IMG/VR virus record: IMGVR_UViG_3300021131_000003 | Location: 1 to 64,000 of that record | Strand: one strand, 5' to 3' | Length of the DNA: 64,000 nt | From: a virus | Shown here: piece by piece, positions 1 to 64,000 of the stretch | Layout of the letters: each line of letters begins with the position of its first letter | Numbering within the stretch: position 1 is the stretch's first letter | Program-made: the position numbers and the translations under genes | Notes under the pieces: generated by a model | The model's database searches: none | Seen by the model: the letters and a program-made list of their open reading frames with translations, nothing else | Told to the model about the DNA's origin: nothing

Positions 1-79
1 CCCACCAAGCGTGATAATGAGTGTTGCACATACCACGGGCTCTTACACGAGTTGTGCAGCCTTCAACGTTACAAGTCAT
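1..79 (-). CDS. Zinc-finger protein, possible HNH endonuclease N-terminus (partial, runs off left edge)
   Basis: Only the first 26 codons are in the window; the 3' end lies beyond position 1. The visible residues carry Cys3, Cys8, Cys18 and His21 in a C-x4-C-x9-C-x2-H arrangement with an R-A-R-G-x-C-x-x-H-Y core. From knowledge of the family, this opening is frequent at the N-terminus of HNH homing endonucleases of actinophages; the HNH part itself is not visible, so the nuclease call is inference. The ATG overlaps the stop codon of the upstream gene (ATGA). Confidence 0.5.
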   Translation of the reverse strand, partial: MTCNVEGCTTRVRARGMCNTHYHAWW

Positions 80-297
80 GGTTTATCCAATGGGGTGGGG
101 GCTTTTGCGTAAGTCCCGCAGATGGCGCACTCCATGTCTATAAAGTATTGAGACAGCTCGTAATCCTGGAAGGCGGCTTTTACTAGCCAGATGCTACTCT
201 CACAGTGTGGGCATTCGTGGCATATCTCGTCCACGTAGTCCATCGTGCCTGAGTAATCAGGCTTCAGCTGGCGTATCGACTTTGGGTTTAAGCTCAT
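76..297 (-). CDS. Small zinc-ribbon protein, unknown function
   Basis: A 73-residue protein with a probable zinc ribbon: Cys29-x2-Cys32 and Cys57-x2-Cys60, plus Cys26. No catalytic motif is seen. The ATG at 297 makes a 41-base overlap with the gene upstream and has only a weak ribosome binding site; an internal ATG at 243 (Met19) would remove the overlap and keep all four paired cysteines, so the true start is uncertain. It sits at the end of the early region, among several other small zinc-binding proteins. Function unknown. Confidence 0.6.
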   Translation of the reverse strand: MSLNPKSIRQLKPDYSGTMDYVDEICHECPHCESSIWLVKAAFQDYELSQYFIDMECAICGTYAKAPTPLDKP

Positions 298-523
298 CGA
301 TTAACTTACGGTTTAGTGCCATCTGAGCCTCAATCTCAGTACGCTCTTCTTCGGATAGCTTGTCCTTATTAGCCTCGTACATCTGTACTCCAGCCTCAAA
401 GTTCTGCTCAAACATTGCAAGGTTCTGCGATAGGCGGGCTGCTACAAATATCCGTGCCTCTTCTTTACGGCGAGCGCGCTTATCCTGTGTTTTACTCACT
501 TGGTTGTGCTCCAAAGTCTGCAA
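257..523 (-). CDS. Small charged helical protein, unknown function
   Basis: An 88-residue protein, not recognised. It opens with a basic stretch (around residues 14-22, K-R-A-R-R-K) followed by a predicted long amphipathic helix rich in Glu, Gln and Ala, then a Pro-containing tail. It overlaps its upstream neighbour by 32 bases and the downstream zinc-ribbon gene by 41, typical of tightly packed phage early genes. The coding call rests on consistent strand, operon position and plausible composition; a DNA- or protein-binding role is only a guess. Confidence 0.6.
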   Translation of the reverse strand: MQTLEHNQVSKTQDKRARRKEEARIFVAARLSQNLAMFEQNFEAGVQMYEANKDKLSEEERTEIEAQMALNRKLIDELKPKVDTPAEA

Positions 524-740
524 TTACTCTATACGCAATCTCTGTATAAATGGCTACGTTAGTTGCTAAGTCTTCTGGATGAAAAAGCTGCATGTCTCGA
601 TTACCCCAGTTGCTACGTAAGTAATCGCGCAGTCCTGGAACAAAACGTTCGATAAACTCATCCGCAGTCATATAGCCACGAGCTCTTAGCTCTTCTCGAG
701 TAGGCATCTTAAACTCTTTATCCTTGGCCACCCCAGCCAC
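492..740 (-). CDS. Hypothetical early protein
   Basis: An 82-residue acidic protein, not recognised. The sequence is globular in character, with mixed helical segments (T-A-D-E-F-I-E-R-F near residue 25 and a longer helix in the second half, around I-Y-T-E-I-A-Y-R-V). It overlaps the FmdB-like gene upstream by 23 bases and the next gene downstream by 32. No motifs, membrane segments or metal sites are apparent. Confidence 0.6.
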   Translation of the reverse strand: MAGVAKDKEFKMPTREELRARGYMTADEFIERFVPGLRDYLRSNWGNRDMQLFHPEDLATNVAIYTEIAYRVIADFGAQPSE

Positions 741-888
741 CTCCTTTAAAATGAATTGCTGGTGGAGTAAAAACCTTAGTCATGAAGTTACCGCAAAGCT
801 CGCAGATAGGGCGGTCTGTTGCGTTATGCACCATATGAATCTCAACAGTGCGGTCGCACTGAGTGCATACAAAATCGTAGTTTGGCAT
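718..888 (-). CDS. FmdB-like CxxC zinc-ribbon protein
   Basis: A 56-residue gene found by reading the gap. It begins M-P-N-Y-D-F-V-C, contains Cys8-x2-Cys11 and Cys29-x2-Cys32, and ends in a Gly-rich tail (F-K-G-G-G-W-G-G-Q-G). This is the layout of the FmdB/CxxC_CxxC_SSSS putative regulatory family, in which an aromatic-rich start precedes a zinc ribbon and a low-complexity tail. A clear ribosome binding site (GGAAAGG) lies just before the ATG. It overlaps the next gene by 23 bases. The biochemical function of the family is poorly established; a regulatory role is inferred from the name only. Confidence 0.8.
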   Translation of the reverse strand: MPNYDFVCTQCDRTVEIHMVHNATDRPICELCGNFMTKVFTPPAIHFKGGGWGGQG

Positions 889-890
889 TT

Positions 891-1430
891 TTACCTTTCC
901 CTGAACTTCGGGTCCTGAAGCTTATCATAAACCTCTTTTTCGTAAGCTAGCTCATGCGTACCCGACACGAGCCGTGCCAATGCAAAGGAGTCAGCTGCGT
1001 TATCGTCGCTGAACTCCGCATCCCATTTCTTATATACGTGCATAAGCATCTGACTCTTAGATATGCCGTTGCCCTTGCCAGTAACGTACTTCTTTAGATT
1101 AGTGGGTGGGACTATAAGTGGGTATATGCCGAACTCCAGCAGGGTCAGCTTTACCATTCCGCCTAACTCCCCGAGCATATTAGCCATCTGGGAACCAAAG
1201 GCGTAGCCTTCCATGGCTACATCTTCTATATTGTCAAACTCATGGAGCCAGTTCATAATGTGGCTCTGGATATCGCGTAAACGGTCAATCCCGCGCTTAT
1301 CTGACTTGTAAACCTCTGTGTAGTAGTTGTTATCGTCTACATAAGCGGTTATAGCAAATCCACTATATGACTGGTCTATGCCAAGGAATACTGGCTGTTC
1401 AGCAACGAGGCCTTTGTTGAAGACCTTCAT
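891..1430 (-). CDS. ruvC: RuvC-like Holliday junction resolvase
   Basis: A 179-residue protein of the RNase H-fold RuvC family, which cuts four-way DNA junctions. Acidic active-site residues are visible in the expected order: Asp19 in G-I-D-Q-S-Y-S-G, Glu74 in A-M-E-G-Y-A-F-G, and the C-terminal D-D-N-A-A-D-S-F cluster (Asp142/143 and Asp147). Length is close to bacterial RuvC. It lies in a recombination neighbourhood with a Cas4-like nuclease, an Hjc-like nuclease and RecA. Likely role: resolving branched replication intermediates before packaging. Its stop overlaps no neighbour; its start overlaps the upstream gene's stop by 4 bases. Confidence 0.9.
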   Translation of the reverse strand: MKVFNKGLVAEQPVFLGIDQSYSGFAITAYVDDNNYYTEVYKSDKRGIDRLRDIQSHIMNWLHEFDNIEDVAMEGYAFGSQMANMLGELGGMVKLTLLEFGIYPLIVPPTNLKKYVTGKGNGISKSQMLMHVYKKWDAEFSDDNAADSFALARLVSGTHELAYEKEVYDKLQDPKFRER

Positions 1431-1924
1431 GTTGTAACCCAGCTAGACCTTCCAATGGATTTATTGATATTAACGCGACGAGTAATCTCTCGGTTAATAA
1501 ATGAAATGTCTTTAGATAGGCGGTCAGAAATCATAAGTACAAGGCTGTGGTAGTTAGATAGTTCTAAGAACTTGTCTGCAAGCTCTCGGTACTCAACATC
1601 AACCTCAATCTCTGAGTCAATGAGGGCTACTGCCTTTCCAGCAGCCTTCATCGTTAATTTTTTTCGGGCCCTATCTAGATTCATGTCCTTCTCTGCCTCT
1701 GACTTGTCAGTCAGCGCGCACCATACCTGTAGATTAATGAACTCTAAGTACGCCACATACTTTGCGTAAAGGTCCATGAGGTCTTCGTCTGTTAACCCTG
1801 TGACATCTTTTGGTAAGGCTGGTGGGTCATACTCATAGGCTTCATTAACTGATAGGCCTTGACTCTTTAACTTTGCTAAAGCTCGTTCACTTGCATCAGA
1901 CTTCTGTAATTCAATCGGACTCAT
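1427..1924 (-). CDS. Hypothetical protein in recombination cluster
   Basis: A 165-residue, mostly helical, charged protein with no recognised domain. It contains a coiled-coil-like central part (around residues 55-110, rich in Lys, Glu and Leu) and a basic C-terminal segment (R-E-I-T-R-R-V-N). It is coupled by 4-base overlaps to the RuvC-like gene downstream and the Cas4-like nuclease gene upstream, so a role as an accessory factor in DNA repair or recombination is plausible by context only. Confidence 0.6.
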   Translation of the reverse strand: MSPIELQKSDASERALAKLKSQGLSVNEAYEYDPPALPKDVTGLTDEDLMDLYAKYVAYLEFINLQVWCALTDKSEAEKDMNLDRARKKLTMKAAGKAVALIDSEIEVDVEYRELADKFLELSNYHSLVLMISDRLSKDISFINREITRRVNINKSIGRSSWVTT

Positions 1925-2769
1925 TCCATATCCTTACACTTGGCGCAACCATTGACAGCTATATTACACGCAGGTGGTGTTTGATTCTTAATCGAGTCTA
2001 CAATCATCTGCGCTGCATCAAACAGCTCTGTAATACCAAAGTCAGACTTGTGTACTACAAACTCTTTAACCTTTTGGTTAGGCTTGGCTTCATAAATTAG
2101 AACGGCTTCCTGTGGTACATCCTCGTAACCAAGCAGTTCAGCCAGCTTCATATAAATCTGCACCTGTGTGATGTGCTTTTGGAATGGTGCATTTAGATTA
2201 GACCACGCCTTATCAAAGTCGTTGTCATACTCCATCAATAACTCTGGGGCTTCCCATCGGAGTGTGCCCATGCCAACAGACTTAATCTCTAGCATTAGTG
2301 GCCCACCTAAACCAACTAACCAACCATCGGCGTGACCTGATATGCGCAGTGGTTCATAGAATAATGGCACTTCTCTGTACTGTAGCGGCCCATCGTGGCA
2401 GTCTGACCCGCCCCAAAATACTTCTTCGCACTCAATGCAATACCACTTGCCGTAAAGCACGTTCATCTGTTGAAACCACTTTTGCCACTTTGCGTGAATC
2501 ATGTGGCCCTCTTCAAACACTGACTGCATAGTCAGACTGTTCTTACGTGACTCTGGGTTTGGGGTAGTACCTTGCAGCTGGAAGTATGATGCTCTATAGC
2601 ACCAATCACCACTAGCCATCTCTGATGGGTGAAGTACATCTGTGCGTCGTGACATATCACGTGGCTTTGATAGTAGGAAACGTTCTACCGAACCTAATAC
2701 TCGTGTGTTTTTCTTTCCCACTTCAACAAAACTCTTTAATGCCCCGCTTAGTTTGTACTTCGTAGTCAT
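1921..2769 (-). CDS. Cas4-like PD-(D/E)XK nuclease with probable Fe-S cluster
   Basis: A 282-residue RecB-family nuclease. Motifs in order: His92, Asp148 (G-H-A-D-G-W), Glu161-Ile-Lys163 (the D/E-X-K pair), and Gln202-x3-Tyr206. One N-terminal cysteine (Cys57, in D-W-C-Y-R) and three C-terminal cysteines (Cys268, Cys275, Cys278) match the four ligands of the 4Fe-4S cluster of Cas4 and AddB nucleases. An extra pair, Cys111-x2-Cys114, lies between. Related phage enzymes act as DNA exonucleases in recombination. There is no CRISPR array or Cas1 nearby, so adaptation is unlikely; the RecA, RuvC and Hjc neighbours favour a recombination role. Confidence 0.82.
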   Translation of the reverse strand: MTTKYKLSGALKSFVEVGKKNTRVLGSVERFLLSKPRDMSRRTDVLHPSEMASGDWCYRASYFQLQGTTPNPESRKNSLTMQSVFEEGHMIHAKWQKWFQQMNVLYGKWYCIECEEVFWGGSDCHDGPLQYREVPLFYEPLRISGHADGWLVGLGGPLMLEIKSVGMGTLRWEAPELLMEYDNDFDKAWSNLNAPFQKHITQVQIYMKLAELLGYEDVPQEAVLIYEAKPNQKVKEFVVHKSDFGITELFDAAQMIVDSIKNQTPPACNIAVNGCAKCKDME

Positions 2770-2781
2770 GGCGGAAACCTA

Positions 2782-3099
2782 TCATGACTTACGAGTATTA
2801 ATCCATTCCTCAAGCGATATGCCTACACGGGCTGCTTTGCGCTTTAATGAGTTACGTTCACGGTGGCTCATGCCACCCCAGATACCATGCTGTTCATCCA
2901 TGTTCTCCGCGTAGAGTAGACACTCTTTACGCACAGGGCATTCCGCCAGACCATCTTTACCGTAGCACACGGCTTTAGATATCTGCGCTATTGCTTGGTA
3001 TTTATCTTTATCTCTTGGTGGGTACCAGAGTTCGGTATCCATTCCTCGACACTTTGCTCGGTGTCGCCATCCCTCGTTATGTCCGAGGTCTTCGTACAT
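2782..3099 (-). CDS. whiB: WhiB-family transcriptional regulator (early-region copy)
   Basis: A 105-residue WhiB-like protein, a 4Fe-4S regulator that acts with the host primary sigma factor. Four cysteines: Cys17, Cys45, Cys54 and Cys60, followed by the G-I-W-G-G turn near residue 72 and a basic H-R-E-R-N-S-L-K-R-K segment for DNA contact. Spacing between the second and third cysteine is eight residues, instead of the usual two. The first 37 codons overlap the nuclease gene upstream by 112 bases in another frame; an internal ATG at Met20 would lose Cys17, so the long start is preferred. WhiB genes mark an actinobacterial host. Confidence 0.9.
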   Translation of the reverse strand: MYEDLGHNEGWRHRAKCRGMDTELWYPPRDKDKYQAIAQISKAVCYGKDGLAECPVRKECLLYAENMDEQHGIWGGMSHRERNSLKRKAARVGISLEEWINTRKS

Positions 3100-3416
3100 G
3101 TATGCTCCTGAAGAGTTTGGCGCAGCTCCAGGAAATCATCTTCAGTTAACATAACGTAGTTCTCGTTATTCAAACTAAATCCGAGGACAGGTGTCCGACC
3201 ATCAAGAATTGCTTCTTTGACAATCTTTTCCAGAACCGCAGCTTTGACGGTAAAGGAGGCTTTGCCTGTCCACTTATGTTCTATCAGAAGGTCGGTGGAC
3301 CGAACATCGCCTTTACGACTCCAGAAAGCTCCGCTTCCAGCACTACGCTGTCCGCCAATCTTCTTTGCGAGTCGGTCCTCATGCTTTTTAGACTCCCGTT
3401 GGCCCTTACTCTTCAT
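2988..3416 (-). CDS. Hjc-like PD-(D/E)XK Holliday junction resolvase / endonuclease
   Basis: A 142-residue protein with a small endonuclease core: a basic N-terminus, R-S-A-G-S-G-A-F near residues 24-31, then Asp42 and Glu46-His-Lys48 forming the D-x-E-x-K active site (R-S-T-D-L-L-I-E-H-K). This arrangement is typical of phage Holliday-junction-resolvase-like or restriction-fold nucleases. The last ~37 residues are low in hydrophobics and overlap the WhiB reading frame, so they look like a disordered tail. It overlaps the RecA-like gene by 11 bases. It is a second candidate junction nuclease besides RuvC. Confidence 0.75.
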   Translation of the reverse strand: MKSKGQRESKKHEDRLAKKIGGQRSAGSGAFWSRKGDVRSTDLLIEHKWTGKASFTVKAAVLEKIVKEAILDGRTPVLGFSLNNENYVMLTEDDFLELRQTLQEHTCTKTSDITRDGDTEQSVEEWIPNSGTHQEIKINTKQ

Positions 3417-4473
3417 ATACGAACTTTGACCCAGCTTTAATTGAGTCCAGCACGTCCCGTTCTAAGGCTTCCTTTAAGTCTATCTCTTCCCGTATGGAGT
3501 TAAGCATAGCATCACTGCCCTGCCACTGACGTTCGGCATACCGATAGTAGGCACCCGCCCTAGTGATTACCTTATTGGTAATACCTATTGCGAGGATTTC
3601 TTTTGCAAAGTCAAAAGAGCCAGCTGGTAAATCGCCTCCTCCTGAGAAGTAGAAATCAACCGTGGCTGTCGTGGATGGGGGAGCAGATTTGTTTTTAAGT
3701 ATTCTGACCTTAATGCTTTGTCCAACTCTTTTCTTTTCTTGTCCAACTCCCGCCTCAATCCACTCATCACGGCGTACCTCCATGCGAGTAAAAAAGGCGT
3801 AATCCTTGCCCAGTCCACCTGGCGTGGTTCTTGGGTCTCCATACATTACTCCAATCTTTGAGCGCCACTGATTAATAATGATGCCTATGAATGGGCGCTC
3901 TGCCTCAGTCAAGGACCGCTTGGATGCCTTGCCTACCTTACGGAAGAACTTGTTCGTTAGAAGCGCTGAACGTCCTACGGTTGATTCTTCCATTTCTTTC
4001 TCATCCTCTGAGCTTGGTACCAGAGCAGGGAGTGAGTCAATAACAACGCAATCAATAGCTTTGCTTTCGGTGATTTGAATAACCGCTTCATACGCTTCCT
4101 CCATGATGTTTGTATTAATAACAAATACTCTAGAGGTGTCTACGCCCAGCATCTCTGCATACTTGGGAACCCATTGCTCGGCAGCAACCCATACTGTAGT
4201 GAACTCTGGGTCTTTCTCTTGGTTGGCTGCAATGGTCTTTAATGCAAGCGCGGTCTTACCGTTGCTTGCTTCTCCAATAATCTCATGCCACTGGTTAACG
4301 GGCCAACCGCCGCCTAGGGCTACGTCAATAGCCACTGAGCCTGTAGTTAACCTATCTAGTAGGTCCTCACGAATATCAGAACCAAGAACAATTGTGCCTT
4401 CGCCCATGCTCTTGTTTAAATCTTTGATGACCTTTGCTAGGTCTGCGGTCATGTTAGCCAACGAATCCTCCAT
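3406..4473 (-). CDS. recA: RecA-like recombinase
   Basis: A 355-residue RecA-fold ATPase, close to bacterial RecA in size. Walker A is at residues 67-74 (G-E-A-S-N-G-K-T), Walker B ends at Asp146 (C-V-V-I-D-S), and the DNA-binding loop L2 region at 200-220 (I-N-Q-W-R-S-K-I-G-V-M and T-T-P-G-G) closely follows RecA. The N-terminal G-S-V-A-I-D-V-A-L-G-G-G segment is also RecA-like. It promotes strand exchange in phage recombination and repair. A lower in-frame ATG exists at 4452, but neither start has a strong ribosome binding site. Confidence 0.93.
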   Translation of the reverse strand: MEDSLANMTADLAKVIKDLNKSMGEGTIVLGSDIREDLLDRLTTGSVAIDVALGGGWPVNQWHEIIGEASNGKTALALKTIAANQEKDPEFTTVWVAAEQWVPKYAEMLGVDTSRVFVINTNIMEEAYEAVIQITESKAIDCVVIDSLPALVPSSEDEKEMEESTVGRSALLTNKFFRKVGKASKRSLTEAERPFIGIIINQWRSKIGVMYGDPRTTPGGLGKDYAFFTRMEVRRDEWIEAGVGQEKKRVGQSIKVRILKNKSAPPSTTATVDFYFSGGGDLPAGSFDFAKEILAIGITNKVITRAGAYYRYAERQWQGSDAMLNSIREEIDLKEALERDVLDSIKAGSKFVYEE

Positions 4474-4837
4474 CTGGTCCGATTACTGGCTTGGTTCCGT
4501 TGAACCCACCAGTTGGTACTTGATATGTTGGAACAGCAGGGGCTCCACCACCACCTTGCCCTACAACACCTTTGCCTAATCCGCTAGCTGACTGCTGAAT
4601 TGGGTAACCGCAATCATAACAACGCTTCTTATAACCATCAGCTCCTCCGTAGTTCTCACTACGGCAGCTTGGGCATTTGTCAGCCTGCGGTGTTGCTTGC
4701 TGGCTAGGTGGATACTGTGGCTGCTGTGGTTGTACATAGGTGGCTGGCTGTGGTGCAACATATTGTGGTGTTGCTGGTTGAGGTGCTTGTGGTTGTACGC
4801 CTAACTTTTTAGCAAACCAATCTGCATTACTCATCAT
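4454..4837 (-). CDS. Pro/Gln-rich protein with zinc ribbon
   Basis: A 127-residue protein with three parts: an N-terminal N-A-D-W-F-A-K-K-L helix, a Pro/Gln/Tyr-rich disordered linker (residues ~14-53), a Cys-x2-Cys ... Cys-x2-Cys zinc ribbon (C-P-S-C and C-Y-D-C, residues ~55-77), and a Gly/Pro-rich tail. No enzyme motif. It overlaps the RecA gene by 20 bases and the upstream gene by 11, so it is probably co-expressed with recombination proteins. It may be an adaptor binding nucleic acid through the ribbon; this is inference. Confidence 0.65.
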   Translation of the reverse strand: MMSNADWFAKKLGVQPQAPQPATPQYVAPQPATYVQPQQPQYPPSQQATPQADKCPSCRSENYGGADGYKKRCYDCGYPIQQSASGLGKGVVGQGGGGAPAVPTYQVPTGGFNGTKPVIGPDGGFVG

Positions 4838-5288
4838 CTATCTCCATCTCTAACTCCCCTGAGTTTAACAGGGTTGGGTGAATAATATCTAAATGCGTGG
4901 CTATAGATAGGAAGCCTATAAGCGTAGACATAGCCACGGCTTTATAAATAGTTCCAGCTGCATCTAACTCATCTTCGGTTAACTCATCATCATGCTCTTC
5001 GGCTTTTAGCTTCTGCATAGCAAGCATAGTGTTAACGCTAAAGTCAGATATCGTATCCATAAACGGAAACATGGTGATGATATCCGCTAAACGATTATCA
5101 CTATCTTCTTGCTCTTTATCTTCGCCCTCTTCGCTAACCTTATTAAGACCTAGCTCTTCTACTAAAGTGTTTGGTTCAGCTAAACGGGTATCGTAGAGGT
5201 ACCACCGCAGTAGGGTACTCATTGGTACTTCATTTGAGACAATCTCAAACTCGGGTTCTCTGTTGAATAACTTCTTGAACCATTTCAC
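4827..5288 (-). CDS. Hypothetical acidic helical protein
   Basis: A 153-residue strongly acidic protein, not recognised. It starts with a basic amphipathic M-K-W-F-K-K-L-F-N-R segment, has an acidic run in the middle (residues ~52-66), then a mainly helical second half with a moderately hydrophobic stretch (A-M-S-T-L-I-G-F-L-S-I near 120), which is too short and polar to call a membrane helix with confidence. It is coupled by a 4-base overlap to the DNA polymerase gene upstream. Confidence 0.6.
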   Translation of the reverse strand: MKWFKKLFNREPEFEIVSNEVPMSTLLRWYLYDTRLAEPNTLVEELGLNKVSEEGEDKEQEDSDNRLADIITMFPFMDTISDFSVNTMLAMQKLKAEEHDDELTEDELDAAGTIYKAVAMSTLIGFLSIATHLDIIHPTLLNSGELEMEIDDE

Positions 5289-7279
5289 TTAGCCTGTCCC
5301 CACTTATCTACTACTTTTATATCAGCTATAAGTGGGATAGGGAGTAATTTAATCTCTTCCATAGCCTCGCGAATGGCTTCTCTAGTTTGGTCAACCAATT
5401 CCTCTGGAGTTAGGGTTACTAGTTCATCGTGAACAGTAAGAATTAACCGAGCTTCCTTTGGTATTAGCTTGTGTGCTCGAATCATAGCAAGCTTAATGAT
5501 GTCAGCAGCTGACCCCTGAATACGCGTGTTGAACGCTTGCCTTTCAGCGCTGGCTCTATAACCAATCTGCTTAGAGGTTATCTCTGGTAGGTAACGCCTG
5601 CGCTTAAGTATGGTAGTCACATAACCTTTATTGCGTGACAACCCAATAACCTTAGCCTTGTACTTGCTAACCGCTGGAAACTTCTCACCAAAGCTTGTAA
5701 GTAAGTTCTTAGCCTCTGTGACTGTACAACCAATCTGTCTAGCAATCTTATCGGGACCTACTCCGTACATCATGGCTAGTACTAGGACCTTACCCGCTTT
5801 GCGGTCTACGCCCATAGTCTCACCAATGGTGGTATAGATGTCACCCTTGACGCCAGGCGTGTTGTAGGTACTCATAAGAATAGGGTCTTCCGACATAGCG
5901 GCTAGAACTCTAGGCTCAATCTGAGAATAGTCAGCTACGACTAGCTTGTAACCCTTAGGGGCTGCAAACAAGTTACGAATAGCCTTACCGTTGTCTTGGT
6001 CTTCTGGAAGCTTATCGTTAGGAGCTGGGATGTTCTGTAGGTTTGGATTACGGCTTGAGAAACGACCAGTCTCCGCACCCCATTGAACGAAGTCACCATA
6101 GATACGCCCGTTTACGAGCATGCTCTCTCGGGTCTCTGTCTTGGACTTGCCATTAACAGTCTTAGTTACTTCCCCGCCCAAGTAAGGAACTACATAGGTA
6201 GTCAACAACTTGTTTAGGTCAGCGTATTCAAGAAGGGCGCTAACTAACTCATCCTTCTCTCTGTAAGCTTCTAATGCCTCAGCAGATACTGAGTAGTCCT
6301 TGTAATCTAACTCGCTCTCGGGCTTGCTCTCGCCCTTGCCAGTAAGGATAGTTCCACGCAACCCTCGGCAGCCCTCTGCCTTAGGACCGTACAAGATGTA
6401 CTGCTTCTCGCTATTGGAGTTCAAGTTAAATACCTGACCAGCAATGCCATAAATCTTTTCCTTGACGGTTTCAATATCAACAACAAGTTTGTCGTAAAGA
6501 ATCTGTAGTTGGTTCATATCAATAGGAGCGCCAGTTAGTTTCATATCGCAGAGCACACGGAGCACATCCATCTCCAAGCTCATAACAGTCTCTACATCCG
6601 CGGCCGTTAACTTTGGCACTAGGGTTTTCCATAGTAAGAACGTGTATTTAGAATCTAAGTATGAGTACTTAGCAACCTCTTCAAAGGAGTACTCCTCTAC
6701 CTTATGACCTATGCCCTTTTCCATATGGTAGCCAAGCTCACGCTGTAAGCAGTCGTCTAGACCAAGTCTGCCAGCGTTCTTGTTATCATAAAGGAACGAA
6801 GCCATCAAAGTATCAAAGTAAGGACCTGATGGGATAACGCCGTCGTAATACTTTGCAACAGAACTAAGGTCAAACACTAGGTTGTGACCGATAGTTAAGA
6901 TGTCTTCATTAAACATCAAAGGCTTGATTGCCTTGAATACCTCTGCTGGAAACAACTGTGTTGGTGGTTCTGAGAATACCTTTGTGGCTTTCTTATCATC
7001 TCGTGAATAATCTAATTCGCGCGTAGGTAATCCAGCATCTACACGCTTTTGACCTTGACCAGTCAGTGGTCGGATTAACTCTATGAACTCACCGTTAGGG
7101 TGACCCATAGGAATAACATCTCCGCGACCATAGGTAGCAAAGCTAATCCAAAGCACTTCGTTTACGGCAGGTACACCTCGATGCGTACCAACGGTCTCTA
7201 CGTCAAAAGCAAATGCGTCTTGCTTTAGATAGTAGTCAACCATCTCTTGTAATTGTTCTTTTGTTGTAATGATATTCAT
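5285..7279 (-). CDS. polA: Family A DNA polymerase with 3'-5' exonuclease domain
   Basis: A 664-residue replicative DNA polymerase. Exonuclease motifs: Exo I F-D-V-E-T (Asp26, Glu28), Exo II H-N-L-V-F-D near 160, Exo III Y-S-Y-L-D near 205. Polymerase motif A is D-Y-S-Q-I-E-P-R near 450, motif B (O-helix) is R-K-A-G-K-V-L-V-L-A-M-M-Y-G near 500, and motif C is V-H-D-E at about 616-619. No separate 5'-3' exonuclease domain is present, as usual for phage enzymes. The start has a strong AGGGGG ribosome binding site. A large hairpin lies in its leader. Confidence 0.95.
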   Translation of the reverse strand: MNIITTKEQLQEMVDYYLKQDAFAFDVETVGTHRGVPAVNEVLWISFATYGRGDVIPMGHPNGEFIELIRPLTGQGQKRVDAGLPTRELDYSRDDKKATKVFSEPPTQLFPAEVFKAIKPLMFNEDILTIGHNLVFDLSSVAKYYDGVIPSGPYFDTLMASFLYDNKNAGRLGLDDCLQRELGYHMEKGIGHKVEEYSFEEVAKYSYLDSKYTFLLWKTLVPKLTAADVETVMSLEMDVLRVLCDMKLTGAPIDMNQLQILYDKLVVDIETVKEKIYGIAGQVFNLNSNSEKQYILYGPKAEGCRGLRGTILTGKGESKPESELDYKDYSVSAEALEAYREKDELVSALLEYADLNKLLTTYVVPYLGGEVTKTVNGKSKTETRESMLVNGRIYGDFVQWGAETGRFSSRNPNLQNIPAPNDKLPEDQDNGKAIRNLFAAPKGYKLVVADYSQIEPRVLAAMSEDPILMSTYNTPGVKGDIYTTIGETMGVDRKAGKVLVLAMMYGVGPDKIARQIGCTVTEAKNLLTSFGEKFPAVSKYKAKVIGLSRNKGYVTTILKRRRYLPEITSKQIGYRASAERQAFNTRIQGSAADIIKLAMIRAHKLIPKEARLILTVHDELVTLTPEELVDQTREAIREAMEEIKLLPIPLIADIKVVDKWGQAK

Positions 7280-7291
7280 GGTTCCCCCTAT

Positions 7292-7332
7292 GCTAAAGGG
7301 TCAGGCCAGGGGATACGGGCCTGACCCTTAGC
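7292..7332 (-). promoter_or_regulatory. Long stem-loop in the leader of the DNA polymerase gene
   Basis: Arms 7292-7307 and 7318-7332 are complementary over 15 pairs with one bulged A and a 10-base loop. On the transcript it sits between the stop of the upstream gene (7343) and the polymerase ATG (7279), ending about 13 bases before the start codon. It has no U-tract after it, so it resembles an RNA processing, stability or attenuation element more than a classical terminator. Confidence 0.6.
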
Positions 7333-7342
7333 GTCCTAGTTG

Positions 7343-8005
7343 TTAGAGAAGCGAAGCAGCTACTGCTTCTAGTTCTTCCCAAGTTGGCTCCTTGATAGCG
7401 GAGCGGTCAAATGGAACCATGCTTGCAATGGTCTTTTCCATCTCATCGATATCAGTAATGCCCCAGTCCTCTTGAAGGTCACGAGCCTTAACTGGATTAA
7501 GGTGGTAGACAGTGCTTTGCATCTTACCTGTACGACTGATTGCCCAGTAGTTCTTGGTCAAAGGACCAGCAGGTGAGAAGTGTGCAGCATGTAGGGATTT
7601 GTACAAACGTGGACTTGCAATAAGCATCTGACGCTGTGGTCCACCAGCAGCGCTTAGGTTAGCGATTGTAAATGCCTTCTTGTCTTCAGGCTTGCTACCT
7701 AGCTTTGTGCATAGTGGGTCGTTAGCGCCAAGGGAAACAAATGAACGCTTACCGCTTGTGATTTGAGATAGGAAGTGCTGCTTATAAACAGCAAATGGTC
7801 CGTTAGGGTCAAGGAACTTGATGATTGAAAACTCACCATCAACGAACTTGAACTCTTTTGGAAAGTCTCCACTAACTGTGGATTGTGCTGCGTCCCAGCC
7901 TTCTAGTACTACTGTAGAAGTAGCCTGTGCTGGACGGTCTTCAATTGCTGAGGATGCGAACTCATCGTTCTCAACTGCATACTCATCGGTTCTGTTTACT
8001 GCCAT
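7343..8005 (-). CDS. Probable single-stranded DNA-binding protein
   Basis: A 220-residue protein encoded just ahead of the DNA polymerase with a good ribosome binding site (AAGGATG). It has a disordered acidic N-terminus (residues 1-30), a central beta-rich region with many aromatics and basic residues (about 40-165: F-K-F-V-D-G, Q-H-F-L-S-Q, K-R-S-F-V), and an acidic C-terminal tail (residues ~185-220). That plan and its place beside polA fit phage ssDNA-binding proteins, but there is no decisive motif; an alternative is a generic replication accessory protein. Confidence 0.5.
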   Translation of the reverse strand: MAVNRTDEYAVENDEFASSAIEDRPAQATSTVVLEGWDAAQSTVSGDFPKEFKFVDGEFSIIKFLDPNGPFAVYKQHFLSQITSGKRSFVSLGANDPLCTKLGSKPEDKKAFTIANLSAAGGPQRQMLIASPRLYKSLHAAHFSPAGPLTKNYWAISRTGKMQSTVYHLNPVKARDLQEDWGITDIDEMEKTIASMVPFDRSAIKEPTWEELEAVAASLL

Positions 8006-8025
8006 TTGTTTATCATCCTTTTATG

Positions 8026-8496
8026 TTAGTTTGCATTAGTTTCTTCTGCTCGGATGCTACTCCAAGCCTCGGCAATCTCATTGCTGAGCTGTCGGTGTAA
8101 AGACCATTCTATACGCTTTGTATGAAGAAGTCCAGCCGAGTCAAACAGTTTAATTACCGCTTCGACCATTGCACGGGAGTAAAGCCTACGCCCTTGATGG
8201 TCCTCCCCCTTTGAGTTCTTCTTAGCGGGAAGTCTATATGGTGAGGCTGGTAGGTAGCCTTCCTTTATCCATGTACGGATAGTAATAACTGGTCTACCAA
8301 GCGCACCTGCTAACGCGCCAATGGTAAACATCTCTACCTCTCTACCGTTAGGCAGAGTTTTCTTATAAGGTTTAATATCCCAAGCAGCATCTGGTTCTAC
8401 CTCTGGCGCTTTAATTACTTTTTCTTTGCGCTTGCGTTTGCTATTAGGGTAGTAAGCGTCGAGGTCTTCAAACAACTTATCAATATCATCGGTCAT
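8026..8496 (-). CDS. MerR-like helix-turn-helix DNA-binding protein
   Basis: A 156-residue protein with a basic N-terminal tail (K-R-K-R-K-E-K, residues ~20-26) and a winged MerR/excisionase-like helix-turn-helix at residues ~55-115: F-T-I-G-A-L-A-G-A-L-G-R, then T-I-R-T-W-I-K-E-G-Y-L-P, and a wing with R-R-L-Y-S. The C-terminus is helical. Such proteins act as transcription regulators or replication initiator accessories. It lies between the polymerase/SSB pair and a small coiled-coil gene, overlapping the latter by 4 bases. Confidence 0.75.
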   Translation of the reverse strand: MTDDIDKLFEDLDAYYPNSKRKRKEKVIKAPEVEPDAAWDIKPYKKTLPNGREVEMFTIGALAGALGRPVITIRTWIKEGYLPASPYRLPAKKNSKGEDHQGRRLYSRAMVEAVIKLFDSAGLLHTKRIEWSLHRQLSNEIAEAWSSIRAEETNAN

Positions 8497-8888
8497 TTGT
8501 TATCAACAATAAATGCGTAGCTAACCTTTGCTGGGAACATAGCGTCGATGTCCTCTTCAGTTAAATAGTTTTCATAAAAGGCTGACATGATGGCTGACTC
8601 ATCAATCATGGGGACCATCTTAATACACTGGTCCTTAATACCCTTCTTAGTAAGGATATCTTCCGCAACCTGCATGTCTAGGTTCTTAGATACACGGCGC
8701 TGGCGTGTCATAGATACTGTGCCAAAAGCATCGTTATCAACGGTCATTATTCTGTGACCGCGGTCGTCTGCTGGCTCTAAATCAACAGCCTCAATAAGGC
8801 GGTTCTTGATTTCATTTTGTCTGTCAGTTAATAGTTTTAACTGGTCTTTAAGCGCCAAGTATTGGCGTACGTCTTCTGCTACGTCCAT
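8493..8888 (-). CDS. Hypothetical protein, first gene after a strong promoter
   Basis: A 131-residue protein with an N-terminal helical segment that could form a coiled coil (residues ~5-35, L-A-L-K-D-Q-L-K-L-L), followed by a mixed domain. No recognised motif. It is the first gene behind a near-consensus promoter at 8915-8943 and has an AAGGGGAT ribosome binding site. Proteins of this type are common in actinophage replication regions, but no function is assigned. Confidence 0.65.
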   Translation of the reverse strand: MDVAEDVRQYLALKDQLKLLTDRQNEIKNRLIEAVDLEPADDRGHRIMTVDNDAFGTVSMTRQRRVSKNLDMQVAEDILTKKGIKDQCIKMVPMIDESAIMSAFYENYLTEEDIDAMFPAKVSYAFIVDNK

Positions 8889-8914
8889 TGGTTATCCCCT
8901 TTGTTAGGGTCACC

Positions 8915-8943
8915 AAATTAGTACGCAGGAGGTTAGTTGTCAA
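8915..8943 (-). promoter_or_regulatory. Predicted sigma-70-type promoter for the 8888-to-left operon
   Basis: On the minus strand TTGACA (8938-8943) is followed, after exactly 17 bases, by TAATTT (8915-8920). The -35 box is a perfect match, and the predicted start near 8908 gives a ~20-base leader ending in a good ribosome binding site before the ATG at 8888. The -35 overlaps the last codons of the RHH-protein gene upstream, so that protein could sense or regulate it; this is inference. Confidence 0.65.
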
Positions 8944-9085
8944 CCTCTTTTAGGTAATCTTCCAAAGCCTTGATGATAATGCTAGTGACAGTTACGCCCT
9001 CTTTTTTGGCCTTCTTCTGAACGGCAAGCCAGAGGTCATCAGGGACACGGATAGTCCTAGTCGGAGTCTTAGGTGCGTTAGGCAT
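8933..9085 (-). CDS. Small ribbon-helix-helix (CopG/Arc-like) DNA-binding protein
   Basis: A 50-residue gene found by reading the gap. It shows T-R-T-I-R-V-P-D-D-L-W (beta strand plus start of helix A), then a basic helix K-K-A-K-K-E-G, and the turn V-T-V-T-S-I-I-I-K-A-L-E-D-Y-L, which is the pattern of the ribbon-helix-helix family; members bind operators as dimers. It follows the SNF2 helicase gene with a 9-base gap and no strong ribosome binding site. Its 3' end carries the -35 of a promoter, which hints at local autoregulation. Confidence 0.85.
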   Translation of the reverse strand: MPNAPKTPTRTIRVPDDLWLAVQKKAKKEGVTVTSIIIKALEDYLKEVDN

Positions 9086-9094
9086 TAGATAATT

Positions 9095-10684
9095 CTAGAC
9101 TATAGAAGCTTGAAGGAATTGCTTTAAGCTGCCTATGCTCATAGCAACTCCGCCCTCCTCATCTATGCCCTCGCCATCAATGATGGCGCTTGCTACTGCG
9201 GACTTCTGCTGTAGTGCTTCCCACTGACGCTCTTCAATAGAGCCCTGTACAAGAATGTCTTGAATAACAATAGTCTTCCACGTAGAGCTGGCGCGTTTGA
9301 TACGACCATTACGCTGGACTGCTCCGCCTGAAGACCAAGGCAAGTCATAGTTAATGAGTAGGTTAGCGGCAGGTAGGTCTACGCCATAACCGCCCGCATC
9401 ACTTGAGATAAGCACTCTGATGGATGGGTCAGTATTGAACGCTACCTTGTTATCTTCTTTAGTCTTAGCGTCAAGCTTACCTGAATATAAACGGCACTGG
9501 TCTGGCCCTAGAGCTTCAGCAACCATATCAAGCATGTCAACGTAAGTAGCAAAGATGACCACCTTATTAGCCTCGTCTTGTTCGAGGAAATCTTTGACGT
9601 ACTGGACCAGATACTCCAGTTTAGGAGAACCGTTAATGCCATCGAGATGACCACCATCGACAAGATTTGCAGCATAGGCTGACCCTTCTCCGTTTAATTG
9701 TGTGAACTTAGAAGCACTGGTTTTTAATAGCTCTGGGTGTGAGCAGAGCATCTTTAAGCAACCAATCTTAGACATAATCTTTCCGCGTATCTCGTCCTCA
9801 GGACCGCCGCGTTGGTTCTCATAACCGTAATGAGCTATCACATTGAAGTTAGCTCCAAACAAAGCCTGCGCCTCATCAAGGTCAAACAACAGGTCTTCTA
9901 CAATGCGTGTGTATAACTTAGAGCTCTTTCGGTCAAAGGTAATAAAGACTGGCTCTTTATGAATAGCCTCTGGTAGGAACGGGGCAACATCTGGGTCCTT
10001 CTGCGCCTTGCGGACAGAAGCCTCTTTCATCTTCTCATGCAGAGTAGAAAGGTTGCGGTAATGCTGAACACCGCCCCAGCTGTTGCGGACAATAAATGCT
10101 GAGTCAAAGATATCAAACCTGCCTAATACCTTGGCATCTACAAACTGCATGATGCTGTAGAGCTCTTCTGGCTTACCGTTCTCAATCGGAGTACCAGTTA
10201 AAGCAAAACGGTAGGGTGAGTTAATTAATCTCTTTACTGCTTTTGAACGTTTTGATTTGAATGATTTAATAGCTGTGGCTTCATCAAGTACTACAAATCC
10301 TCGTGGTAATTCCTTAACATGGTCCCAATCGTTAACGACCTGTTCATAGTTGAGAATGATGTAGTCAACTCCAGAGGTTCTCCAGTTAAGAGCATCTCTG
10401 TACTGTTCTTCTCTCTTAGCTTTGGTTCCATCAATGACCAGAGCACGTGAAGTACCATCTGTAAATTTCTCAATCTGATTAGCCCACTGATATTTAAGTG
10501 AGGATAAACAAATTATAAGGCCAGGCTCAGTAACCTTGTGCTCATCCATAAGTCTTTCTATAGCGGCTATGGTAATAACAGTCTTGCCCAGCCCAAGGTC
10601 ATAAGCAACCAGCATGCGATTGCGTTCGCACATTCGGTCAACAGCCTCTGGCTGGTAAGGGAGTAGGGTGCCTTTAAAAGTCAC
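9095..10684 (-). CDS. SNF2-family DNA helicase/translocase
   Basis: A 529-residue superfamily 2 ATPase of the SNF2/RapA type. Motif I D-L-G-L-G-K-T at 29-35, motif II D-E-A-T at 134-137, motif III L-T-G-T-P-I-E-N near 162-169, and C-terminal helicase motifs (V-V-I-F-A-T-Y, then S-S-D-A-G-G-Y-G-V-D-L and Q-R-N-G-R-I-K-R). Such phage enzymes translocate on duplex DNA and remodel forks or displace proteins. It overlaps the dNMP kinase gene by 4 bases and is part of the replication operon. Confidence 0.92.
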   Translation of the reverse strand: MTFKGTLLPYQPEAVDRMCERNRMLVAYDLGLGKTVITIAAIERLMDEHKVTEPGLIICLSSLKYQWANQIEKFTDGTSRALVIDGTKAKREEQYRDALNWRTSGVDYIILNYEQVVNDWDHVKELPRGFVVLDEATAIKSFKSKRSKAVKRLINSPYRFALTGTPIENGKPEELYSIMQFVDAKVLGRFDIFDSAFIVRNSWGGVQHYRNLSTLHEKMKEASVRKAQKDPDVAPFLPEAIHKEPVFITFDRKSSKLYTRIVEDLLFDLDEAQALFGANFNVIAHYGYENQRGGPEDEIRGKIMSKIGCLKMLCSHPELLKTSASKFTQLNGEGSAYAANLVDGGHLDGINGSPKLEYLVQYVKDFLEQDEANKVVIFATYVDMLDMVAEALGPDQCRLYSGKLDAKTKEDNKVAFNTDPSIRVLISSDAGGYGVDLPAANLLINYDLPWSSGGAVQRNGRIKRASSTWKTIVIQDILVQGSIEERQWEALQQKSAVASAIIDGEGIDEEGGVAMSIGSLKQFLQASIV

Positions 10685-11241
10685 AGTAAAGAGTTCATCC
10701 TTGTCTTAACCAATAGCTCTAAGTTTTCTATTGAACCGTTGTTTAAAAATATCTGGTCAGCCTCATAAGATGCCATCTCGCTTTCAGAGATATGGTTATT
10801 GATAGCCTCAACGCCTGGGCGGGTAATGCGCCATAGCTGGAACTCCACACCGTCTACCCATTCACCCATTTGTTTGAGGGCTTCAACTTCATTTGTAAAT
10901 CTGACATCTGTAATAACATAGTTATTTTCTGGGTCTAGCTGACGCATGGCTTGGTCAATCCAGAATTGCTCGCCAAAGATATTGCGGGCAGCAACACCTA
11001 TGTTCTGAAGAAGTCTGCGAACCTCTGGATTCTTCTTTGCCTCGTCCCAACCCACCTTCTCTACTAGGTCTCTTACATACCTAGGCTCATTTGATACGTA
11101 GGTATAGATGGGATTGGCGTCAAATACAAAGTCTCGAATACGGTCAGCAAAAGCAACCCGAATATACCCATACTGATTGATAAGTATGTTTGCGACTGTG
11201 TCTTTGCCAGACTGCGCGTAGCCAGTTAGACCAATAATCAT
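10681..11241 (-). CDS. Deoxynucleoside monophosphate kinase
   Basis: A 186-residue P-loop kinase. The N-terminus M-I-I-G-L-T-G-Y-A-Q-S-G-K-D-T holds Walker A (residues 7-15), followed by F-A-D-R-I-R near 31 and V-I-T-D-V-R-F near 110. This is the layout of T4 gp1-like dNMP kinases, which phosphorylate dNMPs to dNDPs to feed phage DNA synthesis. Its position between the primase-side genes and the SNF2 helicase fits nucleotide supply in the replication operon. Confidence 0.85.
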   Translation of the reverse strand: MIIGLTGYAQSGKDTVANILINQYGYIRVAFADRIRDFVFDANPIYTYVSNEPRYVRDLVEKVGWDEAKKNPEVRRLLQNIGVAARNIFGEQFWIDQAMRQLDPENNYVITDVRFTNEVEALKQMGEWVDGVEFQLWRITRPGVEAINNHISESEMASYEADQIFLNNGSIENLELLVKTRMNSLL

Positions 11242-11432
11242 TGACAGCTCCCACAGTAGTTAGCAGTACGAACATTGTTATAAGTAGTGCGATACATGCA
11301 ACCACAATGATGACAAAGAACATCTACGCCAGGGTCTTCTTTTTTAATCTTACGCGCTGTTGGCGAGCCCTGTGTCAGCCACAGCCACATAATAAGCATA
11401 CCTGTACCAAAACCTAGATAACCAAGAATCAT
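11238..11432 (-). CDS. Small membrane-anchored zinc-ribbon protein
   Basis: A 64-residue protein with one N-terminal hydrophobic helix (about residues 2-20, rich in Leu, Met, Trp and Gly), a short basic linker (R-K-I-K-K), and a C-terminal zinc site: Cys40-x2-Cys43 and Cys60-x2-Cys63 (plus Cys45). It is coupled by 4-base overlaps to the dNMP kinase and primase genes. A membrane-tethered zinc ribbon in a replication operon is unusual; anchoring of replication proteins to the membrane is possible but unproved. Confidence 0.65.
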   Translation of the reverse strand: MILGYLGFGTGMLIMWLWLTQGSPTARKIKKEDPGVDVLCHHCGCMYRTTYNNVRTANYCGSCQ

Positions 11433-12349
11433 TTAACACCTCTTAACATATGAGTAGCCGCTATCAAGCCTGCCATTATCTCTGACTTGCTCATAGCACC
11501 CACATCCTTTACATCTACATCCCCGTAGTTGAAGAACCAGCACTCTATACCAGCTTCTTGACATCTGTAAAGTAAGTCTTTAGACGCAGCTTTTCCCGCA
11601 TCATCGTTGTCCATGGCAAAGATAATCCTATCGGCACCTTTGATTAAGTTGAACTGTTCTTTGGAAACGGTGGCGCCATAAGTTGCCACCCCACCCATAA
11701 CTCCGACTGAAGCTAAACGAATTACATCTAACGGGGATTCAACTACAACCATCTCTCCGCCCGTGTATTGAACGTAACCAAATAGGGAGATGCCTTTTTT
11801 CATACCAGCTGGTACGTTCTTAAAGTAACGCTCGGCATGACCTTTCTCTTGCCAACCCAATAGCTTGTTAGTAAGCGGTTCACGGATAGGAATAATCCAG
11901 CGCTCAAAGGTGGGGCTCCATTTAACGCCATATCTATCGCACTCAACTAGAGCTAGCCCTCGGTCTTGGGCAACTAACACAGGAACCTCTGTGTAGGCAC
12001 CAAGCATCGACTCTTCCACTTTTGTTACCTCTTCAATAGGTGGGCGCTTGCTCTTAAATAACTTTTGAAATCTAGAAGTCAAACTAGCGGTAGAGCCTAG
12101 CCAATCCTTTGCCGCGTTAATCTCTATGTTCTCTACATAGCTAATCAATGAGTAAAGGTTGCCTTTCCATCCGCATGAAAAACAAATGAAAGCGCCAGAG
12201 TCAGCATTAATCCACCATGAAGGGTTATGGTCTACATGCCCTGTGCGCTCTTCATGAGCAGCGCAGTAGCCATTAATCTCATCGCCTCGACTGTTAAGAG
12301 TTTCTATTCCAAGACGAGAGAGCGTATCGGTCATCTCTTCTAAGGTCAT
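11429..12349 (-). CDS. dnaG: DnaG-like DNA primase (zinc finger plus TOPRIM)
   Basis: A 306-residue primase. N-terminal zinc-binding domain with Cys29, His32, Cys56 and Cys59 (C-F-S-C-G-W-K-G). TOPRIM domain in the second half: E-S-P-L-D-V-I-R near 205, then the acidic D-N-D-D-A-G-K near 248. It is shorter than bacterial DnaG and lacks a C-terminal helicase-binding domain, as in many phage primases. It makes RNA primers for lagging-strand synthesis; the adjacent DnaB helicase gene overlaps by 4 bases. Confidence 0.92.
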   Translation of the reverse strand: MTLEEMTDTLSRLGIETLNSRGDEINGYCAAHEERTGHVDHNPSWWINADSGAFICFSCGWKGNLYSLISYVENIEINAAKDWLGSTASLTSRFQKLFKSKRPPIEEVTKVEESMLGAYTEVPVLVAQDRGLALVECDRYGVKWSPTFERWIIPIREPLTNKLLGWQEKGHAERYFKNVPAGMKKGISLFGYVQYTGGEMVVVESPLDVIRLASVGVMGGVATYGATVSKEQFNLIKGADRIIFAMDNDDAGKAASKDLLYRCQEAGIECWFFNYGDVDVKDVGAMSKSEIMAGLIAATHMLRGVK

Positions 12350-13572
12350 AGGTCATCTTCTGCCATCTCGCGGAAGTAACCAGTGTTCCAATCCCACATA
12401 AGTGAGACCTCACTGAGACCGCCATTACGGCTGGCTACAACACGTAGTAAACGAGTGTCGTCTACGTTCTCATCTTCGCGCTGTAGACCAAAGATAACGT
12501 CAGCATCTTGGTGGAAGGATGAGGAGTATCCGATTGAGTCGGCAGTAACCTGACCCTTCTTCATCTTCCATGTAAGTGCCTGTGTAGAGATAACAATGGG
12601 TTTGTTAATCTTTTGCGCTAACCGCTTAAGGCTACGGGTGATGTTAGTAATTGCTTGAGGTGTGTTGGATTCATTGGTCTGCTCATCAATCATCAGATAA
12701 GTACCGTCAATGAACACAATGTCTGGGTTCTTGCTTTGCACCTTGCTGGCAACCGCGCTTACGGTTTGACCGCCAGATGAATCTACAAAGTAGAACTTAG
12801 TTTTGTCTGCAGCGATAGTGTCAGAGACTTTATACAACCGTGACTTCTCATCTTGAACCAAGGTACCTGTCATATATCTACGGTGTGAGATGCGAGCGCG
12901 CATAGCGTAGTAACGGCTCTTCTGCTCAGCGTTGCTCATCTCAAAAGACATGAACATAGGCACCTTGCCAGATAAGTGAGAGTTCAAAGCAATCTGCAGA
13001 GCAAGGGTTGATTTACCAGTCTTTGGCGGAGCCACAATAACAATCAGCTGCCCTGGCTGTAAGCCAGAGGTTGCCTCATCCATAGTAGGAAAGCCTGTAG
13101 GCAATCCAAGTAATCCTGGGTTAGCTTCACGGAACTCGTACTCTTCTTGAATACGCTTTGCAGCCTCTGTGATTTCAAGGTCGTTAGATTTAGTTAGACC
13201 TTCTTCTTCTAGCCTAACAATGCCGCGCTCCATAGCAATAAGCGCGCTCTCATGGTCTTGAGTCTTTTCAATAGAGGTGAGGGCTTCACCAATAGTTTTA
13301 ATAATAGAAGCTTTACGACGGCCCTCGACCAACCTATCTATAAAGTAATTTATATTGTCGCTAACATCTAGCAGTTGATAGGTGGGGAAGTTCTCAACGA
13401 TGATATCTAGACTTGGGCACTCCTGATACTCAGCGTAGTGAGTTGTTAAGAACTTAAATATCTTCTTATCAGTTGGGTCAGAGAACCACGAATCATTTAT
13501 GTTCTTCTCTAGAACTACAGCTAAGTCTGTAGTCTCTATGACTTTGCTGATGAGCTTTGCTTCGTTGTTCAT
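12346..13572 (-). CDS. dnaB: DnaB-like replicative helicase
   Basis: A 408-residue RecA-fold hexameric helicase. A helical N-terminal domain (1-125) precedes the ATPase domain with Walker A A-P-P-K-T-G-K-S-T at 181-189, an E-M-S segment near 210 and Walker B D-I-V-F-I-D near 285. Late in the protein R-V-V-A-S-R-N-G provides the arginine-finger region. It unwinds the fork, together with the primase next to it and the DnaC-like loader at 14284. It overlaps both neighbours by 4 bases. Confidence 0.93.
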   Translation of the reverse strand: MNNEAKLISKVIETTDLAVVLEKNINDSWFSDPTDKKIFKFLTTHYAEYQECPSLDIIVENFPTYQLLDVSDNINYFIDRLVEGRRKASIIKTIGEALTSIEKTQDHESALIAMERGIVRLEEEGLTKSNDLEITEAAKRIQEEYEFREANPGLLGLPTGFPTMDEATSGLQPGQLIVIVAPPKTGKSTLALQIALNSHLSGKVPMFMSFEMSNAEQKSRYYAMRARISHRRYMTGTLVQDEKSRLYKVSDTIAADKTKFYFVDSSGGQTVSAVASKVQSKNPDIVFIDGTYLMIDEQTNESNTPQAITNITRSLKRLAQKINKPIVISTQALTWKMKKGQVTADSIGYSSSFHQDADVIFGLQREDENVDDTRLLRVVASRNGGLSEVSLMWDWNTGYFREMAEDDL

Positions 13573-13976
13573 AAGCTACCTATATCCAATCCCCAGTGTC
13601 CGTATCGTAACAGTCTGTCAGGAGTATCTAACACACCGATTACTTCGGGTCTATATGGTAGCTGTGCGACCAAGTGGTCGACGGAATCATACGACGTAAA
13701 GTATCTAAACGGATTAGTACCCATGTTGTCAAGCGTATCTACTAGAGCTGCAAGTTCTTTATCGTCCATAGAAAAAGAAGCAAGCTCTAAGGTTATGCCT
13801 TGTTTAGTTGTGTACATATACAAGAAGCTTAAAGTCTCACGCCGCATCTTTGTATCGATTGCAGGCAGAGAAATAAACTTAAATCTTTTTTTAACGGTGA
13901 GTTCTACCAATAAGAATACGTCTGTTGTTACGATGATTCTTTTGGGGAGCTCATTGCTGATGTCCCCGTTCTTCAT
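13569..13976 (-). CDS. Hypothetical protein between helicase and SWIM protein genes
   Basis: A 135-residue alpha/beta protein with no clear domain. A predicted strand-rich N-terminus (R-I-I-V-T-T-D-V, K-F-I-S-L-P-A-I-D) leads to a conserved-looking C-terminus with P-Y-R-P-E-V-I-G-V-L-D and L-L-R-Y-G-H-W-G. The alternation of strands and acidic residues (Asp19, Asp41) could reflect a nucleotide-handling fold, but this is not enough to name it. It overlaps the DnaB gene by 4 bases. Confidence 0.6.
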   Translation of the reverse strand: MKNGDISNELPKRIIVTTDVFLLVELTVKKRFKFISLPAIDTKMRRETLSFLYMYTTKQGITLELASFSMDDKELAALVDTLDNMGTNPFRYFTSYDSVDHLVAQLPYRPEVIGVLDTPDRLLRYGHWGLDIGSL

Positions 13977-14287
13977 TAGTAAACTTCTATTCGACCAAAG
14001 CGTATGACAAAGTCACGAAACTTGTCATTTGATTCTTTAGCTCGCGTTGCATCCTCTTTAGTTGCACGGCTAGATATCTCTAATGGATAGGTGCCATTGT
14101 TGCTATCGATACGCGCCTGTACAAATCTAGTGTGCTTGCAAGTCTTCCGCCCTTTGTAGCCAGGGCATGTGCAGTAAATACCACCAGCGTCGTCTGCAGA
14201 AACCTCAAAGATTCCTGGGCCAGGTGTTTGAGAAGGACTTAAGAACACTTGCACTAGACGAGTGTCGCTCACGGCGTAGCCTTTCAT
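13976..14287 (-). CDS. SWIM-type zinc-finger protein
   Basis: A 103-residue protein with the SWIM zinc-finger signature C-x-C-x8-C-x-H: Cys39, Cys41, Cys50 and His52 (C-T-C-P-G-Y, T-C-K-H). SWIM domains bind DNA or protein and are often found with SNF2-type ATPases; here the SNF2 helicase is encoded in the same operon. The rest is a short beta-rich N-terminus and a charged helical C-terminus. It touches the DnaC-like gene with a 4-base overlap. Confidence 0.85.
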   Translation of the reverse strand: MKGYAVSDTRLVQVFLSPSQTPGPGIFEVSADDAGGIYCTCPGYKGRKTCKHTRFVQARIDSNNGTYPLEISSRATKEDATRAKESNDKFRDFVIRFGRIEVY

Positions 14288-14976
14288 TTGCGTAGGTCTC
14301 CAGACGTAGAAGTTATACCGAAGTAGACAAACGCTTCATGAGCAAAGCTCTCTGTAGCGTCCCCGTAAAGGCCTGCCCAGTCTTCCAACTCTACGTTGGT
14401 AGTAACTATGGTAGGCAATCCGTTGTTGAAGCGGGTCCTTAACACATGATGAAGCATATTCTTTTGCCACCCGCTGAGAGAAGAATGTTCTTTGCCTACA
14501 TCATCAATAACTAGCACTCGTATGTTATACGCGTCGTTCTTGCACTCGCCCAGCATGCCTGAGTAGATAACCTCTTGGTCATCTGTTGGGTCATCCATCA
14601 AAGCGCCCTTTAGATTGAGGACGTCATTAAAAGTTATGAAGTAGCAAGGCCTGATTAATGGGCTGCCATCTGCTACGTCAAAAGCTGATAGAGGAAATGT
14701 CGACATTATCTCTTGAATTGTCGACAAAGCTAAAGTTGTCTTGCCGTGACCTGGGGTGCCATAGAACATCAAGCCCTTGCCACAGCCTTTAGAGCCAACC
14801 GCTCTAATAACTTTGCCAGACTCAACTGCGCCGAGCCACTTCTTAATTCTGTTTATATCGTCGGCTTCAATATCTGTGCAGTCATCTAGTGTCCAACCAG
14901 TACGAGCCTTTGGAACGTTAGCCATCTGCACCCAAGTACGGCGCCTCACCTTTAGCTCTTCAAGTTTAAACATCAT
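14284..14976 (-). CDS. DnaC/IstB-like ATPase, probable helicase loader
   Basis: A 230-residue AAA+ ATPase. Walker A is G-T-P-G-H-G-K-T at 73-80, Walker B is V-L-V-I-D-D-V-G near 152-159, and the sensor-1-like segment is P-T-I-V-T-T-N-V near 192. This is typical of DnaC-type loaders that deliver the replicative helicase to DNA, and the DnaB gene lies two genes away. It overlaps the wHTH protein gene upstream by 11 bases. Confidence 0.88.
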   Translation of the reverse strand: MMFKLEELKVRRRTWVQMANVPKARTGWTLDDCTDIEADDINRIKKWLGAVESGKVIRAVGSKGCGKGLMFYGTPGHGKTTLALSTIQEIMSTFPLSAFDVADGSPLIRPCYFITFNDVLNLKGALMDDPTDDQEVIYSGMLGECKNDAYNIRVLVIDDVGKEHSSLSGWQKNMLHHVLRTRFNNGLPTIVTTNVELEDWAGLYGDATESFAHEAFVYFGITSTSGDLRK

Positions 14977-15766
14977 CCATCCAATCTGCAGTGTGCGCGT
15001 ACTTCTCGTTAGTGGCCTTAACGTCCTCTGGAGTAACCATAACGCGCTTGGCCTCTTCTAGTAGCGTGTGGAACTGTACTATGAAGAACTTCCAAACTTT
15101 TTCTGGGTCGTTGAGCTTAGTGTCGTGTTTAATCTTTGAGAAGTAAAGCTCCATCATGATGACTTCAACCTCACCATCAGTGCCATACTCCTTGCGCTTG
15201 TTGTCTAGCGCATAACGAAACCGACTGCGGGTAACTTGCCACGGAGCTATGTGGAAAATGTTGTGCATCTGCTCAGCAAACTCAAACGCCGAATCGGTAG
15301 AGGACCAGAGCTTAGAGTTCTTGCGCTCGCGCTTGACCATACGGTCTTGCCGTCTAGCCTCATGAGCCTCTAACTGCTCTTCCTGCTTACGGGCCTCAAA
15401 CTTCCGCTTGGCTTCGAGGCGCTCTTCTTCGTTTTCGTAATACTCCAAGGCTTCCTCCCGCGAACTCCGTTCGCTATTCGGTTTGCTTATAAATGAATTA
15501 GCTATTATGTTTAATTTGCTATTCAGCATATTCTGTTGTAACAGGAGTTCCTTTTCGGGACTCCCATTAAGGTAGGACTGGGTCACGTACCTGCCGTTTA
15601 CCAGCTGCCTAGACGTGGTTATATATCCTAGGTCCCTCAGCTCTTTGAGTACGGTTAAGAAGGCTTTCCTCCCCTCAGGGAAGGTGGCGGCTAGACTGTC
15701 CGCACTGATTGGAGCCCCCGTAGACCGTAGGTAGACGTAGACTCCTAAGGCACGGGCTGTAATCAC
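14966..15766 (-). CDS. Winged-helix protein, probable replication initiator
   Basis: A 266-residue protein. Residues ~1-65 form a probable winged helix (I-S-A-D-S-L-A, F-L-T-V-L-K-E-L-R-D-L-G-Y-I, then the R-Q-L-V-N-G wing), followed by a long Glu/Arg-rich coiled coil (residues ~95-150), and a helical C-terminal domain. Phage replication initiators that work with a DnaC-type loader often have this layout, and the loader gene follows directly. Specific origin binding is inferred, not shown. Confidence 0.65.
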   Translation of the reverse strand: MITARALGVYVYLRSTGAPISADSLAATFPEGRKAFLTVLKELRDLGYITTSRQLVNGRYVTQSYLNGSPEKELLLQQNMLNSKLNIIANSFISKPNSERSSREEALEYYENEEERLEAKRKFEARKQEEQLEAHEARRQDRMVKRERKNSKLWSSTDSAFEFAEQMHNIFHIAPWQVTRSRFRYALDNKRKEYGTDGEVEVIMMELYFSKIKHDTKLNDPEKVWKFFIVQFHTLLEEAKRVMVTPEDVKATNEKYAHTADWMDDV

Positions 15767-16422
15767 TCCGTAGGGCCCTTCTGAGCCGTTTTAAGGGCAT
15801 CTCCCAGCTCCTCTACGATGGCTTGCGCGAAGATTTTCGCGATGGCTTGGATTCCGAAATAGATATCTTCCATGTGCTCTTCGTAACCTTCTTCGCCTTC
15901 TTCGGAGTCGTCCTCTTCGTCACCTTCTTCTTCCTCATCCTTGCCATCTTCATCCTCCTCCGACTCAGAGACCTGCTCTTCTTTTGGGATGACTGGCGCT
16001 ACCACCTTGGTCACTCCCGCAGAGCTGATTTTCTTTAGACCATCGGTGAGGTCATAGCAAGGGAACTTCTTTAGCTCTGCCAATATGTTGACACTGTTAT
16101 CGTCCTCATCATCCCAAAGGATGAAGGCAGCAACGTTAGCCTCTTTGGCAAAATCTTTAGCCAAAGTAGTTAGGTTGCCATCCACGACAGTTGCGCTAGG
16201 CATAGCATCAAACTTGTTCATGGGGGCGTAGACGATTATGTCTTTGTTTTTATCCTTAGCCCATTGCGCAGCAAAGATTTGACCTTGGCTGGCTTTTTCT
16301 TGATAGGGCAGGATTAGAACACCGTTCTCACCATTAGCGTGGAAGTGGTCTTCTATAAGCGCCTCTAGGTTGGCGCGGCTGGTAGTTCCGTTACCAGCGA
16401 TTATCACATAGTGCTTGTCCAT
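15763..16422 (-). CDS. Rossmann-like protein with acidic linker
   Basis: A 219-residue protein starting M-D-K-H-Y-V-I-I-A-G-N-G, a strand plus Gly-rich turn of nucleotide-binding fold type, with further strands at V-L-I-L-P-Y, D-I-I-V-Y-A-P and A-A-F-I-L-W-D. An almost purely acidic disordered run (residues ~152-182) separates this from a C-terminal helix (I-A-K-I-F-A-Q-A-I-V-E-E-L). Function unknown. The strong AAGGAGG ribosome binding site suggests it is the first gene of the left replication operon segment. Confidence 0.6.
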   Translation of the reverse strand: MDKHYVIIAGNGTTSRANLEALIEDHFHANGENGVLILPYQEKASQGQIFAAQWAKDKNKDIIVYAPMNKFDAMPSATVVDGNLTTLAKDFAKEANVAAFILWDDEDDNSVNILAELKKFPCYDLTDGLKKISSAGVTKVVAPVIPKEEQVSESEEDEDGKDEEEEGDEEDDSEEGEEGYEEHMEDIYFGIQAIAKIFAQAIVEELGDALKTAQKGPTE

Positions 16423-16456
16423 AGGACCTCCTTATTAGGGGAGGCTTACAGTAGCA

Positions 16457-16732
16457 CTACTTTATTTGGTTAACGATACTTGCTTTATAGGTGGCGAGTC
16501 TTTTGCCTAGTGTTACTAGGAAACTACCCAAGAAAGCGCCAGCAACAAGCTTAAGCACGAACTGCTTCCAGCTATGGGTGTTTAGCAGATAGGTGCCAAG
16601 AGCGCTAATACCTAAGGATAAGGCTATTGAGATAGCCTTTCCATTAACGAAGATAGATAGGAAGTCAATTGCTTCTTCAAGCGATACTAGGAAGAAGGCA
16701 GTAAACATCCCAAGAAGTAGTAGGTCAATCAT
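16457..16732 (-). CDS. Small membrane protein, holin candidate
   Basis: A 91-residue very hydrophobic protein with probably three transmembrane segments (about 2-20, 31-52, 58-78) separated by short charged loops, and a basic C-terminus (K-R-L-A-T-Y-K). Its size and topology fit a holin or other membrane protein. It is the last gene of the tail block, not beside the endolysin; a separate holin candidate sits next to the endolysin at 58517, so its lysis role is uncertain. Confidence 0.6.
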   Translation of the reverse strand: MIDLLLLGMFTAFFLVSLEEAIDFLSIFVNGKAISIALSLGISALGTYLLNTHSWKQFVLKLVAGAFLGSFLVTLGKRLATYKASIVNQIK

Positions 16733-16744
16733 GGGATTAGCTTA

Positions 16745-19408
16745 CTACGTAGCAGGCTGAGCTAAGTAAATCGCCACAGTAGAACCGAGAGGAAGTTGGT
16801 CTACAAAGGTTGAGTTACCGATACGGCTCTGTACTGCAAAGCGGTTCTTGTAGTAGTGCGAACGCCCCGCGCCAACCACAGAACCTTCCCATAGATAGTC
16901 GGTGCTGGTTCCATACCCACTGCTACCGTCAAAGTAATCAAATGGTAGGGCTGAGCTTTCAAACAAAGCGTAATCAAGATAGATAATCTGGTTAGTTATT
17001 GTAGGTGTCCACGTAACACCAACCTCTGCATACGCTACGTTAGATGGGGATGCTCCCGTTACTACTAAGCGGTTCCATGCGTTGTCATACGCCGTAACAT
17101 TTCCAGTTGTAACTGTTCCAGTAGTTGTTGATATCAAGTTATAAGAGCTGTCATACCATTTAATGTATGGGGTTACAGTTTCAGCGGTAGATGGGTACTG
17201 GTCATCAATTGCTGCGTAAACGCTAAAGGTATAAGAAATCTTTGGGTAGTAGATAGGCATTAGCTGAGAGGTTGTGGTGCCGTCCCAAGATTTAATTGTC
17301 TTAGTTGTAGTAGAGGTAGACAATACGCTGTAGGCCTGACCTGATGAGTAAATAATAGGGCTCACTAAGTAGGAGCCACTTAAGTAAGGCGCTACTGCAG
17401 TTCTTGATACGTTTGGATTAGAGCCTGTAATTGCGTATTCTACATAAGCAAAATTAGATGTTGTGTGCTCTCCTACTGCAGTAACTGTCCACACTCCATC
17501 ATATGGTGCCCCCATATCGTGTACAACAATCTTGTCAGCAACATTGTGGTCGTGTGTGTACTGAGTTTCTAGACGAACAGTGTTTGAGGTAATAGTCTTA
17601 TACACAACTGCCCATGAAGTTGTAGCAGGTTGTTGAGTTCCATTAGTAAGAGTTACTGTAGCTCCACCACCACTTGTGGTCCATGGCGTAACAACTGGTG
17701 AGCTATTCGTTCCACTGATTAAGTTAAAGCTAGGGTTAGTCAGCTCATTAATTCGATTAGCCTTAAGGGTTAAGTGGAGCTGACGAGCATCATCAAACGC
17801 TGTGATAGTAGATGCCTGCTCAAACTGTGCGGCATCAAAGTATTGGTATTCGTTGCTAGCTGAACCTGCAGCGGAGGCAATAGAGATAAGTGGTATTGCG
17901 TAGGTTGCTCCTGTAGGGGCTGTAGCCGTATAAGAAGGTCTGACAGAGAACGCACCAGTTCCACTAGCTAAAGCTGTGCCATAAGTATCGGAACCGATTT
18001 GCACGGAGAAGCGGTCGTACCAACGGATACCTACTTTAACATTTTTGCTTGTAGACGAGTTAGTCGTGTACACACTAAAGATGTAAGACAGACCAGCAGT
18101 TACTGGTATGCCCTTAGTTACTGGCTTTGTTGCTCCGCATTGAAGATTAAGAGTCTGTGCACTAGTACTGGTATTTGTTACAGCCATGATTCCCTGTTGC
18201 TTATTTGGATACAGAGTTAGCGCTGTAGGTTCATTCCATGGAAGTGGGTATGGATAAATTACTGGGTATGCCTGTGTTGTAAAGTTCCAAGCATTTGTAG
18301 TTGGCAAGGTAAGACTGACGCCAATAGTAAATGAAATAGTGGTTGATGTTACCGCCGTAATAGTAATAGGAGCTGAGCTTGTGCTATTAAACAACGGCTT
18401 ATCACTGCCAGTTATGTATGCCTTGTTTCCAACCTTATAGTTGTGATTAGGTACTGTAATAGTTGCGGTAGTGCCAGATGCTGCTATATAAGTAACGTTT
18501 CTGCTTCTCATTACAGAGACTAGAGCAGTAGAGTCGCTGCTTGCCCAGTGACCCACAGATTCTTCAAAAGAAGAATCGTTATAATCAAGCATTAGATTGT
18601 GTCCAACTTGAACACCATTAACAGGTGAGTTAGCTGCCGAACTATTAACAGCTGGCACAGACCATCCAGTAAATGCTTTTAAGAACTCCTTTAACCCATC
18701 GGACGTTCCCTTAGACTTATAAAGCTCTGAAGCGCTACGCGCTAGAACACGAGTTTGTTGGTAGCCAATCTCAGGTTCATAGGAGATAGCAAGCTCTTGT
18801 AAAAGGGGGGGAAGAAGTAACCCACTAATCTTAGTGGTGTCGTATCGATTGACAATTAAATTAGCCATAGTTTGATACTGGCTAAGCTGGAACCCAAATA
18901 AAGCTAAGAACTGATAGAGAGTTGTATTTTGGTCTGTTAAGTTAAATACTGTATTGGCGCCTTCATTTACGGTAGAGGCTTTATAAATCTCTGGCAGATA
19001 CCCGTATAGGTTATCAGCAAAGTCATAGTCTTTAACAGATAGTCCTAGCGCGTCTGCTGCCCTAGTCCACTTAAAGTTAACTCGGTCAAAGATAAACAGT
19101 GAGTAGTAAAAGAAAGAGTTCTCAGCTAAAGGGGCGTCTGTGTACTTTCCAGGGTCTGTTTCTTTATACGCTTGGTAAGACTTATCGCCTTGAAGGTCAA
19201 GCTGAACGCCATCAAGTTCGTTTACAGGAAAACCATAAGTATTACGCACAAGCTTAATCTTTGACCAAGCTCCTGATGGGCTTGTCCAGCTCAGCTTAAT
19301 TGTTTTGTAACCAACAGGAGTTGCTTTAAAATTGTTGGCAGCATAGCTAACTGGAATGTCTCCGCCATATAGAGAAAGACCATAGTAGTTAATACCATAG
19401 CGAGCCAT
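16745..19408 (-). CDS. Tail protein I-like baseplate/tail-fibre attachment protein
   Basis: An 887-residue baseplate protein. An N-terminal fibronectin-like domain (~25-115) is followed by the tail-protein-I core (~130-245): Y-L-P-E-I-Y, a helical F-Q-L-S-Q-Y-Q-T-M-A segment, L-L-P-P-L-L-Q-E-L, and K-S-K-G-T-S-D-G-L-K-E-F-L, all typical of P2 gpI/T4 gp53-related proteins. The long C-terminal part (~260-885) holds several beta-sandwich modules, including carbohydrate-binding-like blocks that repeat (S-Y-I-F-S-V-Y and Y-T-F-S-V-Y). It closes the baseplate operon next to baseplate J. Confidence 0.8.
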   Translation of the reverse strand: MARYGINYYGLSLYGGDIPVSYAANNFKATPVGYKTIKLSWTSPSGAWSKIKLVRNTYGFPVNELDGVQLDLQGDKSYQAYKETDPGKYTDAPLAENSFFYYSLFIFDRVNFKWTRAADALGLSVKDYDFADNLYGYLPEIYKASTVNEGANTVFNLTDQNTTLYQFLALFGFQLSQYQTMANLIVNRYDTTKISGLLLPPLLQELAISYEPEIGYQQTRVLARSASELYKSKGTSDGLKEFLKAFTGWSVPAVNSSAANSPVNGVQVGHNLMLDYNDSSFEESVGHWASSDSTALVSVMRSRNVTYIAASGTTATITVPNHNYKVGNKAYITGSDKPLFNSTSSAPITITAVTSTTISFTIGVSLTLPTTNAWNFTTQAYPVIYPYPLPWNEPTALTLYPNKQQGIMAVTNTSTSAQTLNLQCGATKPVTKGIPVTAGLSYIFSVYTTNSSTSKNVKVGIRWYDRFSVQIGSDTYGTALASGTGAFSVRPSYTATAPTGATYAIPLISIASAAGSASNEYQYFDAAQFEQASTITAFDDARQLHLTLKANRINELTNPSFNLISGTNSSPVVTPWTTSGGGATVTLTNGTQQPATTSWAVVYKTITSNTVRLETQYTHDHNVADKIVVHDMGAPYDGVWTVTAVGEHTTSNFAYVEYAITGSNPNVSRTAVAPYLSGSYLVSPIIYSSGQAYSVLSTSTTTKTIKSWDGTTTSQLMPIYYPKISYTFSVYAAIDDQYPSTAETVTPYIKWYDSSYNLISTTTGTVTTGNVTAYDNAWNRLVVTGASPSNVAYAEVGVTWTPTITNQIIYLDYALFESSALPFDYFDGSSGYGTSTDYLWEGSVVGAGRSHYYKNRFAVQSRIGNSTFVDQLPLGSTVAIYLAQPAT

Positions 19409-21114
19409 TAGTTATTGATTCCCCCTGTAAAGGTAAGTACTAACCCAGTTGCTGTGTTGTTGAGCGTAGGGATTTCGTTAGCTCCGCAGATAACATCTTT
19501 GGTTGTCAACTTATACGCAGTACCTGTAGAGGTTGTAGTTGTTACTACAGAAGAAATTAACGCATAAGTAAAGGTAGTAGTTGTAGGTACGCCTGTAACA
19601 ACAAATGTGCCACTAAAGGTCGTGTCACTGCTAATGCTTACCTGCACAGTGTCACCCACGTTAAGCCCATGAGCCGCTGAAGTTGTTATAGTAGCTACTG
19701 TTCCGCTTGCAGCCTTGTTGCTAATTGTGGCGTATACGTCGGCATCATTTCTTACAAGGCGAGTAACCTGTGTATACCCCACGCCAGCAACAGAATTAAT
19801 AGCCTTTGTTACATCGTTAAGGGTAATTTTATCTGCAAAGCTAACGTTATCAAAAGCTAGCAAGCTAGCTAGAACAGAGTTAACCGCAGTGGTAACTAAG
19901 CTTGAACGATACTGCGGAAGAACAGTAATGTTTGCGCTAATGTTAACGGGTACATAAGAAGGTGGCTGGAAGGTTACAGTTGTATTGGCTGGAATCTTTC
20001 CAATTAAAAACGTCTTAACTGTAGCCGCTAAGTTGTTAAAGATATTTGAAGGGGTTACGCCATCAATTTGAACTCCACTATCTCCGTACGGAGCAAAGAA
20101 CACAGTAACGCTTGAGTATACGTCTGCAATTGCGTTAGCCTTAGCCACACCTGCTGACTTAACCAATGAGGCATAATCCGCTAAAGATACGGCTCTGTTG
20201 AGAGACTTTAAGCTTAAAGGCGCGTTAGCTCTAATAGAGTCTGTTGATTCTTGGTCAGCTCCACCGCTGGCAGCTGCTAAGTTAGTTACGCTTAGGCCGC
20301 TTGTGCTATTTGTCAAGACAGACTTGATGGCACCAATAGCCACGTTTCCTGTTGCACCTCCACCTACACGGTAGGTGGCTGTTAGTGCAGCGTTTGCATC
20401 TGGGACACGTCCGCTAATGTTATCGCCAAACAAAACATAAGAGGTTCCAGCGGCATTTGTATAAACAGAGAACACTGGGTCATAGTTTGTATAGTCAATA
20501 AGGTAAGGCACCTGTGTATAAGGTACCGTCCCTGCAGTAACTGACAATGAACCTTGGATAAGAGGAGACTTGGCGAGCGCCCATACTTGGTTAATCTCAC
20601 CTGTAGAGATGCCAACAGGTTCGTTTGTAACTGTATAGCCCTGTGTGCAAGCAACATCAGCCTGCCCGTTAACTGTTCCTGATTTAGCTGGTACGGTAAC
20701 TGATGTATTAGTTTCAAAAATAATTTGTGTGCCTGCTGTGCTTGAAGCAGTAGTGGCCACCTGAGTAAGTGCGGGTACAGTAATAGGGTTGCTAGATGAG
20801 TTATAAAAACGAACAGTTACAGTTGAGGCTGTTGCTGCTGATGGAGCATAACCAAGAAGTCGAGCAATCTGCAGAACACTATCGCGCTGGGTAGCAGTAC
20901 CGATAAAGGCTTCATTAGCCGCGCGGTCAATGTAATAGTTAAGAATGTCACCCATGTAAGCAAAGAGCTCAATAAGAGTAATACCAAAGTCTGCTGGGTC
21001 GCGGTTGGTCCAGTTAGGTAGGTAGTTTGGAATAAGGCTAATCATGTCGTCACGAATAGCGGCAAAGTCTTTGGAGGTGTAGTCCACCTGTGGAACGTAG
21101 TTAATATCAGCCAT
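19408..21114 (-). CDS. Baseplate J-like wedge protein
   Basis: A 568-residue homologue of P2 gpJ/T4 gp6 that forms baseplate wedges. The hallmark N-terminus is present: Y-T-S-K-D-F, then D-P-A-D-F-G-I-T-L-I-E-L-F-A-Y-M-G-D, with R-A-A-N-E-A-F near 60. The start is taken at ATG 21114, eight codons inside the longest ORF, because a GGAGG lies 9 bases before it. Near the C-terminus (~490-555) an extra A-A-H-G-L-N-V-G-D module is present that also occurs in fibre genes of this window. Confidence 0.9.
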   Translation of the reverse strand: MADINYVPQVDYTSKDFAAIRDDMISLIPNYLPNWTNRDPADFGITLIELFAYMGDILNYYIDRAANEAFIGTATQRDSVLQIARLLGYAPSAATASTVTVRFYNSSSNPITVPALTQVATTASSTAGTQIIFETNTSVTVPAKSGTVNGQADVACTQGYTVTNEPVGISTGEINQVWALAKSPLIQGSLSVTAGTVPYTQVPYLIDYTNYDPVFSVYTNAAGTSYVLFGDNISGRVPDANAALTATYRVGGGATGNVAIGAIKSVLTNSTSGLSVTNLAAASGGADQESTDSIRANAPLSLKSLNRAVSLADYASLVKSAGVAKANAIADVYSSVTVFFAPYGDSGVQIDGVTPSNIFNNLAATVKTFLIGKIPANTTVTFQPPSYVPVNISANITVLPQYRSSLVTTAVNSVLASLLAFDNVSFADKITLNDVTKAINSVAGVGYTQVTRLVRNDADVYATISNKAASGTVATITTSAAHGLNVGDTVQVSISSDTTFSGTFVVTGVPTTTTFTYALISSVVTTTTSTGTAYKLTTKDVICGANEIPTLNNTATGLVLTFTGGINN

Positions 21115-21523
21115 TTGTTGGTACCTCCAGTAGTACATCTCCCGACCTGCTTAGAATAGCAGTTTTTATCGTTACACTCTGTTCAATGTCTGTTTCACGA
21201 AGCTTATAAGTAACGGTTAATACTAAGTTATCGTTACTAGAGTCTGATGTTCCTGCAACAGATAGCAATGTAAGTTCCTTAAGCCATGTAGAAAATGCAA
21301 TGTTTACTGCTTGACGAACTAAAGCTAAAGCCTCACCTGTGTTTAAAAAGGTAGCTTGAGAAGCGGTGCTACCAAAAGTAGGTCTCATCACTCGCTCCCC
21401 TAAGCTGGTCATAACCGCAAGTACAACACGGTCTTGCCAAATTTTGGTTAAGTCAGTTGTATAACCAACTCCGCCAGCGTCATTAATTGAAAATGGCAAA
21501 CTAATAGCTGAGTTAATAGCCAT
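21107..21523 (-). CDS. gp25-like baseplate wedge protein
   Basis: A 138-residue protein of the T4 gp25/P2 gpW family, which sits in the baseplate wedge and starts sheath assembly. Recognisable parts are D-L-T-K-I-W-Q-D-R-V, the G-E-R-V-M-R-P-T-F-G-S motif around 50-60, and a final beta part (L-T-V-T-Y-K-L-R). ATG 21523 is preferred over one six codons upstream, because GGGAG lies 7 bases before it. It lies in the canonical position just before baseplate J. Confidence 0.88.
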   Translation of the reverse strand: MAINSAISLPFSINDAGGVGYTTDLTKIWQDRVVLAVMTSLGERVMRPTFGSTASQATFLNTGEALALVRQAVNIAFSTWLKELTLLSVAGTSDSSNDNLVLTVTYKLRETDIEQSVTIKTAILSRSGDVLLEVPTNG

Positions 21524-21525
21524 GG

Positions 21526-22032
21526 TTATACTCCCATCCATACTGGAAAGTTAGGGTCTCCTGCTACAAACATAACCCATACTTGCTGTCCTACATTTGG
21601 TACGGCTCTGTGATAAGTATGCTCAGCGGCGGTCAACCCGCTCTCTGAACCGTCTTTATCTAGCGCATCTGTAGAGGTTTGATGCGGGTGTTTAAGGGTA
21701 TTGGTGTTACCAGTGTGGTTATTGGTATGAGAAACGGTAGCCGTAAAAGTATGAGTATGAGTGCCGCTTGGGTAAGAAGGGCCAGTGCCTGTTGTACCGC
21801 TTACTACATGGTCAGCATGGGAATTAAGCATGGCGGCAACTTCAGTGGCTAGGTGCGCTACATGGTCAGGGTGGTTTGCATTATCAGTTACAGGAGTACA
21901 CGGCAAAGCCCAGCTAGTTATCTCTGTGCCAAATAGCTGCGGTACCTGAAGCGTAATCTTATTGGCATTGTCTGGGTCATTGTTATCCATACAGACGCCT
22001 CTGTAGATTCCATAAAATCTTTTGTCTGTCAT
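21526..22032 (-). CDS. Baseplate spike protein (gp5/gpV-type OB fold, His-rich)
   Basis: A 168-residue protein with the start of a spike OB-fold domain: F-Y-G-I-Y-R-G-V-C near residue 6, K-I-T-L-Q-V-P-Q-L-F-G near 26, and the closing V-P-N-V-G-Q-Q-V-W-V-M-F and F-P-V-W-M-G-V. Between them lies a Thr/His-rich insert with an H-T-H-T motif (~90-120). The place between the hub-like gene and the gp25-like gene supports a central membrane-piercing spike. Metal binding by the histidines is inferred. Confidence 0.75.
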   Translation of the reverse strand: MTDKRFYGIYRGVCMDNNDPDNANKITLQVPQLFGTEITSWALPCTPVTDNANHPDHVAHLATEVAAMLNSHADHVVSGTTGTGPSYPSGTHTHTFTATVSHTNNHTGNTNTLKHPHQTSTDALDKDGSESGLTAAEHTYHRAVPNVGQQVWVMFVAGDPNFPVWMGV

Positions 22033-23375
22033 CGTCCCGCCCTCTTATTAGCCAACCGCTCTGTAACAGCAGGTGGTTTCTTGACTGTGGGTACGATTGT
22101 ATCTAAAGACTTAGTCTGGCTCTTCCAAGTGCTTGGCTTAGGGTCCCTAGCGTTTGTTTGCCCAGAACGATTTGATAAAGTTCCAAAGCTTCCTTTATTA
22201 GATGGACTAATGATTTTAGTTCTAGTACTTAGCTTAGTAACAGGCTTTACCTTAGTCTGTTTAACATTAGGGATGATAGTTCTTGCTGGTCTTTTATCAG
22301 GAACTACAATTGCTTTATTGTCTACCCATGTGGTGGCGTCCCCTAGAGAGTCAGAGCCTACTGTTAACACGGTTGTGTACATAAAAGTATTAAGCTGCGT
22401 CTCTATAATCTTATGCTCTGCCTCTAAGATAACCCAAAAACCAGAGTATGGTGAACCAACTCCGCCCAAGTAAACAGGCATGTCTGGTCTTAAGCTAGGT
22501 GTACCAAGAACCTCAACAACAGCTCTATAAGGAAAAGAGTTTCTATCCTCAGCTGATTGAGATTCAAACCCAGCCACTTCTGGAGTAAGAGCTACAGTGT
22601 CAACATCAAACTTATCAAAGAACTCAATCTTCTGATTAAATCTTGTTTTCTTATTTCTTACCTGTGTTGCAACGGAAAGAGTTTCACCAGTAAGTACGTT
22701 AACTCCACTTACAGCAACCGCGGCCTTAGTCTCATCCTCTTCGTATGGCATAGATTCGCTGATTAATGGTTTAAAAGAGTAGATGCTAGACCCGTCTGGA
22801 TGGTTCTGATTTCTCATTACAAAGTGATGAGCTTCAGACCTATAGTTTTTATAGTCCTCTAGAACAGGTTGGAAGTAAAGTTCGGTATTTTCTGTGCGCA
22901 GACTGTAACCGCTCTGCTTAGCTAAACGAACCATGAGTTCCCAATCAGATAGCCCAGCTTGAGCTATATGAGGATATATACGAGAGGTCGGAATGGTTCT
23001 AGCTACAAAATGATAGGTGTCAGCAATCTTAGAAACTACCTGGTCAGCTGTTACATCTTTGTATAAAGTTTGACGTCGTTGTTTCATAGGAAAAGAACCA
23101 CCAATAAAGGTAACTGTAGTAAAGTGTTTACCTGGGGTTCTATCCAAGGAGATGTGGTGCACATACCCGTAAAAGTCTCTGCGCTCAGTCAGGTTAGCAA
23201 ATTCCATATGAACTGGGGAGCCTGTAGAAACAACATCGTATTCCACGCCCCAATCTTTAAACTCAACTACAACAACTTCATGGGCATATCGCTTTTGATA
23301 TAACGTAGCCTCATACACAGTCTTAGGGTTGAGCCCTGAAGTATCTGGAAAGTTAATAGATATGTATTTAAACAT
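22029..23375 (-). CDS. Baseplate hub protein (gpD/gp27-like)
   Basis: A 448-residue hub protein. Features of the late-control gpD/VgrG-like fold include a beta-rich N-terminal half with F-Y-G-Y-V-H-H-I-S near 80, the A-D-Q-V-V-S-K-I-A-D segment near 130, and S-D-W-E-L-M-V-R-L-A-K-Q-S-G-Y near 160. The C-terminal ~100 residues are Lys/Thr/Pro-rich and disordered. The start is taken at ATG 23375 (an upstream TTG has no ribosome binding site), which overlaps the LysM gene by 8 bases, implying translational coupling. It carries the spike at the tail tip. Confidence 0.78.
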   Translation of the reverse strand: MFKYISINFPDTSGLNPKTVYEATLYQKRYAHEVVVVEFKDWGVEYDVVSTGSPVHMEFANLTERRDFYGYVHHISLDRTPGKHFTTVTFIGGSFPMKQRRQTLYKDVTADQVVSKIADTYHFVARTIPTSRIYPHIAQAGLSDWELMVRLAKQSGYSLRTENTELYFQPVLEDYKNYRSEAHHFVMRNQNHPDGSSIYSFKPLISESMPYEEDETKAAVAVSGVNVLTGETLSVATQVRNKKTRFNQKIEFFDKFDVDTVALTPEVAGFESQSAEDRNSFPYRAVVEVLGTPSLRPDMPVYLGGVGSPYSGFWVILEAEHKIIETQLNTFMYTTVLTVGSDSLGDATTWVDNKAIVVPDKRPARTIIPNVKQTKVKPVTKLSTRTKIISPSNKGSFGTLSNRSGQTNARDPKPSTWKSQTKSLDTIVPTVKKPPAVTERLANKRAGR

Positions 23376-23649
23376 TAGGTATAACCAATACGGTGCCAGG
23401 AGTAATGTTATTGAAGTCGTCAATGCCAGGGTTAAATTCTGGTATTACCCACCAAAACTCTGGGCGCTTATAGTATTTATAAGCAATCTGGTCTAGGCGC
23501 TCGCCGTCTTGATATGTATGCTGCCAGTAATTTACTAACCCAAGATTAGTAAAAGCGTATAGAACTAATGGTTTTTCTACGTAGTCTGTGTTAGTTGCTA
23601 CGTAGTCAATGGTTGAGTACTCGTACCTAGAGCCTTTATAAATAGTCAT
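23368..23649 (-). CDS. LysM-domain baseplate protein
   Basis: A 93-residue protein. The second half is LysM-like (Y-Q-D-G-E-R-L-D-Q-I-A-Y-K-Y-Y near 47-62, then F-W-W-V-I-P-E-F-N, then T-P-G-T-V-L-V-I-P), as in P2 gpX/T4 gp53 type proteins of contractile tails. Such LysM modules help build the hub or contact peptidoglycan. It sits between the CIS-tube-like gene and the hub gene and overlaps the former by one base. Confidence 0.82.
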   Translation of the reverse strand: MTIYKGSRYEYSTIDYVATNTDYVEKPLVLYAFTNLGLVNYWQHTYQDGERLDQIAYKYYKRPEFWWVIPEFNPGIDDFNNITPGTVLVIPNV

Positions 23650-24752
23650 TAGTTACCTGCCACAATTCCAGAACCAGAGAAGCAATCAATACTTAATGAT
23701 ACCGTTGTGCGTACAGGTATCATGTTCTCCGTAAAATCAGTGTGTTGAATACCCATAGTGGTAATCCACCCAACATAGCTCAAGCTGTCTAATGTAGGTC
23801 CAATTTGGATACCAACCAGGGTAGGCATCAAGAACCCAATGTTAGCTGTTTCTTTTCCTAATAGGTTTGTCCAACCACCATTTGCTTGACCACCGTTTAA
23901 AGTTTTAAATAGATACTCAAGGTCAGCCATGGTGCCCTGTGCCATAAGCTGTTGAATCTTATCGGCAGTTGTAATTTCATTTGACTGAATTGGGTAGGCG
24001 TTACCGTCGTAGTAACTGGTGAACTGGGAGTAGTTTACGCCCTTAGGGTCATTGCCTCCACCATATGCTTTGACGCAGGCAAAATCATTTACTCGGTCAA
24101 GTTGCAAGGTTAAAGATACAGTCTCTTGCCCAGGAAATGCTCCAGAGACAACCTTTAGAGAGTCTGCTGGGCTTGGGGTAATATCCATATTACGGGTAAC
24201 GCTTGTGCTAATAGATGTAGGGTTCCACATAAATTGAAAACCCCAGTGGTTGCTCATTGAGCTAAGAACTGTTCCCGCATCAGTGTTTTTAGTCCCAGTA
24301 TTTTTAGCAGCTGTAGCGCCAGCAGTAGTTACGTTACCGCTATCGTCAAAGGTACTAACGTTATTAGCGCCTGAGTAATACCAGATACGACCTCGGCGCA
24401 TACCATGGAACGCGTCGTAGTTGTTTGCCCCTACAAGCTCAGAATCCATCTGGCGTGGGCGAACAGGCAAGCTCCAATTATGCGGAGGAAGATTCCACTT
24501 GTAATCAGCAGTAGGCATTTTATTAATTTCAGCGCTTGTATCGGTGCTTATAGTTTTGGTGCTTACTGTAGGCTTCTGTAAATCTAAACTTAAGTAATCA
24601 TCTAAGCGTAGACGGGTAGAGGTACTGTTAGCTGAGTAGTTAACAGCGGATACCGCTTGTTGATTAGCTAGCTGTAATTGGCGCTCAACTTGTATATCTG
24701 TAGTGGCGGTAGTTCCAATGAACCCGCCATCGTCTGCATAGTAACTAGCCAT
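23649..24752 (-). CDS. CIS-tube-like baseplate/tail protein
   Basis: A 367-residue virion protein. The middle W-G-F-Q-F-M-W-N-P-T-S-I segment (about 172) and the later T-L-Q-L-D-R-V-N-D-F (about 217) match the pattern of contractile-injection-system tube/initiator proteins. The N-terminus (1-90) is low in hydrophobics and probably extended. It lies directly between the tape measure and the LysM gene, where a protein starting the tail tube on the hub is expected. Alternative: a generic baseplate hub subunit. Confidence 0.65.
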   Translation of the reverse strand: MASYYADDGGFIGTTATTDIQVERQLQLANQQAVSAVNYSANSTSTRLRLDDYLSLDLQKPTVSTKTISTDTSAEINKMPTADYKWNLPPHNWSLPVRPRQMDSELVGANNYDAFHGMRRGRIWYYSGANNVSTFDDSGNVTTAGATAAKNTGTKNTDAGTVLSSMSNHWGFQFMWNPTSISTSVTRNMDITPSPADSLKVVSGAFPGQETVSLTLQLDRVNDFACVKAYGGGNDPKGVNYSQFTSYYDGNAYPIQSNEITTADKIQQLMAQGTMADLEYLFKTLNGGQANGGWTNLLGKETANIGFLMPTLVGIQIGPTLDSLSYVGWITTMGIQHTDFTENMIPVRTTVSLSIDCFSGSGIVAGN

Positions 24753-27022
24753 TATTTAGTTGCCACCCATTTACTAGTCTGTAGGTCTTTAACTGCTTGT
24801 TGAATAGCCGCTTGTATCTTTTTAGGGTCTCCGCCCATTACATTCATATTGAAGGTAACACCGCCGTAATTGACTGTGCTTCCTCCTCCACCGCCCAAAA
24901 GCTGTGAAGCATAACCAGCAGCATCACCACCCAAAATACTGGACAGGGTTGTTCCCTTAGCAATTGAGCCTGTCTTTAAGTATTGCTGGAACGCTGCGTT
25001 AAAGGCTTTTCCATTAGTACCGAAGAAAGAAGTAATAGCTGAAGCCGTTCCAGCGTCTTCAGTAATGCTTGAGTGCGTTTTAAAAGTTCCCCATGGGGAA
25101 GCGCCAACTATTGCTCTAAAGTCTTCTGCTGAAACGTTTCCAGCAGATAATGCTCCCAAAATTTCATTATAACGAGAGTCACCCTTAAGGGTTTTAATTG
25201 TAGCTTCCACTCCTTGTTTATAAGAAGTATAGTTTTTAACTCCATCTTTATTATTGGTAAATCCTTCTGCCTTGCCCGCGTCAACTGCCCCTGGCATAGG
25301 TTGTGTGGTAGCTAATGGATTGAACTTAGCTTTAGTATTTTCTCCAGACATCCACATTAAAATATCTGCTATAGCACTTGGTGTAGCTTTATCACCTAAA
25401 CCAGCTAGTAAGTCTTTAGCAAATACATCTCCACCACCAGCGCGTCCCCCTTTATACTTAAAGAGTTGACTAGTTATGTTGTTTGGAATGATGGTTCCAT
25501 CTACCTTAGGAACAAATAGCTCAGGTCCCTTTTCACCAACCATATACATATTGGATGCCGCAGTAGGTCCGCCAGAAGCTTTACCTGATATACCAAGGAG
25601 AGCTGTAAGGAATTGGATTAGCTTGTCGCCCATACCGTTACCTGCAGCGCCTAAGGTTTGAAGTAGAGCAGCCATACTATTAAGACCAAGTACGCCCTGA
25701 GGGTTAATGTTGTTCTGTATGTTGCCCATATCAGTTAAGAAGTTCTTAGTTCCAGCAAATGTTTTAGCTCCAGCTGGGGATGCAAGAATCAACCCCTGAG
25801 TAGCAACTGCATTGCCGCGGCTAAATGCCTGGACAGCCTCGGTGGTTAACCCAGCAGCTTTAGCGTTGGCAGCATTAATAGTTGTATCCGCGCCAGCAGC
25901 AGTCTGACGAGCTTTAAATACAAGACCGTTCTTAATCATGTTATAGACAAGTGGGTCTTGGCCAAATAGATTCTGAACCAAAGAGTCCATAGAGTTTCCT
26001 GGTTGGAAACCAATCAAGACTTCGCGCTCAGATGGCTTTCTTCCAGCGCCATAAGCTTGCCCGTAGTCTCTACAAATCTTTGTCCACAAGTCATCAATAA
26101 TCTTATCTGGCGGCTTTAAGTTTCCATCCGCATCACGAATAGAGATACCAACACCGCGAAGCATGTTTACATTTCTGCCTTGTTGCATAGCACCGTATGC
26201 GCGCATAGCGCCTTCAGCGCCAATACCTGGGGTGAGGTTAGATACGTTAGCTACGCCTTGCGCAATACTTCCATTGAAGTTACCGCCAGCGCCCTGTAAT
26301 AAGTTAGTTCCATTAAGTCCGTAGCTTTGAGCAGCAGCAATGGCATTGATAGCATCCATCTTGTCATTTACAGAGCCTTGAAGACCCATCTTCATCATGG
26401 CGTCTTTTACATAGTTCTGTTGATTGTCAAGAACCATAGCTGAAGGCAGAGTTGCGCCAGGGGTTGTTGGTCCCATAGCAACCTTGTTGCCCATCATGGC
26501 GTTAGCTCTTACATAAAGAAGCTGAGCTTGAACCATGTCAGATGTAGCGTTAGCTCCCATAAGAGCTGTGCCCATTCCGTAAAGAGCCGCCGCTCCAGGG
26601 TTCTGACTTACATAATCAGATAGGTTACGGAACATGCCTCCGCCGCCAGAGGAGCCAGATGAGCTTCCGCTTATTCCGCCACCACTAAAGGCTCCGCCAC
26701 CTATTACAGTAGGCGCAGGTCCTGCAGCAATTTGATTTTGTCCACCGCCATATACAGCAGGGGCATTGTGAAAGACTGGGTCTGGAGCTACGTGATTTCC
26801 ATAAACTCCGCCACCGCCGTAGCCACCGCCGTAGCCGCCAACAAAACCGCCTTGAGTTTGAACAAGCCTCTGATTACCAGACTGCATTGTTTGAACAAGG
26901 CTTGTCCACTCTTGTCTTAGAAGGGAGGTTTCTTGGCGCATACTAGAGATGCTGCTCTTGATATCAGAGACTACAAAGCTAGTACGAGACGGTAAGTTCA
27001 TACCGCTCTTGCTATCAGCCAT
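24752..27022 (-). CDS. Tape measure protein
   Basis: A 756-residue protein that sets tail length and threads through the tube. A coiled-coil N-terminus (~15-50) is followed by a Gly/Tyr-rich disordered stretch (~55-135), a helical Ala/Gly-rich middle with hydrophobic segments, and the M-V-G-E-K-G-P-E-L-F-V-P motif near 490-505 that is typical of tape measure proteins. The C-terminus (~600-720) is globular, possibly enzymatic, but no lysozyme motif is certain. Its ATG overlaps the stop of the small frameshift ORF upstream (TAATG). It is modest in length for a myovirus. Confidence 0.85.
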   Translation of the reverse strand: MADSKSGMNLPSRTSFVVSDIKSSISSMRQETSLLRQEWTSLVQTMQSGNQRLVQTQGGFVGGYGGGYGGGGVYGNHVAPDPVFHNAPAVYGGGQNQIAAGPAPTVIGGGAFSGGGISGSSSGSSGGGGMFRNLSDYVSQNPGAAALYGMGTALMGANATSDMVQAQLLYVRANAMMGNKVAMGPTTPGATLPSAMVLDNQQNYVKDAMMKMGLQGSVNDKMDAINAIAAAQSYGLNGTNLLQGAGGNFNGSIAQGVANVSNLTPGIGAEGAMRAYGAMQQGRNVNMLRGVGISIRDADGNLKPPDKIIDDLWTKICRDYGQAYGAGRKPSEREVLIGFQPGNSMDSLVQNLFGQDPLVYNMIKNGLVFKARQTAAGADTTINAANAKAAGLTTEAVQAFSRGNAVATQGLILASPAGAKTFAGTKNFLTDMGNIQNNINPQGVLGLNSMAALLQTLGAAGNGMGDKLIQFLTALLGISGKASGGPTAASNMYMVGEKGPELFVPKVDGTIIPNNITSQLFKYKGGRAGGGDVFAKDLLAGLGDKATPSAIADILMWMSGENTKAKFNPLATTQPMPGAVDAGKAEGFTNNKDGVKNYTSYKQGVEATIKTLKGDSRYNEILGALSAGNVSAEDFRAIVGASPWGTFKTHSSITEDAGTASAITSFFGTNGKAFNAAFQQYLKTGSIAKGTTLSSILGGDAAGYASQLLGGGGGSTVNYGGVTFNMNVMGGDPKKIQAAIQQAVKDLQTSKWVATK

Positions 27023-27184
27023 TAGGCCCTCCCTCCGCTATAACGTAAAGCTCGGTCTATCCAGTTCTTTCTGTCTCTAACTGAGAGCTCTTTAATCTCA
27101 GTTAAAGTCCAGCCACCAAAAACTCTGGTTAACAACTCGTACTCATTAAGTAGAGCTGTGTACTCTAGAAGCCTAGAGTCGAAA
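27022..27184 (-). CDS. Probable +1-frameshift extension of the gp26-like tail chaperone
   Basis: A 52-codon open frame from 27180 down to the TAA at 27022-27024, with no ATG, GTG or good ribosome binding site. It encodes a compact helical peptide with L-L-E-Y, E-L-L-T-R-V-F-G-G-W and L-S-V-R-D-R-K-N-W-I. It is in the +1 frame relative to the end of the 27173-27961 gene and overlaps it only between 27175 and 27189. The overlap carries TTT-C followed by CGA (27179-27184), where a Phe-tRNA on UUU could slip to UUC. Expression as a fused product is inferred from position and frame. Confidence 0.55.
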
Positions 27185-27961
27185 CAAATCTAGCAAGCTC
27201 AGCGGTAGAGGAATCTGCTCACCACATGCCTTGCATGGCTTCTTCACCTCCCCAAGGCGTGGGCCTGGGTTACGTTCAAGAATGTCATCTACTAGCTTTG
27301 TTCTATCTGCCATACCTAAGCTAAGAGCGGTAGGTGCTCCAATAGCTGGCTTATCTGCCAGTGATAGTAAGCAGCCTGCTAATAGCAAGGTATTAATCTC
27401 AGAGGCAGTCTTATCGGCGTTGTCCATAAGGCGCTTCTGCACTCGACCAACAGGAAGAGTAAGAACGGCTGTTCCCATCTTTGTCTCTACTGACCACTCG
27501 CGAGATGCTTGGTCATCTAAAGTTTTAACTGGAACATCCTCTGAAAGATTGATTGTAATGTCCTGGTCTTGATTACAGTTAAAGCAACGACCTTGAAGCT
27601 CTAGCTCATCTCCAAATGTAATTGTTCTAATACCAATCAAGATGGCGTCCCTGTCTCCAGAGAGCAGACTGTCAAGGTCATCCTTACCAACCTCCTTGCC
27701 ACCTAGACCTATTAATCCACGCTGTAGTAAAAGGTTTAGGGCTTTGGCTCGGCTACCTGCTTTAGAGATAGCTTCCTCATCTGCTCCATTTAACTCTCGT
27801 ACTTCAGCAGTAGTTACTAAACCAGAGTCTGAAATAAATCCGCCAGGAAGTTTCACCTCTGGGTCGGAAGGGGCCCGAGATGTGATAACCACCTCGGGCT
27901 CTTCCATAGCCTGTTGCGCGTACTTTGATACAAGTTCTGCGTCAGTAATAATGTTACTCAT
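27173..27961 (-). CDS. T4 gp26-like baseplate hub/tail assembly protein
   Basis: A 262-residue protein. It carries V-R-E-L-N-G-A-D-E-E near 54-63, G-D-E-L-E-L-Q-G-R-C-F-N-C near 115-127 (a zinc-ribbon half), and C-K-A-C-G-E-Q near the C-terminus, matching the gp26-type baseplate/tail assembly family. In many contractile-tailed phages the gene in this position, immediately before the tape measure, encodes the tail assembly chaperone with a frameshifted longer form; a candidate extension overlaps here. The start has an AAGGAG site. Confidence 0.8.
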   Translation of the reverse strand: MSNIITDAELVSKYAQQAMEEPEVVITSRAPSDPEVKLPGGFISDSGLVTTAEVRELNGADEEAISKAGSRAKALNLLLQRGLIGLGGKEVGKDDLDSLLSGDRDAILIGIRTITFGDELELQGRCFNCNQDQDITINLSEDVPVKTLDDQASREWSVETKMGTAVLTLPVGRVQKRLMDNADKTASEINTLLLAGCLLSLADKPAIGAPTALSLGMADRTKLVDDILERNPGPRLGEVKKPCKACGEQIPLPLSLLDLFRL

Positions 27962-27979
27962 TGTGCTCCTTTAGTTTAA

Positions 27980-28612
27980 TTAAGCTAAGCTGCGACCATC
28001 TGTTGGGTTGAAGGAGGTGTCAGTGAAGAACACTGATAGACCTTCATGTACCAAGCTCATTGACTCAAACAGGATTGCTCCATCGTTAGCGTTTAAGTCG
28101 GTATAGCTTAGCTGAGTAATCCAAGCGTTACGGACGTCAAATCCCATGCGAGGCGTATTAGCTGCCTGAGAGTTTGGGTGGTCCATAACATAGATTTTCA
28201 TGTTAACGCGGAAGCCCTGCTTATTGGTAGCTCCAGCTTGGATACCGTCACCAGATACGGCAGCAAACATGCCGCGCATCCAAGTAATGCCTTGGTCGTT
28301 TCCGTACAAGACACCACGTTGTAGTGAGATAGGTGTGAAGGTTGTCATTCCAGGGACCTGGTGAACAGTGGTGTTGTAGCCACCCTCACGGTATTGGATT
28401 GATTGGGTGGTGATATTCAATCCTGAGATTGAAGTAAAACCACCAAGGAAGCCTGTTGACTTTCCAGTCGTAAGGCTTGGTACAGCACCAGACACTGTGG
28501 TTAGACGAGTGTCGAAGGTGTTATCTACTGCGGTGAACTCTACGTTAAACCGAAACGAGCGTAACGGGTCGGTTGCCAAAGTAGAGAACCGATTAAGCGA
28601 TGTATCTGCCAT
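27980..28612 (-). CDS. Tail tube protein (gp19-like)
   Basis: A 210-residue tail tube subunit. The start D-P-L-R-S-F-R-F-N-V-E-F, the V-S-G-L-x-like loop (F-T-S-I-S-G-L-N near 62) and the C-terminal W-I-T-Q-L-S-Y-T-D-L-N-A-N region match T4 gp19-type tube proteins. It is directly downstream of the sheath gene, as in most myoviruses. Tube rings stack inside the sheath and form the DNA channel. Strong AAGGAG site before ATG. Confidence 0.93.
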   Translation of the reverse strand: MADTSLNRFSTLATDPLRSFRFNVEFTAVDNTFDTRLTTVSGAVPSLTTGKSTGFLGGFTSISGLNITTQSIQYREGGYNTTVHQVPGMTTFTPISLQRGVLYGNDQGITWMRGMFAAVSGDGIQAGATNKQGFRVNMKIYVMDHPNSQAANTPRMGFDVRNAWITQLSYTDLNANDGAILFESMSLVHEGLSVFFTDTSFNPTDGRSLA

Positions 28613-28627
28613 TTTTTATTTTCTCCT

Positions 28628-30202
28628 TTACGCCACGGTAACGGTAATGCCACCGTTAAATTGACCGATTTTGATGATTACAAATTCAGCAGGGCGCTGT
28701 AAAGCTACGCCTACATCAATGTGTAGTTCACCATTATCGATGGATGCCTGTACGTTATTTGTAGCATCACACTTAACGAAGTAAGCCTGTGCAGGTGTTG
28801 CACCAACAAGACCACCTTGTGACCAGAACTGTGTCAAGAAGGTAGAGAATGTTGCGTTAATGCGGCGCCACAAAGCTGGGTCATTTGGCTCAAAGATTGC
28901 AAACTGGCTGAGGTCCTTGAGAGCCTTCTCAAGATAGATAAGGGTACGACGAACTGGTACATACTTATCTACATAACCTTGCTTGAGTGTGCGTGAGCCC
29001 ATAACTACGATGCCTGTGCCAGGAACATACTTAATAGCGTTAACAGGAACACCTGCTGAGTTAAGGCTATCCAAGTCTGAGTTAGACAAAGACGGAACAG
29101 AGACCACGTTAGCTAAGCGAGCTTGAAGTCCAGCTGGCGCCTTAAATACTCCGCGAGAAGCATCAGTAGACGCATAGACTCCAATAACAGCTCCACCAGG
29201 AGCAACGGTCTTTACCGTATTTGAAGCAGAACCGACTGTTGATGTTGGGTCTGAGATAGAGATACGAGGGTAGTAGACCGCTCCATATGAACCAGTTGAT
29301 GAGGTTCCATATGCAGAAGCTGTACTGATTGCTGTAGCTGCAGATGAGCTTGTGTCTCCGTCAATAACAACAAACACATCTCCTCGGCCTGAGGCGTAGG
29401 TAAGAGCGTTATTGATATTTGTAGAGTCTATGATACCAGGTAGGTTCAGAATCAAAGACTGTTGGATAGTATCAAAGCTGCTAAGAGCTGTTGAGTACTG
29501 AGCAGTAGTCAATGTTAGAAGGCCATTTGCGCCACCAGCCAAAGCTGTTGGAGTTGGTACATTGTTAGTAACAGTGCTGAGAGCTGGATTACGTGTTGCT
29601 CCAGTAGACGCGGCTCCTGCATCAGCTGCAAAGATGTATGAAGAGCTAGCGTTAATTACTGTAGGTGCGTAACGAGCATCAGTAGCTGTCATAGAAATAT
29701 CTGTGTAGCGCTCAACAATGTATGCTTCATTGTAAGTAGCAGGCATGTTGTAAGCCACAAAGAGGTTAAAGTAACCAGTAACAGAAGAATCTGTAACGAT
29801 TACGCTTGTGCTGTTACCCCATGCTCCAGCGTTAGTAGCGTTAAGGGTAAGTGTGTTTAGTGCAGTTCCTGAGGTACGGTCCTTCAAAGTAATAGCTGCT
29901 GTAGTAGCGTTGTTTGAAGGTGTTACGGTATCGCCAGAGTAAACTACACGACGGATATAAGCCTGACGACCACCATTTGCAAAGAATAGATAAACAGCGA
30001 TAGGCAGGTCATTTGAGTTTGCAGTATTCCATGTGCCATACAAAGTTGTGTATGCGCTCCATGAAGTTACAAGAGTAGGTACGGTTGGGCCACGGTCTGT
30101 AGGGCCTACAAAAGCCGCTACTGAATCCGAGTTAGGACCTACTGTGGGTTGAACGGGGTTTAGCGTTTCTTGAACGTAAACTCCAGGCCGTAGATATGCC
30201 AT
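28628..30202 (-). CDS. Contractile tail sheath protein
   Basis: A 524-residue sheath protein, proof of a contractile tail. The N-terminus Y-L-R-P-G-V-Y-V-Q-E-T and A-F-V-G-P-T-D-R-G-P, the middle N-L-P-G near 265 and the C-terminal handshake region (K-A-L-K-D-L-S-Q-F-A-I-F-E-P-N-D, W-R-R-I-N, and the final F-V-I-I-K-I-G-Q-F) are diagnostic. A variable Ser/Thr-rich domain lies between. Strong AAGGAG site. Next gene is the tail tube. Confidence 0.96.
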   Translation of the reverse strand: MAYLRPGVYVQETLNPVQPTVGPNSDSVAAFVGPTDRGPTVPTLVTSWSAYTTLYGTWNTANSNDLPIAVYLFFANGGRQAYIRRVVYSGDTVTPSNNATTAAITLKDRTSGTALNTLTLNATNAGAWGNSTSVIVTDSSVTGYFNLFVAYNMPATYNEAYIVERYTDISMTATDARYAPTVINASSSYIFAADAGAASTGATRNPALSTVTNNVPTPTALAGGANGLLTLTTAQYSTALSSFDTIQQSLILNLPGIIDSTNINNALTYASGRGDVFVVIDGDTSSSAATAISTASAYGTSSTGSYGAVYYPRISISDPTSTVGSASNTVKTVAPGGAVIGVYASTDASRGVFKAPAGLQARLANVVSVPSLSNSDLDSLNSAGVPVNAIKYVPGTGIVVMGSRTLKQGYVDKYVPVRRTLIYLEKALKDLSQFAIFEPNDPALWRRINATFSTFLTQFWSQGGLVGATPAQAYFVKCDATNNVQASIDNGELHIDVGVALQRPAEFVIIKIGQFNGGITVTVA

Positions 30203-30240
30203 TAGTTAGTCTCCTTTAGGTTTGACGGAATTTCCATGTG

Positions 30241-30867
30241 TTATGCCCAAACGTATCCAGTAGGTGGGGTCCCAATTTTGTCCAGATACACTGTCTGTAC
30301 TGCCTTGCCTGCAACAGCGTTTGCCACTGTAGGTGACATCTCGCTTACTACACGCACAGACAATATGTTTCTAAAGGTACGGCGGTTGCCCGTCTCACCT
30401 TCAACAGCGTCTCTTTTCACAAATCCATCTAAGAACATAGAGCGATAACCTGTCTCAGTACCAAGTTGGTTTGGGACAGCTAGCTTTCCGAACTTAGCTG
30501 GAAACTTATTGAAGAGCTGAAACATCAAAGCTCTATCATGGCGCGGGTGTCTCGAGTGGGTTGTAATCTGATAGACAAGGTCATAGGCCACAGGAGCGTC
30601 ATAGGCGTAAGTAATTCCTGAGGCTGGTGCGATTGTGCCGTTGTAATCAACATCAGTAATAACGCCAGAGGTTTGACGGTCACGAGTAGCAACGATATCG
30701 ATAAGGTCGATAGTTACATATGGGAAGCTTTGGTCACGAACTTCAATATCTGGATAGCCAAACCAAACCTGCACTGGGCGGGTTGCGTTCTTATTATCAG
30801 ATACGGTCATACCCTGACACAAGGACTTAAGCGCTTGGTCCTCAGCAATGATAAATGGATTACCCAT
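30241..30867 (-). CDS. Putative tail terminator/neck protein
   Basis: A 208-residue protein encoded directly before the sheath. It has a V-Q-V-W-F-G-Y-P-D-I-E-V segment near 33, V-T-I-D-L-I-D near 51 and a basic mid-part (S-R-H-P-R-H-D-R near 111). Proteins with this position and size cap the tail tube or sheath and join it to the neck. No family hallmark is certain, so the role is contextual. Confidence 0.6.
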   Translation of the reverse strand: MGNPFIIAEDQALKSLCQGMTVSDNKNATRPVQVWFGYPDIEVRDQSFPYVTIDLIDIVATRDRQTSGVITDVDYNGTIAPASGITYAYDAPVAYDLVYQITTHSRHPRHDRALMFQLFNKFPAKFGKLAVPNQLGTETGYRSMFLDGFVKRDAVEGETGNRRTFRNILSVRVVSEMSPTVANAVAGKAVQTVYLDKIGTPPTGYVWA

Positions 30868-31202
30868 TAGAACACATCCTCATACTGCATCAGTAAGTCA
30901 AAGGTCTCATTGGCTAGCATCTCTTTTACATACGCATCCGCGCGGTAGCTAAAGCTTCTAAGTACAGACTTTGGGGGCTGTCCGATTACCCCATACTCAA
31001 GGCCGAAGACCGTATCCTCAAGCTCGTCAGGGTATTGAATTACTAGAGAGCCTTCTACATAGCCAAGTGATAGCTGCGAGGCAATCTCTGTAGGCCAGCC
31101 GCTAGCTTCAGCTTCAAACTTAAGCTTATCCTCTAGCTCTGGGATTAAATAATATGCGGCGTCTGACGCCAAGGTCTCTATCTCTTTATTTGCTTCGTAC
31201 AT
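30867..31202 (-). CDS. Head-tail connector-like hypothetical protein
   Basis: A 111-residue protein starting at ATG 31202 (a longer form would need TTG at 31220; the ATG lies inside the end of the preceding small gene, so coupling is likely). It is acidic, with a helical start, a strand-rich middle (G-S-L-V-I-Q-Y-P-D) and a helical C-terminus. Place between a small gene and the putative terminator suggests a neck or connector protein; not recognised. Confidence 0.6.
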   Translation of the reverse strand: MYEANKEIETLASDAAYYLIPELEDKLKFEAEASGWPTEIASQLSLGYVEGSLVIQYPDELEDTVFGLEYGVIGQPPKSVLRSFSYRADAYVKEMLANETFDLLMQYEDVF

Positions 31203-31338
31203 TCTTAACCACTTTGCCAAGTACGTACGCTGCGCCCATGCCTACAACCAGTTTGTTCTTGTCCTCAGACGACGGAAGATGGTTTGCAATCTCTTGCGCA
31301 AACGCTACTTCATCTGGTCTGTCTATGTACTTAGACAT
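31186..31338 (-). CDS. Small hypothetical protein, first gene of the tail unit
   Basis: A 50-residue gene found by reading the gap. It begins M-S-K-Y-I-D-R-P-D-E, has a Gly/Ala/Val-rich middle (L-V-V-G-M-G-A-A-Y-V-L-G near 30-41) and a basic end (K-V-V-K-N-V-R-S-K). AGGAG lies seven bases before the ATG. It overlaps the next gene by 17 bases. It is the first gene after the terminator at 31424-31443, so it may open the tail transcript. Confidence 0.75.
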   Translation of the reverse strand: MSKYIDRPDEVAFAQEIANHLPSSEDKNKLVVGMGAAYVLGKVVKNVRSK

Positions 31339-31387
31339 GGCAATCTCCTAAGGAGTTGGGCAACATACTTAGCATGGGTCAAGCTTT

Positions 31388-31404
31388 AGTTCCCGCATGG
31401 AACT
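31388..31404. promoter_or_regulatory. Perfect inverted repeat, possible operator
   Basis: AGTTCC and GGAACT arms, six bases each, perfectly matched around a five-base centre (31394-31398). It lies between the terminator at 31424-31443 and the first gene of the tail unit, where a promoter would be needed. It may be a regulator binding site or a small RNA hairpin. Confidence 0.4.
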
Positions 31405-31423
31405 ACTTTAAGGATAAAGCAAA

Positions 31424-31443
31424 AGGCCCCCTTTCGGGGGCCT
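31424..31443 (-). terminator. Rho-independent terminator between virion genes and tail genes
   Basis: Perfect 8-bp stem (AGGCCCCC / GGGGGCCT) with a 4-base loop that reads GAAA on the minus strand, followed there by TTTTGCTTT. It lies just after the Lys-rich gene ending at 31449 and separates the small-virion-protein unit from the tail unit. Confidence 0.85.
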
Positions 31444-31448
31444 AACGC

Positions 31449-31640
31449 TTACTTCTTTTTGACCTTCTTGGCCAAAGCTTTATCCATCTTGTCATCTTCT
31501 TTACGAGATGGCTTCTTCTTATCCATCTTCTTGTCAGCCTTTTCAAAAGCTGCTTTTTGCTTTGGGGTCATGCCCTTTTCAAGCTTTGCATCCTGTTTCT
31601 TATCAGCCTTCTTCTTGGCTGCTTCGTTGTGATGAGACAT
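31449..31640 (-). CDS. Lys-rich small basic protein
   Basis: A 63-residue protein of which nearly half is Lys, with Asp, Ala and Met as main partners (K-A-D-K-K, K-M-D-K-K repeats). It has no hydrophobic core and is surely disordered. It overlaps the stop of the upstream 41-residue gene (TAATG). Such basic proteins are often packaged with DNA or neutralise charge in the capsid; that is inference. The adjacent acidic Ala/Pro-rich protein has the opposite charge. Confidence 0.65.
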   Translation of the reverse strand: MSHHNEAAKKKADKKQDAKLEKGMTPKQKAAFEKADKKMDKKKPSRKEDDKMDKALAKKVKKK

Positions 31641-31765
31641 TACTTCTTCTTTCCCATCTTCTTCATAGCTGCCTTTGGCATTGCAGACTTCTTAGAATCT
31701 GCCTTCTTACCTTTGCCATATCCTGGCTCGCCTTTTTTCTTACCGCATCCGCATGCCATGCACAT
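31640..31765 (-). CDS. Tiny Cys- and Lys-rich protein
   Basis: A 41-residue gene found in the gap. The N-terminus M-C-M-A-C-G-C-G is a compact Cys-x2-Cys-x-Cys metal-binding or thiol-rich site; the rest is Lys/Gly/Ala-rich (K-K-K-G, K-G-K-K, M-K-K-M-G-K-K-K). It is coupled to the Lys-rich gene downstream by TAATG and follows the acidic gene. It may bind nucleic acid; function unknown. Confidence 0.65.
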   Translation of the reverse strand: MCMACGCGKKKGEPGYGKGKKADSKKSAMPKAAMKKMGKKK

Positions 31766-31767
31766 AA

Positions 31768-32175
31768 TTATTCGTCTCCGTTTTCGAAGTCTTCTACAAG
31801 CTCTTCGATATCTTCGATGAGCTCTTCAATAATATCATCATCAGCATCTGCTGAATCATCTGCTGCTGGAGCATCTGCAGCAGGTGCTGCGTCGGCTGCT
31901 GGAGCATCAGCTACTGGTGCAGCTGGCTCAGCTGGTGCTTCTGCAGGAGCAGCTGGAGCTGCATCCGCTACAGGAGCAGTTGCATCAGTTGCAGGGGCTG
32001 GTGTTGCATCTGCAACAGGGGCTGCAGGTGCAGCTACTGGTGCGGCATCTGCGGCTGGAGCGGCAGGTGCGTCGGTTGTTGCAGGCGCTGTTGCGTCTGC
32101 TGCTGGTGCGGCTACTGGAGCAGCATCAGCCGCGGGTGCTGTTGCATCCGCTACTGGGGTTGTCTCATCGGTCAT
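31768..32175 (-). CDS. Ala/Pro/Asp-rich repetitive acidic protein
   Basis: A 135-residue low-complexity protein built of repeated A-P-A-A-D-A and A-A-P-V-A-like units, ending in a very acidic segment (D-D-D-I-I-E-E-L-I-E-D-I-E-E-L). The repeats also appear as DNA repeats of GCTGGTGC-like units. The last part could form an amphipathic acidic helix. It is likely a disordered virion linker or partner of the Lys-rich proteins; not recognised. Confidence 0.65.
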   Translation of the reverse strand: MTDETTPVADATAPAADAAPVAAPAADATAPATTDAPAAPAADAAPVAAPAAPVADATPAPATDATAPVADAAPAAPAEAPAEPAAPVADAPAADAAPAADAPAADDSADADDDIIEELIEDIEELVEDFENGDE

Positions 32176-32216
32176 AATGGTTCCTTTGCAAAGAGGGGGT
32201 TTAGTAAAAGGGTATC

Positions 32217-32357
32217 TTACTTCTTACCTTTTTGGGCCTTCTTCTTGACTTTCTTTGGAAGCTTAGCTCCCTTGGGAGTGTGCTCCTCCCATTGGCGGGC
32301 CATCTCAGGATGGGTAGCCCACATCCACTTTTCTTGCTGCTTGGACTTAAAAGGCAT
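32217..32357 (-). CDS. Small conserved phage protein (M-P-F-K-S-K family)
   Basis: A 46-residue gene found in the gap. It starts M-P-F-K-S-K-Q-Q-E-K-W-M-W-A, then H-P-E-M-A-R-Q-W and H-T-P-K-G-A-K-L-P-K-K-V-K-K-K. Short proteins of this form recur in many phage head and replication regions; their role is unknown. The Trp-rich N-terminus and Lys-rich tail suggest nucleic-acid contact. Confidence 0.75.
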   Translation of the reverse strand: MPFKSKQQEKWMWATHPEMARQWEEHTPKGAKLPKKVKKKAQKGKK

Positions 32358-32358
32358 T

Positions 32359-32640
32359 TTAGACCTGTGAGTAGAGAACCGAAACTGCGTTAGCGGCTGT
32401 GCCTGCGGCTGAGATAGCGTAGATAGTGTCGTTAGCGCGAAGCCAGATTTGGAAGGTAGTTCCGTTAGCTACGGTGTGGCCCTTGTTAGCTCCAGAGGTT
32501 GAAATAGAAGAGTCGCCTACATAGATGGCGGCTGTGTCATTATTTTGGATAGATACCGCTGTGTATTCTGTTATTGCGTCTAGAGTAGTTAACGCGGTAG
32601 GCGTAGTCGCCACCGTCTTATTAAGATGTACAACTGCCAT
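32359..32640 (-). CDS. Beta-structured virion protein, decoration-like
   Basis: A 93-residue beta-rich protein (V-S-I-Q-N-N-D-T-A-A-I-Y-V-G-D and F-Q-I-W-L-R-A-N-D-T-I-Y), typical of small phage surface or fibre-head proteins that present a jelly-roll-like fold. AAGGAG lies before the ATG. It belongs to the virion gene block, but its exact site (capsid decoration or fibre) is not clear. Confidence 0.6.
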   Translation of the reverse strand: MAVVHLNKTVATTPTALTTLDAITEYTAVSIQNNDTAAIYVGDSSISTSGANKGHTVANGTTFQIWLRANDTIYAISAAGTAANAVSVLYSQV

Positions 32641-32649
32641 GGTATCTCC

Positions 32650-33168
32650 TTAGTTGGCGTAGCTAGAAAATTGAGGGTCATTGACCATTTCATCAGGCAT
32701 AACCTGCTGGCAATCAACGCTCAATAATGTGAAGTTCTCTCCAATGATACCAACCTGCTGGGCATCAAATGGGCGCCAAACCTCACCCTTCCAAACAATA
32801 CGGCTGCGGTCTTGGTAGTCAGGGTTATCCATAACACCTGGCGCAATCGCGTTAATATCATTTGCATTAAGGGTTAGATGTAACTGGTCAGCATTGTAGA
32901 AACCAGCTTCAGATACCTTAGATGTACCCTGCTTAATTACTGCTCTTACTACAGCAATTTGGAAAGGTCCGCGCCATTCACGACCGCCATGTACTGATGG
33001 AACGTAACCCGTATCGTAAATTGGGTCGAGAACAGTATCGGTGGGGTCGTATATATACCAGAGGGCGTGGGTGCCTACTGGACTCTTCAAGTCAGAGTCA
33101 ATACCTACAAAGATATCTTTCTGCTCAAAGTCGGCGTCAAACCTACCGCCAGGGTTATAGGCTTTCAT
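32650..33168 (-). CDS. Virion protein, possible neck or tail attachment
   Basis: A 172-residue protein with a mixed beta fold. R-S-R-I-V-W-K-G-E-V-W-R-P-F near 120-133 resembles the D-R-x-V-W-K-G-E-x-W-x-P pattern of small head-tail joining proteins. It abuts the 78-residue gene upstream and lies two genes from the next group. Exact role unknown. Confidence 0.6.
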   Translation of the reverse strand: MKAYNPGGRFDADFEQKDIFVGIDSDLKSPVGTHALWYIYDPTDTVLDPIYDTGYVPSVHGGREWRGPFQIAVVRAVIKQGTSKVSEAGFYNADQLHLTLNANDINAIAPGVMDNPDYQDRSRIVWKGEVWRPFDAQQVGIIGENFTLLSVDCQQVMPDEMVNDPQFSSYAN

Positions 33169-33404
33169 TAGCCAAGCATTGCAGCAATCTCATCAGCTGT
33201 CAGACCAAGCTTTGCTAGCTTATCTGTAGCTGAAGCTTTTGCAGCAGCTTTGGCTTCAGCTTCTGCAGCATCTGCTGCTCTTTTAGCTGCAGTATCAGCA
33301 GCTTGAGCTTCCATAGCAGCTAGTTCTTCGGCTGTCATATCGCGAGTAACGGCTTCTCCTGTAGAGCAGTCCACTTCTACGATTTGAGGTACTGTGGTTG
33401 TCAT
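33168..33404 (-). CDS. Ala/Glu-rich helical protein, fibre-associated type
   Basis: A 78-residue protein with a beta-like N-terminus (P-Q-I-V-E-V-D-C-S-T-G), an Ala/Lys/Glu-rich helix (residues ~26-60), and K-L-G-L-T-A-D-E-I-A-A-M-L-G at the end. The E-L-A-A-M and L-G-L-T-x-D-E-I-x-A motifs recur in small phage proteins encoded near tail fibres. AAGGAG site present. Function not known. Confidence 0.6.
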   Translation of the reverse strand: MTTTVPQIVEVDCSTGEAVTRDMTAEELAAMEAQAADTAAKRAADAAEAEAKAAAKASATDKLAKLGLTADEIAAMLG

Positions 33405-33419
33405 TATGTTTCTCCTTAG

Positions 33420-33941
33420 TTATGAGTTTTTAATTCCGTACACTGTAAAGCTTGAGTACTGAGCAAAGTTCTGCCCTTGTGTTGCTGAGTCAAACATGAT
33501 ACTAGTTATGGCTGCTGTATTAGTCCACAACTCTGAAACTAACGAGGTACTTGCGGTAGTAGTTGCTGCTTCAAGCGCAGAATCAGCAAGAATATGTTTA
33601 GACGTAGTTGTGCTTGAATAGTTACTTATATGTATTTTATAAGTAGTAAACGAGTTAGTTGCGGCAGTAGTTCCCCCAGATGCCATGGAGCCAAAAGCTC
33701 TATATGTGCTTGTGCTTTGGTTAATAGCTGTGCCAGTGCTTAAAACCATCAGATTAGATATATTAGCCTGACTACCATTAAAGTAAAGACCCAAAGTATC
33801 GTACGTGCCTGCGGTACCCCGCACCGAAACAAGAATATATAAGTCTTGATAGGCTTGGGATAGAGAGCTAAATGTTATATTGTTTGCAGTGCCGCTAGCT
33901 GGCACCACATAGCTTCCTAGTTTAGTTATTGTATTTGCCAT
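33420..33941 (-). CDS. Tandem virion-domain paralogue 1 (fibre/decoration type)
   Basis: A 173-residue beta-rich protein, first of five adjacent genes that share one domain. Its shared parts are F-S-S-L-S-Q-A-Y-Q-D-L near residue 22, a middle I-H-I-S-N-Y motif near 104, and the ending L-W-T-N-T-A-A-I-T-S-I ... Y-S-S-F-T-V-Y-G-I. Ser/Thr/Asn-rich composition suits an exposed virion surface or fibre tip. The stop is two bases from the next gene's. Confidence 0.7.
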   Translation of the reverse strand: MANTITKLGSYVVPASGTANNITFSSLSQAYQDLYILVSVRGTAGTYDTLGLYFNGSQANISNLMVLSTGTAINQSTSTYRAFGSMASGGTTAATNSFTTYKIHISNYSSTTTSKHILADSALEAATTTASTSLVSELWTNTAAITSIMFDSATQGQNFAQYSSFTVYGIKNS

Positions 33942-33942
33942 T

Positions 33943-34458
33943 TTATGCCGCCGCTATTCCGTATAGAGTGAAAGTAGACCCAGCAGCAAAGTTCTGGGTA
34001 ATAGCCGTTAAATCAATTCTGTTAATTGCTGCTGTAGAGCGCCACATCTGTACCTCAAGTTTATTTGAGCTTTGCCCATTAGCTGCTCGCTCTAAATACG
34101 TTTTATAAATGTTCTGGTTAGCATAATTTAAAAAGTAAAACTTAAAAGTAGATAGTGTAGTAGCACCATATATACCAAAGTTATAAGTGGCGTACATAGG
34201 ACCTGTTTGATTGTAGCTGTGGGCACTTGAAGTAGTAGAGCCGCTTGTTCCTAAGTTTGTATAAGAGTAGTTAGAGCCAGTATCGGAGTTAATTTGTATT
34301 TTCATGTCAGACACAGTTGATACAGTGCTGGCGTTAAAAACTCCTATATTTAATTCTAAATCTGTGTAGGTAGCAGGTATAGAAGAAAAAGTAACTGTTC
34401 CTGTAGAGCTACCTAAAGTGTAAGTAGCTATTGGGGTGTAAGTTGATTGAGCAGCCAT
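33943..34458 (-). CDS. Tandem virion-domain paralogue 2
   Basis: A 171-residue relative of the neighbouring genes. It carries F-S-S-I-P-A-T-Y-T-D-L near 25, F-L-N-Y near 108, and M-W-R-S-T-A-A-I-N-R-I ... G-S-T-F-T-L-Y-G-I at the end. AGGAG precedes the ATG. It diverges strongly from the others in the middle, the part most likely to be exposed. Confidence 0.7.
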   Translation of the reverse strand: MAAQSTYTPIATYTLGSSTGTVTFSSIPATYTDLELNIGVFNASTVSTVSDMKIQINSDTGSNYSYTNLGTSGSTTSSAHSYNQTGPMYATYNFGIYGATTLSTFKFYFLNYANQNIYKTYLERAANGQSSNKLEVQMWRSTAAINRIDLTAITQNFAAGSTFTLYGIAAA

Positions 34459-34466
34459 AGTATCTC

Positions 34467-35807
34467 CTAAGACAATCCGTATAAAGCAAAGTGAGAATAT
34501 TGAACAAAGTTACCAGCTGAAGGGTTTAATGTTATAGTTGTTATAGGAGAAAAACTAGTCCACATAGATGAACTTAAAGCAACTGTTTCATTATTTGTGC
34601 TTACTGAAGAGTTGTTTGAATCAAAACCAGATATAGACTCAGCCACTTTCCATTTATAAGGGCTAGTGTAATCTAAAATATCTGCAATAGTTATTCCAAA
34701 CATATTAGCGTACGAACCGTTGCCCGCCCCGTTTAGCCCAATGTGGGTGTACGTGGCAGCATAGTTATTAGTTGCGCTGACAGCAGACCCGTTAGCATAC
34801 ATACCATGCCAGCTATAGTTAGCTGACGCGTCTCCGTTATAATTTAAGTTTACATCTTGAGAGTTTGTAGAGCTTGTTAAACAAAAAGCTCTAAGTTGTA
34901 AATGTGTATAGTTTTGTGGAATGTTATAAAATGTAATGCTAGATACTGGCGTTGATACAACAGTAGTCGCTATGCTGGAAAAACTATTAGCTCCAGTTAT
35001 TGGGTTAGACACAGACGACGTTCCAGTGCCTTGAGAGTTAATTGCTTTAGCTGTAAAGGTAGTTGCTGACCCTAAAGTTAATGGCGCAACAATAGGACTT
35101 GCTGACCCGTATGATGTGTTGTTATTGTTATCAGTAACCGCATAAACAGCAGCTTGGTCACCTGCTGTAGGTGTAAACGCAATCGAAGCAAAGCCGCCCT
35201 GGTCTGTAACAGATGTTAATGTGGGGGCTGCGGGAGGCAACGAAGCGTATTGTTCTGTAACACCATATAACGTAAACACACTATATTGAACGTATGTAGT
35301 AGTTAAGTTAGCTGTATCAGGAGTTAGAGTAATAGAGGTTATAGGCGCAGTGCTTAAATAGGAAGACGCAGCTGTCAAGATAATGTTTGCAACAGCATTG
35401 TTTTCTGCAGTACCGTCTACAATTAATTGTTTGTAGTTTCCAGACGTGTAATTTGGAATATACATTTCAGTATTGCTAAAAATGTTAGCACTACTTCCAG
35501 CATTAGGTATATAAACAATTCCGTTATTTCCAGCGTTATACGCATTTGCAACTCCTTGCGTAATGTTTACCGTTGTAGGGGAGTTTGTAGCTTCCCACAT
35601 AATAGTTCTTGAAGGAAAAAGCGTAGTGGTATTTCCATTAAAAGTAACTTGAGTATCTGAGAATGTTCCGCCACCAGTTAAAGAGTCTCTTGCAGATACC
35701 TTTAATACTAAGTCAGTGTAGGTCTGAGGTATGTTGCTAAACGTTACGCTAGACACTCCGCCAGCTCCCACTGTGTAAGTGGCGATTGGCTGCATAAAGA
35801 TAGTCAT
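34467..35807 (-). CDS. Tandem virion-domain paralogue 3: two copies joined by an Ig/FN3-like module
   Basis: A 446-residue protein with two copies of the shared domain. Copy A, about 5-185, has F-S-N-I-P-Q-T-Y-T-D-L and ends F-T-L-Y-G-V. A Pro-rich linker and an FN3/Ig-like module (about 190-270, A-P-T-L-T-S-V) follow. Copy B, about 272-446, has F-Y-N-I-P-Q-N-Y-T-H-L and ends F-A-L-Y-G-L. It looks like a fusion of two neighbouring genes. It is in the fibre block. Confidence 0.75.
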   Translation of the reverse strand: MTIFMQPIATYTVGAGGVSSVTFSNIPQTYTDLVLKVSARDSLTGGGTFSDTQVTFNGNTTTLFPSRTIMWEATNSPTTVNITQGVANAYNAGNNGIVYIPNAGSSANIFSNTEMYIPNYTSGNYKQLIVDGTAENNAVANIILTAASSYLSTAPITSITLTPDTANLTTTYVQYSVFTLYGVTEQYASLPPAAPTLTSVTDQGGFASIAFTPTAGDQAAVYAVTDNNNNTSYGSASPIVAPLTLGSATTFTAKAINSQGTGTSSVSNPITGANSFSSIATTVVSTPVSSITFYNIPQNYTHLQLRAFCLTSSTNSQDVNLNYNGDASANYSWHGMYANGSAVSATNNYAATYTHIGLNGAGNGSYANMFGITIADILDYTSPYKWKVAESISGFDSNNSSVSTNNETVALSSSMWTSFSPITTITLNPSAGNFVQYSHFALYGLS

Positions 35808-36338
35808 TTAGGCCGCCTTAATCCCATAAATGTCAACTCTAGTGCCCGCCGCAATTAGGTTAAACCCAGCTAAAGTTATGTTATTAATTGCGGCAGTGTT
35901 CTTCCATACATAAGAGTTCATACAGATGTTCCCATTAGTAGTGCTTACATTGTTATCATCCCAGCCTCCAAATACTTTTACAGACTTGTATTTATTAGTA
36001 TTTGTATAATCTAAGATTTCCACAATATATGTAGCAAACGTGTTAGCTAAAGATGTGGTTATGGGCATACTTGCAGATACTAAACCAACACTACCTGCAA
36101 CGCTTTGTCCAGCAGTTGCTACTCCAGCAGTGCCGTTTCCAGACATGTAGTGGTTATAGTAGTTAGCGTTTGTAACGTCTGCATTAAAGTTACAACGAAA
36201 AGAATCATAAGAGCTGGTCGCAGACCTAGCAAATACTCTAACTTGTAGATGAGTATAGGTTTGAGGAAGGTTAGTAAAATCAAACCCATAACCTAAAGAA
36301 TCAGCTTTTACCGAAGATGCTATTGGATACATGCTCAT
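35808..36338 (-). CDS. Tandem virion-domain paralogue 4
   Basis: A 176-residue relative with F-T-N-L-P-Q-T-Y-T-H-L near 25, V-E-I-L-D-Y-T-N near 110, and V-W-K-N-T-A-A-I-N-N-I ... V-D-I-Y-G-I at the end. It starts just inside the end of the upstream copy. The Ser/Ala-rich middle is variable relative to the other members. Confidence 0.7.
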   Translation of the reverse strand: MSMYPIASSVKADSLGYGFDFTNLPQTYTHLQVRVFARSATSSYDSFRCNFNADVTNANYYNHYMSGNGTAGVATAGQSVAGSVGLVSASMPITTSLANTFATYIVEILDYTNTNKYKSVKVFGGWDDNNVSTTNGNICMNSYVWKNTAAINNITLAGFNLIAAGTRVDIYGIKAA

Positions 36339-36907
36339 TGGTTTACGCCCCTGACTCCATAAAGGGTTGCTGTAGTTCCTACTCTTAAGTAAAGACCTGG
36401 AATATTAAATTGTATAGATGTAACAGGGGACGTGCTTCTATAAAGTCCAACACTCATGTCATTGTAAGAAGGACCATTGTTGTTATCCGCTGCACATCTA
36501 GAAATCATTGTTTTATTAAAAGATGAATTTGTATAGTTTAATACATGAACAATAAGCGAAGAGAACAAAGCGGCTGGTCCATTAGACACGGTCATACCCA
36601 TTTGAGAACCACCTTGAGCTAATAAACGGGTACTTGTAGCTGTGGTTAGGTTGGCCCCACTTAATCCAGCAGCTGATAGGTTTGTAATAGAATATATGTT
36701 TGAACCATCGTTATTTAAGTTTACATATATACCGTAGCCGTTTGTATAAGAGGCGTTAGCTACAGATGCTACTAACATAAGGTCTTGATATGCTTGCGGC
36801 ACGTTATTAAATATAACGTTAGCGGTTGTTGTATTAGTTACTGTTGAGTAAGCTATAGGTACAACAGCGCCTTTTGTTGAACCCGCAGCTGGGGCAAATA
36901 CTGGCAT
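36335..36907 (-). CDS. Tandem virion-domain paralogue 5
   Basis: A 190-residue relative with a longer N-terminal lead (about 20 residues more), then F-N-N-V-P-Q-A-Y-Q-D-L near 42, V-H-V-L-N-Y-T-N near 121, and L-Y-R-S-T-S-P-V-T-S-I ... T-A-T-L-Y-G-V. It is the first-transcribed member of the array, next to the Mtd_N-like fibre gene. Confidence 0.7.
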   Translation of the reverse strand: MPVFAPAAGSTKGAVVPIAYSTVTNTTTANVIFNNVPQAYQDLMLVASVANASYTNGYGIYVNLNNDGSNIYSITNLSAAGLSGANLTTATSTRLLAQGGSQMGMTVSNGPAALFSSLIVHVLNYTNSSFNKTMISRCAADNNNGPSYNDMSVGLYRSTSPVTSIQFNIPGLYLRVGTTATLYGVRGVNQ

Positions 36908-36916
36908 TTAAACCCC

Positions 36917-37504
36917 CTACGCAGTAATGTCGCCGACAAGTACCCAAGTATCTGTGGCACGTTTTAACAAAGTTGCAAAAGACCATTGACCACGAGTTTT
37001 AAGTCCTGGGTTAGCGTTCACAGTTACGCCTGATGCCCCAGCTACAGTAATCTGTCCAACACCAGTTTGAAGCAGTTGAATCTGTGTTCCAATAGCAAAA
37101 GGCACTGTTGCGTTAGTAGGTACGGTTACCGTGCTACCACCAGAGTTAGACATTTCAATAACAAGACCGTCATCTGACAAAGCCAAAGTATAAGTAGAGC
37201 CGCCTTGTGTGTTGGTAGGTATGTGGTAAACCACGTTATTAGTAACCGCAAGAGAGGTCAGAGTTCCAACAGATGTAAGGGAAGAAGAAACTACGTTAGA
37301 GGCAAGGGATGTTCCAGAGAGCTGAGTGGCTGGGAATGAGCCCAGTACATAAGATAAAGAGTTGTAGGCGGTTGTGCCGTTACCAATCTTGCCCTTGTTA
37401 GTATCGGTCTCGTAACCAAACTCACCAGCGGCTAGTACTGGATTCTGGGAAGCCCAAAGAGCCGCGGTACCACGGCGAAACTGTAGTACTGTCTGTGCTG
37501 CCAT
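36917..37504 (-). CDS. Tail fibre protein with Mtd_N-like N-terminal domain
   Basis: A 195-residue fibre protein. The start Q-F-R-R-G-T-A-A-L-W and G-E-F-G-Y-E-T-D-T-N-K-G-K-I-G-N-G (about 8-45) are the classic phage fibre N-terminal repeat, also seen in tropism determinants. A beta-rich stalk/tip follows, closing with R-G-Q-W-S-F-A-T-L-L-K-R-A. No reverse transcriptase or template repeat is visible, so no diversity-generating retroelement is claimed. Confidence 0.8.
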   Translation of the reverse strand: MAAQTVLQFRRGTAALWASQNPVLAAGEFGYETDTNKGKIGNGTTAYNSLSYVLGSFPATQLSGTSLASNVVSSSLTSVGTLTSLAVTNNVVYHIPTNTQGGSTYTLALSDDGLVIEMSNSGGSTVTVPTNATVPFAIGTQIQLLQTGVGQITVAGASGVTVNANPGLKTRGQWSFATLLKRATDTWVLVGDITA

Positions 37505-37651
37505 TTAGGGTGTTCCTCCATCTAGCGTGTTAATTACATCCGTGCTCTGTCTACTTGCTAGTCCTGCATCTACTGAGGAAGTAGAATCTGGCTCTCCGCC
37601 GTCAAAGCCACCGCTAAGTAGGCGAGCTACTTGATAAGCTCTTGAAGTCAT
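37505..37651 (-). CDS. Small hypothetical protein in fibre block
   Basis: A 48-residue gene found in the gap, coupled by ATGA to the upstream gene and ending where the next starts. It opens M-T-S-R-A-Y-Q-V-A-R-L-L-S-G-G-F-D-G-G and ends V-I-N-T-L-D-G-G-T-P. Low in hydrophobics. Small peptides of this kind are common between fibre genes in aquatic phages; function unknown. Confidence 0.65.
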   Translation of the reverse strand: MTSRAYQVARLLSGGFDGGEPDSTSSVDAGLASRQSTDVINTLDGGTP

Positions 37652-38007
37652 TTAGACACCCACTCTTTTTTATCTTCGTTCCAATTATATAGTTTACCGT
37701 CATTTGGATACTTTTTAGGGGGAACCCAAGTGCAGGTTTCTTTGTCTAGAGTCCAAGACGCGTAAGTTCTAGGCGGTATAAACGCGTCAAGGTCTTTATC
37801 ATAGGTATACCCTATTCCAGCGTAGTTTTTACGAAAAGGTTTTCCGCCCAGTATGTGAGCACCTGCTCTAGTGTTATAAGAAGTTTGAACCCAAGTGCCG
37901 CCAAGGTTATCAACTAACCACTGGTAACCTTTATCAGGTTCGTTGTCATCACCTATTAATACCTGTACTACTACATTGTTTTTATCAATCTCAGCCCAGT
38001 GTGCCAT
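37648..38007 (-). CDS. Small fibre-associated protein (M-A-H-W-A-E-I-D family)
   Basis: A 119-residue protein beginning M-A-H-W-A-E-I-D-K-N-N-V-V, with W-V-Q-T-S-Y-N near 40, R-K-N-Y-A-G-I-G-Y-T-Y-D near 60, and D-A-F-I-P-P and W-T-L-D-K-E-T-C-T-W and L-Y-N-W-N-E-D towards the end. This protein is widespread in aquatic T4-like and other myophages, usually beside fibre genes; its precise role is not established. Confidence 0.8.
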   Translation of the reverse strand: MAHWAEIDKNNVVVQVLIGDDNEPDKGYQWLVDNLGGTWVQTSYNTRAGAHILGGKPFRKNYAGIGYTYDKDLDAFIPPRTYASWTLDKETCTWVPPKKYPNDGKLYNWNEDKKEWVSK

Positions 38008-40712
38008 TACCCACCTACCTGCGAACGAGCGTAACGAACAATAACTAAACCTGAACCACCTGTACCAGATGCAGAGTTTGATAGGTACTGAATAGAAGAC
38101 CCTCCGCCTCCACCGCCAGTATTGGCAAGGCCATTTCCTCCAGCAGCAACAGCAGCAAAACCGCTTACAGGGTATGTAACGCCTCCGCTACCCCCACCAC
38201 CAAGGCCTCCAGCTCCAGCGGTAACTCCTTCTCCAGGGCAATTAACGATACCATTAGTAATAGTTCCTGTAGGCGCGCTAGGCACTACAAATTGGAAAGT
38301 TGTTGCGGTAGGGGCAGAAGTGACAATCCAGTTACCGTTAGGCGCATTGCTTCCTGCGGTAGTTCCATACACACTTATATACTGACCTACGATTAAACCG
38401 TGAGCTGCTGGTGTTGTACATGTAATAGTTGTACCAGAATACGTAAATGAGGCAGTAGGTGTTGCTATAACTGGGGCACCTGTAATAGTTCCTGGGGTTG
38501 TTCCGTTAACTGGGGCTACGGGTACTGTAAACGTAAATACTGTTGTAGAGGTTACAGAAGCAACTGTATATAAACCATTTGGTGAGTTGGTCATCGTTTG
38601 TACAAGAGTTGCGGCCCCTGTTTGCATAACATAAACGTATTGACCAGCTGTAAGGCCGTGAGCGGCTGGAGTTGTTACTGTAATAGTAGTTCCAGAATAA
38701 GTCATTGTGGCGCTTTGTAAACCAGAGGCGTACTCAATCAGTGTTTGACTAGCGCCCCCGCCACCACCACCAAAGTAGTAAGTTCCTCCAGAGTTTTGTC
38801 CGTAACCTGTTGCAAGTCCCCATGAAGAATATGCACTTGTTCCAGCTCCGCCAAAACCTCCTCCTAGAGGACCACCGTTGCCACCTGCAGCGTTAGCTCC
38901 ACCACCACCTGAACCACCAAAAACACCAATTGCTGAGTCGTAGCCAATTCCGCCATTATAGCCTTGACCAGAAGTTCCAGAGCCACCTCGGTTACCCGCA
39001 CCATTGTGGTTACCACCACCGCCTGAACCGCCATTGCCACCATCTACGCCAACGTTTCCACCAGAGAGTGTTCCCGTTGGAGTAAGGGTAGCTGTAAATG
39101 TAAATTGAGTAGAGGAGTTAATAGCCGTAACTGTCCAAGGGTTAAGGCCTGCATAGTTGTAAGAAGGCGTTTGTAGTACCGTTGTTGTGCTAGCTGGAAG
39201 ACTAATTGTTCCAACAGGAGGTGTTGCCACAATTACAGTAAACTGTGTAGTGCTTAGTACTTGGTAAACAGTCCAGTTTCCGTTAGGGGCAGCTGAACCG
39301 CTAATAGTAGTATTTGCAATTTGAATAGATTGACCAACACTTAAGCCATGAGCAGCCACAGTTGTTACAGTTACTACTGCTCCAGAAGAGGTTATAGAGG
39401 ACACTCCAGACGCTGGAGTAATAACAGCGTTACTTAAACTGTTTGGTGCGTTTGTTCCTGTAGTAGCAATTCCCACTGTTGTTACTAATGAGCCCACTGC
39501 TAAGTTATTTGGGGTAGTTGTTGTTACTGTAATTGTGGTTCCCACGTAAGTAACTGTAGAAATAGCAAATGATGCGGAGCCTCCACCGTTACCTCCACCT
39601 ATAGCAGTAAGTCCAGCAAAAGTAGAGTTAGCTCCATTTGATGGGACAGCGCCGCCCGCACCAACTGTAACAGCAGCACTAGAAGCAATAGTCTGGTTTG
39701 GTGAATAAAGAACACCGCCCGCACCGCCGCCACCTGATGTACGGTCAGTGGTATACCCTCCACCGCCACCGCCAGCAATAGCAAGAACGTCAGCGGTAAG
39801 CCCTGGTCCACCGCTAACTGCAAGTGTTCCGTTAGCCGTAAACGTTCTATAGTAGTAAGTACTATCAGATGTTAGAGTACCACCTGTTACTACGTTACCA
39901 GGAGTTACGATTGCGTTAGAAGCTCCACTTGGTATGCCAACACCAATAGAGTTTGTAGTAGTTGCTGTAAAGGTATAAGAAGTATATTGGTTTAAACCAG
40001 ATACTGTTATTGGGCTAGTGGTTCCTGTACCTGTGGCACCTCCAGGAGATGCTGTAACTGTGTAGCTTATTGGGCTTCCCGAAGATGCGGGGGTAAAGGA
40101 TACGCTGGCCGTATTGTAAGCTGTTACTGTTGCAAAAAGGTTAGTTGGAGGTGGGGCATAAGCAGCGGTAGAGAACGAGGAAGAAGCAATACTTGGATTA
40201 CTTGAACCAAAGCTGTTATTAGCAACAACAGTAACTGTATAAGCGGTTGCGTTTTCTAAGTTACTTAAAGTAATAGGTGAAGAAGAACCTGTAGTTAATC
40301 TAGGAGAGGATGAAGCTGAAACTGGAGTAGCGGTTACAGTATACGAAGTAATTGCTGAGTCACCAGAATAAGTTGGAGGTGTAAAAGATATTACAGAACC
40401 TTTAACTACGTTAGACGTTCCTGATACGTTTGTTGGAAGACCAGGAACATTTCCGCTTAACGCTGCACTAGACCAAGATGTACCGTTAAATACCTCAATA
40501 GATTTAGTATCAGTGTTAAATCTAACATAACCAGTTTGTGGGTTTGCTGGTCTTTGCGCAGTAGTACCTGTAGGCAGACCTAAACTTTGGTTTCCTATAA
40601 ATACTGGGTTTTTAGATATGTCTTGCCCAGAAACGTATAAGCTTCCATCGATGTTTACTGAAGACGTCTTTAACGCATCCGAGTACGGGTGATTGTACTT
40701 GTTTTCAGCCAT
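38007..40712 (-). CDS. Large tail fibre with FN3 and Gly-rich modules
   Basis: A 901-residue fibre. A N-terminal attachment part (1-90) is followed by three FN3-type repeats (~90-280: P-G-L-P-T-N-V, S-S-F-S-T-A-A-Y-A-P, S-N-A-I-V-T-P), a Gly-rich glycan-like region with G-G-G-G-G runs, and at least three copies of a T-A-A-H-G-L-x-x-G-x module that also occurs in other virion genes. Gly-rich coils of this kind form folded adhesin tips. Low-complexity A-P-like stretches hint at expansion. Confidence 0.8.
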   Translation of the reverse strand: MAENKYNHPYSDALKTSSVNIDGSLYVSGQDISKNPVFIGNQSLGLPTGTTAQRPANPQTGYVRFNTDTKSIEVFNGTSWSSAALSGNVPGLPTNVSGTSNVVKGSVISFTPPTYSGDSAITSYTVTATPVSASSSPRLTTGSSSPITLSNLENATAYTVTVVANNSFGSSNPSIASSSFSTAAYAPPPTNLFATVTAYNTASVSFTPASSGSPISYTVTASPGGATGTGTTSPITVSGLNQYTSYTFTATTTNSIGVGIPSGASNAIVTPGNVVTGGTLTSDSTYYYRTFTANGTLAVSGGPGLTADVLAIAGGGGGGYTTDRTSGGGGAGGVLYSPNQTIASSAAVTVGAGGAVPSNGANSTFAGLTAIGGGNGGGSASFAISTVTYVGTTITVTTTTPNNLAVGSLVTTVGIATTGTNAPNSLSNAVITPASGVSSITSSGAVVTVTTVAAHGLSVGQSIQIANTTISGSAAPNGNWTVYQVLSTTQFTVIVATPPVGTISLPASTTTVLQTPSYNYAGLNPWTVTAINSSTQFTFTATLTPTGTLSGGNVGVDGGNGGSGGGGNHNGAGNRGGSGTSGQGYNGGIGYDSAIGVFGGSGGGGANAAGGNGGPLGGGFGGAGTSAYSSWGLATGYGQNSGGTYYFGGGGGGASQTLIEYASGLQSATMTYSGTTITVTTPAAHGLTAGQYVYVMQTGAATLVQTMTNSPNGLYTVASVTSTTVFTFTVPVAPVNGTTPGTITGAPVIATPTASFTYSGTTITCTTPAAHGLIVGQYISVYGTTAGSNAPNGNWIVTSAPTATTFQFVVPSAPTGTITNGIVNCPGEGVTAGAGGLGGGGSGGVTYPVSGFAAVAAGGNGLANTGGGGGGSSIQYLSNSASGTGGSGLVIVRYARSQVGG

Positions 40713-40724
40713 TTGGCTACTACC

Positions 40725-43700
40725 TTAAGCCTGAGCTTCAGACCAAGCAATACGACCGAGAACGTTAACGGCGGCGTTACCAACGTTAGTTACTGTAATA
40801 GTAAGTACGTCTGGTCCGTCTGGATAGATACCAGCGTTTGAGTAAGGGCTAACTCCGCCACCCAAGACTGCGTTACCAAGGTCTCGAACTAGTGATAAGT
40901 CAAGCGAGCCCGTTGAGTTAGTAAAGAATCCACCAGTGTTTTCACCGCCAGTTACTGATGTAATAGAGCCGTTAGCGTTGAGTGCATAATCTGCAATCTG
41001 TGCAAGTGAAGAGTTAGTCTTACCCACTACGTTACCTACAGCGTTAGTCCAAGATGTAGATGTAGTCGCAACTCCGTTAAGTACAGCAGTAACCAGGATG
41101 TTAGCTGGGCTGGAAGTAGTTGAGATATCTAGCGCACGAAGGATTAACTGCATACGGTTAGTAAGTTCACGAGCACCAAATGGAGCAGCTACGCCGTTAT
41201 CTACAGAAGGAGCAATTCGGATTGAGAACAAAGCCTTAGGTGCGCCTGTAAATGTAAGTGGTATTGATGAGATAGTGATGGCTTGTGTAACAGTAATCTG
41301 AGTACCAGAGACCACAGTTGCTACGTAAGTACCAGCTGGAACACCTGTTCCAGTAACTAGCATACCTGCAATAATGCTGGTGTTAGAAGCTGCTAGGTTT
41401 ACTGTAGTAGAGGCTGAAGCTGTACCAGTTGCGGTAGTTGTTGCGTTAACTGGCGCGATAGCTGTCTGATAAGTCTGGCCGTAAGTAAAGAGAAGAGACT
41501 TATCATCATCGTAACGGCCATCCATGATAACTGATGTACCCCAGTGAGAGATGGATGGTGCAAATGTAGGCCACCCAAACTCAACTGCTACGGGAGCAGT
41601 TGATGAGTATGTAAATGATTGTCCAGATGCAGCACCCATAGGAAGAACAGCCACTGTTGGGTTATTTGCAGTTACTGCTTGGTTAAGCGTAACTGTAGTT
41701 CCAGAGATAGAGGAAATAAATGTTCCATCAAGAATGTTAGCTCCAAATACACGCTGACCAACTTGTAGTCCAGAAGTAGAGGACACTGTTGCAATGTTAG
41801 AACCAGAGTTAACTGTAAGAGCAAGCGAGGCGTTGCCTGCCTGTCCTCTAGTTAATCCAGTAAACGTTGTAGAAGTTATTCCTGTGTAGTTAACAAACTC
41901 ATAAGTAGAGGCGTTACGAATGCAAAGAGTTCCAGATGATGGGAAGTTTGCAGTGCTTGCTACAGTAATGCTTGAATCTGTTGAGCCTACTGAAGATGTG
42001 ATGTATGTAGTAGGTGGGATTGTAGAAGTCTCATAACGTCCTGGAAGGTTACCTGAGCGCATGTAGGCTTCAGTGTTAACGTTGTTGTTCATCATACGGT
42101 GGCAGTAGGTAACGTCTCCACGTGAGCCACGAAGACCCCAGCGGACAAAACCAGCGCCGTACCAAGTAAAGTCGATGTAGAACATCTGCATGTTTGCAAG
42201 GTTAAGGGTATAACCAGAAGGTCCAGTTCCGTCCATCTTGTCAATGTTCCACTGAGATTGAGGAATCTTAGTATCTACTGTACGTGAAAGAACTACATAG
42301 CTTGATGAAGCTCCACGATATGAAGGACTGATTGTAAGCGAGGTGTCAGATGCAATATCGGTTACGCGATAAGACTGTCCGCGAAGAACGATGTAATCGC
42401 CAACAACTAGCTGTTTAGAAAATACTGTAGGGAATGATGAGTTTGTCTGCGTAACTGTATTTGAGCCCTGAGTTACGGTTACCTTACCTGCTACTTGGAA
42501 AGTAGAGTTACGACGTACTGCGTAGATGTTGTTACCGTCGTACTCAAAGAATAAACCGTTCTGCTGGTCAAAGATACCGAGGCGGCCTACGGCACCATTC
42601 CAGTTAAGTACCGAGATGTTAAACGCACCAGAGGCTGTAGAGGCTGAAGGTGTTGTTAATGCTGTATAGGTAAAGGTGTTATAGCCAGTTACTGAAGTAA
42701 CTGTATAAGTTCCATTGTATGCAGATTCATTAGCTCCGTAAACAAGAATGGTAGAGCCAGGGTTAATGTTGTGCTTTTCCTTTGTTTGCGCGGTAATAGT
42801 TGTACCAGACGCTGTCAAAGAATCAAGAGAGGTATAAGGCTTAAGAACAGTACCAGAGGACATCTGGATGCCCTTACCTGACTGGTATCGGAAGTAACGT
42901 CGAGTTTGACGGATTGCAGATTCAAAATTAGATTGAGCGTTGCTAGAAAAAAGAACTCCGCCATCAAATGCACGGTGTAGGAACTGAGCCTGTGGGCGCA
43001 TGTAAACCGCAGCTCCAGAGTACACAATAGTTCCTGTTGGTGTGTTTAAGGTGTAGTAAGAGAATGTGGTGTTGTTTGTAATCGTTGCTACAACAAAAGA
43101 ACCATTTGGTGCGTTAGTAGAGGCGGTAAGACCTGTAACAGCAATTTCATTACCAAGTGAAAGGCCGTGAGGGACAGAAGTTGTAACAGTCACTACGTTA
43201 CCTGAGTATGTAACAGAGGTAGGAGCTGTTCCAATCTGAGCTCCTGTATATAGGGTACCGAAGTAGATAGCGGTTTTGTTAGTATCAAAAACTGAAGTGA
43301 TAGAGGTAGTGTTTACTGCTCTAGCTGTATAGGTAAAAGTAGTTGTGCTTGGGATTGTTTCAATAACAAAGTTACCGTTAGCAAGGGATAGGTAACAGTC
43401 TTGAACGGTGATAGGGGTTACGTTTGTAGGGATTGTGCCAGTCGCTGCAATACCGTGAGCTGTTGAAGTTGTAACAGTCACAGTACGACCGCCGTTTGCG
43501 ATTTGGATATCTGAGATGTTAGAAAGAGGCGCTGATGACTGAAATGCAAATGGGCGATTATCAATAAGAGCAAGGTTTTCCCACTTAGAAATCTGGGTAC
43601 CATATTCAAAGTCGGTATCAATCAAAGCCTGTGGCTGAGATACGCGGAACTTGTTAGTTGGGTCAGTTTGGGTTTCAGCTGGCTGGAAGGACTCGTTGTA

Positions 43701-43976
43701 CTCGTCTATTGTAATCTGCAACTTATCAGTGGCTGACATAGCTGAAGTGTTGTAGTTAAGTACGATGGTTGTGTATTCACTGTAGTCGGTTGAGCTTGTT
43801 GCGATTGAGTACGAGGTTGCACTAAGCGATGGGTCAGAGAAGTTATAGATAACTTTATTTTTGGTTACGTTAGTAATTAAGACAAGGCGCTCCTGCAAAA
43901 CGGCGCGTGGGATAACAATAGTTCTAGTAGAAGGCGTAAAGGTGTACGCGGTCTGAAGGATTACTTTTCTTGCCAT
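40725..43976 (-). CDS. Very large beta-rich virion protein (fibre/tail)
   Basis: A 1083-residue structural protein, the longest here. Several T-V-T-x-x-x-A/P-H-G-x-x-x-G modules are present (near 165, 265 and 395), plus longer stretches resembling cyanophage virion proteins (W-N-G-A-V-G-R-L-G-I-F-D near 465, and F-Y-I-D-F-T-W-Y-G-A-G-F-V-R-W-G near 600). No enzymatic motif. It may form a long fibre or whisker. It ends just before the next gene's start. Confidence 0.7.
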   Translation of the reverse strand: MARKVILQTAYTFTPSTRTIVIPRAVLQERLVLITNVTKNKVIYNFSDPSLSATSYSIATSSTDYSEYTTIVLNYNTSAMSATDKLQITIDEYNESFQPAETQTDPTNKFRVSQPQALIDTDFEYGTQISKWENLALIDNRPFAFQSSAPLSNISDIQIANGGRTVTVTTSTAHGIAATGTIPTNVTPITVQDCYLSLANGNFVIETIPSTTTFTYTARAVNTTSITSVFDTNKTAIYFGTLYTGAQIGTAPTSVTYSGNVVTVTTSVPHGLSLGNEIAVTGLTASTNAPNGSFVVATITNNTTFSYYTLNTPTGTIVYSGAAVYMRPQAQFLHRAFDGGVLFSSNAQSNFESAIRQTRRYFRYQSGKGIQMSSGTVLKPYTSLDSLTASGTTITAQTKEKHNINPGSTILVYGANESAYNGTYTVTSVTGYNTFTYTALTTPSASTASGAFNISVLNWNGAVGRLGIFDQQNGLFFEYDGNNIYAVRRNSTFQVAGKVTVTQGSNTVTQTNSSFPTVFSKQLVVGDYIVLRGQSYRVTDIASDTSLTISPSYRGASSSYVVLSRTVDTKIPQSQWNIDKMDGTGPSGYTLNLANMQMFYIDFTWYGAGFVRWGLRGSRGDVTYCHRMMNNNVNTEAYMRSGNLPGRYETSTIPPTTYITSSVGSTDSSITVASTANFPSSGTLCIRNASTYEFVNYTGITSTTFTGLTRGQAGNASLALTVNSGSNIATVSSTSGLQVGQRVFGANILDGTFISSISGTTVTLNQAVTANNPTVAVLPMGAASGQSFTYSSTAPVAVEFGWPTFAPSISHWGTSVIMDGRYDDDKSLLFTYGQTYQTAIAPVNATTTATGTASASTTVNLAASNTSIIAGMLVTGTGVPAGTYVATVVSGTQITVTQAITISSIPLTFTGAPKALFSIRIAPSVDNGVAAPFGARELTNRMQLILRALDISTTSSPANILVTAVLNGVATTSTSWTNAVGNVVGKTNSSLAQIADYALNANGSITSVTGGENTGGFFTNSTGSLDLSLVRDLGNAVLGGGVSPYSNAGIYPDGPDVLTITVTNVGNAAVNVLGRIAWSEAQA

Positions 43977-44813
43977 TTACGCTCCTAGTAAGATATCTAC
44001 TGCCTTGAAGGGGTAGGTTGGGTAGTTAATTACGTTCGAGCCTGGTTGGACTAGACCGTAAAAGGTTGACCCTGCTGGAGGAACTTCAGAGAAGGTTATG
44101 TACCCGTCCGAGTCCACCATAAAGCCATCCATCGGCATGCCTGATTGCCAGACATACTCAGGAAAGCTTACTGTTTGAATAATACCATTTATTGTAATTA
44201 AAATACGCAAAGGGTTGGTAATACTTATTCTGGACCCTTGGTAAGTAGGGTAAAAACGGTTTTCAATACCATCAAACTGGTAGTAGAGGTTGTCTAGCGG
44301 GACGATTGTGTAGTCCTGCCAGCTCATACCTACAGTAGCTGTTGAGTCTGCAGCAAGGATAGTTCCGTCTGCGCCTACGTTTAATACCTGAGCTACGTTG
44401 GCGATAACACCTACGCTAAGGTCGCCCTTAGCTGTGGGTTGGGCAGAGCCAGTGGTGTTGATGCTTAGAGTGTTATAAGAGATTACGTCTACTACATCTC
44501 CAAAGAGAAGAGCGGACGCAAAAGTAATTGAGCTCTGGGTAGTTGCGGTGTAGTCGTTACCGCGAACCATGAGGACACCATTTAGGTATACCTCTTCATT
44601 ACCGACTACATAAGAAAGCGTGGTTGTGGTATTGGTTCCTGTGTTGGCTACCCCAGAGAGTACTGTTTCTCCGCCCGCGGCAAGGTAAGACCAACGAGTC
44701 TGGTTAGCTCCGCCTAATACTAGGTTCCAGCTTGTTCCATCCCAGGTCCACTGACGACCTGAATAGTAGATAGAGGCGCCAAGGGCGGGGGATGCAGGAA
44801 ATTGAATAGCCAT
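43977..44813 (-). CDS. Tail fibre-type structural protein
   Basis: A 278-residue protein. N-terminal G-A-S-I-Y-Y-S-G-R-Q-W-T-W-D-G-T-S-W near 12-29 is a common fibre tip/attachment signature, followed by E-V-Y-L-N-G-V-L-M-V-R-G-N-D-Y near 74 and a beta-rich C-terminus. It overlaps the neighbouring gene by one base. Likely minor fibre or baseplate-attached protein. Confidence 0.65.
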   Translation of the reverse strand: MAIQFPASPALGASIYYSGRQWTWDGTSWNLVLGGANQTRWSYLAAGGETVLSGVANTGTNTTTTLSYVVGNEEVYLNGVLMVRGNDYTATTQSSITFASALLFGDVVDVISYNTLSINTTGSAQPTAKGDLSVGVIANVAQVLNVGADGTILAADSTATVGMSWQDYTIVPLDNLYYQFDGIENRFYPTYQGSRISITNPLRILITINGIIQTVSFPEYVWQSGMPMDGFMVDSDGYITFSEVPPAGSTFYGLVQPGSNVINYPTYPFKAVDILLGA

Positions 44814-46396
44814 TAGTACGATGGTATTCCGTATTTAGACGCTAGGTACGCTTCAACTTGTTGATACTCAGTGGAAGACAATGTTCTGTTAAACCATATC
44901 ATTTCCGCTACGTCAGCGTATGAAGCTTCAGCTCCACCAGAGAAGTTATTAATGCAAGGTGTACTGCCTGATGTAAAAGTTCCGCTATTTGCAGTGTGGC
45001 TAATACCATTAGAGCGGTATAGGTTATTTTGGTCTGTTGAGTAAATCCAAGGCCCTCCACCAGCAGTTGCTGTATACGTAAATTGGGAGGTCGGACCTAC
45101 CAGCCAGTTTTGGTGAAACGCCACGCCTACCACACCGCCCCAAAAACCAGATAGCCAGTTATATGTACTATCAGTAAAGATACGGGCTTGAACGCTGCTG
45201 TCATATCGAGCTACGTGGAAGAATGTGTAAGCGGCTGAAGAGCTGCTTACTGCTATACCCATAGTGCTAAGAGTTGGTAATTGAATTTTAGTTGAGGTTG
45301 GTATGTAAACATAATTAAAAGTTCTAGATGCCCCGTAAAGAGAGTTAGACCCAGTAAACACGTTTTGTATACTCATACTACCTACGTTAGTTATGTTGCT
45401 TCCTAAAATGTGTCTAGCATTTCCAGACAAGTCATTCCATTGTGTTCCATTAAATGAATCTGCAGTAAACCAAGCTGCAAGTCCAGAGGTAACTGGAAGA
45501 GAAGTTTGAGTGGTTATAGAAGCAGCAAGGTTAGTTGAGTTTCCTCCAGAATCCGTAGCTGTAAGCGTAAAGTTATAAGTTTGAGAGCTGCCACTCGGGT
45601 TTCCGCTAATAACTCCTGTAGCAGCGTTAAATGAAAGTCCCGTAGGTAGAGAACCACCTGTTAATGAATAAGTAACAGCGGAACCTCCATCGGCATCAGT
45701 TGCTGATACAGAATACAAATACGTACTAATACCAGGATAAGCATTTGGAAGCGGGCTTGTTGTTACCCATACTGGGTTGACACCTGCGCTAATTGTGGGA
45801 CTTGCAAGAATATGAGAGTTGGTGCCTATTGGGGCGTTTACCCCTGGATTGGTAGCTGTTAATGTGTAAGGGGAATACGCAACTGGAAAAGTATCTGGTC
45901 GTGTAACAATAGCTGAGTTAGGCGAACCTACAACAACAGATTTAGCTGAACGTGATACTAAGTCCGAACCAGTAAAAGTAACAGACATTCCATTATTAAA
46001 GTTTAAACCAGTTAAAGTTAAAGAATTATTAATGTTTGCAAGGGTTGTTGGGGTAGCTCCTGTTAGCACAGGGGCCGCTCCTGTTTCAGTAGTTTCTGCG
46101 GCTGTAGTAAATGTAGTCTTATAAGAAAAACTAAGAAGGTCACCAACGGTTCCTCCAAGAACCACTAGCTTATTAAAACCGCCTGTAGCAGTAAATGATT
46201 TAGTCCCTGTATAGCCAACAAGGGTACCAAGAGAGTTATAACCGTAAATATCAATACTTGTATCGTTAGCTGCAGATGTAATACTGTAAGAGCCTGACGG
46301 ATATTCTTTATCAAATGTAACTGTAGAATAAGTAGAAACAATGTTTACGTTAAAGTCATTAGCATTAGAAGATGAAGTAAATTTAGAAACAGCCAT
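44813..46396 (-). CDS. Adhesin-like virion protein (Ig-type and LamG-like domains)
   Basis: A 527-residue protein with a modular layout: an N-terminal beta domain (~1-95), an IPT/TIG-like module (~100-190), a cadherin-like putative-Ig module (~205-300; S-A-T-D-A-D-G-G, G-L-S-F-N-A-A-T-G-V-I-S-G), and a concanavalin/LamG-like lectin domain (~305-525; L-A-A-W-F-T-A-D-S-F and W-N-D-L-S-G-N-A-R-H). Such arrays are typical of receptor-binding adhesins; target unknown. Confidence 0.75.
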   Translation of the reverse strand: MAVSKFTSSSNANDFNVNIVSTYSTVTFDKEYPSGSYSITSAANDTSIDIYGYNSLGTLVGYTGTKSFTATGGFNKLVVLGGTVGDLLSFSYKTTFTTAAETTETGAAPVLTGATPTTLANINNSLTLTGLNFNNGMSVTFTGSDLVSRSAKSVVVGSPNSAIVTRPDTFPVAYSPYTLTATNPGVNAPIGTNSHILASPTISAGVNPVWVTTSPLPNAYPGISTYLYSVSATDADGGSAVTYSLTGGSLPTGLSFNAATGVISGNPSGSSQTYNFTLTATDSGGNSTNLAASITTQTSLPVTSGLAAWFTADSFNGTQWNDLSGNARHILGSNITNVGSMSIQNVFTGSNSLYGASRTFNYVYIPTSTKIQLPTLSTMGIAVSSSSAAYTFFHVARYDSSVQARIFTDSTYNWLSGFWGGVVGVAFHQNWLVGPTSQFTYTATAGGGPWIYSTDQNNLYRSNGISHTANSGTFTSGSTPCINNFSGGAEASYADVAEMIWFNRTLSSTEYQQVEAYLASKYGIPSY

Positions 46397-46725
46397 TATG
46401 CAAGCTCCGTACCGTACAAGTTATAAGCAACACCTTGAGTTGTGTTATAAACGTAGATGGTTGCTCCCGCTTCTAGCGTAATACCAACAGTGATAAAGTT
46501 AGTATCATTTCCAGCTACCTTAGAGTCGTAGGCAATGTAAGAAGCGCTTCCTAAAGTACCTCCGCTTGGTACTGTAGCAATACGGAATGTAAGTTGTGAG
46601 CCTGTTGTGTTACAGACAGCAATGGTGGAAATAACCGCAGACTTACCAGCCCCAACTGTGTAAAGAGCGGTGCTTGTTGCTGCCGATGGATAGGCTTGGG
46701 CCAGAATCTTCATTGTAGCTGCCAC
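46396..46725 (-). CDS. Small beta-rich virion protein
   Basis: A 109-residue beta-rich protein with T-A-L-Y-T-V-G-A-G-K-S-A-V-I near 19 and V-C-N-T-T-G near 37. The pattern is known from small fibre/head-fibre proteins of aquatic phages. It overlaps the adhesin gene downstream by one base. Function inferred as virion surface. Confidence 0.65.
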   Translation of the reverse strand: MAATMKILAQAYPSAATSTALYTVGAGKSAVISTIAVCNTTGSQLTFRIATVPSGGTLGSASYIAYDSKVAGNDTNFITVGITLEAGATIYVYNTTQGVAYNLYGTELA

Positions 46726-46726
46726 G

Positions 46727-47077
46727 TTATGCCCCCATCGTTAAGAAGTTATAGGCAAGAACAGTTGCTGGGTCTAAAGTTGCAGAGCTACCAGAACCGC
46801 TTCCCGCACCAATTTCTAACCAGTAATTATTATAGTAAACAAAAGTCTGTCCTGTATTGGAATCAAACCACAAAGAACCAGAGATAACAGTTGGACCTGT
46901 AGGTGGTGTTGCTGAGACAGTTACGCCTCCGCCAGAACCTACGGCATTCCACAGAGTTCCGTTATAAACCTTAACTTGATTAAGTACCGTATTAAAGTAA
47001 AGGTCACCAGCGGCGGCAGAAACAGGGTCACTTGCCGCGCTAACTAGGTTAAGGCTGGCTAATACGCGAACTGACAT
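46727..47077 (-). CDS. Small tail fibre-like protein
   Basis: A 116-residue protein with two fibre-attachment-like repeats: D-L-Y-F-N-T-V-L-N-Q-V-K-V-Y-N-G near 25-40 and S-L-W-F-D-S-N-T-G-Q-T-F-V-Y near 67-80. This Y/W-D-x-x-x-x-x-V-Y-x-G/N pattern is also in the neighbouring fibre at 47081. Probably a minor fibre subunit or adaptor. Confidence 0.65.
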   Translation of the reverse strand: MSVRVLASLNLVSAASDPVSAAAGDLYFNTVLNQVKVYNGTLWNAVGSGGGVTVSATPPTGPTVISGSLWFDSNTGQTFVYYNNYWLEIGAGSGSGSSATLDPATVLAYNFLTMGA

Positions 47078-47080
47078 TTA

Positions 47081-48652
47081 CTATCCTATTACTACGACGT
47101 TATATGCGTTTACTCCTGGTGCTGTAGCAAAGGATACCGTAACAGTATTAACAGTTGAATTCACCACGTCGGTGAATACCTGAGCATATGTCGAAGCGTC
47201 AAAGATAGTAACTTGTACAAATCTTGTATTGAGATTGTGGGTAACTGTATAGGAAGTAGTAGAGCCATCACCGATTGTGGTTGTGTATTTGCGGGCTACT
47301 ACGTCAGTATTGATAGCTACCTGGTTAGTGGTAGCCGCTCCCGCGGCTCCCTGACCAGAGATAGTGATACCAAGACCTGGAGTTACCGCCAAACCTGTAG
47401 AGGTTGTATTAAGACCTGAAGTACCTGGTAGGAGGATTAATGAACCAGATGAGCTGGTTGTAAGACCGCCAGTGCTGGTTGGGTTGAGGGCAAGACCATT
47501 TACGTCTGTCTTCAAACCTGAGGTAGTTGGAAGAAGTACTGCCGCACCTGTTGTGCCTGTTTGCAAACCACCTGTTGAAAGTGGGTTAAAGGTAAAGTTG
47601 TTACCTGAAAGAGTTACGCCGTTAGACGCTGTATAGGTACCAGCACCAGAGAACTGGCTGAAGACGATAGCGTCTGTGCCAATCTTAATACCGTTAAGTG
47701 GTGTTGTAGAGGTACCTGTTGCGGTTTGTACCCAACCACTTGACTGGTTAAGGGTTCCAGAAGATACGAATACAAAGTCACCAGCAACAACTTCACCAGC
47801 AACAACTCCGTTATCAGAGTCAACAGCACGTGTAAGGACTGCGCTTACTCCAGTTGTACCCGCAGTTGTTACTACATAGATACCGTTTTGAAGAGCAGTT
47901 GTTTGATTCTTTACAAGGATGCGGTCGTTAGCTGCAACAACTTGGCCGTCAATAGAAAGCGCACCTGTAGCTGTAATAGTAAGCGTTGCGCCTACACCAA
48001 GACCGCCGTCTTGGCCAGCAGTTCCGTTTGCGTATGTAGCAACAAGGTTTGCAGTAGTTGCAAGACGAACGCTACCGTGAACGTTAAGGCCTTGAGCAGT
48101 GGTGTCTACATAGTTCTTGTTAGCAGCGTCTGTTCCAGATACTGGAGTTGCAACGTTAGTGACTTTATAGCCACCCATTGAGTAGTCGCCAGTTGCGGCA
48201 GCTAAAGCGTTAAGGTGAATGCTTCCATGGTCTGCGTCTGTGTGACGGTGAACGTGGTCAGCGCGAGAAACTTTAAGTGATGTACCTTGTGCGTTAGCTG
48301 AGCCAAGCGCAGCCATATCCGCAGTAAGGCCGTAAGGCATAACTGGAATCCAGTTAGAGGAGTTTGTAGTTCCATTAGATACGTAGACAACGCTATTGGT
48401 GAGGTCCAAGTACATTGAACCTGTAGACATAGGCGTAGACGCTGGTGCGCCTGAACCTGTAGCAACTCCACCTACTGGAGCCCAGCCAGTACCTTCATAG
48501 ACTTTAAGCTGATTAACTGTGTTGTCATAAACAATCTGACCAGTGACTGGAGCGCCGATGGCGTTAATCTGGGTGCTGGAGAGATTTTGGATTCGGGCAT
48601 TCTGAAGCTCAAGCTGATTAAGGTTAATCGGCGTTAAGAAACTACGTGACAT
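47081..48652 (-). CDS. Tail fibre protein, repeat-rich
   Basis: A 523-residue fibre. The N-terminus has G-Q-I-V-Y-D-N-T-V-N-Q-L-K-V-Y-E-G; a His-rich H-V-H-R-H-T-D-A-D-H segment lies near 130-140; then A-A-N-K-N-Y-V-D-T near 178, and a common fibre domain with N-D-R-I-L-V-K-N-Q and N-G-I-Y-V-V. A series of short L-L-P/G-L repeats (~345-430) suggests a triple-beta-spiral shaft; the C-terminus folds as a tip. Confidence 0.75.
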   Translation of the reverse strand: MSRSFLTPINLNQLELQNARIQNLSSTQINAIGAPVTGQIVYDNTVNQLKVYEGTGWAPVGGVATGSGAPASTPMSTGSMYLDLTNSVVYVSNGTTNSSNWIPVMPYGLTADMAALGSANAQGTSLKVSRADHVHRHTDADHGSIHLNALAAATGDYSMGGYKVTNVATPVSGTDAANKNYVDTTAQGLNVHGSVRLATTANLVATYANGTAGQDGGLGVGATLTITATGALSIDGQVVAANDRILVKNQTTALQNGIYVVTTAGTTGVSAVLTRAVDSDNGVVAGEVVAGDFVFVSSGTLNQSSGWVQTATGTSTTPLNGIKIGTDAIVFSQFSGAGTYTASNGVTLSGNNFTFNPLSTGGLQTGTTGAAVLLPTTSGLKTDVNGLALNPTSTGGLTTSSSGSLILLPGTSGLNTTSTGLAVTPGLGITISGQGAAGAATTNQVAINTDVVARKYTTTIGDGSTTSYTVTHNLNTRFVQVTIFDASTYAQVFTDVVNSTVNTVTVSFATAPGVNAYNVVVIG

Positions 48653-48663
48653 TCACTCTCTCC

Positions 48664-48966
48664 TTATGAAAGGTAGGCGTTACCGCTAAAGGCTGATTGA
48701 AAGTGGACCGTAAGTTGTTTAGGACTTGTGTATGTGATTTCGCCTTCAACTATGGTACCAGTGGAATCTTGAACCGTCACGTTAGGGTAAAAACCTAAAT
48801 TATGTGTGATGGCCCAATCTGTTGCGACTACCCCCTGAACATGGTGGTAGGCAATCGATGGTGCATTGATAGCTCCAGCCGTAATGTTAGTTACGGTTAC
48901 TGCTGCTGGGGCCGTTTGTGGAACTGTAATGACAACGGGTTGTGTCTGTGGGTATATGTTAGTCAA
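48664..48966 (-). CDS. Small virion protein, fibre/tail attachment type
   Basis: A 100-residue protein with a Pro/Thr-rich N-terminus (V-V-I-T-V-P-Q-T-A-P) and a C-terminus W-A-I-T-H-N-L-G-F-Y-P-N-V-T-V-Q-D-S-T-G (about 52-71). The I-T-H-N-L-x-x-x-P-x-V-x-V pattern recurs at fibre ends. It overlaps the connector gene by eight bases, so it is coupled to head-tail genes. Confidence 0.7.
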   Translation of the reverse strand: MTNIYPQTQPVVITVPQTAPAAVTVTNITAGAINAPSIAYHHVQGVVATDWAITHNLGFYPNVTVQDSTGTIVEGEITYTSPKQLTVHFQSAFSGNAYLS

Positions 48967-50017
48967 GGGTCACCTGCTGCTGCACGAATACTTGTCCTTT
49001 AATGTAGGTCTGTTCGAAGTCTGTATTAGAAGAGTTGGTTGCCTGCAAATCCCAGAATGCGCGTACTGGTAGGTACTGGGTAGCTGAAGACGTTAATGAC
49101 AAAGTAATAACGCCGTCTGCTGGGTTAGTCTTTGCGATATCAAAGGTGGCATAAAGAGAAGGCGCATTTGGATAGGTTCTAATCTGAGCCTTAAAGGTTA
49201 GGTTAGTAACATCAAATGGGAAGATAAATTGCTGAGACCAAGAATCTCCTTGGTAAATCTGGATGTCATATACGCCCGCATACTCTGGAAGAGGAGTGCG
49301 GCCAAGCATATCGTTTTGAAGGTATACCCGCTCTGGTTGACGGCTATCGTCAATTTCTTGAGGCATGTAGATTGGGACAAGCTTATTGGTTGTGCGTGAG
49401 ACGCGACGTAGGGTGCCAATCTCAAGGCGCCATAGTCCAATGTTAAGCGCTGAGCAAAGCTGCTTATATTGTTCCCATCGCTGAGCAATAATTCCAGTTA
49501 GCTGCTCGTAGCGTTGTGCGCGTGGGATGGTTACCCCATCTGGAGCAGTAATATTAATGTCAAAGGCTGCATCTGTAGCAAGCGCCCATAGAGCCTCAAT
49601 AGCAGCCAAGATAGCAATTGGATACTCTTCAACAGGCTGAATGCTGTTAAGGGTAACTGTGCTGCCAAAGCTATCTGTGCGGTTATAGGTATGCTGAGTT
49701 ACCGCTGTATTGATAAAGGTAGTTAGGTCTGCGTCTAAGAAGTAGCGGACTGTGGACCCCTGAACCACGATTGCCGCGCCGTTAGCTGGGGCAGATACAA
49801 AGGTTAGAAGTCCAGTGTTGCCCTCTAAAGAGTATTGGTTTGGATAGACCTGGGCGGTGCCGTTTACGGTCACATAGAGGTTAGTAAGCTCAACAGGCTT
49901 AACGTTTAGATAGAAGGTCTTAGTTGACCCATCGCCTGTTCCAGTAAAAGTAAAAGCTTTAGAGGTGTCGCCTAGCTCTGTACGAACTCTTGTTAAAAGG
50001 TCTGCAAGTAGGGCCAC
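48959..50017 (-). CDS. Large connector/baseplate-like virion protein
   Basis: A 352-residue protein taken from GTG 50017, preceded by AGGAG six bases away (TTG 50020 lies too near). The N-terminal half holds a beta module (F-T-G-T-G-D-G-S-T-K-T-F) and helices; the middle Y-K-Q-L-C-S-A-L-N-I-G-L near 184 and the C-terminal Y-Q-G-D-S-W-S-Q-Q-F-I-F-P near 255 are typical of adaptor-like proteins with a BppU-type domain. Its place first after the head genes suggests a head-tail or fibre adaptor. Confidence 0.6.
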   Translation of the reverse strand: MALLADLLTRVRTELGDTSKAFTFTGTGDGSTKTFYLNVKPVELTNLYVTVNGTAQVYPNQYSLEGNTGLLTFVSAPANGAAIVVQGSTVRYFLDADLTTFINTAVTQHTYNRTDSFGSTVTLNSIQPVEEYPIAILAAIEALWALATDAAFDINITAPDGVTIPRAQRYEQLTGIIAQRWEQYKQLCSALNIGLWRLEIGTLRRVSRTTNKLVPIYMPQEIDDSRQPERVYLQNDMLGRTPLPEYAGVYDIQIYQGDSWSQQFIFPFDVTNLTFKAQIRTYPNAPSLYATFDIAKTNPADGVITLSLTSSATQYLPVRAFWDLQATNSSNTDFEQTYIKGQVFVQQQVTLD

Positions 50018-50084
50018 CAACCACTCCTAACTCTTAACCTAAATGGTTTCAGTTTTTAATTAAAAAATCTGTATAAACGAATAA

Positions 50085-50102
50085 GCGGGCCCGAAAGCCC
50101 GC
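50085..50102 (-). terminator. Hairpin terminator after the gene at 50121
   Basis: GCGGGC / GCCCGC six-base arms around a CCGAAA loop; on the minus strand the stem is followed by TTATTCGTTTAT. It lies between the gene ending at 50121 and the adaptor start at 50017, which suggests a separate transcript. Confidence 0.7.
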
Positions 50103-50120
50103 CCACTCTCGCTAATTATT

Positions 50121-50489
50121 TTATAGCGTATTAGCTAAGTAACCCTTTTCCTTAAGGTGCTGAGCTACCTGCTTAGTTACTGTATAGCGCTGACCAGCTT
50201 TGAAGTTGTAGTTATTACCAGCTCCGAGAGTCATATTTTCAATGGTCTCAATAACTCTAATCTCTACAGCATCGTTATCTGGGTTTCCTACTGTGATAAC
50301 TTCATCGACAATTACTGTCTGACGGTCTGGGACTCGTGCATCAATAACTTCTTCTGAAAGCTTAGCGGCTGCGGTAACGGATGCCATTGACATCTCATTT
50401 GCTCGTTCAGCCTGAACCTCTGCATTAGCTGCAAGAGCCTCTTCACGTGCGCGACCAGTTACATCTGTGGGCTTCTTTGTAGATGCCAT
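50121..50489 (-). CDS. Virion protein next to capsid, unknown role
   Basis: A 122-residue protein. Helical N-terminal half (R-A-R-E-E-A-L-A-A-N-A-E, 14-25), beta-rich second half ending F-K-A-G-Q-R-Y-T-V-T-K-Q-V-A-Q-H-L-K-E-K-G-Y (split about residue 96-117). Small proteins of this type are often encoded just after the capsid in actinophages and may be head completion or decoration. No specific motif. Confidence 0.65.
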   Translation of the reverse strand: MASTKKPTDVTGRAREEALAANAEVQAERANEMSMASVTAAAKLSEEVIDARVPDRQTVIVDEVITVGNPDNDAVEIRVIETIENMTLGAGNNYNFKAGQRYTVTKQVAQHLKEKGYLANTL

Positions 50490-50523
50490 TTGGATTCTCC
50501 TTGTTAATGTCTCAGTTAGATAA

Positions 50524-50545
50524 GGCGGGCCCTCACGAGCCCGCC
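50524..50545 (-). terminator. Hairpin terminator after the major capsid gene
   Basis: Seven-base GC-rich arms GGCGGGC and GCCCGCC with an eight-base loop, downstream of the major capsid stop (50567). The U-run after it is weak (TTATCT), so partial termination is more likely than complete stopping. Confidence 0.6.
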
Positions 50546-50566
50546 CTTTAAGCTATTTAGTTGTAA

Positions 50567-51637
50567 TTAGTTGGTTTCTGCAATGATTACAGACTGGTCA
50601 GTGATAAGACCAAGACCGAAGATTGAGTACCAAGCAAGTGCATGCTCACGACCGAAGTCGAGGATTCCGCCATCGCGGAGTTCGACTGGGAGTGAGATAG
50701 CGTGACCGAATGCGTTGTCTCCAATGAAGATAGCGCTATAGCGGTCTGAACCACCGTTACCTGTGTAGGTAGCTGGAGTTGTGTATCCTCCACCAGCTGT
50801 GACAGTTGGGTTAGCAACTGCAGTATCAGCTGTGTAAGAAGTACCAGCTCCACCAGCAACCTTGAGGACCTGTGTGGTCTCAATGAAGACTGTGTCGTAC
50901 AAGCGACCAATTTCACCGAGCATGAAGTTACCAGGTGCTGCGTACTTGGTTACTTCGATGAATTCTGGATTGTCACGAAGCTTACGGCTTTGGTGTGGGT
51001 GCACAAAGCAAACGTAAGTCTCGCCCAACCGAGGGATGTTCTTGGTTGCGAGTGTCTCGACAGCGTCCTTGACAGTGTGAGGTGTCAAGTAGAAAGTACC
51101 AGTCATTGACGCACGGGATGTACCCTTTGTGCCATCTGCGTACCAGTTGTTAACTGCTGAGAGGTTTGAGCGGTCTTCACCATAGATGGTTGAAGTAGCT
51201 GCGTAGAGGGTATCGCGTGAAAGCTGGTCTAGGTAGATAGCCATGTTGCGACCCAATAAACGTGAGGCTGAAGCCATTACGTCATCGAATGAAGCATTGA
51301 GCAAGAGCTCAGATACTGCAAGAGCATAACCATGCTCAGTTACAGTGATTGAGAATTGCTGTGCTGTAAGTGCGTTAGTCTGCATGCGAACACCTTCAAC
51401 AAGCGCTGAAGCGAAGCCGAGGTTGTTGTAACGCATGAAGTTGATTTGAAGACCAGGAGCAACACCGAGTTCAGTCTTCTTGACTGCGAACTGCTCAAAG
51501 CGAAGGATTGGCATGGCCTGGAAAAGAATTTCCTTGGACCAGATTGTCTGAATCGCCTGAGTTAGCTGGGTGTTGGTACCTGAGTATGCTGTAGGTGCTG
51601 CGGCAAGATTGCCTGTACCTGTAATACTTGATGCCAT
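50567..51637 (-). CDS. Major capsid protein (N4 gp56-like)
   Basis: A 356-residue capsid subunit. Motifs of the N4-gp56 family: S-K-E-I-L-F-Q-A-M-P-I-L-R-F-E-Q near 35-48, the G-x-x-I-N-F-M-R-Y-N-N segment near 63, and the late A-I-F-I-G-D-N-A-F-G near 295. HK97 fold is typical of the family. Strong AAGGAG site. It follows the scaffold gene. The family is best known from podoviruses; here it is combined with a contractile tail. Confidence 0.9.
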   Translation of the reverse strand: MASSITGTGNLAAAPTAYSGTNTQLTQAIQTIWSKEILFQAMPILRFEQFAVKKTELGVAPGLQINFMRYNNLGFASALVEGVRMQTNALTAQQFSITVTEHGYALAVSELLLNASFDDVMASASRLLGRNMAIYLDQLSRDTLYAATSTIYGEDRSNLSAVNNWYADGTKGTSRASMTGTFYLTPHTVKDAVETLATKNIPRLGETYVCFVHPHQSRKLRDNPEFIEVTKYAAPGNFMLGEIGRLYDTVFIETTQVLKVAGGAGTSYTADTAVANPTVTAGGGYTTPATYTGNGGSDRYSAIFIGDNAFGHAISLPVELRDGGILDFGREHALAWYSIFGLGLITDQSVIIAETN

Positions 51638-51679
51638 TTAGCTATGACTCCTTGTTAGATTTTTATGGGTTGGGGGGTA

Positions 51680-52453
51680 TTAACCGAACAGCCCGCGAGA
51701 CTTACCACGAGCAGATTCGCTCATGATGCGGTCTCTGTATTTCGCGTATTCGTTCATCGGCATGGCTGCAATCTCTTGAGCCGTTAACGTACGTTGCTCC
51801 ATATTGGTTTCCAGTGGTCCAGCGGGAGGAGTAGTAATACTCGTTCCCTTCATTTCTTTTCTGGCTGTCTGCATAGCAGACTGCGCAGATTCAAGAATAC
51901 TTGCTGAGCGTTCCTTTAACTGTTCCACGCTTGCTGTAATCTCTTCACGGCTATTGCCTTGAATGAAATCAACAAGTTGTGGAATGATATTGTCGCGCTC
52001 GGTTTCAATCACTTGCTGGCGATAAGCTTGCAAGTCTGCAAAGGTCTTTTCGCGCTCCAGAAGAGCGAAGGCTCGTTCGCGTTCTGAACGCTCACGCTCC
52101 AACTGCTCCTGCAACTCTTTTGTCTTTAGTTCTGCATAAGACTTCGCATCGAGCTCAGACTCTTGTGCTTCCTTAAGACGTGCCGCCTCAGCTTCCGCTT
52201 CAGCCGACTTACGAGATGCTTCTTCTTCTTTTTCTTTCCGTAGAGAGTTTAGCTCTTCCTTCAAAGATTCAATCTGTGGGTAGAGCTTGTCCTTCTCTTG
52301 CGAACGGACTTTAGCTAAATCCTCATCTGTGTAGAACTTAGTTGAGTTCGTAGTAGTAACAGTAGGCGCGTCAACGCCCGACACATTTACGACTGGAGCC
52401 GTTCCAGCTTCTGCTTCAAAAGCAGTAGCCATGTTTTCTGCAGTATCTGACAT
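51680..52453 (-). CDS. Capsid scaffolding protein
   Basis: A 257-residue protein with a long Glu/Lys/Ala-rich coiled coil (about 45-155) and a basic end (R-G-K-S-R-G). No hydrophobic domain. This is the typical layout of scaffolds that direct capsid assembly and are then removed, and the gene lies between portal and major capsid. No protease domain is seen. Confidence 0.8.
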   Translation of the reverse strand: MSDTAENMATAFEAEAGTAPVVNVSGVDAPTVTTTNSTKFYTDEDLAKVRSQEKDKLYPQIESLKEELNSLRKEKEEEASRKSAEAEAEAARLKEAQESELDAKSYAELKTKELQEQLERERSERERAFALLEREKTFADLQAYRQQVIETERDNIIPQLVDFIQGNSREEITASVEQLKERSASILESAQSAMQTARKEMKGTSITTPPAGPLETNMEQRTLTAQEIAAMPMNEYAKYRDRIMSESARGKSRGLFG

Positions 52454-52541
52454 GCTTATATCCTTTGTATTCTAGGGGTCGTTTTCCGAAGTGAGAGCTC
52501 ATATGACCTAACGTTGTTTAATTTTCTCGGTACCTACAAAA

Positions 52542-52555
52542 AAATACAGGCTAAA
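52542..52555. repeat. 14-base repeat, copy 1 (intergenic before scaffold)
   Basis: On the minus strand this reads TTTAGCCTGTATTT. An identical copy is at 55206-55219, also in the short gap before head genes. It lies about 90 bases before the scaffold ATG. The two copies in two head-gene gaps suggest a promoter or regulator site. Confidence 0.5.
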
Positions 52556-52560
52556 CACCT

Positions 52561-54297
52561 TTATTTTTCGTAGTCTTGCGGAACCCTTCTCTGTGGGAGC
52601 TGTGTTCCGTAAGCTTGAGTTACCAAAGAGTTACGTAGCGCTTGGTCCGCTGTCTGTGCCTCAAGAACTGCTGGGTCAAGAATCTGTGGCATCTGTGATT
52701 CAGGAACGCCCATGTTCTCTACGCCCTTAGAGCCTGCAGGTGTTCCAGCCTGTTGAATAGGTTGAGCTGGGTTACCGCCAGCTGGAGATTGCATTCCAGT
52801 TAGGCTCATAATGTCGTTTTCAATCTGGGTCTGTACGAGCTTAAGTGCGCCATCAGATACGGCGTCATCAATAAGCTCTTGACGAATCTCTGTGAGCTTC
52901 TCAGCTGGGAACTCTTCGCCGAGTGAGCGCAATGCGCCTTCCTTAGACTCAAGGCCAAGAGAGAGCTTGCTCTGGATTTCGTTAAGAGCAATAAGCTTGT
53001 CGAGAGGAAGTGGCTGTGGGAAGTGCACATAAGAACGGTAGGTAAGTGGGTCGTTAGGGTCTAGCTGAGGAACTTGTCCTGGCTTTAGTGGAACCTGGCT
53101 AGCGTTAGGGTCCCAAATAAAGGTCTCTGGCTCTTTAATAGCAAGCGATAGAAGGATAAGTTCATTAACGCGCTCTAGACCGTGGGCGTATTGAATAATC
53201 TTTTGATGGTAGCGATTCATCAAAGGCTGGAACTGAATGCTGAGCGCAACACCTGAAGTGTTAGAGATAGGCTGTGCCTGACCAAGAGCGGTCTCTGGCA
53301 CACCAATCATTTCGTGCATAGCCTTCTTGAGCATCATCAAGAAGTCCATAGCGCCCTTTAGACCTTGCGCGCCACCTTCTAGGTTTTCTACCTTTGCGTC
53401 TTTTGGTAGTCCGCCCCAGACTTTATTAGCACCCTTCTCGAGCTGAGAAGCCTTTGCACCGATGATGACTGTGACTGGGGCCGCATGATAGTTGACAATG
53501 TCTGCAATGTCAGTCGCGGTTTCGTTATAAGCCCTATTGATATTAATAATAGGCTCGCAGTCGCTGAGACCCCAAGGACTACCAGAAATACGAACGTTAG
53601 GAATATGAATAACGGGAATCGTGCCAAGCGGGTTAGGGCGCGAGTCAATGAGTTCATCATTTATGTATTCCTCGATGATGTCTTCTGTGAGGATTTCCGT
53701 GTAGGTAAACACCTGTCGAGTACCTTCCAAAGAAGTACCCCAGAAACGATACTTAAGCTTGAAACGGATAAGGCGTTCGCGGTCGTGTGGATGGAACTCG
53801 GGGAAACAAAAAGAAGAGTTAAGAGGCAGAATTCGTACACGACCAGGATGAGGACGACCTGAAGGGTCCACATAAGCTTCTTCATAAGCCACTTTAATAA
53901 AGACATCGCCCGACACCGTTCCTTGCTGACCGATTTCCCATAGGACTGTAGCTTTGTTGTTATCTACTTCCCATACACGCTCAAGTAGGTCTGGGACGAT
54001 TGCTTCGGTCTGCTTAGGGCTGCGGAAGGTCACACCTTTACCAAAGGTAAAGTTAATAATGAAATCAGAGAATGCTTTGTAATAGTTAAGCATAATCTGG
54101 GCTTCGCCAGTTTGACGGCGATAAGAATAGTGATGGCCTAGATACATAGCCCAGTTAAGGCTATAGCGATTTAATCGAGGGCCGTGTACTTCAAACTCTT
54201 CATCCGCTAGCTCTACTAAGCCTAGTGGGGAGATGGAGATAGTTAAGTCAGAGGAGGCTGCACGATAACTCGGAGGAGAGAAATCAATCGAGCTCAC
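52561..54297 (-). CDS. Portal protein
   Basis: A 578-residue SPP1 gp6-like portal, the ring through which DNA enters. Helical arm region (~300-390) with A-Y-N-E-T-A-T-D-I-A-D-I near 262 and Q-A-Q-P-I-S-N-T-S-G-V-A-L near 347, plus W-D-P-N-A-S-Q-V-P-L-K-P-G near 405. The start is GTG 54297 (AGAGGTGA just before). Acidic/Gln-Pro-rich C-terminus. Follows the large terminase group in canonical order. Confidence 0.9.
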   Translation of the reverse strand: MSSIDFSPPSYRAASSDLTISISPLGLVELADEEFEVHGPRLNRYSLNWAMYLGHHYSYRRQTGEAQIMLNYYKAFSDFIINFTFGKGVTFRSPKQTEAIVPDLLERVWEVDNNKATVLWEIGQQGTVSGDVFIKVAYEEAYVDPSGRPHPGRVRILPLNSSFCFPEFHPHDRERLIRFKLKYRFWGTSLEGTRQVFTYTEILTEDIIEEYINDELIDSRPNPLGTIPVIHIPNVRISGSPWGLSDCEPIININRAYNETATDIADIVNYHAAPVTVIIGAKASQLEKGANKVWGGLPKDAKVENLEGGAQGLKGAMDFLMMLKKAMHEMIGVPETALGQAQPISNTSGVALSIQFQPLMNRYHQKIIQYAHGLERVNELILLSLAIKEPETFIWDPNASQVPLKPGQVPQLDPNDPLTYRSYVHFPQPLPLDKLIALNEIQSKLSLGLESKEGALRSLGEEFPAEKLTEIRQELIDDAVSDGALKLVQTQIENDIMSLTGMQSPAGGNPAQPIQQAGTPAGSKGVENMGVPESQMPQILDPAVLEAQTADQALRNSLVTQAYGTQLPQRRVPQDYEK

Positions 54298-54365
54298 CAA
54301 TCACCTCTTTCACTTGAACTGCCTTAGGGTACCACTAATTGTCGATAAAACTATTTACCGACACG

Positions 54366-54674
54366 TTATCTGAAGCGTTCGCCTCGAATGTTGCCTTGGC
54401 CTACTGGCTTGGTAACTTTCTTCTTTGCAGACTCTTCTTGTTTTTCTTTTTCTTCCTGCACGTAATCGCGGAAGCGTGGGTCAATCTCTTTTTTAGAAGT
54501 AACAAACTTGCCGCCTAGTGACGCATACTTAGCGTGAACCCAGTGGGCTGCGGCTGGAGATGGATATGTGCTGAATCTGGAGCGCGCTTGAGCGACAACC
54601 ATGTTCCACATTTTAGGGTTAGCAGGTAGCTGCTTAGGACCCTTCTTTACTTCTTTACCTGAGATGAGTGCCAT
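54366..54674 (-). CDS. Conserved phage head-region protein (DUF5872-like)
   Basis: A 102-residue protein with N-P-K-M-W-N-M-V-V-A-Q-A near 20, R-F-S-T-Y-P-S-P-A-A-A-H-W-V near 35 and Y-A-S-L-G-G-K-F near 52. The Y-P-S-x-x-A-x-x-W-V ... Y-x-x-x-G-G-x pattern fits the DUF5872-like family common in aquatic phages. Lys/Glu-rich tail. Located between portal and the next head gene; role unknown. Confidence 0.7.
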   Translation of the reverse strand: MALISGKEVKKGPKQLPANPKMWNMVVAQARSRFSTYPSPAAAHWVHAKYASLGGKFVTSKKEIDPRFRDYVQEEKEKQEESAKKKVTKPVGQGNIRGERFR

Positions 54675-54691
54675 CGTTAATCCTTAATAGG

Positions 54692-54709
54692 TTCCCGCCC
54701 CCGCGGGAA
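54692..54709. repeat. GC-rich palindromic hairpin between head genes
   Basis: Seven-base arms TTCCCGC and GCGGGAA with a CCCC loop. On the minus strand a T-run precedes rather than follows the stem, so it is not a standard terminator. It may stabilise mRNA or pause transcription. Confidence 0.4.
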
Positions 54710-54747
54710 AGGAAAAAAGGCGGGGGTCGAGAATTGCTATTTAATTA

Positions 54748-55146
54748 TTAGTCGTTGACGACTGAAGGGTTAAGGGCAGCTTGACGTGCGCCATTGCGGA
54801 CAACCTCTTCAAAACGGTTATCGCCATGGTCAGCAAATCCACCAGCAGCAAACTCTTGTAGGTGAGTTGGTGCTTCTACCCAAGCTGCAGAACCAACGTG
54901 TGCGCGCTCGCGCATAGTCTCTTCTGGAAGCTTTTCAAAAACATTTGCATTGCGGTTAGCACGACCTGCAGCAGGAACATAGCCCTGCATTGCGCCCTTT
55001 GTGAATTCCTGTGGGACGTCTGTATCTGTAGCGATACCTTCTTCAAAACGAAGTGGGCCGCGTTGTCCTGGGACAGCAGCTGAAAGCTTGCGGTCGTATA
55101 CAGGACTGTGCTTCTCTGGGAAGCGTGGTTCTGGGGCAATTGCCAT
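54748..55146 (-). CDS. Head-region structural protein, unknown
   Basis: A 132-residue protein taken from ATG 55146 (AGGAG eight bases before; an earlier ATG at 55179 has none). It is rich in Ala, Arg, Glu and Pro with few hydrophobics (A-P-E-P-R-F-P-E-K-H, F-E-K-L-P-E-E). Position between large terminase and the DUF5872-like gene suggests head assembly. Not recognised. Confidence 0.6.
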   Translation of the reverse strand: MAIAPEPRFPEKHSPVYDRKLSAAVPGQRGPLRFEEGIATDTDVPQEFTKGAMQGYVPAAGRANRNANVFEKLPEETMRERAHVGSAAWVEAPTHLQEFAAGGFADHGDNRFEEVVRNGARQAALNPSVVND

Positions 55147-55166
55147 TGTTAATCTCCTAAATTGGT

Positions 55167-55179
55167 TTGAGGACCTCAA
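55167..55179. promoter_or_regulatory. Inverted repeat in leader of the gene at 54748
   Basis: TTGAGG and CCTCAA, perfect six-base arms around one base. It lies 21 bases before the ATG at 55146, in the gap that also holds the 14-base repeat. Possible operator. Confidence 0.4.
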
Positions 55180-55205
55180 GTAAAAGTGTGCTACGTATTG
55201 GGGTT

Positions 55206-55219
55206 AAATACAGGCTAAA
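55206..55219. repeat. 14-base repeat, copy 2 (intergenic after large terminase)
   Basis: On the minus strand TTTAGCCTGTATTT, identical to 52542-52555. It lies 60 bases before the start of the 54748 gene. See copy 1. Confidence 0.5.
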
Positions 55220-55226
55220 GTCTTAT

Positions 55227-56810
55227 CTATCTAAAGAAGGGGGAGCTAGAGACCTCTACCGATGGCATTGTTAAATCCATAGTTAGAGATACAGCAATAG
55301 CCAAACTATCGGCATAGTCATCATGGGCATGGGCTTCCTCAGGAGCATGTGCTAAGAAGTTAGGCCCAGTGAACTTAGTCTCTAGGTCTGTCATCTGTTG
55401 ATAGAACCGTTTCCATGTGCGTAGACGACGCGTTTTTGCATGAGCAGGCCAACCAACCATACGACGGTCAATAAGAGCCTTAAGATGCTTCCACCTCTTA
55501 GACTGCTCTGGTTGGCTACTGCCAAGTGCATGAACTTCTGCTTTAGGTAGTAATAGCTTAAGTCTTTGGGCTACTGCATCGCCCACGCCATTTGAGTCAA
55601 CTCCAACAGCAAGCACGTCATAGTTATTTAAAAAACTAACAATCTGGAAGTACTGGTCTTCCCAGTCATCACCCTGCAGCTCAAGCCAGTTGAGGATGCG
55701 GTGGTCAAAGTAACCAAACTCATCTGGGCGGTCCCAGTCAACCCAGACCACAGTTACAACAGTAGAGTCAATCTTACGCGCTGGGTCAATACCAACAACT
55801 ACAGGCGTACGGTGCCAGGCTTTGACTGTTTCTTGAGAAGTGTCACCAAGCTCATCCATAACAGTAGACGTTACGAACATACCTCGTTCAAGAAGCCACT
55901 TGCAGTTGTACGACATCTGAAACTCGTCTGAGTCCTCGCCGATACGTAGCATCTCTTTCTTGATGTACTTAGCATAGTTGGCGTTAACCTTAGCCACATC
56001 TCGCCAATCCCATTGGAAGTGGTTCTGTCTAGAACGGGCTGTCTGAGCTCTTTTGTTTAACTGTATGCTTCTGTAAAAATTGTTCTTAGACGTTGTAGGC
56101 GTTCCTGTTTTAACCATGGTGCCAGAATAATAAGCAAGCATAGGGCTAATGGATTTAGAAACAACAAAATCATCCGCCTCTTGGCACTCGTCAATAACAA
56201 TAAGATGAAAAGATTTAGATTCAATCTTGGCCCTAGGGTTAGCGGTCATCATCATAAGAGATGAACCTGAGTTCTTTAATTTAATCTGCCGTGTTACTCC
56301 AGGCACCTTGCCCAAGCTATCGTCAATCTCTGGGTCGCCTAGAATCTCTAAAGCGCGCTCGCTGGTTAGTCGGTTAACTGTACGACCGAATAGAGTTTCT
56401 ACCTGACCCTCAACTGGGGCAAACATGCCAATCCAGATACCTTCTTTGAACTTCCCTAGAAGGTCTGGGTACATCTTGGCTAGGCGTGGCAGGAGAACCA
56501 TAAGCGTAGCCACAGTGTTGGCGATAGTCTCTGACTTACCCGACTGACGAGCGGCAAGGGCGGTGATTTCCTCACCATCATTGATAATAACTGACTCGAT
56601 AATCCGCTTAGCTAACGGCATCTGATATGGGTGAAGCTCATGCCCTACCAGCGCAGTCTGGAACTGAATGCAGCGCTCTACTATCTTTTTGACAAACTCC
56701 TTAGAGAGCTCGTCTAGTTCATCCTCGGGCTCTTCTTGAACAAGCTCGTCTTCTTCCTCTTCGGGAAGGAACTCGTCCTCATCAAAATCATCTATTAATG
56801 GTTGGCTCAT
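55227..56810 (-). CDS. terL: Terminase large subunit
   Basis: A 527-residue packaging motor. Acidic N-terminus (~8-33), ATPase with Walker A A-A-R-Q-S-G-K-S at 86-93 and Walker B L-I-V-I-D-E at 203-208, and a nuclease domain with V-V-G-I-D-P-A-R-K near 345 and the terminal A-H-D-D-Y-A-D-S-L near 495. No small terminase was recognised; one of the small genes upstream (57k) may serve. The preceding terminator sits just 30 bases before its ATG. Confidence 0.95.
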   Translation of the reverse strand: MSQPLIDDFDEDEFLPEEEEDELVQEEPEDELDELSKEFVKKIVERCIQFQTALVGHELHPYQMPLAKRIIESVIINDGEEITALAARQSGKSETIANTVATLMVLLPRLAKMYPDLLGKFKEGIWIGMFAPVEGQVETLFGRTVNRLTSERALEILGDPEIDDSLGKVPGVTRQIKLKNSGSSLMMMTANPRAKIESKSFHLIVIDECQEADDFVVSKSISPMLAYYSGTMVKTGTPTTSKNNFYRSIQLNKRAQTARSRQNHFQWDWRDVAKVNANYAKYIKKEMLRIGEDSDEFQMSYNCKWLLERGMFVTSTVMDELGDTSQETVKAWHRTPVVVGIDPARKIDSTVVTVVWVDWDRPDEFGYFDHRILNWLELQGDDWEDQYFQIVSFLNNYDVLAVGVDSNGVGDAVAQRLKLLLPKAEVHALGSSQPEQSKRWKHLKALIDRRMVGWPAHAKTRRLRTWKRFYQQMTDLETKFTGPNFLAHAPEEAHAHDDYADSLAIAVSLTMDLTMPSVEVSSSPFFR

Positions 56811-56840
56811 ATTACTCCAAGTGTATTTGCAAACAAAAAG

Positions 56841-56860
56841 CCTGGGTTATTAAACCCAGG
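56841..56860 (-). terminator. Strong rho-independent terminator upstream of terL
   Basis: Eight-base perfect arms CCTGGGTT and AACCCAGG with a four-base loop; on the minus strand it is followed by CTTTTTGTTT. It ends transcription of the small genes to the right, so terL needs read-through or a nearby promoter; the gap 56865-56924 is the only space. Confidence 0.88.
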
Positions 56861-56924
56861 TTCTTTGTTCCACTACGGGGATGAGAGAGAGTGGTAAGCG
56901 TAGTCTAGCAGATTGTCGACAAAT

Positions 56925-57176
56925 CTACTTAACGCGTGTCGTCCTAGAGTTAAGCTCGTCTACAACAGCATGTAAAGCTTCTGCTCCAGTGAGAGCTTCA
57001 GTCAGATAAACAGTCTCTCGGTTCTTTGAGTAAGAGCTCATGCACCTGCCAATTTCATAAAGAGATTGGTCAATCCACATCTCTAGCTCTGCAGTTGGTA
57101 TCTTGGCAACCCTCTTAGCCACCCGTTCAGAGAAGGGCTTTGTCCAAGCTTCATTCTTTTTCCCGAACACGGGCAA
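56925..57176 (-). CDS. Hypothetical small protein
   Basis: An 83-residue helical basic/acidic protein with I-D-Q-S-L-Y-E-I-G-R-C near 35-45 and E-A-L-T-G-A-E-A-L-H-A-V near 60. It overlaps the upstream gene by 26 bases. It resembles small proteins of actinophage late-early borders and could be a small terminase, but no HTH is visible. Confidence 0.6.
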   Translation of the reverse strand: MPVFGKKNEAWTKPFSERVAKRVAKIPTAELEMWIDQSLYEIGRCMSSYSKNRETVYLTEALTGAEALHAVVDELNSRTTRVK

Positions 57177-57444
57177 CCCCTTCCTCGTCGGTTCTAGCCT
57201 TTAATGCTTTAGCAATAATTTCATCAATATCTTCGTCTGAGAGGTCCCACTGAGGGTTCTTTACTGTATTGAAGAGAACTCCAATGTAGTAGCCAGGGAT
57301 TGTAAAGGGGACTCTAAACACCAAGCAATGACCGTAGCGGTAAGGCATATCAGTCTCTTGGGTATGTCCAACCTCAACAATGGGTAGGAACTTGCGGTGA
57401 TAGTAGTTCAGCTTGCCTACGTATAGTGGTCCAAGTGTTTTCAT
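57151..57444 (-). CDS. Hypothetical small protein
   Basis: A 97-residue protein taken from ATG 57444 (AAGGAG five bases before). It contains Y-Y-H-R-K-F-L-P-I near 13 and F-R-V-P-F-T-I-P-G-Y-Y-I near 43, then an acidic helix D-L-S-D-E-D-I-D-E-I and a charged end. No family found. Confidence 0.6.
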   Translation of the reverse strand: MKTLGPLYVGKLNYYHRKFLPIVEVGHTQETDMPYRYGHCLVFRVPFTIPGYYIGVLFNTVKNPQWDLSDEDIDEIIAKALKARTDEEGVARVREKE

Positions 57445-57446
57445 TA

Positions 57447-57986
57447 TTACTCCTTCGGAAAGAAGACTTCTTCCCAAGTAGGTATCTTAGTAGAGGAGTT
57501 CTGCATCCTGCTGGCTGTAGAGGCGGTATAGCTGAGTCTAGCCTTAGCACCTTCAGAGAGCACATCTAAATTAGCAGCGTGGTGGGAACTGCAGTTGTTT
57601 TCTAGCGTTTTTAAATAATCATTTGTAGAAGAGCTGTTCTTAAGACCAAGCCATATCTCTGGGGATACATCATTATATTGCCACCAAGCGCCAGACCTAA
57701 AGACAATCAATACAGTACTGGTGTTGTGGTTGTAGCCAATCGTATAAGCGCGTGGGCGACTAGGGTTTGCGGTAGGGGCTGTATAAACCTCAGAACCTGC
57801 ATCCTTTACATCGTTTGGTAGCTCAATCGACCAATCGCCAGGCTTATCAGATGAAGCCTCGCCCTCTGGTGTAGAGGAATTGCGAGAGAAGGTGTTTGCA
57901 TTACGCTCTCTTGCTTGTTGAAGCTCTACCATCGCCTCATTAAGGCGTTCGGACATGAGCTTCTTCATGTCATCGCGTTTAGCCAT
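57447..57986 (-). CDS. KTSC-domain protein
   Basis: A 179-residue protein. Central KTSC-like domain (~80-125): A-Y-T-I-G-Y-N-H-N-T-S-T-V-L-I-V-F, W-W-Q-Y-N-D-V-S and N-S-S-S-T-N-D-Y-L. The domain is small, beta-rich and widespread in phages and bacteria; its proposed role in nucleic-acid metabolism is not demonstrated. N- and C-termini are disordered. Confidence 0.8.
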   Translation of the reverse strand: MAKRDDMKKLMSERLNEAMVELQQARERNANTFSRNSSTPEGEASSDKPGDWSIELPNDVKDAGSEVYTAPTANPSRPRAYTIGYNHNTSTVLIVFRSGAWWQYNDVSPEIWLGLKNSSSTNDYLKTLENNCSSHHAANLDVLSEGAKARLSYTASTASRMQNSSTKIPTWEEVFFPKE

Positions 57987-58246
57987 TATTCCTCGCAGTG
58001 ATGGTTTTCGGTCTCTGTCTCCAGTACTCTAACTAAACAGAGCGAACACCGCAAGTAGCGCGGTGGTTTATAGTTATTCTGAACGGTAGCGCCCAGTGGA
58101 ACATCTTCGCCGTATTCGCTACGGTCATAGTTATCCGTAACAATCTCAGGCTCTTTAAAGAGGTCACGTGGGAACGGCCCCTTAGGGTCAACTATGCGGT
58201 CAGGTACGGGGTGTACCTGAACCGCTTGATAGGTTGTGACCCGCAT
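57986..58246 (-). CDS. Small zinc-binding protein
   Basis: An 86-residue protein. The C-terminus has Cys-x2-Cys (R-C-S-L-C) and H-H-C, a probable zinc knuckle; the N-terminus is extended with many Pro residues (H-P-V-P-D-R, F-P-R-D-L-F). One-base overlaps with both neighbours show operon packing. Function unknown. Confidence 0.6.
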   Translation of the reverse strand: MRVTTYQAVQVHPVPDRIVDPKGPFPRDLFKEPEIVTDNYDRSEYGEDVPLGATVQNNYKPPRYLRCSLCLVRVLETETENHHCEE

Positions 58247-58440
58247 TACTTAGACTCTGTAGAATCCTCAGCAGGTGTGGCTGTTGACTTAGCCGCCTTT
58301 GGCTTGATTAATGGGAACTGACCAGCGTGTGCGCGCTCAGTCAACCAAGGTGGTAGACAAGCTTCGCAATAGTTAATTGGCTCTGCGTTACCTTCATCAA
58401 CAAGGTAGATAGATTCCATCTCACAGTTAAAGCACTTCAT
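58246..58440 (-). CDS. Small zinc-ribbon protein
   Basis: A 64-residue protein with Cys3-x2-Cys6 and Cys25-x2-Cys28 forming a zinc ribbon at the N-terminus, and a disordered Ala/Lys/Thr-rich tail. AGGAGGA lies before the start. It is the first gene after the lysis terminator. Function unknown. Confidence 0.65.
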   Translation of the reverse strand: MKCFNCEMESIYLVDEGNAEPINYCEACLPPWLTERAHAGQFPLIKPKAAKSTATPAEDSTESK

Positions 58441-58478
58441 ATGTCCTCCTAAGAACAGATATCAGTATAGATGAAAAA

Positions 58479-58504
58479 GAGGGGCAAGGTTACCCCTGCC
58501 CCTC
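58479..58504 (-). terminator. Terminator of the lysis cassette
   Basis: Eight-base arms GAGGGGCA / TGCCCCTC with a ten-base loop; on the minus strand it runs into TTTTTC. It follows the holin candidate stop (58517) and closes the lysis unit. Confidence 0.85.
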
Positions 58505-58516
58505 GATTTCTAGTTA

Positions 58517-58723
58517 TTACTTAGATGCGTCTGAAGATGCGCCTACGCCGAATGCGCCATCCTTAGGGTTCAATGCACGGAGCAATGGACCTGCAACTGA
58601 TGCAACTGCTGCGCTGATAAGCGCCTTTGAGTTGTGATTTCCTGCCATGTACATGGCGAGTACTGCGGAGACAGCTGTGCGAGCGTATGAGGCTGCTGCT
58701 GCTTGTAGTGCCTTTGAGTTCAT
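58517..58723 (-). CDS. Putative holin
   Basis: A 68-residue protein with an N-terminal amphipathic Ala-rich helix (M-N-S-K-A-L-Q-A-A-A-A-S), one clear hydrophobic helix (~16-28) and a second weaker one (~35-50), then a Gly/Asp-rich end. It lies immediately after the endolysin and before a terminator, which suits a holin, but the membrane segments are short, so confidence is moderate. Confidence 0.55.
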   Translation of the reverse strand: MNSKALQAAAASYARTAVSAVLAMYMAGNHNSKALISAAVASVAGPLLRALNPKDGAFGVGASSDASK

Positions 58724-58737
58724 GTTTATCCTTTTTA

Positions 58738-59286
58738 TTAGGCTGTGTACTTTGGACGTCCAAAGCCAACAACAGTTGCCCAGAGGTGGCGTTTGTTATC
58801 CACACGGTAACCGCGGACGTTGGAAGCAACTTCTCCGCCGTTATCTGGACTACCAGAAGGCTTGTGGTCAGGAGATGTGTTCCCTTCCACAGTTGTAATC
58901 GTACCATCACCGTTATCTTTTAACACGACTCCTACGTGCTGAACTGGGGAGGTAGGCAGCGCATGTTGAATAAAACTGAAGAAAATAAGGTCTCCAGGCT
59001 GTGGGGTACCTGTAGCTGGGTCGATAATTGCATGGGTGTTCTTAAACGCCTCGTACCCAGCTGGTGTGTAAACAACGTTTGGAATTGTTACGTTCGCTTG
59101 TTTTGCACACCACATCATGAAGCTTCCGCACCATGCTTGACCGTCGTGGCCTGTGAACTTGCCGTAATCAGTCTCGTTGTCTTTAGGGCCTTCTACGACA
59201 CCTACCTGAGACATAGCTACTTCTAGAAAGCGCGCAGCTGAACCTGCAGGCTTAGTTGTTACTGGTGGTACTGGCTTTGCACTCAT
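58738..59286 (-). CDS. Endolysin with CHAP amidase/peptidase domain
   Basis: A 182-residue peptidoglycan hydrolase. The CHAP domain shows Cys53 in A-W-C-G-S-F, His117 in Q-H-V-G-V-V and Glu134 in V-E-G-N, the usual Cys/His/Glu set, with P-G-D-L-I-F-F near 97. No signal peptide and no obvious C-terminal cell-wall-binding module are present, which is unusual for an actinobacterial-phage endolysin. It overlaps the membrane gene by four bases. Confidence 0.9.
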   Translation of the reverse strand: MSAKPVPPVTTKPAGSAARFLEVAMSQVGVVEGPKDNETDYGKFTGHDGQAWCGSFMMWCAKQANVTIPNVVYTPAGYEAFKNTHAIIDPATGTPQPGDLIFFSFIQHALPTSPVQHVGVVLKDNGDGTITTVEGNTSPDHKPSGSPDNGGEVASNVRGYRVDNKRHLWATVVGFGRPKYTA

Positions 59287-59594
59287 CCGTGCTCCTTTAT
59301 GTGTTGTTCGAACGAACCCTCTAGCTTTGATAGTTTATCTCCGATATCAACTTGTCGGTCGGTTAGATTCTCAAGCATAGGGATAATCTGTAGGTTAATC
59401 TTATCATGCACAGAACCGCCGCCATTGGGGGTGAGCTCTTGAATTGCTGGGGCCATAGACTTCTTTAAGTCTTCGGACTGCTCTGTTATTACGTGATAGA
59501 TAGCCTTCTTAGCTATAAACCATAATACGCTTCCTACCGCACCTGTTACGAAGGTGTATGAGTAGATTACTGTTGCCCAGTCAGATGATGTCAC
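59283..59594 (-). CDS. Membrane protein of lysis cassette (DUF2746-like)
   Basis: A 103-residue protein. One N-terminal membrane segment (~8-30, F-V-T-G-A-V-G-S-V-L-W-F-I-A), then a helical tail with T-P-N-G-G-G-S-V-H-D-K (55-65) and heptad-like repeats. This matches the DUF2746-type proteins encoded beside actinophage endolysins, which may be holin-like. Starts at GTG 59594, inside the region of a strong promoter, with no ribosome binding site. Confidence 0.7.
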   Translation of the reverse strand: MTSSDWATVIYSYTFVTGAVGSVLWFIAKKAIYHVITEQSEDLKKSMAPAIQELTPNGGGSVHDKINLQIIPMLENLTDRQVDIGDKLSKLEGSFEQHIKEHG

Positions 59595-59595
59595 G

Positions 59596-59624
59596 CGTAT
59601 ATCCGTTCATGAGTGTGATGTCAA
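59596..59624 (-). promoter_or_regulatory. Predicted promoter of the lysis cassette
   Basis: Minus-strand TTGACA (59619-59624), 17-base spacer, TATACG (59596-59601). The hexamers are near consensus. The GTG start at 59594 is only a few bases from the -10, so transcription would begin at or just inside the start codon, leaving almost no leader. Confidence 0.65.
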
Positions 59625-59776
59625 TGGATAAGCTTAGTGAGTATGTTCTACATGTAAGAATCACGAAATATACGAATAAACATAAGTTTACAGATAAATT
59701 GTGTATTTTCTATGTGAAGTCAGCGTTTATGACTTGACATGCTCCGTAACTCTTTGGTTTGCTAGTACATGACAGG

Positions 59777-59796
59777 GGGCACCAGCGATGGTGCCC
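59777..59796 (+). promoter_or_regulatory. Stem-loop with GCGA loop in the transglycosylase leader
   Basis: Perfect 8-bp stem GGGCACCA / TGGTGCCC closing a GCGA (GNRA-type) loop, 23 bases before the ATG of the plus-strand gene. Not followed by a U-run. It may shape mRNA stability or translation. The rest of the 59595-59819 gap holds the minus-strand promoter and no further gene. Confidence 0.55.
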
Positions 59797-59819
59797 TTAG
59801 CCAACTGAGAGGAGCAGCG

Positions 59820-60341
59820 ATGCTCAATATCAGAATTAATCTAACGATTAATCTAAGAAAGGTGTTTGCGGCAGGCCTAGCAATCTTTATGTTAGCGTCA
59901 CACCTCATCTCACCTGCATATGCACTGACACGTACATCCTCTGTTCTACATGAGAGGGTCGTCACAGTGAATCTTACTTATTTAAAGGTAAGTACAACCA
60001 AATCCCAAGCAGAAGCCGCTGTAGCGAGCCCATATGCTAAGTACTTTGACCCAGAAGCCCTTGCGTTCCTGACAACCTATGCTCAGGGTATGCCTATGGC
60101 CGAATGGAAGTGCTTAGACAACATCTGGCAGCATGAGAGCCACTTCAACCCTAAAGCCCTAAACATGGGGTCTAAGGCTTTTGGTATCGCTCAATTCTTG
60201 CCAAGCACGTGGGGCAACTATAAGGTTACGAAGACAGCTAGCGCTGCACTACAAATTAAATACGGCCTACGGTACATCCACAACAGATACGGAGACGCAT
60301 GTAATGCTTGGAACTTCTGGAAAACTCACGGGTGGTACTAA
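59820..60341 (+). CDS. Secreted transglycosylase/Rpf-like muralytic protein
   Basis: A 173-residue protein, one of only two genes on the plus strand. Signal peptide: basic N-terminus, hydrophobic core ~14-29, and A-Y-A cleavage near residue 36. C-terminal SLT/lysozyme-like domain (~88-173): C-L-D-N-I-W-Q-H-E-S-H-F-N with catalytic Glu106, then F-G-I-A-Q-F-L-P-S-T-W and Y-I-H-N-R-Y-G. AGAGGAG five bases before the ATG fixes the start. It is exported, unlike the endolysin, and may act on peptidoglycan from outside or on the dividing wall. Confidence 0.82.
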   Translation: MLNIRINLTINLRKVFAAGLAIFMLASHLISPAYALTRTSSVLHERVVTVNLTYLKVSTTKSQAEAAVASPYAKYFDPEALAFLTTYAQGMPMAEWKCLDNIWQHESHFNPKALNMGSKAFGIAQFLPSTWGNYKVTKTASAALQIKYGLRYIHNRYGDACNAWNFWKTHGWY

Positions 60342-60585
60342 TGCACCTTATTTTGATGGGAGCCAGGTCTGCGCTCAAGTAGACCCAGAGCTCTTCTTTC
60401 CCGAAGTAGATTCATCTAAACACGATATAAAACGAGCGCTTGCTATATGCAGCGACTGTGAGTTTAAGGAACCGTGTTTAGAGTTTGCCCTCACTCACGA
60501 GAACGAATACATATACGGTATATGGGGCGGTACAACCCCAAAGCAGCGTAGGTTAATAAAACAAGCTAGAAGAAGGCGTAGATAG
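60304..60585 (+). CDS. whiB: WhiB-family regulator (plus-strand copy)
   Basis: A 93-residue WhiB-like protein with canonical ligands Cys23, Cys49, Cys52 and Cys58, the Y-G-I-W-G-G turn near 70 and a basic R-R-L-I-K-Q-A-R-R-R-R end. A GGAGA lies eight bases before the ATG at 60304. It overlaps the transglycosylase gene by 38 bases in another frame, so the two are co-expressed. It differs strongly from the WhiB at 2782, which has a longer gap between its second and third cysteine. Confidence 0.9.
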   Translation: MLGTSGKLTGGTNAPYFDGSQVCAQVDPELFFPEVDSSKHDIKRALAICSDCEFKEPCLEFALTHENEYIYGIWGGTTPKQRRLIKQARRRRR

Positions 60586-60586
60586 C

Positions 60587-60618
60587 AAAAAGCCCCAGCC
60601 GATTGGCTGGGGCTTTTT
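60587..60618. terminator. Bidirectional terminator between convergent genes
   Basis: Fourteen-base perfect arms (AAAAAGCCCCAGCC / GGCTGGGGCTTTTT) with a GATT loop. It ends the plus-strand whiB transcript and the minus-strand transcript of the gene ending at 60629. Confidence 0.93.
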
Positions 60619-60628
60619 ATTTAAGCTA

Positions 60629-61723
60629 TTAGGCCCAAGGTGTGAGTGTAACTGCAGCACCTGCTGAGATTGATGCAGCACCAGCTGCAACGCTCTGGGT
60701 CTTGATTGTTCCTGTGGTTCCCTTAACTGTTGGGGTACCTGTAGGAGAAGCCACAGCGATAGCGGTGGTGTTGTTAGATACGAACGATACAGTGTTTGTA
60801 GCGTTTGCAGTAACAGTCCATGTGCCGTTAAGTTCTGTGGTTGTAGCATCTGCAAGACCAGCAATTGTAATCTTTGTACCAACTGGGAAGGCTGCGCCTG
60901 CGCCAGTAGCTGTTACAGTTGCGGTTGAAGAGCTAGCTGTACGAGCAGCAGCTGTGATTGAGATTGGTGTGTTTGTAGCAGCTGAAGCTGTGGTCTGTAC
61001 GAGTTCAGCGTCAGTCATAGCATCTACAGCATTTGCTGTGGTGAAGCCAAGGACGTTTGGAACTACTACATAATCTGTTCCGCTAACGTAAGCACCGTCA
61101 CCAGCTGTAATAGCATTTGTGTACTCTGCCTTAGCGTATTGACCTGTAAGAGTTACGCCTGAACCAGCTGCGTTAGTCACTGTGAATGACTGACGTGTAG
61201 ATGTAGCTACTGTTGCGTTTGAAAGGTTAAACGCGTTATTTGTGAAGCCTGTGATGTTTACAGCATCTCCTGGGTTCAAGAAGTTAAGAGATGTGTAGGT
61301 GATTGTTGTACCGTTACCTGAAGCCGCTGTAACAATGAAGTTACCTGGAGCTGGGGTGTATGAAGGGTATCCGCCCCAACCAGCTTCAGCACGAACGTGG
61401 TTGTCTGAAGGAACTGATTGTGTAATACCGTTATTAAGAGTTACTGTTGTGTTGCCATAAGCAAGGTTACCTGAAGCAACATATGTGGTCTGTGACCAAC
61501 CAGTGTCGCCTGTTGAACCGCCAGTCTGTGAGGCCGAAGCGCGGCGCTCATCGTTTGGCATAAGAGGGGTCTGACCCCATACAAAGTCAACTACTACGTT
61601 TCCTGCGGAATCTGTAGCGTGACCATCATTATTAACGCCGCCAGCTTGTGCCGCAATAGCTACTGCGTAAGCACCTGTAGCCTTTGGGTCACCAACCGCA
61701 GCTGGGTTGCTGTAACTTGACAT
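60629..61723 (-). CDS. Structural protein with PASTA-like segment
   Basis: A 364-residue beta-rich, Ala/Thr/Gly-rich protein. A Y-V-V-V-P-N-V-L-G-F-T-T-A-N-A-V segment (about 218-233) resembles a PASTA repeat, which in host proteins binds peptidoglycan. Two further T-x-x-x-G-x-A-V-N-I-T-G/ T-K-I-T-I-A-G modules are related to fibre modules. AAAAGG precedes the ATG. It may be a virion or secreted-surface protein. Confidence 0.65.
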   Translation of the reverse strand: MSSYSNPAAVGDPKATGAYAVAIAAQAGGVNNDGHATDSAGNVVVDFVWGQTPLMPNDERRASASQTGGSTGDTGWSQTTYVASGNLAYGNTTVTLNNGITQSVPSDNHVRAEAGWGGYPSYTPAPGNFIVTAASGNGTTITYTSLNFLNPGDAVNITGFTNNAFNLSNATVATSTRQSFTVTNAAGSGVTLTGQYAKAEYTNAITAGDGAYVSGTDYVVVPNVLGFTTANAVDAMTDAELVQTTASAATNTPISITAAARTASSSTATVTATGAGAAFPVGTKITIAGLADATTTELNGTWTVTANATNTVSFVSNNTTAIAVASPTGTPTVKGTTGTIKTQSVAAGAASISAGAAVTLTPWA

Positions 61724-61777
61724 GAATTACCTTTTCTCTAGAGAGGTGTAACGCCTGATATCATGGGCGCAAGATTA

Positions 61778-61807
61778 AGTATCCCTTAGAGAATTGGATA
61801 TTGTCAG
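61778..61807 (-). promoter_or_regulatory. Candidate promoter for the gene at 60629
   Basis: Minus-strand CTGACA (61802-61807) and GATACT (61778-61783) with an 18-base spacer. It lies in the only gap before the gene and downstream of the oxygenase stop (61811). The -10 is a weak match. Confidence 0.4.
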
Positions 61808-61810
61808 GGC

Positions 61811-62590
61811 TTATCGATTAGCTTGTTCCCAAGTCTTAACTGCTGAGTCAGGGTCGGCTTGATATGGGGCAGTTGTGCCATCTGGTCTAGGAATCTTAAC
61901 GTCTTCTCTGATTGGGTCAGAAGGCATGCGCTTACCCCAATAACCCATTGGATAGATAAACGGCTCAGCGTTAGGATTGTTAGTGGGAGTTGGAAGCGGG
62001 TTCTCGTTCCATACGCCTTCTTCGGTAACTAATGAGGTTATGCAATAGCGTTCTCCAGAGGTTACTAATTCAACCCCGTGCTTAGTATCTCCGCTATGAA
62101 ACACTACTGAACCTGCGACTGGCTTATATTTAAATCCGTACTCTGGGTATGAAATCTCCCCGCCCTCATAATCATCGTTAGGATAGATTACGGCGCCCCA
62201 AATGATTGGCTGCGGCATGTGGCGTTGATTATCAATGTGATAGAACATCTCCACAGTCGTATCACCCGTTGGGTTAGAGCCAGGCCACATCTTGATAAAG
62301 CTAACAGGGTTAGGTTTCCACTCTGTTTGGCGAACTGTATTTAATGTATCAATAATACGTTGTACTAGATTAGGTGCTATATCGTTTACAGGTTCAAATG
62401 AGTTCTCTAGACCAGGTAGGTTAGAGGAAGAGAGATTGAACAAACGCTGTTTCCAGAACTTAACTGGGTTTACAGGTAACTTATCCCACTCATAGTGCCT
62501 CATCCACTCCGATACGCGCTTGGTCTCTTCTGGTGTGAAGAAGTCGTAAGCAATCATAACGTTTCCGTCGCAATGGGTCTCTATTCTCAT
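61811..62590 (-). CDS. 2OG-Fe(II) oxygenase, prolyl-4-hydroxylase-like
   Basis: A 259-residue Fe(II)/2-oxoglutarate-dependent dioxygenase. Metal ligands His118 and Asp120 (F-Y-H-I-D) and His171 (K-H-G-V-E-L), co-substrate Arg181; the Y-P-N-D-D-Y-E-G-G-E block (~136-145) is typical of phage prolyl-4-hydroxylase-type enzymes. It could hydroxylate host or virion protein or modify a small molecule; substrate unknown. Neighbour of a sulfotransferase and a second oxygenase. Confidence 0.85.
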   Translation of the reverse strand: MRIETHCDGNVMIAYDFFTPEETKRVSEWMRHYEWDKLPVNPVKFWKQRLFNLSSSNLPGLENSFEPVNDIAPNLVQRIIDTLNTVRQTEWKPNPVSFIKMWPGSNPTGDTTVEMFYHIDNQRHMPQPIIWGAVIYPNDDYEGGEISYPEYGFKYKPVAGSVVFHSGDTKHGVELVTSGERYCITSLVTEEGVWNENPLPTPTNNPNAEPFIYPMGYWGKRMPSDPIREDVKIPRPDGTTAPYQADPDSAVKTWEQANR

Positions 62591-62599
62591 TTTAAGCTC

Positions 62600-63373
62600 C
62601 TAATTAAACTTGTAAAATAGCTCGTCAGTTGAGTATACGTGATAATCAGTTCTTATTTTAGGCCAAATATGCCTTTTAGCCTCTTCATCAAAGTCTTCAG
62701 AGAACTTTTTAACATCAGGCACTACTATTAGCTCGTTAAGCCTATTCAAATACGGAAGTCGAGTTTCATAGTCTTTCTTAACCTGCTCAAGGCTTACCGA
62801 CAACCCTAAGTCTTTAATTAGCTTATCTGCTATGACCATAGGGTCTTTAGGGATGTCTTCCATACGCATTAAGAAGTTTACGCGCTTAGCTCTTTCTAAT
62901 ACTGTCAAGATTCCAGCCTCAGCATCAATAGACGGGTCAATTGGCCCGTGAATGAATGGTCGCGTATATAAGAAGTTTTTAGCTTGAAAGTTATTCATCA
63001 TGTGCGGGATAACGCCATCTTGACCGTAATACAAAGAGCCTATAAGGATGCGCTTATCAAACAGGGAGGGGTCATACGATGGCGGATTAGGGTAAATTTG
63101 AGGCTTACTCTTATTAGCCACTATAAGTTGAAAGAATAAACTTGATATGTGCGTAGACGGGTCTCTAAGAGTAGACATGATGTAGGTATTCTCATCAATG
63201 TCTGGGTGCCAACAAGCGTGAGCCGTTGGGTTCTCAATAGGCACAGGGTTTATAACGTTTATTCCGTCTTCCCGCATGTAGGGGATTAGAAAGTTTATAA
63301 CGTTATTTAATATGAACCGCCCGCCAGTTCTAGGTATGTGTAGATGATAAAACGATTTATAAGAGGTTCTCAT
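62600..63373 (-). CDS. Sulfotransferase-family protein
   Basis: A 257-residue protein with the PAPS-binding 5'-loop H-I-P-R-T-G-G-R-F (12-20) and the 3'-phosphate motif R-D-P-S-T-H-I-S-S-L-F (70-80), typical of the sulfotransferase family. It could transfer sulfate to a glycan, lipid or protein; the acceptor is unknown. It sits between two oxygenases, adjoining the second by one base. Confidence 0.8.
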   Translation of the reverse strand: MRTSYKSFYHLHIPRTGGRFILNNVINFLIPYMREDGINVINPVPIENPTAHACWHPDIDENTYIMSTLRDPSTHISSLFFQLIVANKSKPQIYPNPPSYDPSLFDKRILIGSLYYGQDGVIPHMMNNFQAKNFLYTRPFIHGPIDPSIDAEAGILTVLERAKRVNFLMRMEDIPKDPMVIADKLIKDLGLSVSLEQVKKDYETRLPYLNRLNELIVVPDVKKFSEDFDEEAKRHIWPKIRTDYHVYSTDELFYKFN

Positions 63374-64000
63374 TATAGATACTTAGCTTTTTCCTCATCA
63401 GAGGCATACATTAAGTTTGCATCCCTATGAGCATACGCATTTCTATCATTCATAATTACAAATGCGTATTTGAACTTATCATCAAGTATAGGTTCAGCTT
63501 TATGAGCATATACGTAATTAGACGGCATAATAACAAAGTCACCAGCTGTCGCTTTATATTTTACGTTAAAGTTTGAAAAAGTTAGCTCTCCACCCTCGTA
63601 GTCATCATTGGGGTAGCCTACAGCAGATACTACGCACCTATACGAGTGACCATCATCAGAGTGCTCATTGAAGTATTCACCCATGCCATATCTGACTACG
63701 CTATTGACTTCGTGAAACTTCATTATCCCACAGCGGTATAGGGTTGAGTAATGCTGTAGGCATTGCTCTAAAGCCTCCGTAATAAGCTTATCTACTTCAA
63801 ATAAGTCTTTTGAGTATTCATCCTCTTCACCAAGTAATCTTGGTGCAAGTTTAAAGTCCTTACAACGTCTATGCTCGGTGTTTAATGATTCGAACCCAAC
63901 TCGCGCATCTTTCCAAGCAAAACGGGTACCTTCTTTAGCTAAAGCCGCTTCAATACGGTTTACTAGGTTCCACTCTTGCTTTAAAGAGTTTTTATAAACA
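63373..64000 (-). CDS. 2OG-Fe(II) oxygenase, 5' end outside window
   Basis: The reading frame stays open from the internal Met codon at 63723 to the right edge, adding 92 codons, so the gene begins beyond 64000 and at least 208 residues are encoded here. The C-terminal part has the H-S-D-D-G iron motif and the Y-P-N-D-D-Y-E-G-G-E block as in the gene at 61811. It is a paralogue of that gene, but the upstream helical region differs. Confidence 0.8.
   Translation of the reverse strand, partial: VYKNSLKQEWNLVNRIEAALAKEGTRFAWKDARVGFESLNTEHRRCKDFKLAPRLLGEEDEYSKDLFEVDKLITEALEQCLQHYSTLYRCGIMKFHEVNSVVRYGMGEYFNEHSDDGHSYRCVVSAVGYPNDDYEGGELTFSNFNVKYKATAGDFVIMPSNYVYAHKAEPILDDKFKYAFVIMNDRNAYAHRDANLMYASDEEKAKYL

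Follow-up and report, generated by a model that had tools for sequence, protein, structure and literature searches.

A probable +1 frameshift at UUU_CGN links a gp26-like gene to a hidden frame before the tape measure gene of a contractile-tailed phage

Results

Gene order and features of the locus

The DNA analysed here, a stretch of 64 kb (64,000 nucleotides; hereafter the window), comes from a virus record of 81.7 kb. On its minus strand lies a contractile tail module, in which the sheath and tube genes are followed by a gp26-like gene, the tape measure gene and more tail and baseplate genes. The sheath gene marks the virus as a contractile-tailed phage. The gp26-like gene is located between the genes for the tail tube and the tape measure, and by position the same placement is also found in the phages BRock, Alone3, GiJojo and pSt2308. 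Neither Rfam families nor tRNAs were found in the window. The features of the locus, numbered along the window, are as follows.

28628..30202, minus strand: tail sheath protein gene (PF17482, phrog_23)
27980..28612, minus strand: tail tube protein gene, the upstream neighbour (PF06841 Phage_T4_gp19, E 2e-25)
27173..27961, minus strand: gp26-like 0-frame product, 262 aa (PF12322, phrog_150, AF2 model)
27245..27268, minus strand: CCAGGCCCACGCCTTGGGGAGGTG block (peak of synonymous constraint in the gp26-like gene; small hairpin; GGAGGTG)
27192..27234, minus strand: predicted RNA hairpin adjoining the slip site on its 5' side (pairing, double changes, folding excess)
27179..27187, minus strand: putative slip site TTG_TTT_CGA (TTT in 200 of 200 junctions; TTG synonymous excess)
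27022..27180, minus strand: hidden +1 frame, 52 codons plus TAA (conservation, dN/dS, P2 gpE' profile, AF2)
24752..27022, minus strand: tape measure protein gene, the downstream neighbour (PHROG tape measure matches)

The frame junction

The 0 frame of the gp26-like gene ends with GAT TTG TTT CGA CTC TAG (27190-27173), in which the TAG at 27175-27173 is the stop codon of the short form. The +1 frame is closed by a TAG at 27192-27190; after the shift it is open for 52 codons (27180-27025) and ends with a TAA at 27024-27022 that overlaps the tape measure ATG at 27022 (TAATG). An earlier note on this DNA had described a 52-codon open frame between the two genes, placed it in the +1 register relative to the gp26-like gene, and pointed to an overlap of about 15 bases holding TTT-C and then CGA, where tRNA-Phe could re-pair on UUC. 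The frame and its register were recovered from the coordinates, relatives have the same offset, and the overlap in which the shift is possible measures 14 bases (27189-27176). In its main points, the earlier description is correct. TTT_C (27184-27181) is the only place in these 14 bases where a P-site tRNA can re-pair perfectly after a +1 shift. The slip codons would accordingly be read as TTG in the E site, TTT in the P site, re-pairing on TTC, and CGA in the A site. No X_XXY_YYZ heptamer that could give access by a -1 shift is present in the 14-base overlap, and the hidden frame is the +1 frame. CGA is rare here (3.4 per 1000), whereas CGC and CGT are common, so that CGN is not rare as a class. 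Four more in-frame TTT_CGN sites occur elsewhere in the window, and UUU_CGN alone can therefore not be sufficient.

Conservation of the slip site

Relatives were collected from viral contigs encoding a gp26-like protein. In the first scan, 168 contigs encoded a relative and 80 loci were fetched; further scans of viral contigs enlarged the set (549 relatives in one of them), and a tblastn search against phage records yielded the Streptomyces phages BRock, Alone3, LuckySocke, GiJojo and pSt2308. The TTT was first read directly off the 80 loci as the meeting point of the two frames. The counting rule accepted any in-frame TTT near the stop with the Arg motif of the domain in the +1 reading, and since it left the bases after TTT free, these bases are a result of the count and not a condition. 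Retention of the frame and its junction in relatives had been named earlier as a check on the shift, and it was confirmed: a UUU_CGN, UUU_CAR or UUU_UAR junction together with the same +1 domain was present in 200 of the 203 fetched loci. Among the three exceptions, two end at a contig edge and one (on a contig that was fetched twice, L018/L119) has an early stop. Some contigs were fetched repeatedly, and the fair count is 124 distinct loci, as defined by the hidden peptide and the upstream 60 nt. They fall into four lineages (96 loci near the window, 13 of the Streptomyces type, 12 of the L080 type and 3 of the L086 type), with protein identity as low as about 32%.

TTT was invariant in all 200 junctions and was followed by CGN in most of them, and otherwise by CAR or TAR. 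CAA or CAG is the A-site codon in some relatives, and the L080 type includes UUU_UAA and UUU_UAG junctions. The Streptomyces phages have CTG TTT CGC or CTG TTT CAG, and the L086 type, at 32% identity, has TTG TTT CGC. The E-site codon among the relatives is TTG, CTG, CTA, TTA, CTC or ATG, mostly TTG or another Leu codon; the Leu codon preceding TTT was TTG in 39 of 46 representatives. The synonymous identity of this TTG was 0.75, against 0.28 expected, which is the second strongest single-column excess in the gene, and the constraint was seen among closer relatives too. As the synonymous identity exceeds expectation, the nucleotides of the junction, and not just its amino acids, have been kept.

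Selection on the hidden frame and its start codons

Codon substitution was analysed in the largest gap-free set, which comprised 92 loci of the window's lineage. The median dN/dS of the hidden frame was 0.137, as compared with 1.01 and 2.32 in the other two frames, and its third codon positions were the most variable. This pattern indicates strong purifying selection, which is what the codon-substitution test suggested in the earlier note was meant to reveal. The hidden frame is not a product of chance, because it is open and encodes the same peptide in practically all relatives with a dN/dS of 0.14.

In 75 of the 124 distinct loci, no ATG, GTG or TTG was present from the stop ahead of the frame up to the sixth codon past the slip. 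The remaining 49 have a start-like codon, which in most cases falls at one of a small number of positions inside the upstream gene. The claim that the frame lacks a start codon needs a small qualification: no general start precedes the conserved block, but the window itself has one TTG in the frame, inside the conserved domain (NEYE-TTG-LTR). Sequence comparison thus shows a conserved slip site, a hidden frame under selection and the lack of a general start codon. Two of the conditions under which the earlier note would have given up its reading, relatives without the open frame and a start codon belonging to it, could be checked in this way, and neither counted against the shift.

Alternative routes into the hidden frame

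The hidden frame might be an independent small gene, translated without any fusion, either by reinitiation or from a start of its own. It is annotated in this way in BRock, Alone3 and GiJojo, and the TTG in the window and the start-like codons of the 49 loci would be compatible with it. However, these annotations leave out the first residues of the domain, the majority of the distinct loci offer no start before the conserved block, and separate initiation explains neither the constraint on the E-site TTG beyond its amino acid nor the invariant TTT. We therefore consider a separate gene very unlikely. A -2 shift would lead into the same frame, and such a shift is reported for phage Mu (PMC3498833). 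It would place tRNA-Phe on UGU, UCU or UAU in the different lineages, while a +1 shift offers UUC or UUU in every locus. Slippage of RNA polymerase would need to act on three T, a short run for efficient slippage of this enzyme, and we regard these two routes as even more improbable than a separate gene. One base would join both frames, which is what a sequencing error would leave, or the decay of a former single frame by an indel in the window. This explanation was refuted by the relatives and is practically ruled out, since 124 distinct loci, drawn from many assemblies and including sequenced isolates, share this offset at the same codon. The +1 shift at TTT_C remains the preferred reading.

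Identity of the two products

The main protein matched Pfam PF12322 (T4_baseplate) with 32.1 bits (cutoff 24.5), and phrog_150 was matched by 37 of 37 members of the set A1. The structures of the main protein and the hidden domain were predicted apart. For the main protein (AF2 model, pLDDT 85.7), the top match among solved structures was the HK97 tail assembly chaperone 2ob9, with a probability of 0.91-0.97 and a TM of 0.52-0.58 by target length; with E of 0.18-0.48 it was not significant by E-value, and this resemblance of a predicted model is only a weak lead. The predicted-fold matches include gp26-like proteins, e.g., gp26 of Aeromonas phage 25. By sequence, no solved relatives of the protein were found.

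When the profile of the hidden domain was compared with the frameshift-only part of P2 gpE+E', hhalign aligned it to gpE' over 28 columns (E 1.8e-5, prob 78%). PF06528 (Phage_P2_GpE) was drawn by the domain in 13 of 35 members, and the matches listed singly were all below the curated cutoff. Modelled alone by AF2, the domain was predicted to form three helices (pLDDT 90), and its comparison by fold with viral models gave weak matches only, all with E above 0.3. A tail assembly chaperone is the best reading, because of the gpE' similarity of the hidden domain and the gene order, and weakly because of the HK97 fold match; the chaperone identity that the earlier note had inferred from the position is supported in this way. 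The gene order and the domain similarity are results of sequence comparison. By analogy, the 0-frame product would be the short form of the chaperone, the counterpart of lambda gpG and P2 gpE, and the hidden frame, judged from its similarity, would be the frameshift-only domain, the counterpart of P2 gpE' and lambda T.

RNA elements near the slip site

A hairpin was found at 27234-27192 on a gap-free alignment of 39 representatives, and its 3' end lies 7 nt ahead of the slip-codon TTT. Pairing was tested on a structure consisting of this hairpin and a small hairpin further upstream. Standard pairs occurred in 89% of the cells, as against 36-58% with slid partners, and 42 cells were changed on both sides, as against 23 in shuffles, none of 500 shuffles reaching 42. 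Codon shuffles that keep the amino acids folded worse (mean -15.0 versus -19.0 kcal/mol, z -10.6), and a gene-wide synonymous null gave z -15.6. These pairing and folding statistics are uncorrected for shared ancestry. The L080 lineage has short predicted stems of other sequence 3-5 nt before TTT; several members of the Streptomyces-type lineage have 5-bp stems about 7 nt before TTT, with a weak folding excess, and no excess was detected in the L086 lineage (3 distinct loci). Downstream of the slip site, the window alone gave z -3.2 by a simple shuffle; the relatives had no excess of structure there (mean z -0.05), and a downstream stimulator was rejected.

The block CCAGGCCCACGCCTTGGGGAGGTG (27268-27245) is the strongest block of synonymous constraint in the gene and is unique in the window. 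It can fold into a small second hairpin (27269-27251) and includes the Shine-Dalgarno-like GGAGGTG, the core of which ends 60 nt upstream of the slip codon. Of the 96 distinct loci in the window's lineage, 94 have GGAGG at this place, whereas no locus of the other three lineages has it there. Being confined to one lineage, the block is not a general requirement of the shift. Initiation inside the gene at the Shine-Dalgarno-like core was also considered and rejected: the NTG 8 nt downstream is in the -1 frame, and no conserved ORF was seen there by eye. For GGGGAGGTG, no conserved partner for long pairing elsewhere in the transcript was found. Codons 31-48, far from the slip site, are strongly structured as well.

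Upstream hairpins that refold are known from in vitro work with 70S ribosomes to promote +1 shifts and to oppose those by -1, an increase in +1 being seen only without RF2 and at a CUU_UGA-type site (PMC6321510). By analogy, we propose that the hairpin at 27234-27192 may stimulate the +1 shift. The upstream structures might instead serve internal initiation, mRNA stability or protein binding, with the shift working without them. The lineage restriction of CCAGGCCCACGCCTTGGGGAGGTG, its distance and its Shine-Dalgarno-like core fit this alternative, as do the structured codons 31-48 and the missing folding excess of the L086 lineage. Against it, the hairpin ends at the type of position that promotes +1 shifts (PMC6321510), and short stems of other sequence are predicted near the slip site in two other lineages. 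We do not favour this alternative, but it remains a real possibility.

Discussion

We conclude with high confidence that the gp26-like gene and the hidden frame constitute one tail assembly chaperone gene, which is read in two ways by means of a +1 shift. In the proposed mechanism, most ribosomes would stop at the TAG and release the 262-residue short form. A minority, with tRNA-Phe on UUU in the P site and the slowly read CGA in the A site, would slip forward by one base, where UUC provides a full Watson-Crick match for the anticodon GAA, and continuation in the +1 frame would yield a protein of 312 residues that ends in a three-helix domain resembling P2 gpE'. If the roles follow those of lambda gpG/gpGT and P2 gpE/gpE+E', the tape measure protein may be coated by the short form, and the long form may recruit tube subunits. 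The hairpin ending 7 nt upstream may refold behind the ribosome and push it forward. In the absence of data from proteins or ribosome profiling, the occurrence and rate of the shift, its direction (+1 and not -2) and the slow reading of the A-site codon are inferred. So are stimulation by the hairpin and the roles of both products; no protein product has been seen.

The P2 E/E+E' and lambda G/GT genes occupy the same place before the tape measure gene and have the same two-product layout, and the hidden domain resembles P2 gpE'. The shift in P2 and lambda is -1, whereas it would be +1 at UUU_CGN here, and the main protein is gp26-like with 262 aa, as compared with 91 aa for P2 gpE (19430-19705). 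Influenza PA-X is an established case of +1 slippage at UUU_CGU, and several viral sites show a preference for CGN behind UUU (PMC3498833); UUU_CGN is also prevalent in plant amalgaviruses (PMC5052127). PA-X and the amalgaviruses share with the present site a P-site UUU_C and an A-site CGN, but they use eukaryotic ribosomes, and it is here that a hairpin lies upstream. The E-site UCC of PA-X does not occur at the present junctions; its absence counts against a full likeness to PA-X, not against the UUU_CGN motif.

A precedent for motif and gene position comes from archaeal viruses. In HF1-like haloarchaeal myoviruses, TTT-CGC was proposed in 2020 as the +1 site of a two-part chaperone before the tape measure gene, from a comparison of six related genomes, and the sections of that paper available to us report no RNA structure (PMC7230728). 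The HF2 junction is AAG TTT CGC AGA TAG, and homology with the HF2 chaperone was not detectable (hhalign prob 0.1). A review describes wide conservation of the chaperone frameshift, with T4 as the exception, and a very likely +1 shift in HSTV-2 (PMC5009743). In bacteria, +1 shifts by P-site slippage, as proposed here, are known for cps/tsh of Listeria phage PSA and for bacterial prfB (PMC5009743, PMC3711429), but their slip codons are CCC and CUU and their genes have other functions. In prfB, a Shine-Dalgarno sequence immediately precedes the slip codon, a feature that the distant core in CCAGGCCCACGCCTTGGGGAGGTG does not reproduce. In the open-access literature, we found no paper on such a +1 site in bacterial phages of this group. 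Tail-chaperone frameshifting is nearly always described as -1, and the site reported here is very probably a +1 version of that conserved -1 frameshift, using a motif proposed once before. New elements are the conserved RNA hairpin that adjoins the slip site on its 5' side and the signs of +1 and -1 shifts in the gp26 family.

T4 gp26, whose family (PF12322, phrog_150) is matched here by a profile above cutoff and by predicted folds, is annotated as a part of the baseplate hub, whereas the present gene lies between the tube and tape measure genes and has a proposed frameshift extension. In an exploratory survey of phage records, an open second frame followed the gp26-like gene in ten further loci. 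It was in the +1 register in six: Streptococcus phage GXN1 with TTC TTT CGT, Bacillus phage SP-15 with TTT TTT CAC, Listeria phage LIS04, Microcystis phage Mel-JY01, Flavobacterium phage immuto, and the uncultured LR756508 with TTT CTA. The other four, in the -1 register, were Xanthomonas XacN1, Melnitz, Agrobacterium Atu_ph07 with T_TTT_TTC, and the uncultured LR756511, which has no evident slip site. Lysobacter loci have a T9 run, and their -1 frame also has its own ATG. These loci suggest, without demonstrating it, that the T4 gp26 family shifts by +1 or -1 at the same Phe codon; selection and start codons were untested in them. A broader reading, to which we give even chances, is that, in these phages, a dedicated +1 module of UUU_CGN and an upstream refolding hairpin replaces the usual -1 signal, and that the gp26 family consists of chaperones extending by +1 or -1 at a conserved C-terminal Phe codon, with T4 as the exception. 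This reading of the family takes in some T4-like and jumbo phages.

The natural variants of the A site (CGN, CAR, UAR), the E-site codon and the hairpin amount to a natural experiment on forward slippage, and they raise the question of why bacterial phages and eukaryotic viruses alike prefer CGN behind UUU. The upstream hairpin and the switch between +1 and -1 within one family are most worth experiment. Proteins now annotated as baseplate or hypothetical in BRock, Alone3, GiJojo and others would become tail assembly chaperones, and the family may provide a lead on how T4-like tails handle the chaperone step.

Synonymous constraint in the gp26-like gene, read as a tail assembly chaperone gene, peaked at 27268-27245 (- strand), a block located about 60 nt 5' of the slip site (TTT_C), at which the +1 shift is proposed. 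This block is confined to the window's lineage, the largest of the four lineages of relatives, and its coding sequence includes a Shine-Dalgarno-like GGAGGTG. Codons 31-48 of the same gene, distant from the slip site, folded much better than the synonymous null, with a delta of -8 kcal/mol. This stretch and another gene of the tail module are listed below.

Additional features of the tail module
27871-27818, - strand: the well-folding stretch at codons 31-48, within the gp26-like gene (folding compared with the synonymous null)
32175-31768, - strand: protein of low complexity with a high content of Ala, Pro and Asp, encoded further upstream in this module

In the record of Streptomyces phage BRock, the hidden domain, i.e., the product of the +1 frame, is entered as a separate gene, gp135 (73496-73282), that leaves out the domain's first residues; the gene at the tape measure position is labelled endolysin there.

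Frames in the -1 direction were observed after some gp26-like genes. In three loci from Lysobacter MAGs (L087, L088 and L089), the gene is a distant one that terminates in nine consecutive T, and the -1 frame that follows has an overlapping ATGA start. An open -1 frame also follows the gene in Melnitz (L222), Atu_ph07 (L223), XacN1 (L221) and LR756511 (L218), and the classical T_TTT_TTC is present in Atu_ph07.

Counts over the window's longer ORFs gave 37 in-frame TTT codons with C as the next base, about half of the 71 expected, and this shortage looks as if slip-prone sites were avoided.
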